64,000 nt of DNA from Carallia brachiata. Taxonomy: Eukaryota; Streptophyta; Magnoliopsida; Malpighiales; Rhizophoraceae. The position numbers and the translations under genes were made by a program. Under the pieces are notes generated by a model that worked only from the letters and a program-made list of their open reading frames with translations, had not been told where the DNA came from and ran no database searches. The DNA lies in assembly GCA_021464245.1 (NCBI GenBank), contig JADCRB010000040.1, forward strand, positions 11,520,161 through 11,584,160, written 5' to 3'. This document shows, piece after piece, positions 1-64,000 of this stretch (the first letter of the stretch is position 1; every line of letters starts with the position of its first letter).

Positions 1-374
1 AACTTTATTATTACCGTAAGAACTCAAGAAAGAAATCTGAAGACACAAAAAAACGAATAGCTGTGAGTGTGAAGTGTGAACTAACTTTTTGATTTTTCCG
101 CATTTCTTCCAGTGGAAGAAGCGTAGGAGTGATTCTTGTTATTGTTGTTGTTTGGATCTGGATTATGATCTCGATCTGGACCACTACTTTCATGTCCTGC
201 CAAATTCTGCGTTTATCCAAACACAAAAAATACAAAAAAAAAAAAAAAACCAAAATTATCGGTCAAGATTATCGGAAAATCACCAGTTTTTTTAAAGTTA
301 TCGAGATGTGTGAATGTGCTTGAAGCAGAAGAGAAGAAGAAGGATGAAGACGGTGAAATTATATAATTAATTAC

Positions 375-614
375 GAGGCGGACGGCGAGTTCGGAGGCGA
401 GAGAGTCGTCGTGATCGTGAGCGTCGGAAGCAAAGGAGCAGCGATCGACGCTGGCGGAGGCGGAGGAGAAGAGACTGAAGTTGGACTCGGGAGTGAAGAT
501 CAAGGAGTCGGGACTAGCGTCACGAGCTTTATTATTGTTACTATTATTATTATTAATGTATCCCGATTTCAACAGACCTTGATGATCCACCTGGCATCCT
601 CCTAGCTCTGTCAT
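375..614 (-). CDS. First exon of an unidentified gene, cut by the left window edge
   Basis: An ATG at 614 opens an 80-codon exon that reads to a plausible donor (CGCCTC followed by gtaatt, intron from 374 downward). It has an Asn-rich stretch (NNNNSNNNK) and then a Ser-rich, acidic part with FTPESNFSLFSSASASVD and RCSFASDAHDHDD, which looks like real, low-complexity N-terminal coding sequence. Beyond the donor the frame becomes AT-rich and repetitive, so the longer reading to 213 is probably intronic. The plus strand just upstream (620-680) is CT-rich, i.e. a GA-rich leader on the gene strand, as in many plant 5' UTRs. I do not recognise the family. The remaining exons would lie left of base 1. 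Confidence 0.5.
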
Positions 615-2081
615 TGCCGCGCTCTGCTAGTGCTCCTCCCTCTTCTTCTTCTTCTTCCTCTTCCTCTCTTTCCCTTTTTTGTTTTTGTTTCTCTTCACAT
701 TCTAATCGGAGCCAGAGGCAGAGGGAGTGTGGGATATCTGTTACAGATTCTGGTGCAATGGCAGGAGGAGGAGGAGGCAGAGGAGGCTGTTTAAATGCAG
801 GGTATTTAACTGTTTAATTCAAATAAACAGCATAGTAGTGGTAATTTCGTGCTAATTTGACATACATTTTACAAGTAGTTTGAGTTCGAGTTTTAACGAA
901 AGTGTGGTTGAAAGCTTTAATTTCTGGCTTATTTGTTTTAATCGCTGGCTGTGAGGTATTAGTAATTACCGTAGATAATTTAGTAAAAGTCACGTTCAGG
1001 TCAAAAGTATTTAGATAATATTTTTTTTTATAATTAATTAAATCAAATTTTTAAATAAGATATTTTAACTTTAATTTGTAAGTTTGATAATTAATATATT
1101 TATAATAATTTTTTTTAAAAAAATAAATAAACAACATAGGGAGCTCAGGAAAATAACTCATATTGGCAGGCAACAAACTAAACCAGCATTTTTTGAGCAT
1201 AATATTTTAGGAAATGAAAAAAAATTTATTGCTACAAGAAAAGCGTGACTGTGGAAGACGCTGAACTGATAAATTTCAATCGATCTTTTTTTTGTAATTA
1301 ATTTTTTTTTGCAATAAGAAATGAACGTACTTGTATATTTATTTATTTATTTTAGTTGAGAAAATAATTAATTGTAATATATCAGTTATGTATATTACTT
1401 TTCTCATGTATATATAATTAGACTCTTAGAAAAATATTAGATGATAATATTTAATTAATAATAAAGTGATTTATACTTTTAAATGATTGAAATTTTAAAA
1501 ATAAATAAATAAATTATTAGATATTATTTAATAAATTTTATAATTAATTTTTAATTATCTAAAATTAAATTGTATAACAAAATTTTAATATTTTATGGGA
1601 TTTTTTTTTTCGTGATGCACAACATTTTATTTTGATCATAGACAAGCCCTTTTCGTATTTGTTTAAAGGAAAAACTTATTTGACTTTTTTTTAAGGAACA
1701 ACGAAATAGCTGTAATATACGATATTTTAAAAAAATTATAAGACGTGATAGAAAAAAATATAAAGAAATTATACGACTTAATAAAAGAAATTATATGAGA
1801 TGTGTAATCAGTTATTAAAAAAAATTTTGGTATACAACGTAGGAGCAAAAATATAAAGAAATTATACGACGTGGTAAAAAAAATTATACAATCTATATAA
1901 TCAAATTTTTTATTTTTGTTAGCTAGTTTTTTTTAGTATATAATATAATTTTTTTTAATTTTTATACAGCGTTATATAATCTTTTTTATTATGTTGTATA
2001 ATATTTTTTACTATATATATATATATATATATTTATATAATAATTACTTAATAACCACTCAAAAAAACAGCCACCTAATCG
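615..2081. other. Presumed 5' leader/promoter of the left-edge gene, then AT-rich DNA
   Basis: The first 200 bases hold CT-rich and GGA-rich runs on the plus strand that fit the GA-rich leader of the minus-strand gene. From about 840 onward the DNA is very AT-rich with poly-T/poly-A runs and a short (AT)n tract near 2013-2032. No coding exon is visible on either strand. Confidence 0.4.
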
Positions 2082-2126
2082 AATTATAAATTTCTTTTTT
2101 TTTTCTCAAAATTATAAATTTCTTTT
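2082..2126. repeat. Poly(T) micro-insertion between 17-bp direct duplications
   Basis: The 17-mer AATTATAAATTTCTTTT occurs at 2082-2098 and again at 2110-2126. They are separated by 11 bases that are T-rich and end in ctcaa. It belongs to a recurring class in this window (see findings). Confidence 0.6.
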
Positions 2127-3070
2127 GTGATGGCACATTTACACAAGCAAGCAATAAAGAACAGAAAGAAACATTTTACCAAAGACCAAATTATGTCGGC
2201 TGGAGTTGAATATGACAGTCCTGTCGAGACATTATTAGAAAAACAAACAGCTTTATTCTTTCTATTGATTGATGTCTTATAAAGGATAAAATTAAACATT
2301 CGTAACTAAAATAAATAAAGTCATATAAATTCTGAAATAATTAAATTTATTAAAAAAATATAAATAAATAAATTATTAAATAAGAGTTAATATATAAAAA
2401 AATTATTAATTTTACGTGAAATAATAAATCTCAAACAATATTAATAATTTTTTTATATTAACTACATTAAATATTATTAAATAAAAAATATATATTTATT
2501 TATTATTATTTAAATATAATAATATAGTTTTATTCTTCTTCCAAATATAGCGGACAGGTTCAATCGAGGAATAGGCGATGGTGGTGACAAAATATTGTGT
2601 CCCCAACTTGAAAAGCGCCGCGGTGCGTGCTCAATCTTCGCGGCCAATTGGCTCTTTTGTCAACTTGGTCTGGCCCATTGTCGGTGCAAAGGATCTTTAA
2701 TAGATATTGTTAGCGTGGTTTTATTTATGATTGACGCCTCCTGCATGCATGTGATCGTCTGACCATTATTACCAAAGCTACTCTCTTCTCTATTTTGCTT
2801 TATTTCCCAATTTTACCTGCCTGAGTACTGTAATATCACCAAATTTTCAAACTTGTGACTTTGTATTTGTTCTTATATGGTAATATTTTCAGCTTTTGGT
2901 AGGGTAAATAATTATTGTGGATTCTCATTTTTACTCCCATCCTTGGTATGAGAAAGAAATTTTGTACTACCGATCATGGTGTCCCAACGATAAAGAGGAT
3001 ACTTATTCGTGGTCGAGTCAAAAATTTTGAATTTAAATTTTATAAAACATTCAGTAGAATTAAGTTAGCA
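2127..3070. other. Intergenic; short GC-richer island at 2545-2780
   Basis: Mostly AT-rich. The stretch 2545-2780 is more balanced in base composition and contains GCGCCGCGG and a CATGCATG motif. I found no ORF or splice structure there, so it may be single-copy or an old element fragment. Confidence 0.3.
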
Positions 3071-3073
3071 TAA

Positions 3074-3902
3074 AAGTCAATTTCGCCTAAAAATTAACGC
3101 CATTTATATTTTTATTAATAACATTTTTTTTGTGAAAACCTGTATAAAAAATTTTTTTCATCACACAATTATACTCAACTGTTAAATTATACTGACTGTT
3201 GATAATTGACGAGTGCCACATTAGCACAGTAATGACGTGGCATGTGCCACACCATCTCAAGTTGATGATGTGGCATTTTTTATCTATCAAAAATCTGAAA
3301 AAAATTTCAAAATATATTAATATTTGACAAAAAAGCGAACCTAAGTTAATTTTTTAACAAAAAAATTACTCAATTTAATAAAAATTTAAAATAAAAATAG
3401 TTATCGCCAAAGGGTTTTAAATTTGAAAGATTTTGATTTTATTAAGTAAAATTAATTTTAGAAGAATTTTGGTTTAAAGGGTTTCAATATTTTTGATAAA
3501 ATTAATTTTAAATTGAGTTCATTTTTTAACCTTTCATTAAATTGAATTTTTTGTTGGAAGAATAAATTGAGTTCATTTTTAATTAAATATCAACATATTT
3601 TAAAATTTTTTTAAAATTTAAAAAAAAATATTTTGTCAACTGAGATGACGTGGCACATGCTACGTCATTACTGTGCTGACATGACAGAGACAACGTCATA
3701 ATTTTGATGACGTGGCATCTACCACGTCATCAACTTCGCTGATGTGATGCTCCTTCAGTTGCCACATCAGCACAATTGACAAAAAAAATAACGGTTTGAT
3801 ATAAATTGTGCGACAGAAAAAAAATTTTATATCAATTTTTAAAAAAAAATATTTAGATAAAAATTAATAAACAGACTTAAGTTTTAGGTTAAATTGACCT
3901 TT
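3074..3902. mobile_element. Non-autonomous DNA element with long terminal inverted repeats
   Basis: The left end begins GTCAATTTCGCCTAAAAATTAA near 3076. The right end, read in reverse complement, begins GTCAATTTAACCTAAAACTTAA near 3899. The subterminal parts also match in inverted orientation: segments rich in GACGTGGCA and GCCACATCAGCAC lie at 3205-3275 and 3640-3775. The arms together are roughly 230-250 bp each around an AT-rich centre. No transposase ORF is present. The structure suggests a foldback or MULE-like non-autonomous element; the superfamily is not determined because I could not define a clear target duplication. Confidence 0.6.
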
Positions 3903-5910
3903 CTTCTAATTAAATTTATATATATTTTTTCAGTGGACACATTGTTTTCTAAATCTATTGAAAATCACTTTCCCTTCTCTTTTTTTTAAAAGAAAAAAGA
4001 GATTTTCTGCCCCTAATAACGTTCAAAAATCTTGCAAAACCATAGAAGCACTTCCGGCTCCCTCTAAATGCTGCGAGGAGGGGGGGCTCAGAAGTCAAAA
4101 GATAGTTTGACATCTTGGACTGCCTCTTGCAGTCAAACTCATCGAAAGTTTGTTTACATAAATACTAAATTTAGAGAGTATAAAAAAATATATAATTAAT
4201 TTAATAATATTTAATAATTTATTTATTTTTATTTTTTAAAATTAATATATTTTTATTATTTAAAATTTAAATTACTATATTTATTACGTTTCCATTGCCC
4301 ATCTATTTTTTCCGAAATAACAAAAGGCTAAAGCCATAACCTGATACTTAAGTTTGGGGTTGGTTTCGATCTAATCCTCAGTTCCAAAAGTTTACCACAA
4401 TGTTTTAAAAAGATTCCAAGCCTCAAGGAATTACTATAGTCATTAAGAGTTCATAGAAATAGTGAAAAAAGGGGGAAAAACAAAAAATTGCAAATTAATT
4501 ATACAATTTAAAATAGGTAGTAAATTTTATAAATGTCTAAAAATGTTACTCTTTTGCCAAAACTTTTCAAAATTTGACATTTAAATAAATTTTGGAATTT
4601 TTAGTTAAATTTATTGTATTAGAATAACTTTGGTTCAAATATCATCAGAAATACTAAAATAAATTCCACGAAAATTCACGATAAATTTTAGAAATATAAA
4701 AAGTTTAATTTTAATGCCAACATTTTTCTAATGTTGTTCTCTAAGAAACTCTATAATTTAAACTATAATGTACTATACGAGAATAAGTAGTATTTAAAAT
4801 CAAAAAATTTCTAAAAATATTTTCCATTTGAAATTCAAAGCAAATATGATTCTTATGCTAAATTTTTTTATACTAAATTTTTTTTTATAGTTTTTTAATC
4901 TATGGTTGACATGCCAAAGCAACCAAGCAACCATACACATTCTTTTGTTTTTTTTAAACAAAAAGAAAACTGTTGCATTAATATAAATTATTTTCGCACA
5001 GAGGACCAACGCAAGGTAGTAGGAGAAATCTGACAAGACATGAGAAACAGACGGTCAAAATGACTTACAAATGATTAGGTTATAAGGACTACAAACTAAC
5101 TAGACCCGAAATCTAATTAGACAAATCCCTCTAACGAGGGAATAAATTAGAACTAAACTAGACCTATTTGACACCTAAGTGTCAGACGAATCTACATCAT
5201 CTAAACAAAGCTGCACACGACAGTACAAATTACACCTCAGCGGACCTACAACAGAAATCGCTTGGATATACCTAATAATGATTTCCTTCGACTTTAACCT
5301 ACAGACAGACACTACAAGCCCTAAACACAACAAGGCATCTATCTCAAAATATAACAACTAAACACATCCTATGACCCTTCCCAAAATACAGTTTTGGACT
5401 GAGACAGAGGAGGTGGTGACAACGGCAGGTAGGGGTGGCGGCGAGTGAGGAAATAGTGGCAGTGGGGGAGGAGTCACTGGTGGCAACACTCTCTCCTGCA
5501 ACAGTAGTTGCGGCGGACGAGGAAACCTCGCCAATGGCTCTAGTTGTGTTCTTTTGAACGACGACAGAGGACTCTAGGGCAATGGATGCGATGACAGTTA
5601 GCATGGTGGCACTATCGCTGGAGACGAAGGCAAAGACCATGGGAGTGTTGACACTCATTAGGAGATTCCGGATCCAGTGACAATAAGACTAATGGGTGTT
5701 TTTATTCGAGCGAGATATGCAAAAAGAGTATACTAAAATCAAAACCATAAGAGAATTAAGTAGGAGGAAGTAAGGAAGGGTGGAAAGGGGTCGATGAGAA
5801 AGACTAGTGAGGTAAAACAAAGAGAAGGAAGAGGAGGATTGCTGGTCAGCGGCGATAGCAAGCCACCGCTACCGACTAAAAGGAATTTTTTATACGAAAA
5901 AAAGTAAACT
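3903..5910. other. Intergenic DNA without a recognisable gene
   Basis: 3903-5040 is AT-rich. 5040-5880 is richer in GC, with short open frames on both strands (for example minus 5658-5344, Ser/Thr/Ala-rich) that match no family I know. A GGNGG-rich stretch at 5405-5480 makes low-complexity peptides. It may be an old retroelement part, but there is no reverse transcriptase, integrase or LTR structure to support that. Confidence 0.3.
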
Positions 5911-5911
5911 G

Positions 5912-6092
5912 TTCAAAATTTTTTTGCCTGAGTTTTGCTTAAATTACGACAGATCTTTAATTTTTTTGTAATCATAGATATATTTTTTATAAAAAAAATT
6001 TTACTTAATTTTTATTCAAATATACTGCTATGATTACAAAAAAAAATTAAAAATTTATTATAGTTTAAACAAAATTCTAGTAAAAAATTGCA
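5912..6092. mobile_element. Small stem-loop MITE-like element
   Basis: Two arms of about 75-80 bp are imperfect inverted copies of each other. The left arm contains TTTTTTTGTAATCATAG near 5963, and the right arm contains CTATGATTACAAAAAAA near 6029. Outer parts pair as TTTTGCTTAAATTACGA with the complement of TATAGTTTAAACAAAATT. There is no coding capacity. Confidence 0.5.
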
Positions 6093-6132
6093 AATATTAT
6101 ATCTATGTCACTCTTGACAGCAACGAGTTCCG

Positions 6133-6172
6133 AAACTCGGGAAAACTGTACCAAAAAACAAAACTCGGGAAA
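6133..6172. repeat. A-rich micro-insertion between 12-bp duplications
   Basis: AAACTCGGGAAA at 6133-6144 is repeated at 6161-6172. Between them is actgtacc followed by a short A run. Same class as the insertion at 2082. Confidence 0.5.
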
Positions 6173-7000
6173 CAAATGCTATTCAATTAAAAGCTCAAAA
6201 ATTCAGTCATGACTTTAATAACACCTGCACTGCGTTACTGCATGCCCATACGTGACGAACTTGTAAAAAAAGGTGAAGAACACATAAATGCTTTGGTAAG
6301 AGCAACCTGTTCCGGTCTGACCGACTGGTATTTTGGAAACCAGAAAATTGGGAACATTTACTATATCAGTCACCGTAATGTTTTTCCGAAAAACTTCTCG
6401 AATTCCCCAACTTTATTAAAAACTCCGAATCTTTTCTGTATGAACAGCATTATCATACTACCGGGGATAGTTTAGTATGCTTTTTCTTAGGTTAATTCGG
6501 GTTCTAAGTTTTTTTGTATCCCTAGTTCTCAAATAAAAAAATAATATTAAAGTAAAGTGTTAGTTTTTGACTCGTTAAAATTATGATTAAATTTAAAAAA
6601 ATTCGCTCAAATATAACAATGATTTGGTGGTAGTCCTCTCGATGTGAAAATTAATTAAGAACCGTTAACGAGTGATTTTAAAATCGACACATAAGTGCGA
6701 TAACAAATATATTTATAATGTATACTTTTTTAATTAAAAAAAATAACTTGTTTTTTTTTTTAACTGTAAAAATCATAGAACTTCAATCACCCTCTTTCTG
6801 GTATTAGTATACTTCATTGTATTTAATATTGCAGAAACATACTGACCTGACGTGACCCTGGCCCCCACCCTGACATCGGCGGACAATGGGATACCAAACC
6901 ATTCCCAACCTCTCGTTGTAGCAAAACATTAATTGATCAACATGATAGCCCAGATACAGCTTCAAGTGTAGACTACTTTAGACTTAATTCGAATGCTTAC

Positions 7001-7187
7001 CAATTCTTTGGAGTTTGGGGGAAGTGGGAGGTTCGATTACTATCGCTCTGAAAGACCTGTCTAAATGTGGAACATATGGGAGTTTGCTCTTTACGATGCA
7101 TAGCATCCCTGCAGGTTTTTTAAATCTGCAGCTCCCCTCCCTGTTAATTGTTGAAAGACTAACAAGCTGAATTCCGTTCATCAACTT
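7001..7187 (-). other. Isolated exon-like coding block, unidentified
   Basis: On the minus strand a reading of about 62 codons is bounded by a good acceptor (ctatag at 7193-7188) and a good donor (ATTG then gtaagc at 7000). The peptide includes MNGIQLVSLSTINREGSC and ends near EPPTSPKLQRIG, with balanced composition unlike the surrounding DNA. It lies downstream of the coding block at 7729-8044 on the same strand, but that block has its own stop, so they may be separate genes or decayed remnants. I do not recognise the family. Confidence 0.3.
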
Positions 7188-7474
7188 CTATAGTACTTCA
7201 ATAAGCAAGTTGCAGTCGGCTGGCTTAGACCAGCTGACAGTGGAAAGGAAGATACTGTCTTCTATAAACCTGATAGTGGTGGGCTTCTTTTTTTTTTTTT
7301 TTTTTTTCAGTCTGAAACCATCTAACATTTAATTCATTGGGCTAACTAATCTAAACCAACTTGAATAGGACTTCGAAAGGTGGCAAAGATCTCCCAACAA
7401 ATATTTAACGTAATTATATCCATAAAACTCGAACCTGAAACTCCTGATTAAACGGCGTCAAACTTATGTCATCT

Positions 7475-7530
7475 GAATCAGCACATACTAGTACAGTAGT
7501 GGGAATCAGCACATACTAGTACAGTAGTGG
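7475..7530. repeat. 28-bp perfect tandem duplication
   Basis: The unit starting GAATCAGCACATACTAGTAC and ending AGTAGTGG occurs at 7475-7502 and immediately again at 7503-7530 without a mismatch, which suggests a recent duplication. Confidence 0.9.
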
Positions 7531-7728
7531 GCTTCTTGCCAGATCATTTAGTGGGAGCGATTGCAGTAAGATGTTAGCGAAGGGCATAGGATGCACTTCA
7601 CGCTACCCACGCTAGCGATGGAACCTTTGGGCTTGCAGGTGATCCTATTTGTATCTATCCTGCTACCTGTTAGATAGGTATTAGTGTTTGTAGTAGAATA
7701 GTGATAGGCTTGGCTATTGGAAGGATGA

Positions 7729-8044
7729 TTAATTGATTTCCTTGCTTGCCACAAAATACTGATCCATGGCATCCACTTTATAAATCGATGGGTCAGCTGT
7801 TGGTGTCCTGAAATTTTGGGGCTTCAATGTGGTACGGATCTCGCCAGGGCCATAGCATGACTCATTATCCAGGCCTAGGGGAAAAGTTCAGTAATTATAT
7901 ATTATTCGAGAGTACATCAATCATAAAAAGTCGCTTGACAGGGAAACTACTTGGAATCCTTGTATCCGCAAGCAAATGTTGAAAGCTTTTGGATACACTG
8001 ACGGGCTGCCTTACGCCAACTTTCCAACAGTTCATATGGAGAGC
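7729..8044 (-). pseudogene. Unidentified gene remnant: last two exons of a coding sequence
   Basis: Minus strand. A small exon at 8044-8015 (acceptor ataatag, donor C followed by gtaagg, peptide SPYELLESW) joins in phase to an exon at 7874-7729 (acceptor ttcccctag). That exon reads 47 codons to a TAA stop at 7731-7729. The peptide contains NESCYGPGEIRTTLKPQNF and ends VDAMDQYFVASKEIN; its composition is clearly protein-like. An alternative reading without the splice continues KAARQCIQKLSTFACGYKDS and then stops. No upstream exons fit in the roughly 590 bases before the bZIP gene on the same strand, so this is probably a truncated gene or an alternative 3' end. Family not recognised. Confidence 0.35.
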
Positions 8045-8634
8045 CTATTATCACAGAGTAGTCTATCTTTGTCGATGAGATCTTAATATTTTCTTTTTTC
8101 ATCTACGATAAGATTCGTTAAACCATGAGTTACAAAAATAAGCCTGAAACCTCCACAATAGTTTATATGCTTTCCTATTCAATTGACCATTATTATTCTG
8201 TCTGATAGTAATCCTGCAGCTAAGTGAGATTACACCTCATGAGCTTGTTTTGGCATTTTTGCCATCAACTCAAAACACAACCATGGAAATACCAACCGAT
8301 ATTATAATTGTAACAGCGAACTTATGGCCTGTTGAAGTTTCTATGGGAAAAGATACGTAAAACTTAACCGAAAGGGGCAAAAAAAAGTGAAAAAAAAAGG
8401 CAAAACGTTTGAGAGTCATTACATGCAAAAGTCCCAACTCTGTGACATTTACTCCTAAAAATGCCTCTACTTCCCCAACTTCAATAGTTCCCCAGTAGAA
8501 GCAAAGACTGAAAGTAGATACCTGATTGAAAATCCTTTCCTCAGCTGCAAAATTGTCATCTCATCAATATGAGGAAGGAAGACAAGTTCCTATAAACATG
8601 TACAGCAACTTACAATACATAATCAACAAGACCT

Positions 8635-11600
8635 TCACCATGGACCTGTCTGAGTTCGTCTCAAGCATCGTCGCTTAACTCCTTGCTGCATATTAATCAT
8701 CTCCATCACCTGTCATCAGACTAGAGATTATGTTTGAACCAATTTACCTATCAAAATTTTCATCATATTACGAATATCTACGAATGTCATAGTTCTACAT
8801 CCATGATAGACATGCATGTCACACAAAACATTCGCACTCTGCAACCTAATAGTGCATTAAGAAGTTCTTAGAGCAGGCTGCAAGCATAGGCAAATCCCAA
8901 AGTTCTAACACGGTTCCAGGAGGAAGGACATAGGCCGTATCCTGTGAAGGGTCTATGTGACACCGGTCGAGTTCCATTCGAGTCTAATTATCTAAAGGAT
9001 TCACAGGTGGCTCCCCAGTAAGTGTGCCAGAAGCAATTGATCAACAAAATTCCAAACATATTCAAGAACAACATAAGTGAATAAATAAATAAATGTTTCA
9101 TCATGTATACAGGCTGTTTGGATGTCATATGGTGGCAAATTAAAGGGGAAGCCTGCATATCTTTAGAAACTCAGTTACTTAGTGATGGGATAATATTTGA
9201 TCCTATGATTTACTTGCTTTTTACCTTCTATTCAAGCAATCTGTAAGTTTTAAAGTAAAGAATCACAGATTGTGGGTTGAACTAAATCTTATCCCAAACC
9301 CAGCCCAAATTAATGTCTCCCCAGAAAACACGTTGACCAGCTTATGGCAGGAACAGATTAGGCTGCTTAATGAATCAAAGTGCCATTAAGCCTAATGTCT
9401 TTTCGACCTTTCTCAACTATTTCTTACTGAACTACATTCACATGTGTGACTCCCAATTCCCATTCCTTCCTTTGTCCACTGGATTCATTTCTCAAATATT
9501 ATATTAATAGCCAATCACCCACCCCATCATCCCTAGCTCATCCTAAAAGCGCAAAAAATTTCACATTGAAAGGCATTCATTTTTTTGATTTTGTTCGTTA
9601 GAAGCAAAACCATTTAATCAAGCAGGACCTCTCAATGATTACCAAATGAAAGAATCCAACAATTGAACAGTCATTTGATAAGTGAATAAGAATTAATGTG
9701 ATATATTTCACTATTCCCAAAAAAAAGGGGAATTAACATGATATTTACAGTGCCCATCCACATGACATTTGTTGTAAGTAAATAACCAATAATATTAGCT
9801 AACTTTGGCAGTAGGACGAGATAGAGTTGTTGCCACAGAATACTGAAAAGTCATAGAAATTTCACCTGATTTTTCTTAATCTCCGTGATTTCTGCCTGCA
9901 GAAATTAAACCACAATCATTCACACTTCAACTCAAGATATGAAGTCAATGCGGATAATGATTTCACGAGTTTGCATCTGTATTTGTGCATGTTTATGACC
10001 ACAGCACAAAGAAAATACCTGCTTTTTCCTCAATTCTTGGTTTTGCTCTTTGAGCTTTGCAATTTCTGCTTCCAACTCCATGGTGTAAGCCTGGAAGAAG
10101 TCCCAAAGCAATTAATACACATTGATGAGCCATATGCCAACATCCTTGTTTCTCAAAATGAATTCATCTATATTTCCTCAATGATGTTTCCTTTTGGAAG
10201 GCAATTGGCTTAACGCTGTTGAACTTAATTAACATTCTTATTAATCCAGCACAAGCAATTTAACTTAAAGTTATGTGTTCCTAAAGTAATGTTCACTCAC
10301 TTACAACAAACTGGGATCCTCATAACTTCGCACGAACTTTACTTCTCAAACATTTCATGTCTCGTCATGTCAGGTCTCTATGACATTATCTTTCTGCCAC
10401 ACAAACTTCCATAATGTTTTTGCATGCAGCATGGCCATGGATGATAGAACCAATGTTAACATCTCGCAAATTCACAAAGCCAAAACAAGTCTAATTTTAT
10501 CATTTTTGCAATAATTTGTTCACATCATATTATCATCCATAGTGACACGGATTACAATCTCCTATAGTTCTGGCCCTGGGGTAGAAGATCGTGGTCCACA
10601 TCAACATAATCTTGCAATCTTATTACCATTTTTCATAGTTTTTTAAGCTGAACTGCACTAATCTTTCCAAGACAAAGGTGATTGTGTTTTCACTGATAAT
10701 AACTTGGCTTCATATATGCTCTTGCCCCACTGAGGCCAAGTTGAGTTCAACAGCATGACTAACAGAACTCTCATCCATTAAATTTTACAAGATGCACAGA
10801 AAGACAGTGCTTTCTAAGTTGGTCACACTGATGGGTGATCTTAACAAAATTACTTGATGTTTAAGTACTGTTGTTCCGGAATTGGCAAGTGTTTCGTGTA
10901 AATTGAGTCCAGATTCCACACAAGCAAGCAAATTTAATAAAAGCAAACTGGTATCTGTATGCACTAAGCAGTAGCATCATTAAGCAAGATATTCACCTGT
11001 TTGCGAGCCCGTGACCTTGCAGCTGACTCTCTGTTCTTGATCATTCTCTTCTGCCTCCTTTCGACCACCTTCTCCACAGCACCACCGGCTCTCCTGCCTC
11101 TTAAACCTCCACTAAACACATAAGGAACTGGTGACACTGAAGATGTATCCCCATTACTCTTCCCAATCCCGTCTGATGACAGCTGGCTCACCGGAGAACC
11201 AGCAGCAACCCCTAATCCAACCATTCCCATCCCTCCAGCCTGCATCAAACCACCACCGATCCCCCGATCCCCAATCCCCATCATTCCATCTCTAATTCCT
11301 GAACTGCTTTGGAATGGAAATTGTGACATATACCCTACATTAGGCTGCTTGGGATATATCTGCTGCTGCTGCGCCTGATTGGATCTAACCCCATTAACAT
11401 TCAAAGGCAAATTGGAGGTTTGCTGCAAAGGAATTTGATTGCCAGCAGTACTACTCAACACCAAACCCCCATTTGTCTGAATCCCAATCCCTAAACCAGA
11501 ATTATCCACTGAACCTGATAATTCATCAAAAAAAACACCATTAGAATTGATCTTACCCGCCAACTGAGCGTCTTCCCTGACCACTCCAGCCCTCGCCAAA

Positions 11601-12060
11601 AACTCCTCCAAAGTCATCTCTCCCAAAGTCTGCTGCCTCTGGGGCCCATTAGCTCCTCCTCCAGTCCCAGTCCCACCACCGTAGTCTCTCGATATGTCTC
11701 TCCAGACCTCATCAACCGTCTTTTGGCTCAGCGTACGCGGCAGTGTCAGCGAACCTTGGCGCTGTAGGAGACCACCCTCTTGGACCCCAACAGATGCAGC
11801 TGCCGCCCCCGTTGTCTGTTGCTGCTGCTGGTTCTCCTCTGCGCTCCATATGTTTTTGAGCAGCTCATCCATATTCATTGACCCAAAGTCCTTACCCAAT
11901 CCCCCCATGGAGCTCTGAAACTCGTCGAATGTTAACGAATATATCGACGGCTCCTTACCAACAAAAAGCTCCCCGGCGGCTGACCGCCGCCCCCACTGCT
12001 CCCTCCGGCGTTGGAGGATGGGTCGTTGGTAAAGTTCTTGAAGTTCAGGTTAGTCCCCAT
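8635..12060 (-). CDS. ABF/AREB-type bZIP transcription factor (ABA-responsive-element binding), with an N-terminal frameshift
   Basis: Group A bZIP factors of the ABF/AREB/ABI5 family bind ABRE (ACGTG) sites in the nucleus and drive ABA and drought responses after SnRK2 phosphorylation. Exons (minus): 12060-10997, 10090-10019, 9895-9866, 8709-8635, all with GT..AG borders. Visible parts: N-terminal MGTNLNFKNF; conserved C1-type SIYSLTFDEFQ; C2-type GKDFGSMNMDELLKNIW; C3-type LPRTLSQKTVDEVWRDI; a Gln-rich middle; basic region MIKNRESAARSRARKQ (N-x7-R); leucine zipper across exons 2-3; and the C-terminal RRTQTGPW phospho-motif. The exon structure is the family's. Odd: from the ATG at 12060 the frame runs only 42 codons to a TAA. 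One base is missing near 11950, in an R-Q-P-S-type codon run. Translation from the Met at 11908 would give about 362 residues lacking C1. A sequencing error or a true lesion are both possible. Confidence 0.93.
11940..11955 (-). other. Site of the one-base frameshift in the bZIP gene
   Basis: The frame that starts MGTNLNF runs well through GGGGQPPGSFLLVR and then turns to SRRYIR-stop. The other frame picks up PSIYSLTFDEFQ at exactly this point. The distance from 12060 to the in-frame Met at 11908 is 152 bases, one short of a multiple of three. The family normally has Gln between LVR and PSIYSL, so the missing base falls in that codon. Confidence 0.8.
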
Positions 12061-13502
12061 CTTTGCAAATATCAGTCCAAAGAACTAATCTTGCAAACTC
12101 AAATCTCTGAACTTTCCTTACCTTTTCCTTTCCTTGAATTTATCAGAAAGTGTTTAACTGCTAAAACTTTGAACAAGAATTAAAACACAGTACACATCCA
12201 ACATCTGCATGTGCAACCAAAGATTCTTCCTTTCCCTCAAACCAGAAATTTTAGGACACAGCAGAACAAAAGTTGGATATTAGCATTAAATAAAAGGAGT
12301 TGCATAAGATGATGTTAAGTTTAACTTTTTGGGGCAAAAACATCATTTTTAGCCTTAAAGGTTTATGAATGTTTGTAATTAGATTTTAAATTTTTTAATT
12401 TATTTAATTGAACAATATATTTTTTCAGATTCTTTATATTAAATTTTTTTTATCAATAATTGTCAGTCAAATATAATTTAAAAATAAAAAAAAATTAAAT
12501 ATAATATTTTAATTATTTTTAATATATTAAAAGAAAAAAATAAAAATGAAACAGTGTTTAATTTTTTTTATTCATATTCATTTGATGGTTTAATTAACGG
12601 CTAAGACTTAAAAAAGATATTATCTATTTTTTTGGATATTGCAATTAATTACATACTTTTTTTTTATTTGTTATATGAGGAATATTTGTATGTTTATTTC
12701 AGGAATATGTTTTAAAATATTATATTTTCTTTTTTTTTTGTTACAATTCTCAAACAATATCTTCTTTATTTTAAATTTGCATTAACATCAACTTTATAAA
12801 AATATCTCAAATATTATATTTTTTAAGCCATCTAATGAACATTAATACTTTTTTGGAAAAAGTTTACAGAGTCTCGTCAAGAGAATATATGAAATAATTA
12901 TGAAGTAATCATATTAATGAGTTTAATTTCTAATAAATAATTTTAAAGAAATTTTAAAAAAAAATCTTAAATATACTTAATATTACTTTAAATATACTTA
13001 GTATTACCCTAAATTTGATTGTAAAAAAAAAATTTAAATTTCTTTGTTAACAAATTGTTTCTACTATATATGGCTACTATATAGCTATTTTCTCAATGCC
13101 TACCTAGTTTTTCCCAAGTTTAAAATTAAGTAAAAATCTTAATATTAGTTATAAAATATTTATTTAAAAATAATAATTATAAAATATAAAATAATTTTAT
13201 TAATATTATATATTGATATTAATTGAGCATCGAAATCACTTATTTCATTATTCAACAATAAATACATAATTAACAAAATATTTCATTAATTTTGTTGATA
13301 ATCAGACACAAGGTTTTGCAATCAACAATCAATTTTAACATTCAACAATAATAATCATTAACAATAATATCAAAAAAGTGGATTAAATTAACCCTATATA
13401 TACTAAGGAAATAAAAATAAGATTTCTCTTACTTCTAATACAATTAATTAAAATTCTCTATTTAAACCTCTTAATTTTAAATTTTAGTGGCTTCACATCT
13501 TT

Positions 13503-13507
<5 letters not shown>

Positions 13508-13554
<47 letters not shown>
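13508..13554. repeat. (AT)n microsatellite
   Basis: An uninterrupted run of about 23 AT dinucleotides. Confidence 0.95.
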
Positions 13555-13556
<2 letters not shown>

Positions 13557-13824
13557 ATAGAAGGATATGGGCAAGGATGGGGGTTAACGGGAAAAGAGAG
13601 AAAGATAAAAAGAGAAATAATATTTATTTTATTTTTAAAAATTTATTATATATATAATAATTAAAATTTGTGTACGATAATTTTAATTTTAATATGTAAA
13701 ACATACGAATGGTTTTTTTTAAAGTGGCTGTCCGTCCCCATTCCGGTATCCGACAAAACAAAGAAAGATGCTTTTCTTTTCACCCAAAACAAAACAAACC
13801 AAATAAGTTAGGTACAGGCATCAT

Positions 13825-14175
13825 TGTCAGAATCGGTTTCAATCGAAAAATTAATAAATATATAATTAAAAAATAATATTTATAAATTATGATTAAATAT
13901 TAATTTTTTAATTTAAAAAATTAAATAAAATATTTTAATTAAATTTAAGATTAAATTAAAATTTTTAATTAAATTTAAAACATAAATTATAATTTAAATA
14001 AAATTTAATATCAAATTATAATTTAAAATTTTTAATTTAATTTAAATTAATTCAATTAATTCGATTTTAACTAATTTTAATCGATATAAATTTTTTTTAA
14101 AATTAGTAATGAATTAAACGGAACTTCTAACCGGTTATCAATTAAATTGATAGGAGCAACCGGTCTATTCGGATT
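13825..14175. repeat. MITE-like AT-rich repeat with CCGGTT-containing ends
   Basis: The left end has GTCAGAATCGGTTTCAATCG. The right end in reverse complement reads ATCAGAATCCGAATAGACCGG. Between them are alternating ATTAAATTTAA-type runs. The ends match only partly, so the boundaries and the superfamily are uncertain. It resembles the repeat at 45125-45790. Confidence 0.35.
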
Positions 14176-14549
14176 CTGATAACAACGGGGACGGCTGCAC
14201 CTTTTTTTCACTTTTGTTTTTTCTTCACTTGAATCGCTCTTTGATAGCTCTCCTCTTTAGGTCTGCGTTTGTTCCTTAATCCTTCCACTTCGCGGGTTTA
14301 GAGCTTCGAGGATCCGCCAACTGTCGATTGTCTGCGTCCCAGTTTTTTAGCCTTTTATTTAAGACGATCAAAAATGCTATTACCATTACATGACAAATAA
14401 TTTTTTTTATTATATTTATACGAATTTTTTTTATAATTATAAGTATTTTTATATAATTATAAATAATAAATATAAAAAAATTAATAATATTTTTTATATC
14501 ATTTTTTATTCTTATAATTATATAAAAAAAACATATATAAACGGAATAA

Positions 14550-14830
14550 AATTATTTGCTCACCAAATTTTTCCCCTCCCGGAAATAGGTGGGCCAGCTG
14601 GCTTTTTTAAACGCGGACCAATCAGCGGCTGTTATGTATCGGTGACGTGAGATCCAACCAAAGGAAGGTGACCACGTGGGTGGATTTTGACCGTCCACGT
14701 ATCTCAATAATAGAGTGTTCGATGTAGTGGTCCCCGGGGGCATTTTCGTCTAGATGGTCAATGTCAATCCGCCTCCCTCAATTTATTCCCGTGAAATCCA
14801 CGTGCCGACATCAGAAATTGTCCGTTAAAG
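14550..14830. promoter_or_regulatory. GC-richer island with a G-box, no gene attached
   Basis: This block is unlike its AT-rich surroundings and carries a core CACGTG at 14673-14678 within ACCACGTGGG, plus GTGACGTGAG and TCCACGTAT nearby and a CCAATCAGC CCAAT-type motif. It lies 2.5 kb upstream of the bZIP ATG. It may be a distal element of that gene or a decayed promoter; no downstream ORF explains it. Confidence 0.3.
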
Positions 14831-17220
14831 ATGTCCTTACTCGCTTTCGAGAAAAAATAAATAAATAAATAAAAACAAAAACAAAAGAAAAGAATGTTTT
14901 TCAGTATAATAGCAAAATTAAATTTTTTTTCTCTTTTTAAATACAAGCTTGTATTAATCTTTACATAACACTCTAATAATTAGAAATTTAAATTTTTGTT
15001 TTAAAAATTCTTAATTTTAATTTCAAGCATGAGATATAGAATTATGAAAAAAAACAAATTATTTTATTTTATAGTTCATCACCGTTCAAATCTCATAATA
15101 TTAGATAAAAAAAAAAAACCGAGCTTATAACCGACGAACAAGATACTGCTTAGATAGAGACAGGCATCGAATAGAAAATTTGTGCATGCGATACCTCTTT
15201 TTTACCCTTTTGTTAATCTTGTTTTTCAATATTAAGATGCATAATTATGCTAAAAGTTTTTAGAAACGAGCATGTTCAGGTATTCTGGACAGGGTTCAGA
15301 TTTGTATAGAGAGGTCGGTATACGTACACAGAATAAGTATACAGAATATAACAAACTTAATTATTTTTACAATTGTGTTTGTTTTTTTGTATAAAAAAAA
15401 ATAATAATTTTTTGTATCATATTCTATCAATTTATTAAAAAATAATTAAATTCGTTATATTATATATGTTGTTTCTGTGTACCCAGTTCCGTGTACAAAT
15501 CTTTTTCATTCTGGATAAGGTGTAGAGTTGGAATAAGGATGCTTATCCACTGTTAATGGGAACACTGACTTAATCCCAATGAGAACAAAGACTGCTCTAC
15601 CTTGAATGGAACTTTGCAACTACTATAGCAGGATGTGTTTGAAACCATTCACAGTTGAAATTAGACATTTTCCTCATTAAGAGAGCTTAATTAACTTTTT
15701 TTGGGTCCTCAGTTTATCTTTGACTTCTTGTGGTACCAACTCTCGAACAAAGGAGGGGACGCACACTCTCGGCTTTTTTTTTTTCTTTTTTTATATTAAA
15801 AAATTCATTAAATCATTAATTATTCAATAAAAATAAAAATAAATTGTTTTTTTTTTTTCCATAAATCTCACTGTTGGGAGTGTCCTTTAAGAGACTCGCA
15901 CTCTCTTTTTAGAACTTTTTACAAGTGATCAAGCATGCAACGCGCTGAGGTTTGGGTGGAAGTGTGGAGCAATGTAGGTTGGGAGAAGACACACGCAACT
16001 AAATTTGGTGAACGATCAGGATTAATAAGAGTCCATAAATATGGGGAGTAGGAACGCATCTAGTCCGCACCTAACTCCCCACCAGCGAAGAGGATAAGGA
16101 TCTTCCTTCCACCAACAACACAGGAAAAGTCAACGACCGCGAGACTTTGCTTTCCGAACGATGAAATTTCGTTTAATATTTAGTTGATAAAGATAATAGT
16201 AACCCATTATTCCTAAATTCAAGTTTAAAATCTGAACAAAGGCTTAATATTCTTATTCGTATCATCTCAAATATAAGCCACTCCGAATATAGTTAGCTGT
16301 GTGAGAATATAGTCCCTTGGCATAACAGATGTCAGATTAGATATTGTGAATATTATTAATTTTCGTATTTGAACTCTTCCTCAACTGATAAGAGTCCATT
16401 AAATCTCTTATATATACGTTAGAGGGGACCATTCCCAAAGTAAATCTCATTTTCTTCTACATATTGGTATTATATTCACTAACTTTACTTACTCATTGAT
16501 GACTTAATCATCAAAATGTTAATAACAATTCTCACCCCGGCATTTCATAGTTTTCTTCTATCTTGCAGGTCATATTCCGGATATTTCTTCCTCTAATCTC
16601 AGAAGGTTGACCCGCTTCCTATGCACCCGGATTCTGGTTCGATCATTGGTATTTTTTTTTTTACATCTCTTTTGGAATATTCCATGGCATAATCTATGCT
16701 CATATGGTACATTCTTATTGACGTCTTTGAAGTCATGAATTTCGGCATTGGATGCTATGTTTGTGACTTGTGAGTGCATGTACGAGTAAGAAATGATAGA
16801 TTTATTTTGCATTCTCTTAACTCTACTGTGGACGCAGATCAAGCCACATTTCGATTTTCTCACCATTCGCCTAAGCCCAAAATAAAAGGGCCAAGAGGTG
16901 AAAGGCCACGCATCGTGTGGTGGTGGATCATCAAAGTGTGAGCAGCGTGAATGTAGTGCTTGGTCCTTCCAGCAAGAACAATGCACTACAAATCTATTCT
17001 TTGTTAAATATCCCGTGCATATATCTTGAGAAGCAAGGCCCGAAGGGTGCATGTTTGGTTCTTCCATGGCATTTTCCAAAATATCGCAACGCTTGTTGCC
17101 CAATCGTTCATCTTGATTTTAGTCCAAACCCGTTTGTCGGCCTCGCTACAAGTAATTCTCAACTTCAACCTAACGCTCACAAAATGTGTTGATGAGAGGA
17201 GGGTGCAAAAAAAAACAAAA
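14831..17220. other. Intergenic, probably old retroelement material
   Basis: The DNA alternates between AT-rich and balanced composition. 16250-16640 has an LTR-like look (ATATATACG promoter-like run near 16409 and TTGCAGGTCAT near 16563), but no matching second copy is present. The minus-strand open frame 17103-16570 (177 codons) matches no family I know and shows no domain motif, so I do not call it a gene. Confidence 0.3.
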
Positions 17221-17224
17221 AAAA

Positions 17225-17335
17225 GAGGATGGAGTATGGCTCCAGCGGTTGAGCAACAGTATTGCCAACCGCGAGGTTGGGACTCAAACCTTTACGCCTT
17301 TACCAACTACTCTCCTCCCTTACCGCTCTACAGCT
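17225..17335 (+). mobile_element. tRNA-derived SINE-like sequence
   Basis: A box A-like TGGCTCCAGCGGTTGAGCA at about 17238 is followed some 30 bases later by a box B-like GAGGTTGGGACTCAAACC. The spacing and order are those of a pol III internal promoter. It does not fold as a functional tRNA and is followed by a CT-rich and then A-rich tail. The precise ends are not defined. Confidence 0.45.
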
Positions 17336-18453
17336 CCAATGGACAAAAAAAAATTTTGTTGACTGAGAACAAAGTGCAACAGTATAAAGGTAGGATAATG
17401 GACAAACAGAGAGCAAAGTTGATCCGATAAATGAATTTGGAGGTAGCAAACAATGGAATATGTCACTCTCAGGCCTATAGAGATATATAATTGGCTTTGA
17501 TGTCCACCAGGTTCATTCATCCAAATTACTAAACCGGACAAGGATTCGTCCAATTGAGCGCTGAAGCATAATGGTGAAAACAAAACGCCTCTAAAGAAAG
17601 TTCGCAACCCGCATTTTTCTTCACTCGATTCAACTCAACCTCAACAGGCACCAACGGAAGCATGCATTTTTCTTGTGTCATACAATATCGTTCGGTATTG
17701 ACTTTTCTAATTGTCCAGTCCACTAGTGAGCTTGGAAGCCTTGTTGAACCTCCTTTACCATGCCTTCCGACCTTATTCGGATCACATAGAACAAAAAAAA
17801 ATCTGTTGGGAACATTCAAGTGGCTAAAACTTAGGTTTCTATTCTAAAAGTTGAGTTATAATCCTAAAAAGAGAGGCTGTAGAATTTATGCAAATGGGAG
17901 AACTACTTTCTGGGGTGTTGGCATCCCGACTTGTATAGGAACTTAATGTCATTGGTAAATATATATTACAGACCTGCGAACACCGATAAATTCACAATGT
18001 CTGCTTCATAAAGTTGAAAAGCCATAGCAAAGAGAGTCCATACTGATGCCATTTAAGGGATGTTGAGAGAACGCCGCGCCTAGAAGATACATGCTTATCA
18101 TAAATGAGCAATTGGCAAGTATCGATGGAAACAAAGAAAGTCGATATCCTAAGAGGAAGCCGTGACCAGAAGAGAACATGCTTATCATAAATTAGCTCAA
18201 ATGAAATTTGCAAATATCAATGGAAACAAACGGAGATGATATCACAGTTGAGTCCCACTATGGCATTGAACCAATCTCAAAGGTCTATGCTTCTGGAAAC
18301 TTCACTGAGCAATTTTAGGATTTTTACATCTGCTTCTACAAAATATCAAACTTCGGGAACTCAAATAGCACTTTGTAAGCAATACCAAAGAAAGAAGCCA
18401 TTCCTCAGTTTAAAATTACAGAGTTTGCTGAAGATTTGGGAGGAACTACCTTA
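17336..18453. other. Intergenic 3' to the DCL-like gene; decayed sequence
   Basis: Balanced base composition and many short frames on the minus strand, broken by stops, suggest an old coding remnant. No domain is recognisable. 18061-18240 contains a diverged direct repeat. The part next to 18454 is probably the 3' UTR of the DCL-like gene. Confidence 0.3.
18085..18235. repeat. Diverged direct repeat of about 87-95 bp
   Basis: ACATGCTTATCATAAAT occurs at 18089 and 18176, and ATGGAAACAAA at 18125 and 18220, in the same order. On the minus strand both copies read LIYDKHV, so the repeat may descend from a repeated coding unit. Confidence 0.5.
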
Positions 18454-20672
18454 TCAAATATTTTTCTGTCGTCGGAAATGTCTAAGAATAAAGCTGTCTG
18501 CATATAGTGGATAGTTCTTCCTGATCAGGCCCTTTATGCATTTCCAATAAGAAAAATCAACCCGTTTTCCATCTTTTCTAACTATGAACAAACATCTTGA
18601 TGTTTCAAAATCAGGGTGATATCCAACCTGTCAACACAAAATGGAAAATTGCATCATTACGAGTCAAGTGACTTGTTGAAGAATAAAAGGTTACAAATAG
18701 CTTAAAGGATGTTTTTCCTTCCAGTGAAGTTGATGAAGATTCACGCTTGAGCACAGAACCAATGAAGTTTTAAAGCTCGTCCTCATCCCCACAGCTTTTT
18801 TGAATGAATTTTGACTACTTAAACCGTTGTTTTATGTATTGGTTCAAAAATACTAACATGTGACCCTTGGTTTATTGTTTGGTTAGTTGACTCTCACCTG
18901 TTTACTTGTTAGTGGCAGTGAACTGGAAAATCAAAGTCCACATCTTAAGTTGAGAAAAGACGCTGGGAAGCAGGGGAAGTTCTTTGTAACAGCTGCTATG
19001 CACATAAACTAGTTGAATGAATCAAATCTATGGGTGAGATGTTCCAAAAAATGTCACCTCACTCTCTTCTCATTTTACTTTTCAATTCCTCTTCTTTGCG
19101 TGTTGCATTTGCTGGAGTTTTATCTTAGCATTGCACTCACCCAATCTATTTGCTGTCAACACTTTCCAGTTGTGCACTCATGCACGCTTCTCATTTCCAA
19201 CAAGAATAAATGCAACATTGCAACAGCCAGATTATCCTAGAAATGCTGTGTTCCTAGAGGAAGTGGATCAAAACCAATGAATGGTTTTCAGCGCCACTGA
19301 TTAAGGTTCCATCACCCCAGTGACATTCTTCCACTGCACAAGCGACTTTGCCTTAATTATTTAAAAGAAAAAGGATCACCTCCAGGTTGCCAAAAGAAAT
19401 AGCAGATTATGTATTTCAGTGTACAATTCATGTTACAAGGACAGATTGTTGTTGTTGAGCTATGGGTAGGACACCAAAACATTGAACCATGAGTGAAGAA
19501 AGGCAGGACCCAAAAGCATACTGGCTAGTGACCATGAGGCCCTGATTCTTGACGCAGTGCCCCGAAGGGGGGGGGGGGGGTTGTGGGACACCCAAAGCCT
19601 CAGCCCTTCCATCCCTTGGCTTGATAAAGAGGGAAGGCAGAGCTTTGGTTTTTTCTTTTTGTCAGCGAGTTGAACTTAAAAGATATGCACAGCTTTCCAG
19701 GTTATGAGCATGGTGAATCATTTTCATGTATCCATTTTTTGTGAAATTTTGTGTTTTTTCCATTAGTTTTGAAATACATAGAGCAAGACCACCCACCCCA
19801 AGATGCGCACGGTTAAAAAATTTGTTCAATGGCTCTTTTGGAGAACCAAATTAACAGCTGATCAGTAGTTCATAACGTTGCATATTGTTGTTGATGTTCC
19901 AAGATTCTATCCACCAATATGGATCATAAACCCCTACCTCGTGTACATTAACTATTCTATTCTCTCAATTGCAAATTTAGCATGGGAGAAACTTCTCTAA
20001 CTATCCAATGGAAATTTTTTCGCACTTTCAATCACAGAACACGATCTTAGGTTCACAAAGCAGAGTCAAAGAGAGTCATACTGTAATATAGTCAATTCCA
20101 CATCCGATTTTCTTTTCGCAGTCAGGATGATAAGCAAGCAACCTGTCTACAATAGTTCTTTCATGGTCTGGACTTAACCTATCGCCATTCTCGTACCTGT
20201 AACAAAACAAAGGCCACAGACAAGCACAGAAACTGACACATCTGATCTTTTTTCTTTGTTTTCTCTGAATAAAATCGAATCGTGAGAAAAAAAATAAAAA
20301 AAAGAAAAAACGTACGTACTTGCCGGAATGAAGAATCATTCGGACAAATCCAACAAGCGGAACCGTATCCTGCAAAATCCTGTCCTCCCAGTCGACCCAC
20401 TCACCTTCTGCCTTCTCCTCGTAACCTCCTTTCTCTCCGCTCTCCTCCTCCTCTTCAGAACTTCCACCCAAGTCCTTCGCCGCCGGGACAATCGGCTTCC
20501 TCAGCAAGTCCGACCCCTCGGACTCGGTCTTCACCGCGCGTGCTATTACGCGCGGCAGTTTGGGAGATAGTTGAAAAGATAAGAGTATAGGACAGGAAAA
20601 GACGGAGATAGGCTTCGAGTGGCCGCGCAGCGATGGCGGCGGCTGCGGTGGTTGATTAGAGAAGGAAGCCAT
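18454..20672 (-). CDS. DCL-like chloroplast protein (DUF3223 domain)
   Basis: DCL (defective chloroplasts and leaves) proteins act in plastids in rRNA maturation and chloroplast development. Exons (minus): 20672-20320, 20196-20082, 18627-18454, joining to 214 codons (213 residues and TGA) with GT..AG borders. Residues 1 to about 45 look like a transit peptide (Ser/Pro/Arg-rich, few acids: MASFSNQPPQPPPSLRGHSK). An acidic linker (SSEEEEESGEKGGYEEK) follows. The C-terminal DUF3223 core shows YENGDRLSPDHERTIVDRLL, then IGCGIDYITVGYHPDFETSRC, then RVDFSYWKCIKGLIRKNYPL and FILRHFRRQ. The first donor overlaps a GTACGTACG run; only the cut after GGCAA keeps the frame. Length and domain position fit the family, and no lesion is seen. 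Confidence 0.88.
19240..20075. other. Second intron of the DCL-like gene
   Basis: The intron spans 20081-18628 (about 1.45 kb). It holds a G run at 19567-19580 and otherwise ordinary AT-leaning sequence. No nested gene was found. Confidence 0.5.
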
Positions 20673-21054
20673 GGCGGTAGTAGTGCTGTAATTTTTACTG
20701 GTTGTTTGATTGTTAGCTGTCGCTTCTCATTTGATCATTGCAAATTGCCACCGTCGTTGTTCAAGTGGAAATGAACTGCTGCTGCTGTGCTGTGCTGTGA
20801 GCGGAAGAAAATCTCCAGGAGATAGAAAAGTGCTATCTCACATCAAGACCGACACGGTCCGATTTCTGAGGCTTCTCAGCCTTTTGTTTCGCTATGGGTT
20901 TATGAATCTGGGTCTGGTAAGTCACTTATTGGGCCAAACTTTTGAGTGTAGCGTTGAAATCCAGAAGGTAGGCTTGGATCCATCTGTTCCCAGAAAAGGA
21001 TCCTGGTCCTGCTCACTTGAGTTTGGCAACCTGCCAGTCCAAATTCATAATACC

Positions 21055-21205
21055 ATTATTTGTTATGGTATAGCGATTGAGACGGTGCTCGTATTATACA
21101 GATCATGAGTTCGAATCTTTATAATACATTTGGTAGTACTAAATGTACTCTGTGCAGTGCATTGAGAAGGTAGGATACTATCTCTACCTTTTCAATTTTT
21201 TGTCA
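21055..21205 (+). mobile_element. tRNA-derived SINE
   Basis: Box A-like TATAGCGATTGAGACGG at about 21069 is followed by box B GAGTTCGAATC at about 21109. A body containing GTACTCTGTGCAGTGCATTG and AGGTAGGATACTATCTCTAC comes next, then a T-rich end. This order and spacing are typical of plant SINEs. It sits about 0.4 kb upstream of the DCL-like ATG. Confidence 0.6.
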
Positions 21206-23090
21206 CCCAAACTGTATTATTTCTTCTAGTTCTTGCAATTTTTTTTTTTTTTGATCGAGATTAAAGCAACTAAGACGACGATTGTTTACCATCTCTCCGG
21301 GTAGAGATGAATGCGGAAAAATCAATCCCATTGGACATAATTGTTTAAATATGATCACACACATATAAGACTATCTCATTTTATTTTCATTATTTTTTTA
21401 AGGCCATTAGGATATGAATTATACAAATTTTACAACTCTTTATTTTTATAAATCTTATATCATTTTTTTTTCAAGATGAAAATTTAAAATTACTAAAATA
21501 AAAATCTAAATTCTAATTATTATGGTGTCACTGAAAGACTCATTTTATCTTTAGTCTACTTGCATAAGTTTTTCTTGTGGCTGGATAATCAAAATCTGAA
21601 GATTGTTTCAGTTTACCAACCTTTCATGCCTTGCCTTGATGGCAATGTATTCACGACGCTTTTTTAAGGTCATGGGTTTGAGGAATGGTAGCAACAATGA
21701 AGATTGTTTCAGTTTAATTAGCAGACTGAAATAATAACATTAAAGAATTCCCTTTGTCAGGGGATTTACAGAACGTATTACATATATTTCAATTTCTAGC
21801 GGTTTTCTAACGTTTAATTATTGTGATCATATTTGATAAAATGAAAATGTTGGACAATAATCCCAATTTTATTAGCAAGACCCAAACTACCTAACGATTG
21901 ATTTAAAGTTTAAACCTGTTAAATTGTTTTTTTTTTCCCTAATAGATTGTGGGCTTAAAATTATCCAAATCAGTCTTAACAATTTGATTAAAAACTTAAC
22001 AAAACACTACTTAGATGGTTAAAGTGGTTAATGACTTTGTCCTAAAAGATTATGAGTTTGAAGTTGTGTCAAATTTAGTGACGCTGTTAAATTTATTTAT
22101 TTTTATGTCTTGATACGTTTATAATTTATTTTGATGAGATTATCGAACGTAATTATTATTTTTTATTTAAAAAAAAGAAAAAAAAGAAAAAAAAAATACT
22201 CAACCAAGCAATGCAGCCCTGGAAGAAATCATTGATTTAAGGACAGTTGTCAGCAGGTGGAATATAATGTATGAGGGACGGTTGTTAATGAATCACATCA
22301 AAACTTGGCCAAGCAAATTATCTTACTGAGAGTTTGTCGTTGTGCTACAAAGAATGAATCAAGGTCCAAGGAGCATGTATTTAAGTAAATGTTTGTCGGC
22401 AGTGGCCTATCTCTTATCCCTTTTGTTGACTCTTGGTTTTTTTTTTTTTTCCCCTCCTTATGTGTTAAAACAAACATTGCAAAAAAAGAAAAAATCCACT
22501 TTAGTGGATTTGGTGTTGACGGTAATCCAGGAGATCCAGGACTTCCGAGGAGATGCAAAACGTGTGGTGCCGTCCTTCATGGAGAGGGCCTTGGACCCAA
22601 ATTCTTTGCAATAATTCCACATTTGATCTACATTGATCTCGTGACAAATAGCAATAATCAAAATCACATTCTAAATTATTAAGTAAGTATAACTTAATAA
22701 TTATCAATTTTAAAATTTAAAAATAAAATTTAAAATTTATATTCAAATTCTCAGACTTCACTCGCTTGTAAAAATGACCTCTCTCGCAATTTAGTAAGAC
22801 AAAAAATACTTTTGAATATCGGCAACGGTACAAAAGTGAGCCTATCGGTTGAGGACCACGCAAATTCCATGAGATCCACCGAACTGAAAAAAATCTTTGC
22901 ATATCCAACCCAAACCCAACCCCAACCCCAACCCCAAAAGTTGCCAGTTCACTCACTGGCGTACAGTCTGTATTCTCAGTTGGTTTGGCAATTGGCATTC
23001 CTACGTATCTCCGCCGACACTCCGGACAGTCCCCAAAACGCTGGCTAGCCCCCACCCTCTCCCTGTCAAAATTTTAAAAATGTGGGGCCA
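21206..23090. other. Intergenic DNA between the divergent DCL-like and NDR genes
   Basis: AT-rich with a possible third, more decayed SINE near 22010-22090 (TGGTTAAAGTGGTTAATG, then ATGAGTTTGAAG). Short open frames at 22300-22700 overlap on both strands and show no family signature. 22900-22940 has an (AACCCC)-like run. The last few hundred bases should hold the NDR kinase promoter. Confidence 0.35.
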
Positions 23091-23095
23091 GTGAC

Positions 23096-23102
23096 TATAA
23101 AT
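23096..23102 (+). promoter_or_regulatory. Candidate TATA box of the NDR kinase gene
   Basis: TATAAAT lies 650 bp upstream of the ATG, just before a GAAA/AAT-repeat-rich leader. The distance implies a long 5' UTR or a leader intron (a T-rich stretch at 23490-23545 could hold an acceptor). It is inferred from the motif alone. Confidence 0.35.
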
Positions 23103-23162
23103 GCTTCAAAGATTCCAGGCTGCGATGGCGTTGTTCACACTCCATTCTCCAGAGAAAGTGGT

Positions 23163-23310
23163 TGTTGAAGAAGAAAGAAAGAAAGAAAGAAAGTAAGAAA
23201 GAAACACCATCCAAAGTCCAAACTATCGTAATAAACCCGCAAATAACCATAATAATAATAATAATAATAATAATAACTTGGACGACCAAAAATAACAATA
23301 ATAATAATAA
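23163..23310. repeat. (GAAA)n and (AAT)n microsatellites in the presumed kinase leader
   Basis: GAAA repeats at about 23172-23205, AAT repeats at about 23249-23275, and a second AAT run near 23295-23320. Confidence 0.85.
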
Positions 23311-23745
23311 TAATAACAACTCAGCAAGAATATTCAAATCAAAATAACAGACGCAATGAAGCGCAAGCAAACAGTAACAGACGAACAAATCATATACAGA
23401 TGACAAAAGTCGGCCTATTTTTTATTTTTTATTTTTTAATTTTTGAGAATTCTATGGATTTTACAGATGTTGCCAGTTCATTTTGCTTGTAATGCCTTTT
23501 TTTTGTTTGTTTTTAATTTTTTTCTCTTTCTTTGGGGTCGTTTTCAGAGAGACTGCCGAAGCCACGTCTCTCCTAGATCTCTCCTCGAAACCTACGATGA
23601 TTATCATAACGGCAGCAGCAGCAGCAGCTCCGTAGAACCGATCCTGCCAAGAAAAAAAAACAAAGAAAAAAAAGGCTCTGATCGATTGCGTGAACTGCTT
23701 TGACTTGAGTTTGATCTTCCTCTTCTTCTTCTTCTTTCCGCGGAA

Positions 23746-29531
<5,786 letters not shown>

Positions 29532-30005
29532 GCTTCAGCAATCCTATACTTTTGCATTGCAGTACGTACTCAGCGTCCGTTCACGAGTGTATATACAAGA
29601 TTGAATTGGCGAGAAGTGCTGTATGAAGACAGAATAAGGACATCAGCTTCAGAGTTGATCTAATCTTCGGCCCAATTCACTTTTTTCACTGTGCGACAAT
29701 TGTGTTTGCAAACATCGAAGTTCAGTAAAATAGTAGATTCTACAATTTTCGTTTTTCCGTCTATAGCAGAAACACCCATTTTGAGAAACTCACTTTTGTT
29801 TTACATTTGCCTTTGTTACCGAAGCTGTGCATTCTTTTCCCATGTATGCTTAATAATGAAGGGGGTTTTGTCATTCCATTTTTGCATATCCAACTGTTGT
29901 ACTTTTCTGCTATTTTCATCGATTCCATACAAGCTTTTAAACGTTGATTAATGTGTCTTATCTCTATATGGTTGATGCTACGCGCATCGTCTTGGAGGAC
30001 AAATG

Positions 30006-30115
30006 TTTTTTTTTTTTTGTTTTTTTAACAGGATTCGAACCTGAGACTTATACTCTTATAGACTACTGGAAGACATGACACACTTTTAAGCCGCAATTGT
30101 CAATTGAAACCATTG
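30006..30115 (-). mobile_element. SINE-like fragment
   Basis: On the minus strand a box B-like AGGTTCGAATCCTGTT is followed directly by an A-rich tail (the T run at 30006-30027 on the plus strand). A weak box A-like TGGTTTCAATTGACAATTGC lies about 60 bases upstream of box B. A full tRNA fold is absent. Confidence 0.35.
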
Positions 30116-32369
30116 GCTGCACTCAATGGAAGGCTGTTGCCAGAAAATATGCCTCTATTCTGTGGGCGCATTGGGTTTGACCATGTGCCAGTTGCAGCCG
30201 ACATTAACCAGCCTTGCTATGACAGGAACTCGTGAAATGCCTATTGTTTGAATTTACTTAAAAACCCATCCGCCATTGAGGGCCACTCTCAATTTCTAAT
30301 TATATTTTGATTGTCTCTCGAATTTCCTCGTACTAATATTTGACTGGTTTCTTGTGGCGGCCATAAATCTTATATTTCACTAGCCTACACTTACATGCAT
30401 TAATGACACTAATAGTATGCTTAGATTGATAGAAAGTGGTGAAAAAAAAAAAAATAGTATAATGATAATGATATTATAATTAATAAAAAATTATGAAAAA
30501 AATAATTAAAAAATTATAAAAAAAATAAATAGTAATTTATGAGAGAAAAAATAAAAATTAATTGTTTACATTGATGAAAAATAAATAAAAAAATTATGAA
30601 AAATAATACAGTAAAAATGATGTTTGTTAATTTTAATTTTCCTTTCATTCTCTTTTCTTTTTCTTTTTCATCATGGCCAAACAAGCTATAAAAAATTCAG
30701 TGTACTTGAAACCTCAGCCGTGATCTTCCAATGTAATACATTCATGTGTGTGTACAAAAGAAAAATGTTTTTTGCTTCACAACGGTGACTTTAAAGTATT
30801 AAGAAAGTGATACGATTAGGTACATAGTTAAATTTGTTAAAAAAATAAATAAATAAATAAATTGATAGATATTATTAGATAGAACTATACTGCTGTTTAA
30901 ATGTATTTTTATGGTCTTATTCTATACAAAAAATAATGATATATTACTTTACAATTTATTAAGTTTAGCAAATGATAAATTGGAGCTTAAACAAGTTAAG
31001 TTGAGTTGAATTTTGACCTGTTCAAGGTCGATTCGTTTAGTTAAAGAGTCGAATCATGTCGAGTTTGTCTTTTATCGAGTCGAGTTTTGAGATTTTCACG
31101 AATATATTATTTAATATTATAGTATCAATACAAATAACTATAATCATAAAAATTATTTTTATAAATAGAATTAAATTATAAAAATTGCTTACTTTAATAA
31201 AATTAACTAATTAAAAAATAAATTTTATTTTTAATATATAATTATAAATATAACCGAGAACTCCAATAAGCAAATTATCCATAGTTATGAGATTTATGAA
31301 TGGTTAAATGCGTAAAATTTTATAATTATTCTCATAATAAGTTATTTCATAACTTAAATAAGCTTCCCAAATATATTCTAATGGCATAATAAATAAAAAT
31401 TTCAATAAATTTTAAAAAAGTTTTAAATGATTCTTAAACGAATTGTTCACAAATTTTATCGAATCGAACATATCCTTAATCAAGCTTAGTTTATTTATTA
31501 GACAAGTTTTGATATTGAATTTCAAATAAATTTTTATTAAGTCGAATTATTAAATTTTTAATGAATATATTAAACTATTAGTTTCGTTTATACTCTTACT
31601 GATAAATATCTTTTTTCCCTGGTTTGAGAGGAGAATCTTACATGAGCTTGTTGCGACGTATTGACTATTGCGCTAAATCCGTGGATCTTTCGTAAAAGAT
31701 ACCTTTCAGAATCTAATGTTTGCTTGTTAAAGTCGGGGGGCAGAATAAAGGAGTGCGAAAAGGACGACGAATAACGGGCATTAAGAATTACATTTCCATT
31801 GTTTATTTCAAAAGTGACGTAATTGTTGGGAAAAATATGTTTTACTTTTTATGCAGCTCCTATATTATAAAATGATTTTCATAGTTTTAGATAGAGTGAT
31901 TTTGAGGATTAGAAGTTTTGAGTTTAAATTTTAATTAAAATTAATTGGCAAAAAATTGAATATAGTTTTGATAGACACTCTATTGTTGTCAAAAGAAAAA
32001 CATAAATATTTAAAGAAATTATATCATGTGGGCTAAGCTATAATGTTTAAATTTATATACAATTTTATTAACCTATATCTATACACAAGATTTGATTTTA
32101 TTCATAAAAAAATAAGGGACAATCTAGAAACACACGACAACACGTGCCAAAACAAAGGAAACGTGAAATAATTTTTAAAAAATAAAAATATTAAATGTAC
32201 TATGTATTGAATTTTTTTGTTTATGAATTAAATTTAATTCTCTTTAAATTGACTTAAAAAAATCTAATTTTCTTTCACACGTGTATCTTCCGAGCTCTTA
32301 ACCTCGTAATCATCTAGTCGTGCACTTCCTAATAACTGCAGTTTGAAAGTATTGGAGATGCTTTTAAGA

Positions 32370-33180
32370 TTAGGATATGTATATTTTTTATTCTAAATTT
32401 TTAAATTTTTTTATATTCGAGTTTTAAATTTTTTTGACATTTTATTTGAATTTTAAATTTTTTGATTTCTTATTACATCAGATATTTAAGTTAAAAAAGT
32501 GGTCAATTCATTAATAAATAAGTTTAATTTAATAAAAATTATTTAAAAAAAGTTAAATATATAAATTAAATATTTTTTTTATCAATAAAATATGTATATT
32601 AAATATTATTTTTAATCAATAAATTTATAAATTAAATAATTAATATGCATATTTTTGATAGAAAAGACATTCCATTTATATATTTAATTTTTTTAAAATA
32701 ATTTTTCGTAAAGTTAAAATTATTTTTTAATAGATTGATCACTTTTGGTAAATAGAGAGACTGATTTGGTAAAAAGTTAAATATATGAATTAAATATAAA
32801 AAAAGTGGTCAATTCATTAATAAATAAGTTTAATTTAATAAAAATTATTTTAAAAAAGTTAAATATATGAATTAAATATTTTTTTATCAATAAAATATGC
32901 ATATTAAATATTTTTTTAATCAATAAATTTACAAATTAAATAACTAACATGTATATTTTTGATAGAAAAGACATTCTATTTATATATTTAATATTTTTTA
33001 AAATAATTTTTTGTAAAGTTAAAATTATTTTTTAATAGATTGATCACTTTTGATAAATAGAAAGACTGATTTGGTAAAAAATTAAAAGGTTTAAAACTCA
33101 AATGAAATGTTAAAAAAGTTTAAAACTCAAATGTAAAACAACTTAAAAGTTTAGACTAAAAAATATGCACATCTCTTTTA
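32370..33180. mobile_element. Long-TIR AT-rich element (copy A) with an internal tandem duplication
   Basis: The left end (TATTTTTTATTCTAAATTTT) and right end (AGTTTAGACTAAAAAATA) are inverted copies, and the adjacent stretches with TTTGAGTTTTAAA-type words also pair. A block containing GTGGTCAATTCATTAATAAA starts at 32499 and recurs at 32805, so about 306 bp are tandemly duplicated. A second copy of the family without the duplication is at 51965-52455. No coding capacity. Confidence 0.6.
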
Positions 33181-33717
33181 AGATTATTGTTGTAGTCTAA
33201 GTCGAACGTTATCAAATCAAAAATCTTGAGTACGAAAACTACTAAGTCAGTAAAACTAAATATAGTCTTTCTCTTTATAATGCTGAATTATATTATAACT
33301 ATTCAACAATTTAAAATTATCCTAAGAATAAAAGTAATATCGTTGGCAGAATTGTGAACATCAACTATGCCTTCTTATTTTTTTGACCAAAAAAAAGATT
33401 GAAAGTCTTGAGTCCAGTCAAGTGAAATCAAATAACACAAAAGAAGAATAAAAAAAACCTATTTTACGCTAAACAAAAAGGGTATTGTTACGGGCCAGAT
33501 GTTCGTGACTAAATTGCATCCATACGACATTAAGTTTGTATAATGAGACATATATTTTGTATAATTATAATTAAAAAAATATAAATAAAAAATAATATTT
33601 TTTATATTATTTTTTATTATTATAATTATACAAAATATAACACTTATTATACAAAATATAAATCTAAATAATATTTAGCCCACTAAATCATACGATGATA
33701 AAACTTTTTCCAATCCT

Positions 33718-33726
33718 AAAATATCT
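33718..33726 (+). promoter_or_regulatory. Evening element (distal)
   Basis: Perfect AAAATATCT, the site bound by CCA1/LHY/RVE MYB-like clock factors, 347 bp before the COR27/28-like ATG. Confidence 0.7.
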
Positions 33727-33833
33727 AAAAGGTGAAAAGCGCGGGAATTACGTTAAAAATCTAAAACAGAACAAAGGTGGCCGAAAAAGGGCAGTGAGCC
33801 GCCACGTAATCTTAAGGCACAAGTCAGGACAAG

Positions 33834-33842
33834 AGATATTTT
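33834..33842 (-). promoter_or_regulatory. Evening element (inverted)
   Basis: AGATATTTT on the plus strand, i.e. a perfect AAAATATCT on the minus strand. It faces the third element across 12 bases. Confidence 0.7.
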
Positions 33843-33854
33843 CGCGACTGAAAC

Positions 33855-33863
33855 AAAATATCT
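33855..33863 (+). promoter_or_regulatory. Evening element (proximal)
   Basis: Perfect AAAATATCT, 210 bp before the ATG of the COR27/28-like gene. Confidence 0.75.
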
Positions 33864-33907
33864 GGTTGTTCAGCCTTAGCTTCTATCTCTAATCAGCATC
33901 CGAAGAT

Positions 33908-33940
33908 GACGTGGCACCAGATGGTCCCACGACACGTGTA
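33908..33940 (+). promoter_or_regulatory. ACGT-core cluster (G-box/ABRE-like)
   Basis: GACGTGGCAC at about 33908 and GACACGTGTA with a palindromic CACGTG at 33933-33938, between the proximal evening element and the ATG. Another GCCACGTAA lies at about 33801. These are candidate sites for bHLH/PIF, HY5 or ABF-type bZIP factors. Confidence 0.5.
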
Positions 33941-34072
33941 AAGAAAAGCGGCGACAATAAAGCCTCTTTTGTCCTCCACATCCTATAATTTCGCTCCCTC
34001 TCTCGCCATTTTTGCATACATTAAATTTTCCTTCTGAAAAGCATAATAATATATTGAAATCAACACAAATGG

Positions 34073-36671
34073 ATGATTGCAGGAGAAGAAGTAAACCCCG
34101 TACGAACAGGCTCCCAAAAGTCCAGGTTAACTCGGGGTGACGGCGAGTCAGACGAGTTCGCTAGACTGGTATTGATTTCTTGGCCTGCTACAATTTCTTT
34201 TTTTTTTTTTGTTTTTGAAAAAATTTTGTTCATCTTTGTTGCAGATATAAAATTTGTTTCTGCTTGCTTGTTTGTAAACTGGGAAGTAATTAAAAAAAAA
34301 AGCCAAACTGATATTTTTTAAATTATTTATTTATATAATGATGTGTATTACTTTTTTTTTCCATTGTAGTTACTATATATGTTTTTTTTTTTTCTTCTTT
34401 TGTTCGATTGGTGTGATGTTCTAGTTGTCTAAGATCTTCACTTATTTGGTTAGATAGTAAACGGCTCGCCCCTCTTAAATGGTAGAATTAGACGTATGAA
34501 TTGGGTTCCAGCTTTCCCTACACCCTTCTCATATATGTACTCTAATACCGTGTTTGGAGTAAGAGGAGAGGTGAAAAAAGAAAGGATAAGAAAAAGAAAG
34601 TGGGGACAAAATAAAATTATTTGTAGTAGTGAAGAAAGTTTAGAGCAAAGAAATATGGTAAAAGAAAAAATAAATATTAATTTGTGAGAGAAAAAATAGT
34701 GAAAAAAATAAATTACTTAGATAAAAATAGGAAGTTGAGGGTAAAAAATTTAAAAATAAATAAATAAATAAATAATAATAATTATAATTTTTTTTTCTCT
34801 CCATCTTGTTTGGATAAGGATTTGTTTATTTTCATTGTAAAATATGGGAAAGATTTTTGTTAAAAAATAAAAATTTATTTATTTTTCTTTTATTATTTTC
34901 TTTTTTACTAATTTCTTATCAATCTAAAAATTTTACTTTTTCATAATTTTTTCTCACAACATTCGTTCTTATTTTTTTTTAATTATTTTTTTCTCACTTA
35001 TTTTCATTTATTTAAACCACTTTTTATTCTCATAATTTTTTTACGCACTTTCTTACTAATCCAAACACACCATAACAAAGAAGGTCCTGCTGGGTTGCAA
35101 ACGGTCTGGTAAGGCTTACTGGACTCGTGGGGTTTGTTTTCTTATGAGTTTATAGTAGATAGGCTGGTGCAGCGATCCAGCACAATCTTGTGAGTCTGTT
35201 GAGTCCTGCAGCTCCAGCATAGGCATTTCTTTGAGATTTTACTATTTCTCATTAAAACTAGTAAAAGATTTTGTGGTAAACTCCATTTAATTTTAATGTA
35301 ATTATGTATGTACTTTTATCTGGGCATGCTTGGTTTTATTTCATGACATCCACCAAATCCTTGAAATTGAACCCCAGGGATGGCCTCTGACAATTGTATT
35401 GTATATGAATAACAGGATTCGCCGGTAACAGAGTCGAGGTCCACGGAATGGACCGATGAGAAGCACAGTCTCTACCTTAAATCCATGGAAGCGTCATTTG
35501 TTGATCAATTATATAATTCCATGGAACTTCTTGGTTGGAACTCAGAGAAGCAAGTGTTGGATCCAAAGTTGCCCCAATATGCCAAGTGTGACAGCCGCAC
35601 TTCTTCTGGCCAGGTTGGAAAGATAAACCCTTTTGTTTGCTTTGTATGTTCATGCAATTTTTGGTGAATGCGCTGCTTTTGTATAGCTTCTTCCATCTCA
35701 TTTTTTTTCTTGATACTTATTCCAGTTTAAGGTTCTTCGAAATGGTGGCTGGCAGAAGATTAATTTTCAAAGGCCTGAAACGCGAAGAAATGTGGGAAAT
35801 GAATCCCTTGGCCTTTTGGCTAGTCCATGGATCCAGCACTTTATATGTGCGAGGAAACCCCAGGTGGTGCCTTCTTCCACCATTCAAGAAACTGCTGTGG
35901 CCCAAAGTCGAGCAATGAATCGAAACGCAATGAATCGAAACGGGCAGAAGGCAACATCTTCTGGATCATCAGCAACTACTTGTTCAAAGCATTCTTCTCA
36001 TCGTTCTCAGGGTCATACAGATCATCACAATGTGGTTGATGACAATACAGGTGCGGTCTTTTAAGATTTTGGAATGTCCTTGAAGATCCTTTGTTTCCGC
36101 TCTGCTTTGCAGCTTTGCCAATGAATCTGTTTCCTAAATTGGAGATCATACTGGGTTATTTTGATTGATATCCCCAAACTTGATATGTAATGATATTTAC
36201 TTCCTCATATTGTCACTTGCTTCTTAATTCCATGCTACACTGCGATTTAGAGTAAGTAGAAATGTGTAGTTTCAATGTGTCAATGTGGTAAACCTTATCT
36301 GCATTGTGAATTTGCCTATGTCCTGACTGGGAGCTCTCCCAGATGCTTCGAGTGCTCCTGTTAAAGGAAAATAATACAAAAATGTGTGGTCTTTACTGTT
36401 CTTGTTGGTGTAGAGATGTCAGATCAAAACTTCATGGATGAAGATGTCAAAGACGAGAAGGCAAGTGCCTCCAGCTCCAAGAGGATGAAAACTCTGGCGA
36501 TTGATGTTTCAGGTAGTGATCAGGTAGCATCCGAATTCATTTAGTCCGTATCTGTTCACAGGACTTGTTTTCCACAAAAATATTACCATTGTAATGTTTG
36601 ATTAATACATCACTGAAATGTTATTGCAGGTTGTCCCATGTGGGAAGCCTCCCATGACTGCAGCTACATAA
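34073..36671 (+). CDS. COR27/COR28-like cold- and clock-regulated protein
   Basis: COR27 and COR28 are small nuclear plant proteins that link blue light, cold and the circadian clock and have no known enzymatic domain. Exons: 34073-34168, 35416-35613, 35726-36050, 36414-36523, 36630-36671, together 257 codons (256 residues and TAA), all with GT..AG and phase kept. The hallmark block lies in exon 2 (TEWTDEKHSLYLKSMEASF, then DQLYNSMELLGW) and continues at exon 3 (GQFKVLRNGGWQKINFQR, then LASPWIQHF). The rest is polar and likely disordered, with an acidic patch and a basic KRM near the end. The start is chosen because the overlapping upstream ATG at 34069 hits a stop soon after. Regulation fits the family: three perfect evening elements and a G-box lie upstream. 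The gene name rests on recalled family motifs. Confidence 0.82.
34550..35071. mobile_element. MITE in the first intron of the COR27/28-like gene
   Basis: The left end GTGTTTGGAGTAAGAGGAGA and the right end, in reverse complement GTGTGTTTGGATTAGTAAGA, form the terminal inverted repeats. The interior is purine-rich on the left arm and pyrimidine-rich on the right, and also pairs imperfectly. There is no ORF with a transposase signature. Target duplication unclear. Confidence 0.5.
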
Positions 36672-38274
36672 ACGATTTGCAACATTAAGCAGGATTTGGT
36701 GATTTAGCACGGCTGGATTGTGTGACCATTTCGCTACCTCATGAAGAGATTGAGGAATTTGATCAAATTTCAAAAGTTCGCAACGAGAGAAACCTGAGAT
36801 ACCCATTTGGTGCCTGCGAAGACGAGTAAGGTGGAAGAAAGCTCTGTAGCCATTGGCTACTGATCCTTTAATCCGCAGTGTATATTTTCAACCAAACATG
36901 AGATATTTTATATGCCTTAGATGGTCGGAACATGTACAGTAATAGAGGTTTGCAGATTAAGTTGTGATCAGTGAGTGCTTAAGTTCGACCCGCACGAGGA
37001 GTCATAATAGATTTCACGGTCGGGTGATTACAAACAATGTTTGAGTTGATTTCCACTTTCGAACAATCTGAGAATGTGATTGGTATTGTTGTGTTCTTTT
37101 TTTCTTTTTTAACATTGAATTGGACGCAAGCTCTGAAAAAGGACCAATTGTGATTATAGCCTCTTATTGTGAGCCACCCATCTTACAAGCTCAATGTTGT
37201 GCACCTAAACGTTGGCTTCAGAACCAAAATGGAAAATACGAATGATCTCCCCTTATTTTGGAGGTCCAGGAGCCCTATCGTAAAACTCACCACGATTGAT
37301 TTCCATGAAGGGCATCCAGCATTCCTATGTTCAAAATGGCAAGCAAGTGTTAACATGCTATATGGCGGACCTTCAAAATGGACAAAAAAACTGGTTGGCA
37401 TTTTCATAATGCTGTAATAAATGAGTTGGAAGGAAACATGGAAGTCTGTTCCAAGGTAGTTTTTTTATAAGAAGAAGCCTCCATAGGGGTAAGGTAGGAT
37501 AAGGGGGCTTTAGTTGCAAATTCTGGAACACAATTTATTGGGTAGAAAAAGCACAGAATGATGAATTTCTTCATTCCCCAATTTTGATTTCTGCCCAATG
37601 AATATCTGTACCTTTTGTTTTTAGTCAAACTAAATTTTATCTAATATAGTGTACTGCTTTTAGAGATGTTTTCCCAATTGGTTAATTCATTTAGTGAGCG
37701 CTGTGTTATGATATATGGGACCAGAACTGTCGCAGATTTTGCTTGTATGAATAAAGCTGTTGAAGATCCAAAGAACAGCCCAGCACCAGCATGCCTCCGG
37801 GTGGTTTTTTGTTTTGCTTGCTGCCTGGCCCATTTCACTGACCTTTTATTCAAGCCTCTTGGTGGATTCCTTTTCAGATTAGGCATTTTGTTTAACCTTT
37901 TACTGTCCCCATGTATGTCATCGAGCTTAATACTTCAGTTTCTTTATCTCAATTTGTGCTATTCGATTGTATGCTACCACACATTATATGCAGTGGTGGA
38001 GCCACTCACAAACCAGTGGGGGCACTTGCCCCGAATGGAATTTAAAAATTTTCAATTCATAGGTAAATTTTAAGATTGTTTTACCAAAAATTCCTTCTCC
38101 TCCCATTGAAAAATTACTTTTGTCTCTGCTGAAAAATAATTTTTATCCTCACTTAATTTAAAAACTGAAAATTAAAAAAAAAAAGTTTAGATATATGATT
38201 TACAAAACTTTGTAAACTGAAGTACACTCTAGTAATTGTGCTCTTGGCATAAACTTGTGGTTTAATGTTGTTAG
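36672..38274. other. COR27/28-like 3' flank and intergenic DNA
   Basis: 36672-36960 is probably the 3' UTR. From 36960 to 37990 the composition is balanced, with a plus frame of 135 codons at 37666-38073 that has no recognised family. Its end overlaps a repeat-like stretch (GTGGTGGAGCCACTCACAAA at 37993, GGGGCACTTGCCCCGAATGG at 38018) that looks like a transposable-element end, so I do not call a gene. Confidence 0.35.
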
Positions 38275-39151
38275 TGTAAACATTAAATAAAAAAAAAAAA
38301 GTCAATAGTCGACTTATTTCTTTCGCATGTATGTTTTAACACGGAAAAGTCGACTTATTCTTTTCCCAAGCATGCTCTCACAAGAAAAAATCGACTTATT
38401 CCTTTCGCACGCATACTTTCACACGGAAAACTCGACTTATTCCTTTCACACATATCCTTTCACACGAGAGGGGAAACCCTATAAATAGGCCCCTACCCCT
38501 CAGTTCAAAACAGATTCAGCAAATCTGTAAATAGAAAAATTCAGAGAATTTGAGAGAAAAAAAATTTTTGAAAATCTCTCAAGAAAATTTCTCCTTTCTT
38601 ACGTGCTTTTACTTTGCAGTATACTCTTCTAACTCCTTTTTGAGAGATATTTCAGGGATAAATTCCAAAAAAATTTGCTGTTTTCATTTCTAAAATTATT
38701 TTTAAATTTATAATCTCGGATCGTTCTAAATCTGAATTTATGATAATATAAATCTAAAAATATCAAATTACTACAAATCCGGTTGGAATTAAGTCTCATA
38801 CAGCTCTCAGCAAAATTCAGGCAACTCATGCGAAAACAAGTCCCTTCGAGCCTCGGTAAAATTAAGACAGATCGGCTTAGATCAAATCTCTGCGGTTCTT
38901 AAACGTAGCCCAGACGTCTACCTCAGATTTAGTTTCAGTGTACTCAGTTTAAGATAAAGATGTGAAAATTATTTCTATCAAAATCAAGCTCGTGCAGCCA
39001 TTGACGGAGTCAAAAAAAATAAGAAATACTAATCGAAGAATTTACGGATATCGACCATACGTAAATTTTCTTTTATTTTTAAATTTTTATTTGTAATTTA
39101 TTTTTATATTTTCAAGTCTAACTGTTTTAAACTTGAAATTTACCCATTACA
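38275..39151 (+). mobile_element. Solo LTR of a gypsy element related to the one at 53.4-57.7 kb
   Basis: The sequence starts TGTAAAC and ends TTACCCATTACA (TG..CA). It contains TATAAATA at 38480-38487, followed by CCCCTCAGTTCAAAA, and continues through ATTCAGCAAATCTGTAAA to the 3' end. All of this is shared with the LTRs at 53449 and 56983. The 5-base flanks are GTTAG (left) and ATTAG (right), a target duplication with one change. No internal region follows, which suggests unequal recombination between former LTRs. The upstream U3 part differs from its relatives. Confidence 0.8.
38307..38470. repeat. Four 41-bp tandem repeats in the U3 of the solo LTR
   Basis: Units start at 38307, 38348, 38389 and 38430. 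Each contains TCGACTTATT, then a TTTC-rich part and CACACGGAA-like ends. They are diverged but keep the exact 41-bp length. Such U3 repeats often act as enhancers in LTR elements; that role is inferred. Confidence 0.8.
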
Positions 39152-41716
39152 ATTAGTTTCGAGAATTATTATTAATATTATTATTTTTCCGTTAGAATTA
39201 ATAGGTAAGTGATAAAAAATTTAGGTGTGAGATAGAACTGCAATTTAAATCTTGTTCTCTTTTTTTTTTTTTGTTTAAAATCATTTAATATTTAATTTAT
39301 TAAATTAATTTATTTAAACTAATTCAAATAAAATCTTAAAAAATTATAATAAATATTTAATATAACTATGTTCATAAAACTTAAATTTAAAATATCTAAC
39401 TCAACGACAACAAACTTTTACTATTTATACCAGTAATTGTTTATTCATTCCCCTCCTTTCTGTTTCTATTGAGTGGAGGCCACTTTCTCAACAAGCCTCG
39501 GGATTTGTGTACTGGGTAAGGCTAGATGAAACTCAAAAAGGCCGGCGCCGAACTGCGAAACTCTTGCAAGCCCATGAATTGTGTCAGTTCAGTTAGGCCG
39601 AACAGGCATGGGTTCTAAAGTTACTTGCAATGCAGCTCAAAATTAAGTTCAGCAATCCACTGGCAATGATTCCGTAAGTATCCTCATGCGCACTGGGCGT
39701 GCTATTTTGTTCGAATGGCTGTCAATTTGTTGTCATTGGACAAAGATTCGCTGCTAAATTTGCGACAATTATCAACGAGTCATAGTTAGTGAGTGTTGGA
39801 ATCGTATTTAAAATTAAAGATATTAAATTCAAGTCTTAATCTCAATCAATCAACCAAAAAAAAATTACAATAATTTTTCAAGTATTTTTAATCTAATTGA
39901 ATTGGTGAGAGAGATATAAGTATGAATTCTCACCCTTAAATTTATTATATATCTCTCAAATAATTAATAAATTTACCTTAATTAATTGGTAAGAGAGATA
40001 TAACTATGTATATCTCTCAAATGTTTAACTAATTTACCTTAATCATCACAAAAGGGGAAAAAAATAGAGACAAAGATTTGATGATTGATTGAAACTTGTG
40101 AAAAATCCTAGGTCAATTGATTCAGCATCCGATGGAAACATAATTGTCTTCTACCTTTGTGTGTGTGTGTGTGTGTGTGTGTTAAAAAGATGAAAATAAA
40201 TAAATAAATAAAAATGTCGGGCTTGATAGAGGATGGCTTTGTAATGGATGACAGTCCATACCCACGTAGCCATGAAAATGACATGTCAAAGATTCACGAA
40301 GCACACAGTAATGTGCAAAAGGGTGGTAGCCAAATGTTTTCACAGGGTAGAAGAAGCAAAATTTAACACACCACCACTAGAAGTCCCAGGAATATATAAA
40401 AAGATGAAAAAACTTTAAAGCCAACCACAAATTCTAAAACACCACACTTCCCTCCCCACACACCCCCCGAAAAAAAAAAATCTAAAGAGTACGGATATTG
40501 CAATCAATTGCACTACGAAAAGATGATGATTTTTGGTGATCCTGAGCCCACCTTCAATCTATGGGAAAAAAATATTTTTTTACTAAATTTTAAAATAATA
40601 ATAAAATTATATAAACTGTTAAATAGTTAAATTTGTGAAAAAAAAATATATATTAAATATTATTGAATAAATCTGTATAACTTTAATCATGTAATTTTAT
40701 CCATATTCATCGATTTTAAGTGATTGATGGAGATATTAGTGGAATTTGAAAGAGCTGTCACGGTCTTCAGTCTTCACCAACCTATTGATTCCGGCCATGG
40801 TGTCTGGCCATAAACCCAACAAACATTCAAAAAAAAAAAAAAAAAGGAATTGTGGGATAGATTCCCCATCCCCATTTGCCTTAAGCCAATAATTCACACT
40901 TTCGGAGAATACTCACAGCTGGATCAAGTGAGGTGGCTGATTGAAAGTCGAAGTTGTAGGCCCTCTAAAGGATCTAAAGGATCATGCTCATTGGGCTAAC
41001 GCCCGATTATTTGATACGGATGTTAACCAAAGATTCGACATCAACCACCAATTTTTCTTTCTTTTTTTTTTTTTTTTTCCCCACATCTCTGCATTGTGAT
41101 GAACAGCTATAAAAATTAAGAATATCTAGCACCCCCACCTTTCATTTCCACCGAGTCATTTTCTGCCTTATGTTAATGTTATAATTATGTTCAAAAAATC
41201 ACAAGTAACCATGCAATAATACTCTCACCTTTCTTTTTCTTTTATATCCTTTTCTTTTTCACTGATATATGCCTTCCATTTTTGGTCAATTATTTTGTGC
41301 TAGTCAGATAGGAATAAGGCACATCGTGCTCGGAGTTGGGTCAATTTGTCTCATGCACTTTTGCTTCGATAAATTTTGACTCCTTTTTTTGATTAGCAAA
41401 CTTTTTTGCATTATTATCTCTATGGGGGATATCTAAATAGTTTTAAGTTTAGATCTATTTACAAAATTTCAGATTTTAATCTTAAAAAAAGAGTATATAA
41501 ATTTATAAAAATAAGAAAAATTATTCTTACTATATAACTCATAGTGTAATGAATTTTCCAATAAAAAAAATTCCTTAAATAACTTTGAAAATCAACGAGA
41601 CAATGTATTAAAAAAATAATAATGATAAGACAACAACCATGGCAGGATAGGCAATGGGCCGGGCCACCAGTTTAAAGATGGGAAAAGTGGGCCACAACAT
41701 GTAATTATCTTTACTA

Positions 41717-41775
41717 ATCATTGCTTTGTTTTCCCTTTTTCTTTTTGAATTTTTTTCTGCTGATCATTGCTTTGT
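41717..41775. repeat. T-rich insertion between 13-bp duplications
   Basis: ATCATTGCTTTGT at 41717-41729 and 41763-41775 flanks a 33-base T-rich insert. Confidence 0.5.
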
Positions 41776-42320
41776 AATTTTTTTCTTCTTCTTTTTGAAT
41801 TAGACAAAGATTTTCCGTATGGGACAAAACACAAGTACTTTTACATTGTGTTTAGATAGGATCTTAGGGGAGAGAAAAGTGAGAGTGAAAAAAATGAAGA
41901 AAAGAATAAATGAGAGTGAAAATTTTTTTTTATCATCTTTTATATTTTAAAAAAAGTAATGTGAGGGGGTCAAAATAAAAATATCTTATTTGAAAAATAG
42001 TAGAAAGTGAGAATGATGAAAATAATATGTAGAAAAAAGAAGAAAAATTCTGTGAAATACATTAAATGTAAATCAGTGTTTTCAAAGTATATATTTGAGT
42101 ATTTTTTTTTATAAAGTCTCAGTTAGGTCAAATTACGCTGATTTATGCCAACATAGATACCAGTTTAACCAATTTCTATCAAAAAATAAAATGAAAATTA
42201 AATATTTGAGACTAGTTTGAAAACTCAATAAATTTTAAGATTCAATAGTAAAAATTTCCAAAGGTTTCCATAAATTAGTCTAAACCTCAAAGGATAACCC
42301 TTACACAATCACACAATTAA

Positions 42321-42370
42321 GGTTTCACACACTTATCCTCAAAAAAAAAAAAAAAAAGGTTTCACACACT
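42321..42370. repeat. Poly(A) micro-insertion between 13-bp duplications
   Basis: GGTTTCACACACT at 42321-42333 and again at 42358-42370. The insert is tatcctc plus about 17 A. Confidence 0.65.
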
Positions 42371-43568
42371 CAAGAGTATTAAACAATTGGAACTGTAAAA
42401 ATCCATTCATCCAAAAATTAAAGTTGTTGTTTAAGACTCATGAATGGATAACACATTATATTTTAACATGCCCCATCATGCACATGTTTATTGGACTAAA
42501 AATGTGAATAAAGTTCCTCTCAGTTATAAATGACCTGATATTAGGTTTAAAAACTATTCAACCAAAAAAATTTAATTTGTTGGACGAGACAAAAAGAATA
42601 GCTATTAATTTCTAATAAGGAGCCAAAGTTTTATAGTTAGAAAATATCCTCATTTTTCTGCTCGCACCATGATTTTTTTGCGGTAAATAACGCAAATATG
42701 GGTTTTAACTTTGGTTTTTTTAAACTTTCGAGCTTTTCCTCCCCATTTTTTCCTCTTTAGAGGAGGGGTGCTCTTAAGGGTCACTAAATCTATTAGAGGG
42801 GTCAAAAAAATTTTGCGAGAACAATTTTTGACTGTGTTGTACTCAATAATATATAGAAAAATAAGAAACTAATTAATAATTTAGTTTCCAATCTTAAAAA
42901 TAAACTTAGAAATTAACCTAGTAAGGGGCGCATATGTACCCAAGTTGTTCATTAATCTGAAAGGTTTACTAACTATCACTATGACACTCTTTGGATGTTA
43001 CAAGCTAGTGGTTTGGTTTTAAAGAAATAAGTCCTTCTCAACAGAGTAATATGATTTTGGTTTGGTTTTCTAGATTGATCTAGACAGCAAATCAACACTT
43101 ACTCTTGCTTAGTTATGTATAAAAATGACGAACATTTTGATCTATTTATTTTTTAGCATGCATGCACCAATGTAAACGCTCAATAAGTAATGACGTGCCA
43201 TTGATTGTTGTAATCTTTAGTAAGAAAATTGATCGTTCCAAGTTCAGTTCTCATCAAGTTATTTGATATAATTAAACTTACAACTCGCTAATTGATGATA
43301 CTTACTATATTTTAAGTATACTCTTCAAAAAATTTAATATAAATAATCCACTGTACACATGTCAATACTCAAAATTATATAGTGTCATCTCTATTCTCTC
43401 ATTTTTTACATAAAACAACGAAGCAAAGGCATCCTTTCTATGTTCATATTCGGAAAATGCCGTGAAAAGGGAACATGTTGATACTTTCAAGATCTTCATT
43501 CATTTGAATAAAAAGGAGATCCCGAAGTTCAAGTTTTTGCACATAATTAATGTACCAATCGTAAGTAT

Positions 43569-43617
43569 GCCTGGAACGAGTTTTTTTTTTTTTTTTTGAT
43601 AGGAACGCCTGGAATGA
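43569..43617. repeat. Poly(T) micro-insertion between 11-bp duplications
   Basis: GCCTGGAACGA at 43569-43579 and GCCTGGAATGA at 43607-43617 flank a T run followed by gatagga. The reverse of the insert is tcctatc plus poly(A), resembling the insert at 42334. Confidence 0.55.
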
Positions 43618-44775
43618 TTTTGAAAGTCAGCCTAGCTAGAATGAAGCTATAGCTTGATTCCGTAGTATTTTTGCATGGCCCACTTTGATCCATGGCAATG
43701 TAAATCTGAGATTCAGATTATGTAATCTCTAGGCAATTATTCTTCTCATTGTCCCTAGCAGGGAATTAAGAACCGAAAAGGGCCAAAAGGAGCATTGTAC
43801 GGATGAAAGTTTAGAAAATGTAAACAAGCATGTACAAAGATTTAATAATATTAAATAAATTATTTAATTTTTTATTTTTTAAATTTAATTATTTATTAAT
43901 TTATATTAATTTTATTCTATTTAAAAAATCTCGTTTAATATTTTTTTATAAATACTTACATTTGGTCATCTAATGATAAAGTTGTGCAAACGAATCCAGT
44001 GAATTTAAAATATTTTAGATATATAAATTTACATAATGTCTTAATTTATACTTTTTAATTAATTTTTTAATATATAATTATAATTAAAAATTAATAGAGA
44101 TTAAAAATCATAAATGTACATCTAATACTTATCTTATCATAATGCAGTGCGTATGTGACGCGTGGAATTGACAGCAATAAAATCTCATGTGTGATTGTCT
44201 TTGTCATTGACAGTGCCCCAGCAAAAGGATAAGGAAGAATAACATAAAGTGATATCAAGAGCATGGCGAAGATGATTGGGTGAAAACAATTAGAAGCTAC
44301 TCGAATGAGTTTCAGTACTATAGTAGTTTTTCGTTTCTTTTTGTCAACATGACTGTGTTTCCTTTTTTTTTTTTTTTTTAACATTTGTTACGTAAACAAG
44401 AAAAAGAGAATGCAGGATAAATGAAAAATTTTATTTTATATAACCAATTAATTTATTTATTTAATAAAATACTTAAGTTTTGTAAAAAAATATATAAAAA
44501 ATATTTTTAAATTTTATTACAATAATTTAATATTTCGTTACATAAATAAACAAATTAATTGTATAAACAAATTTTCTTATTTATTTTTCCTTCATTAAAT
44601 CTATTCCCCCCCCCCCCCCCCCCCTTCTTTTGATAAAATTTTCAACACCACTGTCTAAGTTTTTTGCACATTCAAGATTTGGGGGTGCAACAAGGACCAT
44701 GGACCAATTTTAAGGATTAGTTTCGGGATGGGTGCAACGGCCGTGCTATTGTGCCACAACAATGTTGTTCATCTC

Positions 44776-44824
44776 AAGTTTTCCATTAGGCTCTGTCAAA
44801 AAAAAAAAAAAGTTTTTCATTAGG
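44776..44824. repeat. Poly(A) micro-insertion between 15-bp duplications
   Basis: AAGTTTTCCATTAGG at 44776 and AAGTTTTTCATTAGG at 44810 (one mismatch) flank ctctgtc plus an A run. Confidence 0.55.
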
Positions 44825-45124
44825 GCAACACGTCAGATTTGACAATGACGAAATAAACAAAGGAACCAAATAGATAAAGACATCTTCGTATATATATTTA
44901 TATACATATAAATATAATAATAATTTTTTTACTATATTAATAAAAAAATTAATAAAAAATAAAAATTTAAATCTAAATAAGTATTATCATAAAATATAAA
45001 ATGTTGATAATATATAAATTTTTTAAAATTTTTTTTATTAATACAATATAAAAAATAATTATTATATTTATATATGTACGATAGTATGTATATTTATCTT
45101 TATTTAATAAACAAATGTTTTGGA

Positions 45125-45790
45125 GAGGTACAAGCATGGAATTAAGAACTGGACCGGACTGGCTGGTTCAACTGAAAAAATTGGGAACCGGTCCTAGGTC
45201 TGGTCCGATTCAAGTTTAAAAATGGAATTCGGACCAAACCGAAAAAAAACCGGTCAAAATGGGTCAAAAATCGGAAAAGCCGGAAAAACTGGGACCAGTT
45301 GAACCGGTTCAATTTAAACCAAAAAATTTTAAATTATAATTTAACCCAAAACTTTATCTAAATTATAATTAAAACTCTAATTTTAACTAAAAATTCTAAT
45401 TTAGTCCTCTATTGATTAAAATTTTCAATTTAATCTTTAAATTTAAAAATTAATATTTAATCACTATTTATAAATATTATTTTTTAAATTAATTTTTATA
45501 AATTATATTTTGTTAAATATACTAATTATAATATCTTTAATATATGTAAAATTGTAAATATTAATATAATTCTTAAAATACACTTTATTTTAAATATTTA
45601 TTATCATTCTTATATAATATAACATTTTATATAATTATATAAATTATATAAAAATTTAATTTTTATATGTTTAATATTAAATACCGGTTTTACCGGTTTA
45701 ACTGCGATTTTACCGTTCGAACCGGTTGAAATTTGAACCTCTCAGCTTTTCAGTTCAATAATCAATTCGGCTCTGAAAACTTTGGTTACA
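45125..45790. repeat. Repeat with many ACCGGTT motifs at both ends
   Basis: Both ends carry clustered CCGGTT/AACCGG words (CTGGACCGGACTGGCTGGTT left; TTCGAACCGGTTGAAATTTG right) around an AT-rich centre. This looks like a non-autonomous DNA element of a common plant type. Inverted ends are only partly matched, and I found no convincing target duplication. Confidence 0.4.
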
Positions 45791-45914
45791 AGACCCCGTT
45801 CCTTTTATTTCTCGGGACGTTCAGAGAAGGGCTCTTGAAATTTATAATGTTTGTAAGTCAGTCGGGGAACCTTTGTTTATTGCAAAACGAGATCAGACCT
45901 TGAGGTCAGAGTGA

Positions 45915-46050
45915 TATCTTGGCAGCCCCCTTGGGATTTTATCAAAATTAATGTGGATGGTTATGTCATGGGACTATGGGAGCACCGGACCTTACGGAAT
46001 TTGGAAGAGTAGCTAGAGACATCAATGGCCATTGGAGCATAATTAAGGAC
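45915..46050 (+). pseudogene. LINE-type RNase H (RVT_3) fragment
   Basis: The frame reads WDFIKINVDGYVMG. After a frame change it reads FGRVARDINGHWS. These match the start of the plant LINE RNase H domain, where a WxPPxxGxxKxNVDG block precedes a G-x-x-RD-x-x-G-x-W block. A stop and at least one frameshift show that it is dead. No reverse transcriptase remains nearby. Confidence 0.6.
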
Positions 46051-49000
46051 AATTTGTATTGCTCTATAAACAGTCTGCTATTTCTCAAGATTTAAGATTC
46101 TTTATTCTCCATCGTCCACTTCTTGATTTACTTAGAATTCTTGTTAAGGATTAAATTGGTATTTCTTACTATAAGAATATTATTACTTAATTTAGATTTT
46201 GCCCTCCTTATAAACTAAAAAAAAAAAAAAAATAAACAGCCTGGTAAAAGGGGTTTACAAAGGACATTATCGAGTCATATTCCTTTCTTGCGCTACAAAG
46301 GATAGTGATACTTATCGCCGTATACTGGAAGCGTGTTTGAGGTTGTTTAAACAATCTTTAGAGTTGATAAGGACAAGTTTCAAATTCAAAATTATCGGGC
46401 TGAGGCTCAGACAATGGGATAAAACATCTCTAATACGGATATTTAGATCTAATTCATGGTTCACAAAGTTGGTTTATTAGATAAAATACATTATCTTTAA
46501 GTACATCTCTCGTCAATTAATAAGAGTCTTTCTAGTTAACTATAAATACCCAAATGAGTGTTATTCTCAAAAAAAATGACTTCATACATTGTAAATATTT
46601 TTATTATTCCATCATTGAAATGTTAACGCTGTACTCAACCCTGACACTCTTTAACTGTACTCCATCTTACAGGTCATGAATTTCAGGTTAAATTCCTACC
46701 CCCTCGACGTTCTGGTCCTTATCCCGTCAACAATTAGCTTGTGTTGCTTCCAACAAATATTAAGAAAGGGAAATTCAAGTATAAATTTTATAGCTAATTT
46801 GGGATATAACAAGAAAAATTCTGACTCTGTTGAAACAACAACCGCTTAGAATTAGAAATTTACTTTGGGCTGACTCGGTAAAAGTGGCTACCGCCGGAGG
46901 AGGATAGTGGTGGCTCTGGTGCAGCTTTGTTTCTTTTGTTTGTTTTTTCTCTTATTTATGCTTGAAAAACAAGGCGTTTTGTAGAAGAAAAATAATTTGC
47001 TGCAACGCATGCCATGGGAGCACTAATAATTTGAACACCAGCCTAAAGCTAGACTAGAAGCTAGTTTCTGAATAATTTTTTCCTTTGCAACTTTGATTGA
47101 CACGGACTTTGTACAATTTACGAGCCGTACCTTTAATTGAAGTAAGTAACCATCGACCTTATTTCTCGCACTATCAATATCTATTTATTATGTGAAAAAA
47201 ATTTTGTAGGTACACAAAAATATTACAAATTTAATATATAAAAATTAAATTATTAAATTATAAAAAATATAATAAATTTTAAAAAAAATAAAAAAAGTTA
47301 AATCATCTGTTTTTGGCAGGCTGCATTAATTGTATCGACATATTTTTATTCAATTAATTATTACATTTTATTTTATTATATTTTATTGTTGATAGATTAT
47401 TTTGATAAAAAAATATATTTATATGTATATTGATTATAATAATTGTAAGTTAAGGTTGATGTTTATATTGTTATTATACCTTATTCAATTATTTTAAAAA
47501 GAGCAGAATAATTACTTAAGTACTATTAAATTTGAGTTGACTTTTTTAAATTAATTATAATATTAATGAATTTAAAATTGATATTGTGCAAGACACATAC
47601 AAACTGACAAGAAAGAGAGACTATTATTTCTAAAGCACTGATATTATAACATCAAGTCTGAATAAAAAAAATACGTTAAAATATTTGATAGATTTTTATA
47701 ACTTATAACAGAGCTTTATTACATGAGTAGCAATTTTTGCTCACCAGGGCAAGGCAAGTTTACGAAAAAATAAGAATCGTCATCGTATCTTTTAGCATTT
47801 TTTAGATAAAAATTTTGGAGTTTCATACAAAAAAATTTTCAAAGATTTTAAAATAATATGAATTATTAAGTAATTGATTTAAGAAAAAGTAAAAAATAAA
47901 CTAGTAATTGTAATTTTATTTTGATGTTAACTAAAAAATTTTATAATAATAAGAATGCAGAAACTCATATTTATGTAACATTTTCAAATTTATGAAGGGA
48001 TCCATTACATGGTTAAACTTAAGTAGCTAAATAATATTCATACAATTTCATTGTGTTTAATAGGATTAATATTTTGTGTAATTATAGATAAAAAATATAA
48101 ATCTTAAAACGTAAAAATATTTTTTTATATCATTTTTATTATTATAATTATATAAAATATAAATTTTATTACACAAATTAAACACTGTTTAAATACTGTT
48201 TACTTATTAATATTAAGCAACTTATTCTTTTCCGATTTATGAATATCCAAAGTTATGAGAGATTTTACTGGCAGTCGAAGCGAAGGGTAACTTGTCAGAT
48301 CTGCGACGCGTCGACACGTATCGGTAGCTTTTGCACTTCACATTCTCGACTCTTCCACTCCATTGATTGCCTATGTTGAAAAGCACTGCCATTTCCATAA
48401 TAGAGCAAACAAAAACAAAAGGGGTTGTCAAATGTCAAGTTTTTTCGTGGAAATATTTCTCCAAACAGAAGGCGTCTGAGCTCAAAGTACTCCTACGCAG
48501 GAACCATACAGATGCTAGAATATGGTGGCAGTGTATCACTGTGGCACCGAAGTTCTAGTTAAGAACGTTTGTCTCTTTTTTTATACCATAAAAAAATATT
48601 AAAAAATAATATTTAAATAAAAATAAAATAATAATAAAGTGATATAAGTAATTAGATAATTAAAATTAAAAATATAAATAAGATGTTAGATATTATTAAA
48701 TAAAATTATTAAATTATTACTTAAAATTAAATTTTATAATAAAATTCTTATATGAAAGTTTTGATAAATTAGAATGTTAGACAAATAAATTCCGTTTAAT
48801 TCAAAAATTAATGAGACATTTTTTTTTTTAATCCATGAAAAGACTTGGGTCGTATATGTTACACGACGATCCTCCTCCACTTCCTCTCATCGTTCCGACT
48901 GATTAGAACTTTGTGCTCCTCAACGTGAGCTCAAATTCTTCGTCAACGGACTATCATGTCTCGGAGGCACCCAATGTTGACTATAAGGGTGTTTGATTTT

Positions 49001-49484
49001 TTTATTATTAATTATTATCATTTATTATTAATTACTGTTATTATAATTTATTATTATTACTTATTATTATTATTAATAAATAAAATAAAATTTTAATGTT
49101 TAATTAAATTAATACTAATTATTATTGATTGAATAATAAAATAATTATTTTAGACATATTGTTCTTATTTTATTATAATAGATAATTTTTACTTTAATTA
49201 ATTTAAATTAGTCTTAAAAAATGTATATTATAAGATGAATTACATTTTATAACAAATATTATTATTTTATGAATATTATTTTATTAATCAGTGCTAAAAA
49301 ATATTAATATTTTTGACGTAGAAATATTGTCCATACAATTAAAAAATAGAAAAAAAAATCAAAGTGCATCTATTAAAATATATTAATACTGCACGTTTGT
49401 ACTAATAGGATATACCGTGCGTTTCTGTTGTATTTCTATTGATATTTTTAATATATTAATTAATAGATAAAGGGCAAAAAATAA
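46051..49484. other. Gene-free repeat-rich DNA
   Basis: 46350-46810 resembles one LTR (a TATAAATACCC box near 46544, GTAATTAATAAGAGTC-type words and TTACAGGTCATGAATTTC), but its partner is missing. 48230-48560 is a balanced-composition island without a recognisable ORF. The rest is AT-rich. No gene seen. Confidence 0.35.
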
Positions 49485-49492
49485 GTCACTAT

Positions 49493-50009
49493 TAGAGGTG
49501 TTAAAAAGTGACTCGACCCGATAACCCGTTTGAATTCACCCGAAAAAATTGGATCAGAAATCCGATTTTTCAACACGAATCCAAAAGTGATCAAATCCGA
49601 AAATTTTAGGTTGGATCCGGGTTGGATTCGAGTCACCAATTGGATTAAGAAAAAGATAAAATAATAAAAAAAATTTTGACTTTTACCTTTGACTTATCTT
49701 TTTTTAAATACTAATTAGTATTATTTTTGTAAAATATAAATATATATGATGCAAAAATTAAATTTAAACGTTTAGTTCATTATAGAAATAAATTTTAAAT
49801 TTAATTAAAATATTTTATTTTAGTGAAAAATGACTTTAAAAAATAATAATTCAGTGTGAATTCGATTTGAATCCAACCCGAATATAAAACGATCCAATTC
49901 AAACCCGAACTGAATGTAATGTGAATTAAAAGTAACCTAACTAAAAATAACTCAAACTCAAAACAATATAATCTGAACCCAACTCAACTTAACTTTTTTG
50001 ACACCACTA
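49493..50009. mobile_element. Non-autonomous hAT-like element
   Basis: The terminal inverted repeat is TAGAGGTGTTAAAAAGTGAC at the left and, in reverse complement, TAGTGGTGTCAAAAAAGTTA at the right. It is flanked by 8-base sequences GTCACTAT (49485-49492) and ATCACTGT (50010-50017), 6 of 8 identical. An 8-bp duplication with a TAG-GTGTCAAAA end is typical of hAT elements. The interior has no transposase. Confidence 0.6.
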
Positions 50010-50017
50010 ATCACTGT

Positions 50018-51090
50018 CCATGTACTTCCCCATTTGTACCGTGCGTGCGATCCTTTTTTAATGGCTGTCTCGTTTTAGTGTTGCTGCCAAGGGTAATCTT
50101 GTAATTATTTAATGTATTGATCAAAATAAAAAGTAATCTAAACTTACTTTTTAAGTACATTTATCAATAATTAACAATTTATATATAATTTAATCAAACA
50201 CTTTCTTTTCGTTAGAAGAGCAACGATAAGAACAGCTTTTAAACGTAAAATCAAACACTCACCGTGTCTGCAAGGATCTGTTCAAAAGCAAAATCTTGAA
50301 GCTCGGAATGGGATCATCCCTGATTCTATGCAGTATCTGGCGCACATGTTACATGTTCATGTGTCCCACCATTATCATGCAACGTCCTTACTATTCTATG
50401 AAATATCCCGTTGGGTACCTTTTGAAAGGATAATTATTTGGCACATTGTCACATTGTACACTGGAACTACTTCCTAGTTTTTTTAGAAATATATAAGATA
50501 AATTTTTACAAATATATGCTTAAGTGATGATATTTTAGCCAATCGATTTCTTTTCGGATTTACTGTTACAAAAGAAAAAGAAAGAGGCTTTTTTTTTTTT
50601 TTTTTTTTTCATTTGAATTTCATGCGTTATGATCCAACCCTGACATTTGGTGGGTAGTCAAAAAAAATTTTGATTTGTTAATTATATTTTATTACACAGT
50701 TTAATTTTAAATAATAGTAAAATAATTATACAATTCATTCAATAATATTAAATAATTTATCTATCTTTTAATTTTTTAAATTTCAATCAACTAACAGGAA
50801 GCGGTTAATACAATTTATTTTTTTTTTACTATCTAAATATTATTACATAATATTTTTCTACTTAATTATGAAAAAAAACTCTAACATCCCCTCTTTAATT
50901 AAGAACCTTTCAATTGAGAATTAAGTTTTTTTTTTTTTTCGTCAGTTGGCTCTGGCTACAATTCTCTGTGGTGAAACCTTTCACTTTAGCTGGTAATTCT
51001 GAATACCGATTTCCTCTAAAATTTCCATATTTGCTCAAATACTTTTTTTTTTTGGGCTAGCAATAAAGATCAATATTATTGTTTATTAGT
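50018..51090. other. Gene-free AT-rich DNA
   Basis: Poly-T/poly-A runs (for example 50589-50609) and ordinary AT-rich sequence. No coding signal. Confidence 0.35.
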
Positions 51091-51141
51091 AATAAACAAA
51101 GGCCATTGTTCAAAAAAAAAAAAAAAACAATAAACAAAGGC
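51091..51141. repeat. Poly(A) micro-insertion between perfect 14-bp duplications
   Basis: AATAAACAAAGGCC at 51091-51104 and 51128-51141 flank attgttc plus about 15 A. Confidence 0.7.
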
Positions 51142-51407
51142 CCGTACACAGTGACCCAAAAACCATCTCTGGAGGCTCTAACAGTGCAAACTGTGGAACA
51201 GAGAAAAACATGCCACCATCCAGTGAGTGACACCAGGACACAACCCACTACTGCCAAAGAGGAATCAAATCTCAGTGCCATTGCTAAAAGGAAAGAGTAA
51301 GGGGAGGGGCACAAGTAAAGGGGAAAGGCATTGTATGTATTGGGAGCTGTGTTTGTGTGCATATAAATTGGCTCTCCAAGGGTGTTGGATGTTGCCCAAT
51401 AAACGGC

Positions 51408-51445
51408 GCCCCCCCCCCCCCCCCCCGCGCCCCCCCCCCCCCCCC
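51408..51445. repeat. Homopolymer C tract interrupted by GCG
   Basis: About 37 bases of C with one GCG interruption. It creates long Gly/Pro frames that are not genes. Confidence 0.9.
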
Positions 51446-51689
51446 AAAAAAAAGGCTCCTTTTTTTTAACCTTTTTAGAATGCTTTTGGTATCTCAAGAG
51501 TGTGATATAGGTAGTAGTAATTGCTATTTTATTCAGTTTTTTTTTAGTATAATATATATATAATTATATATTATATACTTTTTTCATTTTTTATTTTAAG
51601 TAAGTTTTCTTTAATTTTTTATTTTTACCCATTTTTAAATGAAATTAACTTAGAATCAAATTTTAATTGAATTAAATTAAAAATTTTTA

Positions 51690-51960
51690 TGGCTTGATTG
51701 TGTTAGGAGCTGAAGAGGAAACGAGCGCACGTAATCCGGTACAGGCACGGCTCCTTTCCACGGACACGTGTAACTAACGGGATGGCTAATCGGAGGGCGG
51801 GGGGGCCAGCGCGTCTCTGTGTTACGGGAAGGAGCACGGTGGGGCATGGCTATCCGAATATTCTGGAATTCTACCATGATTCTGCCGCGTGTCAAAATCT
51901 GGCTGGCCATCGTAGTGGCCGGCAAGAACGATGGTCCTGGAGCAGTTAGTGTATGAAAAG
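51690..51960. promoter_or_regulatory. GC-richer island with ACGT motifs, no gene
   Basis: Contains GGACACGTGTAAC near 51760 and GCCGCGTGTCAAAAT near 51885 in an otherwise AT-rich area. It looks like a single-copy or promoter-like fragment. No ORF on either strand follows it. Confidence 0.25.
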
Positions 51961-51964
51961 GGAT

Positions 51965-52455
51965 AATTATTTTTAGATTCTAAATTTTTAATTTTTTTAA
52001 TATTTAAGTCTTAAATTTTTTTAACATTTCATTTGAGTTTTAAATTTTTTAATTTTTTACTATATCAGTCCTTTAAGTTATGAAAAATAGTCAATTTACT
52101 AATAAGTGAGTTTAATTTAATAAAAATTATTTAAAAAAACATAAATATATGAGTTAAATATTTTTTTCATCAACAAAATGTACATATTAAATATTTTTTT
52201 AATTAACAAATATACGAATAAAATATGTAATATGCATATTTTTTTTATAGAAAAGACATTCAATTCATATATTTAATCTTTTTTAATAATTTTTTGTAAA
52301 GTTAAAATTATTTTTTAATAGATTGATCACTTTTGTTAAATAGAGGGACTGATTTGGTAGAAAATCAAAAAGTTTAGGACTCAAATGAAATATAAAAAAG
52401 GTTTAAGATTCAAATATAAAAAAATCTAAAAATTTAGGACTAAAAAAATACTTAT
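51965..52455. mobile_element. Long-TIR AT-rich element (copy B)
   Basis: Same family as 32370-33180. It has TAAATTTTTTTAACATTTCA near 52013 on the left. The middle block TTTTTTAATAGATTGATCAC near 52311 is shared, and it ends TTTAGGACTAAAAAAATAC. The 306-bp block is present once. Confidence 0.6.
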
Positions 52456-52469
52456 TCCGTATATGAAAA

Positions 52470-52665
52470 TGGGTGCACACGATAAGAGGATCGAAGGTCC
52501 ACGCTCCAGATACTTCCACGTCAGTCTTTCCGTACGATTTTTCTTTGACATGAACGGGTTGAACTCGGGAGACGTGGCCCCACGTGGCAGATATGGGTAC
52601 CCAGATATTTAAAGAATTTTCGACGGCGATGAGCTGGATGCCACCGCAGCCGGGACCATAATCTT
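52470..52665. promoter_or_regulatory. GC-richer island with G-box, no gene
   Basis: Contains TTCCACGTCAG, GGAGACGTGGCCC and CCCACGTGGCAGATATGG. It is the third such island without a neighbouring gene and may be part of an older promoter. No coding exon was found. Confidence 0.25.
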
Positions 52666-53448
52666 ACTTCAAAGTTTTTTAAATCGGGAAAAAAATTTCT
52701 TTGTTTCACAATATTAATTTTAAAATGGTAATAATATCATATATGTTGTTAAATAATTAAATTTATAAAAAAGTAAATAAATTATTAAATATTATTAAAT
52801 AAAATTGTATTAATATTTAAATATAATTATATAATTTTACTTTTTTAAATTTTGTTTGAATAAAAGTTTGAAGAGAGTAAAAGGAGGAAAAGAAATGACT
52901 AGACAAACACATATTTTATTGAACCTGTTTCCGGTTAATTGGCATGCATTAAGATTTAAATTTAAGATTTAAAATTAGATAATTCTAATACCAATTTATT
53001 TGATTCACGCTATGAAAGCGGTTGGATTGTAGATGGCGACTGATTTGGACTGTATTAGTTGAGGTTGTTTATCAACAAGACCGACAATATAGGAAAAATA
53101 TTTATGATCATACAAAAAATTATTTAGATTGTATTTAAATTATAATAATTAATATTTTTTATATAATTGAAATGATAAACTATGTAATCAAACAATATCA
53201 CTATTCTTTTGGTGTTTATTTTTTTTTAATAATTTTACAAAATATATTGATAATTATAAGATGTATATTATCTGAATAATTTTTTGTTCGATCATATAAT
53301 GGAGCTCGACAACGTAATCGGATCTAATATGACCGAAACTACGAAACATCAATTGACAATGATTTTTTGATAAAATTTAATTTTTTTTAAGTGATCAAAT
53401 TGAAACTGATGTATATGAATCACCCGTTTGCGTCTTCTCGTGGATATA

Positions 53449-53923
53449 TGTAAATGAAGAAAAAAAAAAGTCAAAATTGGCGTTTCCGATTTCAAAGTCG
53501 GCAACGCTAACCAAGGAAAAAAAATAATTGAAAGATTCCTTCTCATGTGATGTTCATATGGAAAAGGAACTCTATAAATAAGCCCCTACCCCTCAGTTCA
53601 AAATATATTCAGCAAATCTATAAATAGAAAAATTCAGAAAATTTGAGAGAAAAAGAAAATTTTGAAAATCTCTTAAGAAAATTTCTCCTTTTCTTACGTA
53701 CTTTTACTCTGCAGTATACTCTCCTAACTCCTTTTTGAGAGATATTTCAGGGGTAAGGCCAAAAAAATTTGCTGTTTCCATTTCCAAAGTTATTTTTAGA
53801 TTTATATTCTCCGATCGCCCTAAATCTGAATTTATGAGAATATAAATATGAAAATATCAAATTACTACAAATTCGGCTGGAATTAAGCCTCATACGGTCC
53901 TCAGCAAAATTCAGGCAACTCAT
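53449..53923 (+). repeat. Left LTR, 3' part deleted
   Basis: Matches the right LTR from TGTAAATGAAG through TATAAATA (53573-53580) to CAGGCAACTCAT. There it joins directly to integrase sequence, losing the last part of the LTR (about 320 bp by comparison with the right LTR). Confidence 0.85.
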
Positions 53924-53924
53924 T

Positions 53925-54869
53925 CCATCAAAAGCTTGTCAATTTCATGCGAATTACATACATCAACCACCGGAGCCACTGCATCCAACTGTCTCATCCT
54001 GGCCCTTTGAAATTTGGGGTCTTGACTTAGTGGGGCCCTTGCCAAAGTCATCCTTGGGTCACCTGTACATCCTCGCAGCAACCGATTACTTCTCAAAATG
54101 GGCTGATGTCATTCTACTTAGAGAGGTAAAGAAGGAGCATGTTGCCAATTTCATCCGGACTCAACTGATCTATCGCTATGGAGTCCCTCGATTCATCATC
54201 ACTGATAATGGTAAGCAGTTCTACAATAGCTTGATTGACAAACTCTGCGAGAAGTTCAAGTTCAAGCAGTACAAGTCATCCATGTACAATGCCCCAGCAA
54301 ATGGCTGGGCTGAAACATTCAACAAGACCTTATGCAACCTGTTGCGGAAGGTAGTCTCTAAATCCAAAAGAGATTGGCATGACAGAATTCCGGAGGCATT
54401 ATGGGCATATCGTACAACTTACCGGACTCCAACACAAGCAACGCCATACTCACTTGTCTACGGTGTCGAAGCAATACTGCCGTTGGAAACACAGATTCCA
54501 TCTCTGCGCATGGCTATTCTGGAAGGACTCACATAGGAGGAGAATGCTCGCCTACGTCTGGAAAAGTTAGAAGCCCTTGATGAAAGGAGGCTCGAAGCAC
54601 AATTGCAACTTGAGTGCTACTAAGCCCGGCTCACCAACACGTTCAACCGCAGGGTCCGCCCTCGATCTTTTCAAGTTGGAAACCTTGTTCTTGTAGTACG
54701 ACGACCCATCAACATGAAGCATCGGCCTGGTGACAAGCTTACTTCCAAATGGGACGGGCCATTCCTAGTGTAGGAGGCCTATACTCACAACGCTTACATG
54801 CTGTCAGACCAAGAAGGCGTCCAAATCGGCCCAATCAATGGTAAATTTCTGAAACAGTATTATGTGTAA
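53925..54869 (+). pseudogene. Gypsy integrase remnant with three stop codons
   Basis: One uninterrupted frame runs from the deletion junction to a terminal TAA at 54867-54869. It enters just inside the zinc-binding region. The core follows with WPFEIWGLDLVGPLP, the catalytic Asp in ATDYFSKW, Asp in ITDNGKQF and Glu in AETFNK, with 35 residues between the second and third (D35E). Then come WAYRTTYRTPT and a C-terminal SH3-like part (FQVGNLVL, SKWDGPFLV). Stops at 54534 (TAG), 54621 (TAA) and 54771 (TAG) interrupt it; there is no frameshift. The N-terminal part of the protein is deleted. It is inactive. Confidence 0.85.
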
Positions 54870-55300
54870 ATATGTTAAAAAAAATATATGTTCAAAAAAA
54901 AAAATCAAAAAAATAGAAAAAAAAATTCAAAAAAAAAATAAATAAAAAATAAAAAAAAATCAAAAATAAAAAAAAAAAGTTCGGAAGTCTCGATCTGAAA
55001 GTCCAAGCGAAAATCCAAACCCGAAAATCCAAACCCAAACACTTGAGCCCAAATCAGAAAACTCAAGCCCAAACCCAAAAATCAAAACCCAAACACTCAA
55101 CCCAAATCCAAAAGTCCAAGTCCAAAACCTAAACACTCAACCCAAATCCAAAAGTCCAAGTCCAAAACCCAAACACTCGACCCAAATCCAAAAATCCAAA
55201 TCTAGAAGCCCAAACAGTCGACCCAAATCCAATCCAAAACCCAAAACCCAAAAATTTCAAGTTCCAGACACAGTCCAGAACTTAAGTTCAAAATCCAATC
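54870..55300. repeat. A/C-rich spacer with 40-bp tandem repeats
   Basis: An A-rich stretch (54870-54980) is followed by imperfect repeats of words such as CCCAAATCCAAAAGTCCAAG. A clear 40-bp period is visible at 55091, 55131 and 55171, with a fourth, diverged unit near 55212. A similar low-complexity spacer separates pol from the extra 3' region in some large gypsy elements. Confidence 0.75.
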
Positions 55301-55344
55301 CAACTCCTGGCCCGCATGAGTATAAACTGTGAACGGCCCAAAAA

Positions 55345-55352
55345 TATAAAAG
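55345..55352 (+). promoter_or_regulatory. Candidate TATA box of the captured ORF
   Basis: TATAAAAG lies 96 bp before the ATG of the WOX-like ORF, after a GC-richer stretch. It could mean that a promoter was captured along with the gene, or chance. Confidence 0.3.
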
Positions 55353-55440
55353 CAACGGAGGGTTTGAGTCTGAAACTCAGCATCAGTTTCAACCGATCTT
55401 TACCACATACCAAGACCTTTACTCCTCTTCTACAAGAAAG

Positions 55441-56055
55441 ATGGAACCAGTTGCAGAACCTCAAGACAAGGGAGAAGAAAAGTCACCCCGCACAAGGTGG
55501 CAACCAACCATGGTACAATTGTAAATTTTGGAGGAAGTCTTCCACAACAATAGAGGTATTATTCTAAATGCACCTCAAATTTACCGACTTATCTCACGAT
55601 TGCGCCCGCTCGGGGCAATCGAAAGAAAAAATGTGTTTTATTGGTTCCAAAATCGGAGAAGCAGGAAGAAACCAGCACTGAGAACTGCTTTTTCCAAGGA
55701 ACAGTCTGTCGTTCTGATAGTAGATTCCACCGGTACAGCTTCGCCCTCAAATGAAGCAGGTACGAGTTCTTCCACTGCAATGGTCTCTCCACGGTATGTT
55801 CATCAAAGCCGTAGCCCATGGGAGCATGCATGCTGGTCCTGGTGGTCTTACGGAGTCAGCTAAGGGTTCATCCCTACTAGGTACTTAAGTCTAGGAGAAT
55901 TTTTTTTAACAGAAAGGAGTCATTCCGACGAAACTTTGTCTCTCTTTCCAGAATATTCTGGCATCAACCAGCCGGAAAGCAACGTTGACGTCAACATCAT
56001 CGACCCACCAGACGAGGTCGAGCTTGACTTGGAGTTGCGCCTCAGGCCCTGCTAG
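55441..56055 (+). pseudogene. WUSCHEL/WOX-like homeobox gene captured inside the gypsy element
   Basis: WUS-clade WOX factors maintain plant stem cells. The ATG at 55441 opens a frame whose codons about 18-82 read as a WUS-type homeodomain: TRWQPTMVQL, stop, ILEEVFHNN, QIYRLISRLRPLG, then the signature KNVFYWFQNRRSR. This has the extra residues in loop and turn typical of WOX. A donor at 55760 (AGCAG then gtacga) and an acceptor at 55912 (ttttaacag) join in phase to a second exon, 55913-56055. That exon reads DETLSLFPEYSG (WUS-box type TLxLFP) and ends ELDLELRLRPC before TAG (EAR-type LxLxL). Total 153 residues, the size of a short WOX such as WOX5. One stop (TAA, codon 28, where a Gln codon is expected) breaks the homeodomain; there is no frameshift. 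Without splicing, the frame ends before the WUS-box. Confidence 0.8.
55760..55912 (+). other. Candidate intron of the captured WOX-like gene
   Basis: GT..AG borders with a T-rich tract before the acceptor. Removing it keeps the reading frame (phase 1) and links the homeodomain exon to the WUS-box exon. Read through, the frame stops at about 55861. Confidence 0.5.
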
Positions 56056-56075
56056 GACGGCCGACAAGATAAGGT

Positions 56076-56163
56076 GCAACGACTTTGGTAGCATACGGTA
56101 ACGACTTCCGCAGCACACGGCAACGACTTCTGCAACACACGGTAACGACTTTCGTGACACGCG
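56076..56163. repeat. Four 22-bp tandem repeats
   Basis: Four units of the form G(C/T)AACGACTT-(8 variable)-ACG follow each other without a gap just after the captured gene. They are diverged only at a few positions. Confidence 0.8.
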
Positions 56164-56343
56164 TCAGCCGCTGCCTCTTTTGTCTCTTATGCAGGAAAGG
56201 GACGTGGATGACCCTACTTGATTTTGCGTACCTTTTTTTTGACTTTTCAAAAAAAAAAAATCTTTATCGTATGTATATATATATTTTGCATTCCCGAGTT
56301 GTAATACTCACCCCTCAGTTTTACTTCTTCTTCTAAAAAAAAA

Positions 56344-56592
56344 ATGGCTAGTCTCTGCACTTGTCCTAGGAAGCTCTTTGATCAAGAAGTTGGAGGCGCA
56401 CGAGCTAAGAAAAGAAGGAGTAGTCTTCCTCGAGAGATCCCTAACGTCATCGGTGTCATGGAGTTCCAACTACTCTCCTTAGTTCACATCTACCACAGAG
56501 GGATGAGACGCTGCAATCATCCTAATCTTCCTTTGGATGCGGCGATGTACGGGGAAGTTTCAACTACTCTCCTTACGTCGGAGCAGACTTGA
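56344..56592 (+). CDS. Small ORF of unknown function inside the gypsy element
   Basis: 82 codons from an ATG, with a Cys pair near the start (SLCTCPRKLF), a basic KKRRSSLPRE segment and no known domain. It is compositionally like the rest of the element's 3' region. A partly overlapping frame (56537-56836) is Ser-rich. These may be remains of an additional element ORF; I cannot assign a function. Confidence 0.25.
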   Translation: MASLCTCPRKLFDQEVGGARAKKRRSSLPREIPNVIGVMEFQLLSLVHIYHRGMRRCNHPNLPLDAAMYGEVSTTLLTSEQT

Positions 56593-56968
56593 GAATTATT
56601 ACTACAGTCAGTCTCTCTGTGTGCCGGTTTTGAAGTTCCAAAGTGTTGGACCTTCCTCTTGGGGAGGTTCAAGTTCTTTGCCTACCGGATCATCCTCACC
56701 AGAGTTTTGGAACTTCAAAGAACCTTTGTCAGCTTTTGCGAGCCATGGAAGCTCGAATTCACCTAGAGCCAAGACTTCAATTTTTATATTGGTTGGGCTG
56801 CTAACTTCCTCAAGATCATATCGGTTTCCATTGTAATCCAACAACAGTTGGGTTAGTCGGAGATAGAAGATTTCAACATTCAATGTTCGTTAGGACATCT
56901 CAAGTTTCAAACTGGACTTCAAGACTCAGTGCGGATTACGTCTGTAAAGTTCTTCCTTAGCGACCCTT

Positions 56969-56982
56969 GAAGTGGGGGCATT
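56969..56982 (+). other. Polypurine tract
   Basis: GAAGTGGGGGCATT directly precedes the TG of the right LTR, the expected plus-strand primer site. Confidence 0.7.
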
Positions 56983-57736
56983 TGTAAATGAAGAAAAAAA
57001 AAAGTCAAAATTGGCGTTGCCGATTTCAAAGTCGGCAACGCCAACCAAGGAAAAAAAATAATTAAAAGATTCTTTTCCCATGTGAAGTTCACATGGGAAT
57101 GGAACTCTATAAATAGGCCTCTGCCCCTCAGTTCAAAATATATTCAGCAAATCTATAAACAGAAAAATTCAGAGAATTTGAGAGAAAAAGAAAATTTTGA
57201 AAATCTCTCAAGAAAATTTCTCCTTTTCCATTTCCAAAGTTACGTAGGGTAAGACCCAAAAAATTTACTGTTTCCATTTCCAAAGTTATTTTTAGATTTA
57301 TATTCTCCGATCGCCATAGATCTGAATTTATGAGAATAAAAATCTGAAAATATCAAATTACTACAAATTCGGCTGGAATTAAGTCTCATACGGTCCTCAG
57401 CAAAATTCAGGTAACTCATCCGAGAACAAATCCCTTCGACCCTCGGTGAAATTAAGCCAAATCAGCTCAGATCTGGTCTCTGCGGTCCTTAACCGTAGTC
57501 TAAACGTCTAAATCAGATTCAGATTCAGTCTACCCAGTTCAAGAAAAAGTTGTGGAATTTATTTCTGTCAAGATCAAGCTCGTGCAGTCCTTAGTAGAGT
57601 TAAAAAAGGAACACTAATCGGAGGATTTACGGAGATCGACCCCACGTAAATTTTCTTTTATTTTTAAATTTTTATTTGTAATTTATTTTTGTATTTTCGA
57701 GTTTAATTATTTTAGACTCGAAATTTACCCGTTACA
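56983..57736 (+). repeat. Right LTR (complete, 754 bp)
   Basis: TG..CA borders. Two strong inverted repeats lie in U3: 13-bp arms TTGGCGTTGCCGA/TCGGCAACGCCAA at 57011-57044 with an 8-nt loop, and 12-bp arms around 57076-57100 (TTCCCATGTGAA, one base, TTCACATGGGAA). TATAAATA follows at 57108-57115, then the R/U5-like part shared with the solo LTR at 38275. Confidence 0.88.
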
Positions 57737-60367
57737 ATATAATCCATGTATTATGAGCGCAAGACCGAGACGCATATCAAGTTATCAATTGTCAGAGCTT
57801 GCTCAGAGAAAGGAGTTCGGAAGAATTACCACTCTGCAATAGGTGCCTTTTTTCAATCATCCAATAAGTGAGTATTGAGCATGAAAATTTAGCGGAATAT
57901 TTTTTTTTTGAATTTTATTACATAAATATAAAAAATTAGATATAAAGTAATAATGCAGACACATTATTTAAATTTGAATTGTTTTCTATATTAGACCACT
58001 ATTCAATTAATAGTTAAAATATAAATAATTGATTCATGTTATTATTCTATATCTAATTTTTGTATCTATATATTTTTGTCCCTTTGCTTTTTGGTAGGAT
58101 TGTGAACAAGATAACACATTTATTAAAAGTTTAGTGACTCATTTGGATAAGAATTCACCTAGAACTTAGACTCTATTTAGTTTAACTATTAATTATTGTT
58201 GTTGCTTTATGTGATTGCTGTTATTAATTGTAGATTATTAATACTGATGACGAAAATAAAATTATAGCATTTAGTTAGATTAATATTTGATTGTTGTTGT
58301 TTAAATAATAAAATGATCATTTCATACACTATATTTTCATTTTATTACAATTTATATTTATTTTCTATTAGTTTTATCAAAGATTTTATTATGATTTGAG
58401 AATATTATTGTAATGAGAATATATTACTGTAATGAAGATATATATGAAAAAATCCTTAAATCATAATAATATCTTTGACAAGTTATTCGGTATGATTCTG
58501 CATGTTACAAAAAAAAATTCAAACTTGATTGGTCAACTTGCATTTGCATTCTAGTAACACAAGAAGTAAAATATCTTAATTTATTAACGAGTATAAAATA
58601 TAGATAAATTAAGTAGAATAGATGGGAGGTGGAGGAAAAAATGAAGACAATCGGTGGCGGAGCATGAAAATAAGTGGAGGATATGGTAGAGAATTCTGTA
58701 GTGGAGAGGGGTCTCAAGTGCGATCGTATAAGCTTGAAAGGGAAAAATAATCTGAACGGGAAAAATGAGCTAGGGTAATATGAAAGTATTTCAGTTTTGA
58801 AAATATTTATTAGTAGCTGAGTAATCAAAAAGTAAGTCCAAGCAACTTTTTAGGATTGGTAGATAATTGAGTTGCTTTTTAACAAAAGGCAACCCTTAAA
58901 AAATATAAATCAAATATTCTTCTCCTTAATTTAAAAAAATGTAAATACACTCTTTAAAAGTTAAACCAAGCATCCTTTTAATATCAAAATTATTTATAAG
59001 TTCTTGAGGAAACATTTCAATAGTTAGAATTTAAATTTTTATTTTAGAAGCTTTAGGTTGTGATCATGAGAAGGAGATACGAGAGTTATAAATTAAGAGA
59101 ATCATTTTTATTATGTAGTTTATGATTCAATAAATTTACAAATATACAATAAAAAGTCTTTTGTTAAATGAGCCAAATATGTGTAAAACCATAATTGATT
59201 CCCTTAATTTCATGAACGGATTGTTTAGAAATTATTTAAAGTTTATTATATAATATCTTAAAAAAAGCTTGTTTAGAATTTTTTTGAGGGACTTGTTTAG
59301 TATATTACTGAAATATATTTTATAAGTTTATTCAAATTATAGAAACATCCTCTTTTTATGACAATAAGAGGATATTTGGTATATTGCATACCTCTAACTT
59401 TTCTTTTTGATGATTGAAGGGTTAAAAACTGAATAAAAAAAAGACCAAAAAAGAAAGCAATTAAAGCAAATTAATAAGGTAAATAAATAATTAAAGATGA
59501 TTATAAACAACTTCAAGTATCTTTATTGAACTTCTTTATTTTAATTATTTATTACAATGTAATGTCGAAGAAGCCAATGGAGGATCAACTTTAACAAAAA
59601 TATCCTTTTAAGACCCCACAAATCTGAATCTTTGTATACCGAGACATTCTTTTATATTTTAAACACTTACTTTTAAGTACTTAGTTTCTTTAAATAAATA
59701 TTTTTTTTATCAATTTAATTCTATTTATAACAATAAATTTTATACAATTTTAATTAATTCTATTGATACTGTGAATTTAAATGAGCTCTTAATTAAATGA
59801 TCAAGACTCGACTCAAAAAGTATAAGCTGGACTTGTTGGTAAAAAAAAAAAAAAATTTTAACATGACAAAATTCAACTTAAGTCGATATGTTTAAAGTTT
59901 AAACTCCTATTGTAGGCAATATCAAAATGTGTCATCAAAAAGTAATAATAGAGGGCATTAATTGGGATGCAAAATAGTGCGGCGCGGTCCATTGTATTTG
60001 AAAGAAAGTACACTGCACCTATTGAAATGTTGGCAAACATTATTACATTCTCTACAAAATTATTACATTTTTTAGCTATCGTACTCATAGTTTCACAACA
60101 ACCATAAAAAAAAAAAAAACCCCAAAAAAAAAAATGAATATCTCTAACAAAATGTATTGTACTTCATAAAAACTGTAATATCTCTTTTTCAGCTGCAATA
60201 AGTACGTCTTTTTTGTAAAAATGAAAACGTAATACATAACCAATAAAATTTAATGCAATTTTTAAAAAATATATTGTAGAAAAATATATTATGTTCTTTA
60301 AAAAATAAATTATTTTTGTTAAGTGCTTAAAAAAAATGCAGTACTCGCGCTTTACTGGCCGGCCATA

Positions 60368-60407
60368 AATGTATAGAAGCTTGGACCTAAAAAAAATGCA
60401 TAGAAGC
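60368..60407. repeat. A-rich micro-insertion between 13-bp duplications
   Basis: AATGTATAGAAGC at 60368-60380 and AATGCATAGAAGC at 60395-60407 flank ttggacct plus a short A run. Confidence 0.5.
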
Positions 60408-60956
60408 AATTTGTTTTTCTTTTTGATACATGATATATCTTGTAGCATACCCTTGATTGCTTTCAAAGGATTTTTTCTTCCCTCAAAAAATTAGAAAGGA
60501 TAATTATATTGACAAAATTGTTATTTTCCTTGATGTATGAATCTTGAAAATCTATTAAAAATGCATCAGGTCGGTATACTCAAAATCTTAAATCCCCCAG
60601 AGAAACTGGATCTATTGAAATTCTTGTGTCAGAAATGTGCAGTCATACTCATACCAGAACATTGACAATCCTTAAAATTAAACCCTTTTTAATGGGCTTA
60701 AATTCAACTTTTGAGGGTTGACCATTTATACTATTTTACAAAAATATCTGGTTAATGCTACCTCACAGGGAGATAATAATTATGTATAACAAACTACATC
60801 ACTTGAATTAGGCTACTTGACATGTTACATCATCATCTCAGCTTTCGACATTAATTTTGGTGAGTTGCTTATAATATCCTGTTATTGAATGAAAAACAAA
60901 TTAAGGTACTTAATTATAATTGTGCTAAAATCAAAAAAGCATTTGCAAGGTTCACC

Positions 60957-60998
60957 GTTCATGTCCCTTTTTTTTTTTTTGAGGGAAAGGTTCATGTC
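60957..60998. repeat. Poly(T) micro-insertion between 9-bp duplications
   Basis: GTTCATGTC on both sides of a T run followed by gagggaaag. The duplication is short, so this is the weakest member of the class. Confidence 0.35.
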
Positions 60999-63900
60999 AA
61001 TATTAGTCAATTAAGATATATATAGCATTGAGTTACAGAATAAATATGTTCTACAAGAGATCACCATCGTTGTCAATCAAATATTAGACATAGTCTCCTA
61101 GAGATGGACCAAAGAAAAGCAGAATCCATTTTTTTGTTCTTTTACAAATTTCTACTACTAAGAAAATAATTAGTTCCGGGTCAAACCGTCAAAGTCTGAC
61201 AAAAATCTTAGTTGGAAAGAATTGAATTGATAGGACGGTGCCGTTACATGTTATGGATCACCTGCCCAAACTACCAACGACAATAGAAGCTTTGAGAGAA
61301 ATCACGGTCAAGATTTGAAGGAATATTTTTTTTTTTTGATGAATCATTATGTAATTTTATTATAGAATTAAGAAAAGATTACAATGGGAGCAAAACAAGA
61401 GACGCCCTATGAAAAATAAAATAAAACAAAACCTCAAATCAAGTAATAAAGTCTAAGTTTTTAGTCCTAAACATTAAGCAATAAGCTCTTGCTCAATGTT
61501 AAGAAGATCAGTAAATGCAGCACTAATCTAAAATCACCTTCAAGATTTGAAGGAAATGTTGTGGAACATTTTAGATTTTAGATCGGTTGCCTTTTTGATT
61601 TGCATATACATATACATAAATAACGTAGGGTGCATATATATATATATATATATAAAGAGTTATTCTATAAAGTTCATTTTAGATATTATTCAAAATTTTT
61701 CCATAACAGTAATTCATATGATTTATATGGATTACTGATATTCGATATATTGAGCTAGTCAAATAAATACAACTTGTTTTTCAAATGGATTATACATGGT
61801 GTCATGGTAAACTCAACAAAAATGATTTCGTTTCATGTTTAGATTTTTGACAAGAAAATTAATCAACGTCAAGTTTGGATTGATCTATACAATCACTTAT
61901 TTGTCAACATCACTACGTTTATCATTCACAAGCACAAATGCTTAACACAAGTTAAATTGTAGAACAGTCTTCGATGTACTCGAAATCTTCTATTACTAAA
62001 TTTAAAATCGTTCTTAGTTAAAAGCCACACCATAATGGATAATGGGTTTCATAGGACAAACTACGACCCTTACTTTGTTGTAGTGTCTACAGTGTGGAAA
62101 GAATCTGCACTTGGAAAAAAAATATTTATCTAGGATATAGAGTAATTTTCTTGTTGGCAGTCTTTGACCATGAAAAAATGAACAATATTAACAGAGCACT
62201 TATTTTAATAGAAAGAAAAAAAAAGTTATATTTATTTTGAGATAAATTTTTAAGATGTTGAATGCTTTAGACATGCATGAATTATGTCATGTATGCTTTT
62301 ACCTTAAAAAAAAAAAAACTCTTAAATGTTGTTACCAATAATCGGATATATTAATTAGTAGATAAGACTGTATTTGATGCATTCAAATTCACCAAAGAGA
62401 CTTATTACAAGACCTTCCATTATTTATGAGACAACAAAGTGATTAAAAATTTAGAGTTTTGTGTTAGAGGTCTTGCCGTTTAGGGTTCTAAATATAGTAA
62501 GAGAGTACAAATTTATAAAATAGAAAAAATTATTTTTATTATATAATTCACCGAATAACTTTTTAATAGAACACAAAAAAACCCCTAATAAACTTATTTA
62601 TTTCTAGAACAATGTCAATTATACCAAAAAAAAAGTATTTAAAATAAATTTCACAAATACCTCTTATCAGTTATAACCCATATCACCATGTCACACTATA
62701 TATATAATCACGGGACTCCCTATCCCAGCGATTTTCCAAAAACAAGATGAATTATTACTATTGAAAGTTAGGTGTTTGCGTTCTCTTGTGAGTATAAAAC
62801 GAATATAGTTTTAGATTATATAAATCTATTTTTATATTATCTATTTTTACTTGGTCACTACTTAATTTTTTTTATTTAAATTACATATGATATTGAATTA
62901 ACTTAAAAAAATTTAGTTTTAATCACACATTAAATTCTTTTGCAATTTCTTGTTTTGTATTAATGTAAAGATGACAATACAGCCATTAATAATGCATTTA
63001 TGGTACAATGGCATGTAATTTAAACTCAATGTCGACGGCTCATAATTAGTCTAATGATAAGAGTCAGCATAGTAGTGTCTAAATTAGGTGTCCGTTGTTA
63101 GGTAGCGACCTGTTCGCCATTCCTCGACATAAAAAAGAAACCAATGTCTTTGAATTAGTCTTCTTATTAGATAAACATCATTTAAATTCATTAATTGGTT
63201 TGTCAAAAAAAAGAAAATAAAAAGCACGGAGAGGCAGAAAAAGAAAGATGCAAAACCAATTGATTTTTTCTTTTTTTGTGTAACTAAATATTTAATGTTT
63301 GAAAAAAAAGATAACAAATACTTTCATTTTTTAATGTAAACATTAAGTATTTAGTTACATAAAATAATGATAGATTATAATATATTAATTCTGCATTTTG
63401 GGTTGCGTCTTTTTGTATTTATGTAATTCAATAAAAAAAAAAAACTCATTAACTGGAGTCAATATCCATCAATGGGATGCAAACCAATGTCATAATAAAT
63501 TGTTGACCCCATTTAAAAGCCTAAATCTAGCGGAAAATCCAAGGGGATTCTTAATAGTTAATTTTTTTTAATAAAAAAAAATTTGTAGATATATTAGTTA
63601 TAATATCTGTGAGATAAAATTAGAGTAATTTTTATATTTAAATGTCATATTTAACTATTTTCATATAAATAGATCAATTATTTAAGTATTATTAAATCTG
63701 AATGAGTCTATTGTACACTTAATTATGATATTAACAATTCATAAACTTATTTAACGAACGAATGTAGCTTTATTGACGTATTATGATGATATTGCAGAGA
63801 TTGAAACTTGGACCAATGAAGAAAAAGGATCTTAATAGTTATTGCATATAGGTCCGATTATGGTTATCATTTTATTTTAGGAAAAAAATGTAAGAGCAAA

Positions 63901-64000
63901 TCCAAAGATGACAAATATCTTATCAGACAGGAAAAAATAAAAAAGGTAAATATCCCAAAAATATTCAAGTCAACATTGTTGTTTGATTTGTTGCATTTTG

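Follow-up and report, generated by a model that had tools for sequence, protein, structure and literature searches.

The occurrence of a WUSCHEL (WUS)-type homeobox gene inside an LTR retrotransposon of Carallia brachiata raises the question of whether the element has captured a cellular gene and what it may gain from the protein. The locus lies in a stretch of 64,000 nucleotides (the window). An earlier note on this DNA had proposed the capture of a cellular gene. That reading is upheld by sister copies that carry the open reading frame (ORF), by best matches to WOX proteins of the WUS clade and by purifying selection. It is highly probable that a Tat-type retrotransposon captured a WUS-clade gene and keeps a selected protein. 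The family carries an uninterrupted, selected version of WUSCHEL in well over a hundred copies.

Within the window the LTR element occupies positions 53449-57736, with its parts on the forward strand, and has the same 5-bp target duplication, ATATA, on both flanks (53444-53448 and 57737-57741). The 5' LTR (53449-53923), recognized as a repeat of the right LTR, begins with TG and is truncated on its 3' side. The 3' LTR (56983-57736, 754 bp) has the form TG...CA and is adjoined by a polypurine tract, AAGTGGGGGCA (56970-56980), which is the same in the sister copies L018 and L028. The K2P distance of the LTR pair is 0.078 over 436 aligned bases. The firm boundaries claimed in the earlier note are borne out by the TG at 53449, the CA at 57736, the ATATA duplication and the polypurine tract before the right LTR. 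The 5' LTR ends at 53923 and runs into an integrase fragment, so that the primer-binding site, gag, reverse transcriptase (RT) and RNase H are missing between the two; the N-terminus of the integrase was not found there either. The fragment (53925-54869) contains the rve core and the C-terminus, as identified by Pfam and translation (Pfam rve on 53925-54530, 1e-10), and has in-frame stops. The element in the window is a decayed copy, in which the 5' LTR is fused to an integrase fragment and two stops interrupt the WOX frame.

Several other features of the window were recorded. The DNA between the integrase fragment and the WOX ORF (54870-55332) is A-rich at first and then contains a degenerate CCAAACCCAAATCC-type repeat, and four short stretches (L049-L052) contain similar sequence of variable length. 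A short ORF 3' of the WOX ORF (56344-56592) begins MASL(C/Y)TC(P/L)RK(L/F)FDQEVGGARAKKRRSS. It is common to the young copies L026 and L028, and the L028 version (L028:1577-1990, minus strand) has no Pfam match. At 38275-39151 there is a lone LTR of a related subfamily, which shares 80% of 696 bases with the right LTR. Its flanks read GTTAG and ATTAG (4 of 5 bases match), and its first approximately 180 bases are unlike the LTR of the window element. A 290-bp unit is duplicated in tandem at 32493-33086 (95% identical). The window also holds what we take, by translation, to be two cellular genes, a bZIP gene of the ABI5 type (10964-12049, minus strand) and an AGC/NDR-type kinase gene (25369-26848, plus strand).

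The host assembly (337.5 Mb, 164 contigs) was searched for sister copies. The window ORF gave at least 150 matches (the best 150 scored of 2,268 first-look candidates), nearly all of which span residues 1 to at least 201, and about 100 of the 150 listed are without a stop as counted by eye. With a young copy as the query, at least 23 of the best 150 of 2,309 candidates are 100% identical over residues 1-206 and have no stops. At least 23 places in the genome thus encode one identical, unchanged 206-residue protein, and stop-free copies, which the earlier note had suggested looking for, are numerous. A query from a second subfamily (best 150 of 2,301 candidates) returned at least 12 matches that are identical at the top score.

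The ORF recurs across these elements. Twenty copies were fetched with 9-10 kb of sequence; all 20 have an LTR downstream and 19 have at least part of an integrase upstream, L015 being the exception. In 21 further stretches the integrase lies upstream in 20 and an LTR downstream in 15, the stretches being short. Because the first copies had been chosen by their ORF, a search with the integrase was added, which gave at least 150 matches (best 150 scored of 2,500 candidates). Four copies were fetched that had been picked by integrase alone and were then unpaired with the ORF lists, and the ORF is present in all four. In one of them, L052, the match is uninterrupted over its full length; in the three others the frame is broken or the match is split. 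A listed ORF lies 620-1425 bp downstream on the same strand of 68 of the 150 integrase matches (pairs identified by eye, distances checked), and together with three of the four fetched copies this gives at least 71 of 150 that carry the ORF. The homeodomain block is therefore present in the sister elements. The alternative that it is a nested insertion, which the earlier note had named as contrary to capture, was rejected, since no bracketing repeats of at least 40 bases surround the block and it occupies the same place in 19-20 of the 20 sister copies. Its position, copy number and lack of introns show the captured ORF to be an additional gene, stably maintained after pol and ahead of the 3' LTR. 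No relatives were found in viral contigs and prokaryote genome contigs, where plant elements are not expected, and this result has little weight.

The element family is classified by its domain order as Ty3/gypsy of the Tat type (RT-RH-aRH-INT). The copy L028 encodes in a single long ORF, in this order, RT, RNase H, a second RNase H (RVT_3), the integrase H2C2 zinc domain and the rve core. The order RT-RH-aRH is also found in L018, and the second RNase H is thus seen in two copies. The same arrangement typifies Ogre and Retand, Tat clades of angiosperms (PMC6317226). A gag domain was identified by Pfam in L016. A primer-binding-site-like sequence, TGGCACGCTCGGTGGGAC, lies 3' of five 5' LTRs, a polypurine tract is present in L018 and L028, and LTR pairs are present; the target duplication was checked in the window copy only. 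Two antisense ORFs (one near the 5' end) were examined for the antisense TRP28 and have no Pfam match. Neither TRP28 nor a plant mobile domain (PMD) was seen in the subset of ORFs that was scanned. In L026 and L028, whose LTR pairs are the most similar, the ORFs listed ahead of RT are all short, and the one examined in L028 is without a Pfam match. The older L016 has a gag domain, and L026 and L028 may represent a non-autonomous subfamily.

The captured ORF runs from the ATG at 55441 to the end of the TAG at 56055 in a single frame of 204 codons plus the stop. In the window copy, two in-frame TAA stops interrupt it, at 55522-55524 (codon 28) and 55861-55863 (codon 141); the frame was defined from the window and the sister copies. 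The earlier note had described a WUS-type homeobox gene within the LTR retrotransposon, and every motif that it named was found at its position. The homeodomain (55489-55686, codons 17-82, one stop in the window copy) is supported by Pfam, by sequence matches to solved structures and by the predicted fold of a sister copy. The part after the first stop matches Pfam PF00046 above the cut-off (E 6.3e-8). By sequence, the closest solved structures are those of WUSCHEL (6.7e-10, gapless) and STENOFOLIA (9.4e-8), in agreement with the claim of a WOX homeodomain. Sister copies give stronger values, with 2.7e-12 for Pfam (L028) and 5.2e-18 for the WUSCHEL structure (L013). The fold predicted for a sister copy has three helices with 49 residues at pLDDT of at least 90, while the remaining chain is of low confidence (mean pLDDT 60). 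Its best match is the WUS homeodomain on TGAA DNA (6ryd; E 3.4e-5, TM 0.94 of the target). In WUS the base-reading residues are R38, N90 and R94 (PMC7203112). The equivalents of N90 and R94 are kept together in 38 of 42 fetched ORFs, and the TRW context of R38 in all 42.

The C-terminal part has the motifs of a co-repressor-recruiting WOX protein in the order that had been noted. The WUS-box TLSLFP is at 55933-55950 and the C-terminal EAR-type motif LDLELRL is at 56023-56043. Across the 42 ORFs the WUS-box reads TLxLFP in 36 and TLPLFP in 30, and L[DGN]LEL lies close to the C-terminus in 41. An EAR-type motif at the C-terminus is of the type found in WUS and WOX5. When the C-terminal codons of L013 were shuffled 100,000 times, a WUS-box arose twice, LxLELxL near the end once and both together never; this test is rough, and the last residues of L013 itself are altered. 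By sequence, the ORF encodes a WUS-clade WOX protein with homeodomain, WUS-box and C-terminal EAR-type motif. The protein is a compact 'mini-WUS' of approximately 203 residues from which most of the middle of WUS is missing. A TATAAAAG box (55345-55352) lies 88 bases before the ATG, where it may act as a promoter. It is exact in 17 of 20 sister copies and altered in L013, L018 and L020, which hints at a transcript of its own.

The earlier note had read the gene as two phase-matched exons with about 153 codons. This part of the description does not stand, as both 'exons' belong to the same frame, which in the window copy is broken by the two TAA. The proposed intron at about 55760-55914 has some appeal, since splicing from the window donor CAG/GTACGAG to a poly-T acceptor would keep the frame and remove one stop, and 10 of the 15 stops in the 42 ORFs fall within this stretch. 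However, GTAC occurs at the donor in one ORF, that of the window; the other ORFs have GTCC (37), GTCT (2) or, lacking GT altogether, GCCC (2), so that 39 of 42 read GTCC or GTCT. The frame reads through the proposed intron in 41 of 41 fetched sister ORFs, which were chosen as full-length matches, and dN/dS there is 0.60-0.77. With the window left out, stops per near-stop site number 9/399 in this stretch compared with 4/453 in the homeodomain, which is no significant excess (p 0.16). A two-exon gene is extremely improbable. The single frame and a donor confined to the window copy indicate a protein of about 204 codons, not 153.

Two versions of the homeodomain are in circulation. A second young subfamily, represented by L052 (L052:438-1043), has NVYFWFQNRRHRETVALR where the first has NVFYWFQNRRSRKKPALR, and a search with it gave 90 of the best 150 rows at 91% or more. 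Both subfamilies keep the equivalents of the asparagine and arginine that read bases in WUS. The divergence is unevenly spread. L052 and three copies of the first subfamily differ at 16-23% of bases in windows starting 88-223 nt after the ATG, whereas the figure is 1-7% upstream of the ATG and 1-2% for windows at 493-538 nt. In two of the three comparisons the difference rises again to 7-10% near 583-628 nt. Synonymous and nonsynonymous sites are both affected: over codons 37-82, L052 compared with seven copies has an elevated dS of 0.36-0.56, with dN/dS of 0.39-0.59; a single pair gives dN/dS of 0.50 over codons 17-105 (p 0.04). The simplest reading of this pattern is that element lineages recombined, as by template switching, and an older homeodomain was joined to a common backbone.

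The homeodomain evolves under purifying selection, as the earlier note had suggested testing. Across the 42 ORFs its dN/dS is 0.20 (861 pairs), with 0.37 over the 21 nearest disjoint pairs (Fisher 1.6e-7) and 0.18 over the 21 farthest (6.8e-37); because the copies were drawn from matches ordered by protein similarity, dN is biased downward. For the whole ORF the values are 0.57 for the nearest and 0.47 for the farthest pairs. The middle of the ORF, which holds the 10 stops mentioned above, is weakly constrained (0.60, p 0.0097; 0.77, p 0.071). In ten copies with a full integrase match the pooled dN/dS is 0.57 for the WOX ORF and 0.49 for the integrase, which puts the constraint on the extra gene close to that on a gene the element requires. 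Integrase and ORF distances show no significant correlation in these ten copies (Mantel r 0.19, p 0.16). The carriers have inserted recently. Among six LTR pairs the youngest are those of L028 (K2P 0.0064) and L026 (0.0081), a difference of 0.6-0.8%, and three others have 0.022, 0.027 and 0.094. Plant substitution rates are commonly placed at 7e-9 to 1.3e-8 per site and year. At these assumed rates the two youngest insertions are 0.25-0.6 million years old.

These data bear on whether the ORF is a passenger, a piece of host sequence that serves neither element nor host. Plant LTR elements are documented to capture host genes (PMC7264820), and the window copy itself is broken. This reading is contradicted by the homeodomain dN/dS of 0.18-0.37. 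Furthermore, 31 of the 42 ORFs, fetched from high-scoring rows, are free of stops, and at least 23 intact proteins are identical. The protein shares 49-61% identity with cellular WOX proteins (120 listed of 214), a distance at which a neutral ORF would not have stayed open; among simulated neutral ORFs, 1 of 500 stayed open at 20% divergence and 0 of 500 at 30%. A mere passenger is very improbable. The purifying selection together with the recent insertion of the carriers indicates, on statistical grounds, that the element or its carriers gain from the protein.

The donor was a WUS-clade gene, as judged from the homeodomain and motifs. Searches with the decayed window copy returned 2 distant WOX proteins and then none. 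With an intact sister the search gave 214 proteins, and all of the 120 listed have the homeodomain by Pfam at 49-61% identity. The best matches in sequence and structure are WOX or WUS-clade proteins, as the earlier note had anticipated. There was no close relative among the 120 listed of the 214 (the search spans 0.55-1.75 times the query length). With a WUS query, nine WUS-clade homeodomain exons of cellular genes were found in the host genome, the other matches being element copies as far as identity and place distinguish the two kinds. By their signatures, the nine are presumably exons of two WUS, two WOX1, two WOX4 and one each of WOX2, WOX3 and WOX5. A tenth place that was fetched, C36, is an element copy. 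Each of the two host WUS genes contains CRQSSTRWTPTTDQI..., with the WUS-box (ETLPLFP) 1,146 and 1,039 bases 3' of the end of NVFYWFQN and behind stops. One of them has LELSLNSYTG near its end. The element ORF is uninterrupted, whereas host WUS is interrupted, and capture therefore probably went by way of spliced RNA. On this view the transcript of a WUS-clade gene, most likely that of WUS, entered a Tat-type Ty3/gypsy element after its introns had been removed.

WUS itself is the best fit and probably the donor, though trees do not place the element clade there. For each of the four element homeodomains compared, the three highest alignment scores belong to WUS sequences. In the case of L013 they are 182 with Arabidopsis WUS and 180 and 178 with the host WUS genes, followed by 163 with WOX3. 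An extra homeodomain residue is described as unique to WUS (PMC7203112). The corresponding span is 45 in WUS and in all 40 measurable ORFs of the 42, compared with 44 in 119 of 122 database WOX proteins and 45 in 3 of 122. The ETLPLFP WUS-box is common to the element ORF and host WUS, and a C-terminal LxLxL is found in both. WOX3/PRS or another WUS-clade gene remains a minority candidate, somewhat unlikely in view of the extra residue, the scores and these C-terminal motifs. In its favour, the named top matches of the homeodomain-only search are mostly WOX3, although shared words and a length of 0.55-1.75 times that of the query are preferred by this search. Of the host genes, WOX3 is also the closest to L013 and L027 in raw identity (35/65, compared with 33/67 for host WUS), and the LEE and PNASQI strings of the element match WOX3. 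In a homeodomain tree of 108 sequences the element clade lies near WOX3 with support of at most 26 and a very long branch. In a tree with the host genes, the cellular WUS-clade genes group together to the exclusion of the element clade (66% support). Thus the WOX trees, which the earlier note had proposed, did not recover a position inside WUS, and the branch is long.

What the protein does may be considered at several levels. Mini-WUS would be made from its own TATA promoter or from the element RNA. It would enter the nucleus, read WUS-type sites through its conserved base-contacting residues and recruit TOPLESS-type co-repressors. In the stem cells of shoot and flower it could mimic or compete with host WUS, such that cells are held in the lineage that leads to the germ line. 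Alternatively it could damp host genes that act against the element. Such a host-directed mode, by analogy with retroviruses that carry altered host transcription factors, is a substantial possibility, held tentatively and at somewhat under even chances. A bolder version is that the element lineage lives by a stem-cell regulator of its own. Mini-WUS in the meristem or in germ-line precursors would keep or enlarge the inheriting lineage, and subfamilies would swap homeodomain or specificity cassettes by template switching. We regard this as speculative and rather doubtful.

The protein could instead act on the element, binding the LTR or the internal TATA promoter and tuning or silencing transcription in the manner of retroviral regulatory accessory proteins. 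Its ORF occupies the region from pol to the 3' LTR in which the extra ORFs of Tat elements lie, the DNA-contact residues are kept, and a regulatory role has been proposed for the antisense TRP28 of Retand elements (PMC11963269). On the other hand, four LTRs and two upstream regions show no excess of WUS-type sites (TGAA, TGAA pairs, TAAT, TTAATGG, CACGTG), and autoregulation through known WUS sites in the LTR was rejected on this ground. For self-regulation in general the objection is weak because the homeodomain, changed outside its base-contacting residues, may prefer other sites; we consider this mode unlikely. The chromodomains of chromoviruses tether integration, and a DNA-binding domain encoded beside the integrase could likewise tether the pre-integration complex and steer insertions to sites bound by WOX proteins. 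The homeodomain is found in a separate ORF together with co-repressor motifs, which would be superfluous for tethering, and this role is very unlikely. If the protein is active, its many mobile copies could affect meristem size, regeneration and somatic embryogenesis in the host plant. They could also disturb the annotation of WOX genes and gene editing or RNAi directed against them.

Extra ORFs are common in plant LTR elements and mostly have no known function. Few plant regulators are understood as well as WUS, for which DNA complexes have been solved, targets are known and overexpression gives simple phenotypes. Because its cellular counterpart is so well understood, the gain that a retrotransposon draws from an extra gene is directly testable here. 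Like WUSCHEL, the element protein has the extra homeodomain residue, equivalents of R38, N90 and R94, a WUS-box and a C-terminal EAR-type motif in the same order. Unlike WUSCHEL, it is borne by a retrotransposon, has approximately 203 residues, no introns and little of the central region, and about half of its homeodomain residues are identical to those of the three WUS sequences compared.

The element itself resembles the Tat elements Ogre and Retand in its RT-RH-aRH-INT order and in an extra ORF between pol and the 3' LTR (PMC6317226). The domains named for such ORFs are PMD in 57% of Ogre and Transposase_28 in 23% of Retand elements (PMC6317226). For recently active Retand elements of 617 assemblies, a survey reports no sense ORF with a known domain between pol and the 3' LTR (PMC11963269), whereas the sense ORF described here encodes a homeodomain. 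The published ORF thresholds, 250 codons (PMC6317226) and 600 bp (PMC11963269), may have hidden such an ORF. Orchid Gypsy elements have an ORF for a 2-ODD (m6A demethylase), elements of Citrus a YgdH/LONELY GUY domain and those of Aegilops a B3 domain; B3 is a transcription-factor domain and LOG acts in cytokinin control (PMC9289625). These families also have a cellular-type extra domain fixed in an LTR family, in contrast to the nearly complete transcription factor with its co-repressor motifs kept here. In the account of extra domains in 121 angiosperm genomes, section 12 names no homeobox, and homeobox, homeodomain, WUSCHEL and WOX have 0 occurrences in the main text (PMC9289625). No description of a homeobox-bearing plant LTR family was found in the text of openly licensed papers. 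The LONELY GUY-type (cytokinin) elements of Citrus (PMC9289625) and the WUS-type elements described here would place two genes of the stem-cell pathway in plant Gypsy elements, possibly by coincidence.

A further parallel is offered by v-myb and v-erbA, host transcription factors transduced by retroviruses. As in those retroviruses, a shortened, diverged and intronless host transcription factor is carried by a retroelement. The present case, known from sequence alone, differs in that the gene is fixed in an endogenous family and is under purifying selection. If mini-WUS does keep cells in the inheriting lineage, the element would be the plant counterpart of an oncogene-carrying retrovirus, one that has become permanent in the genome.
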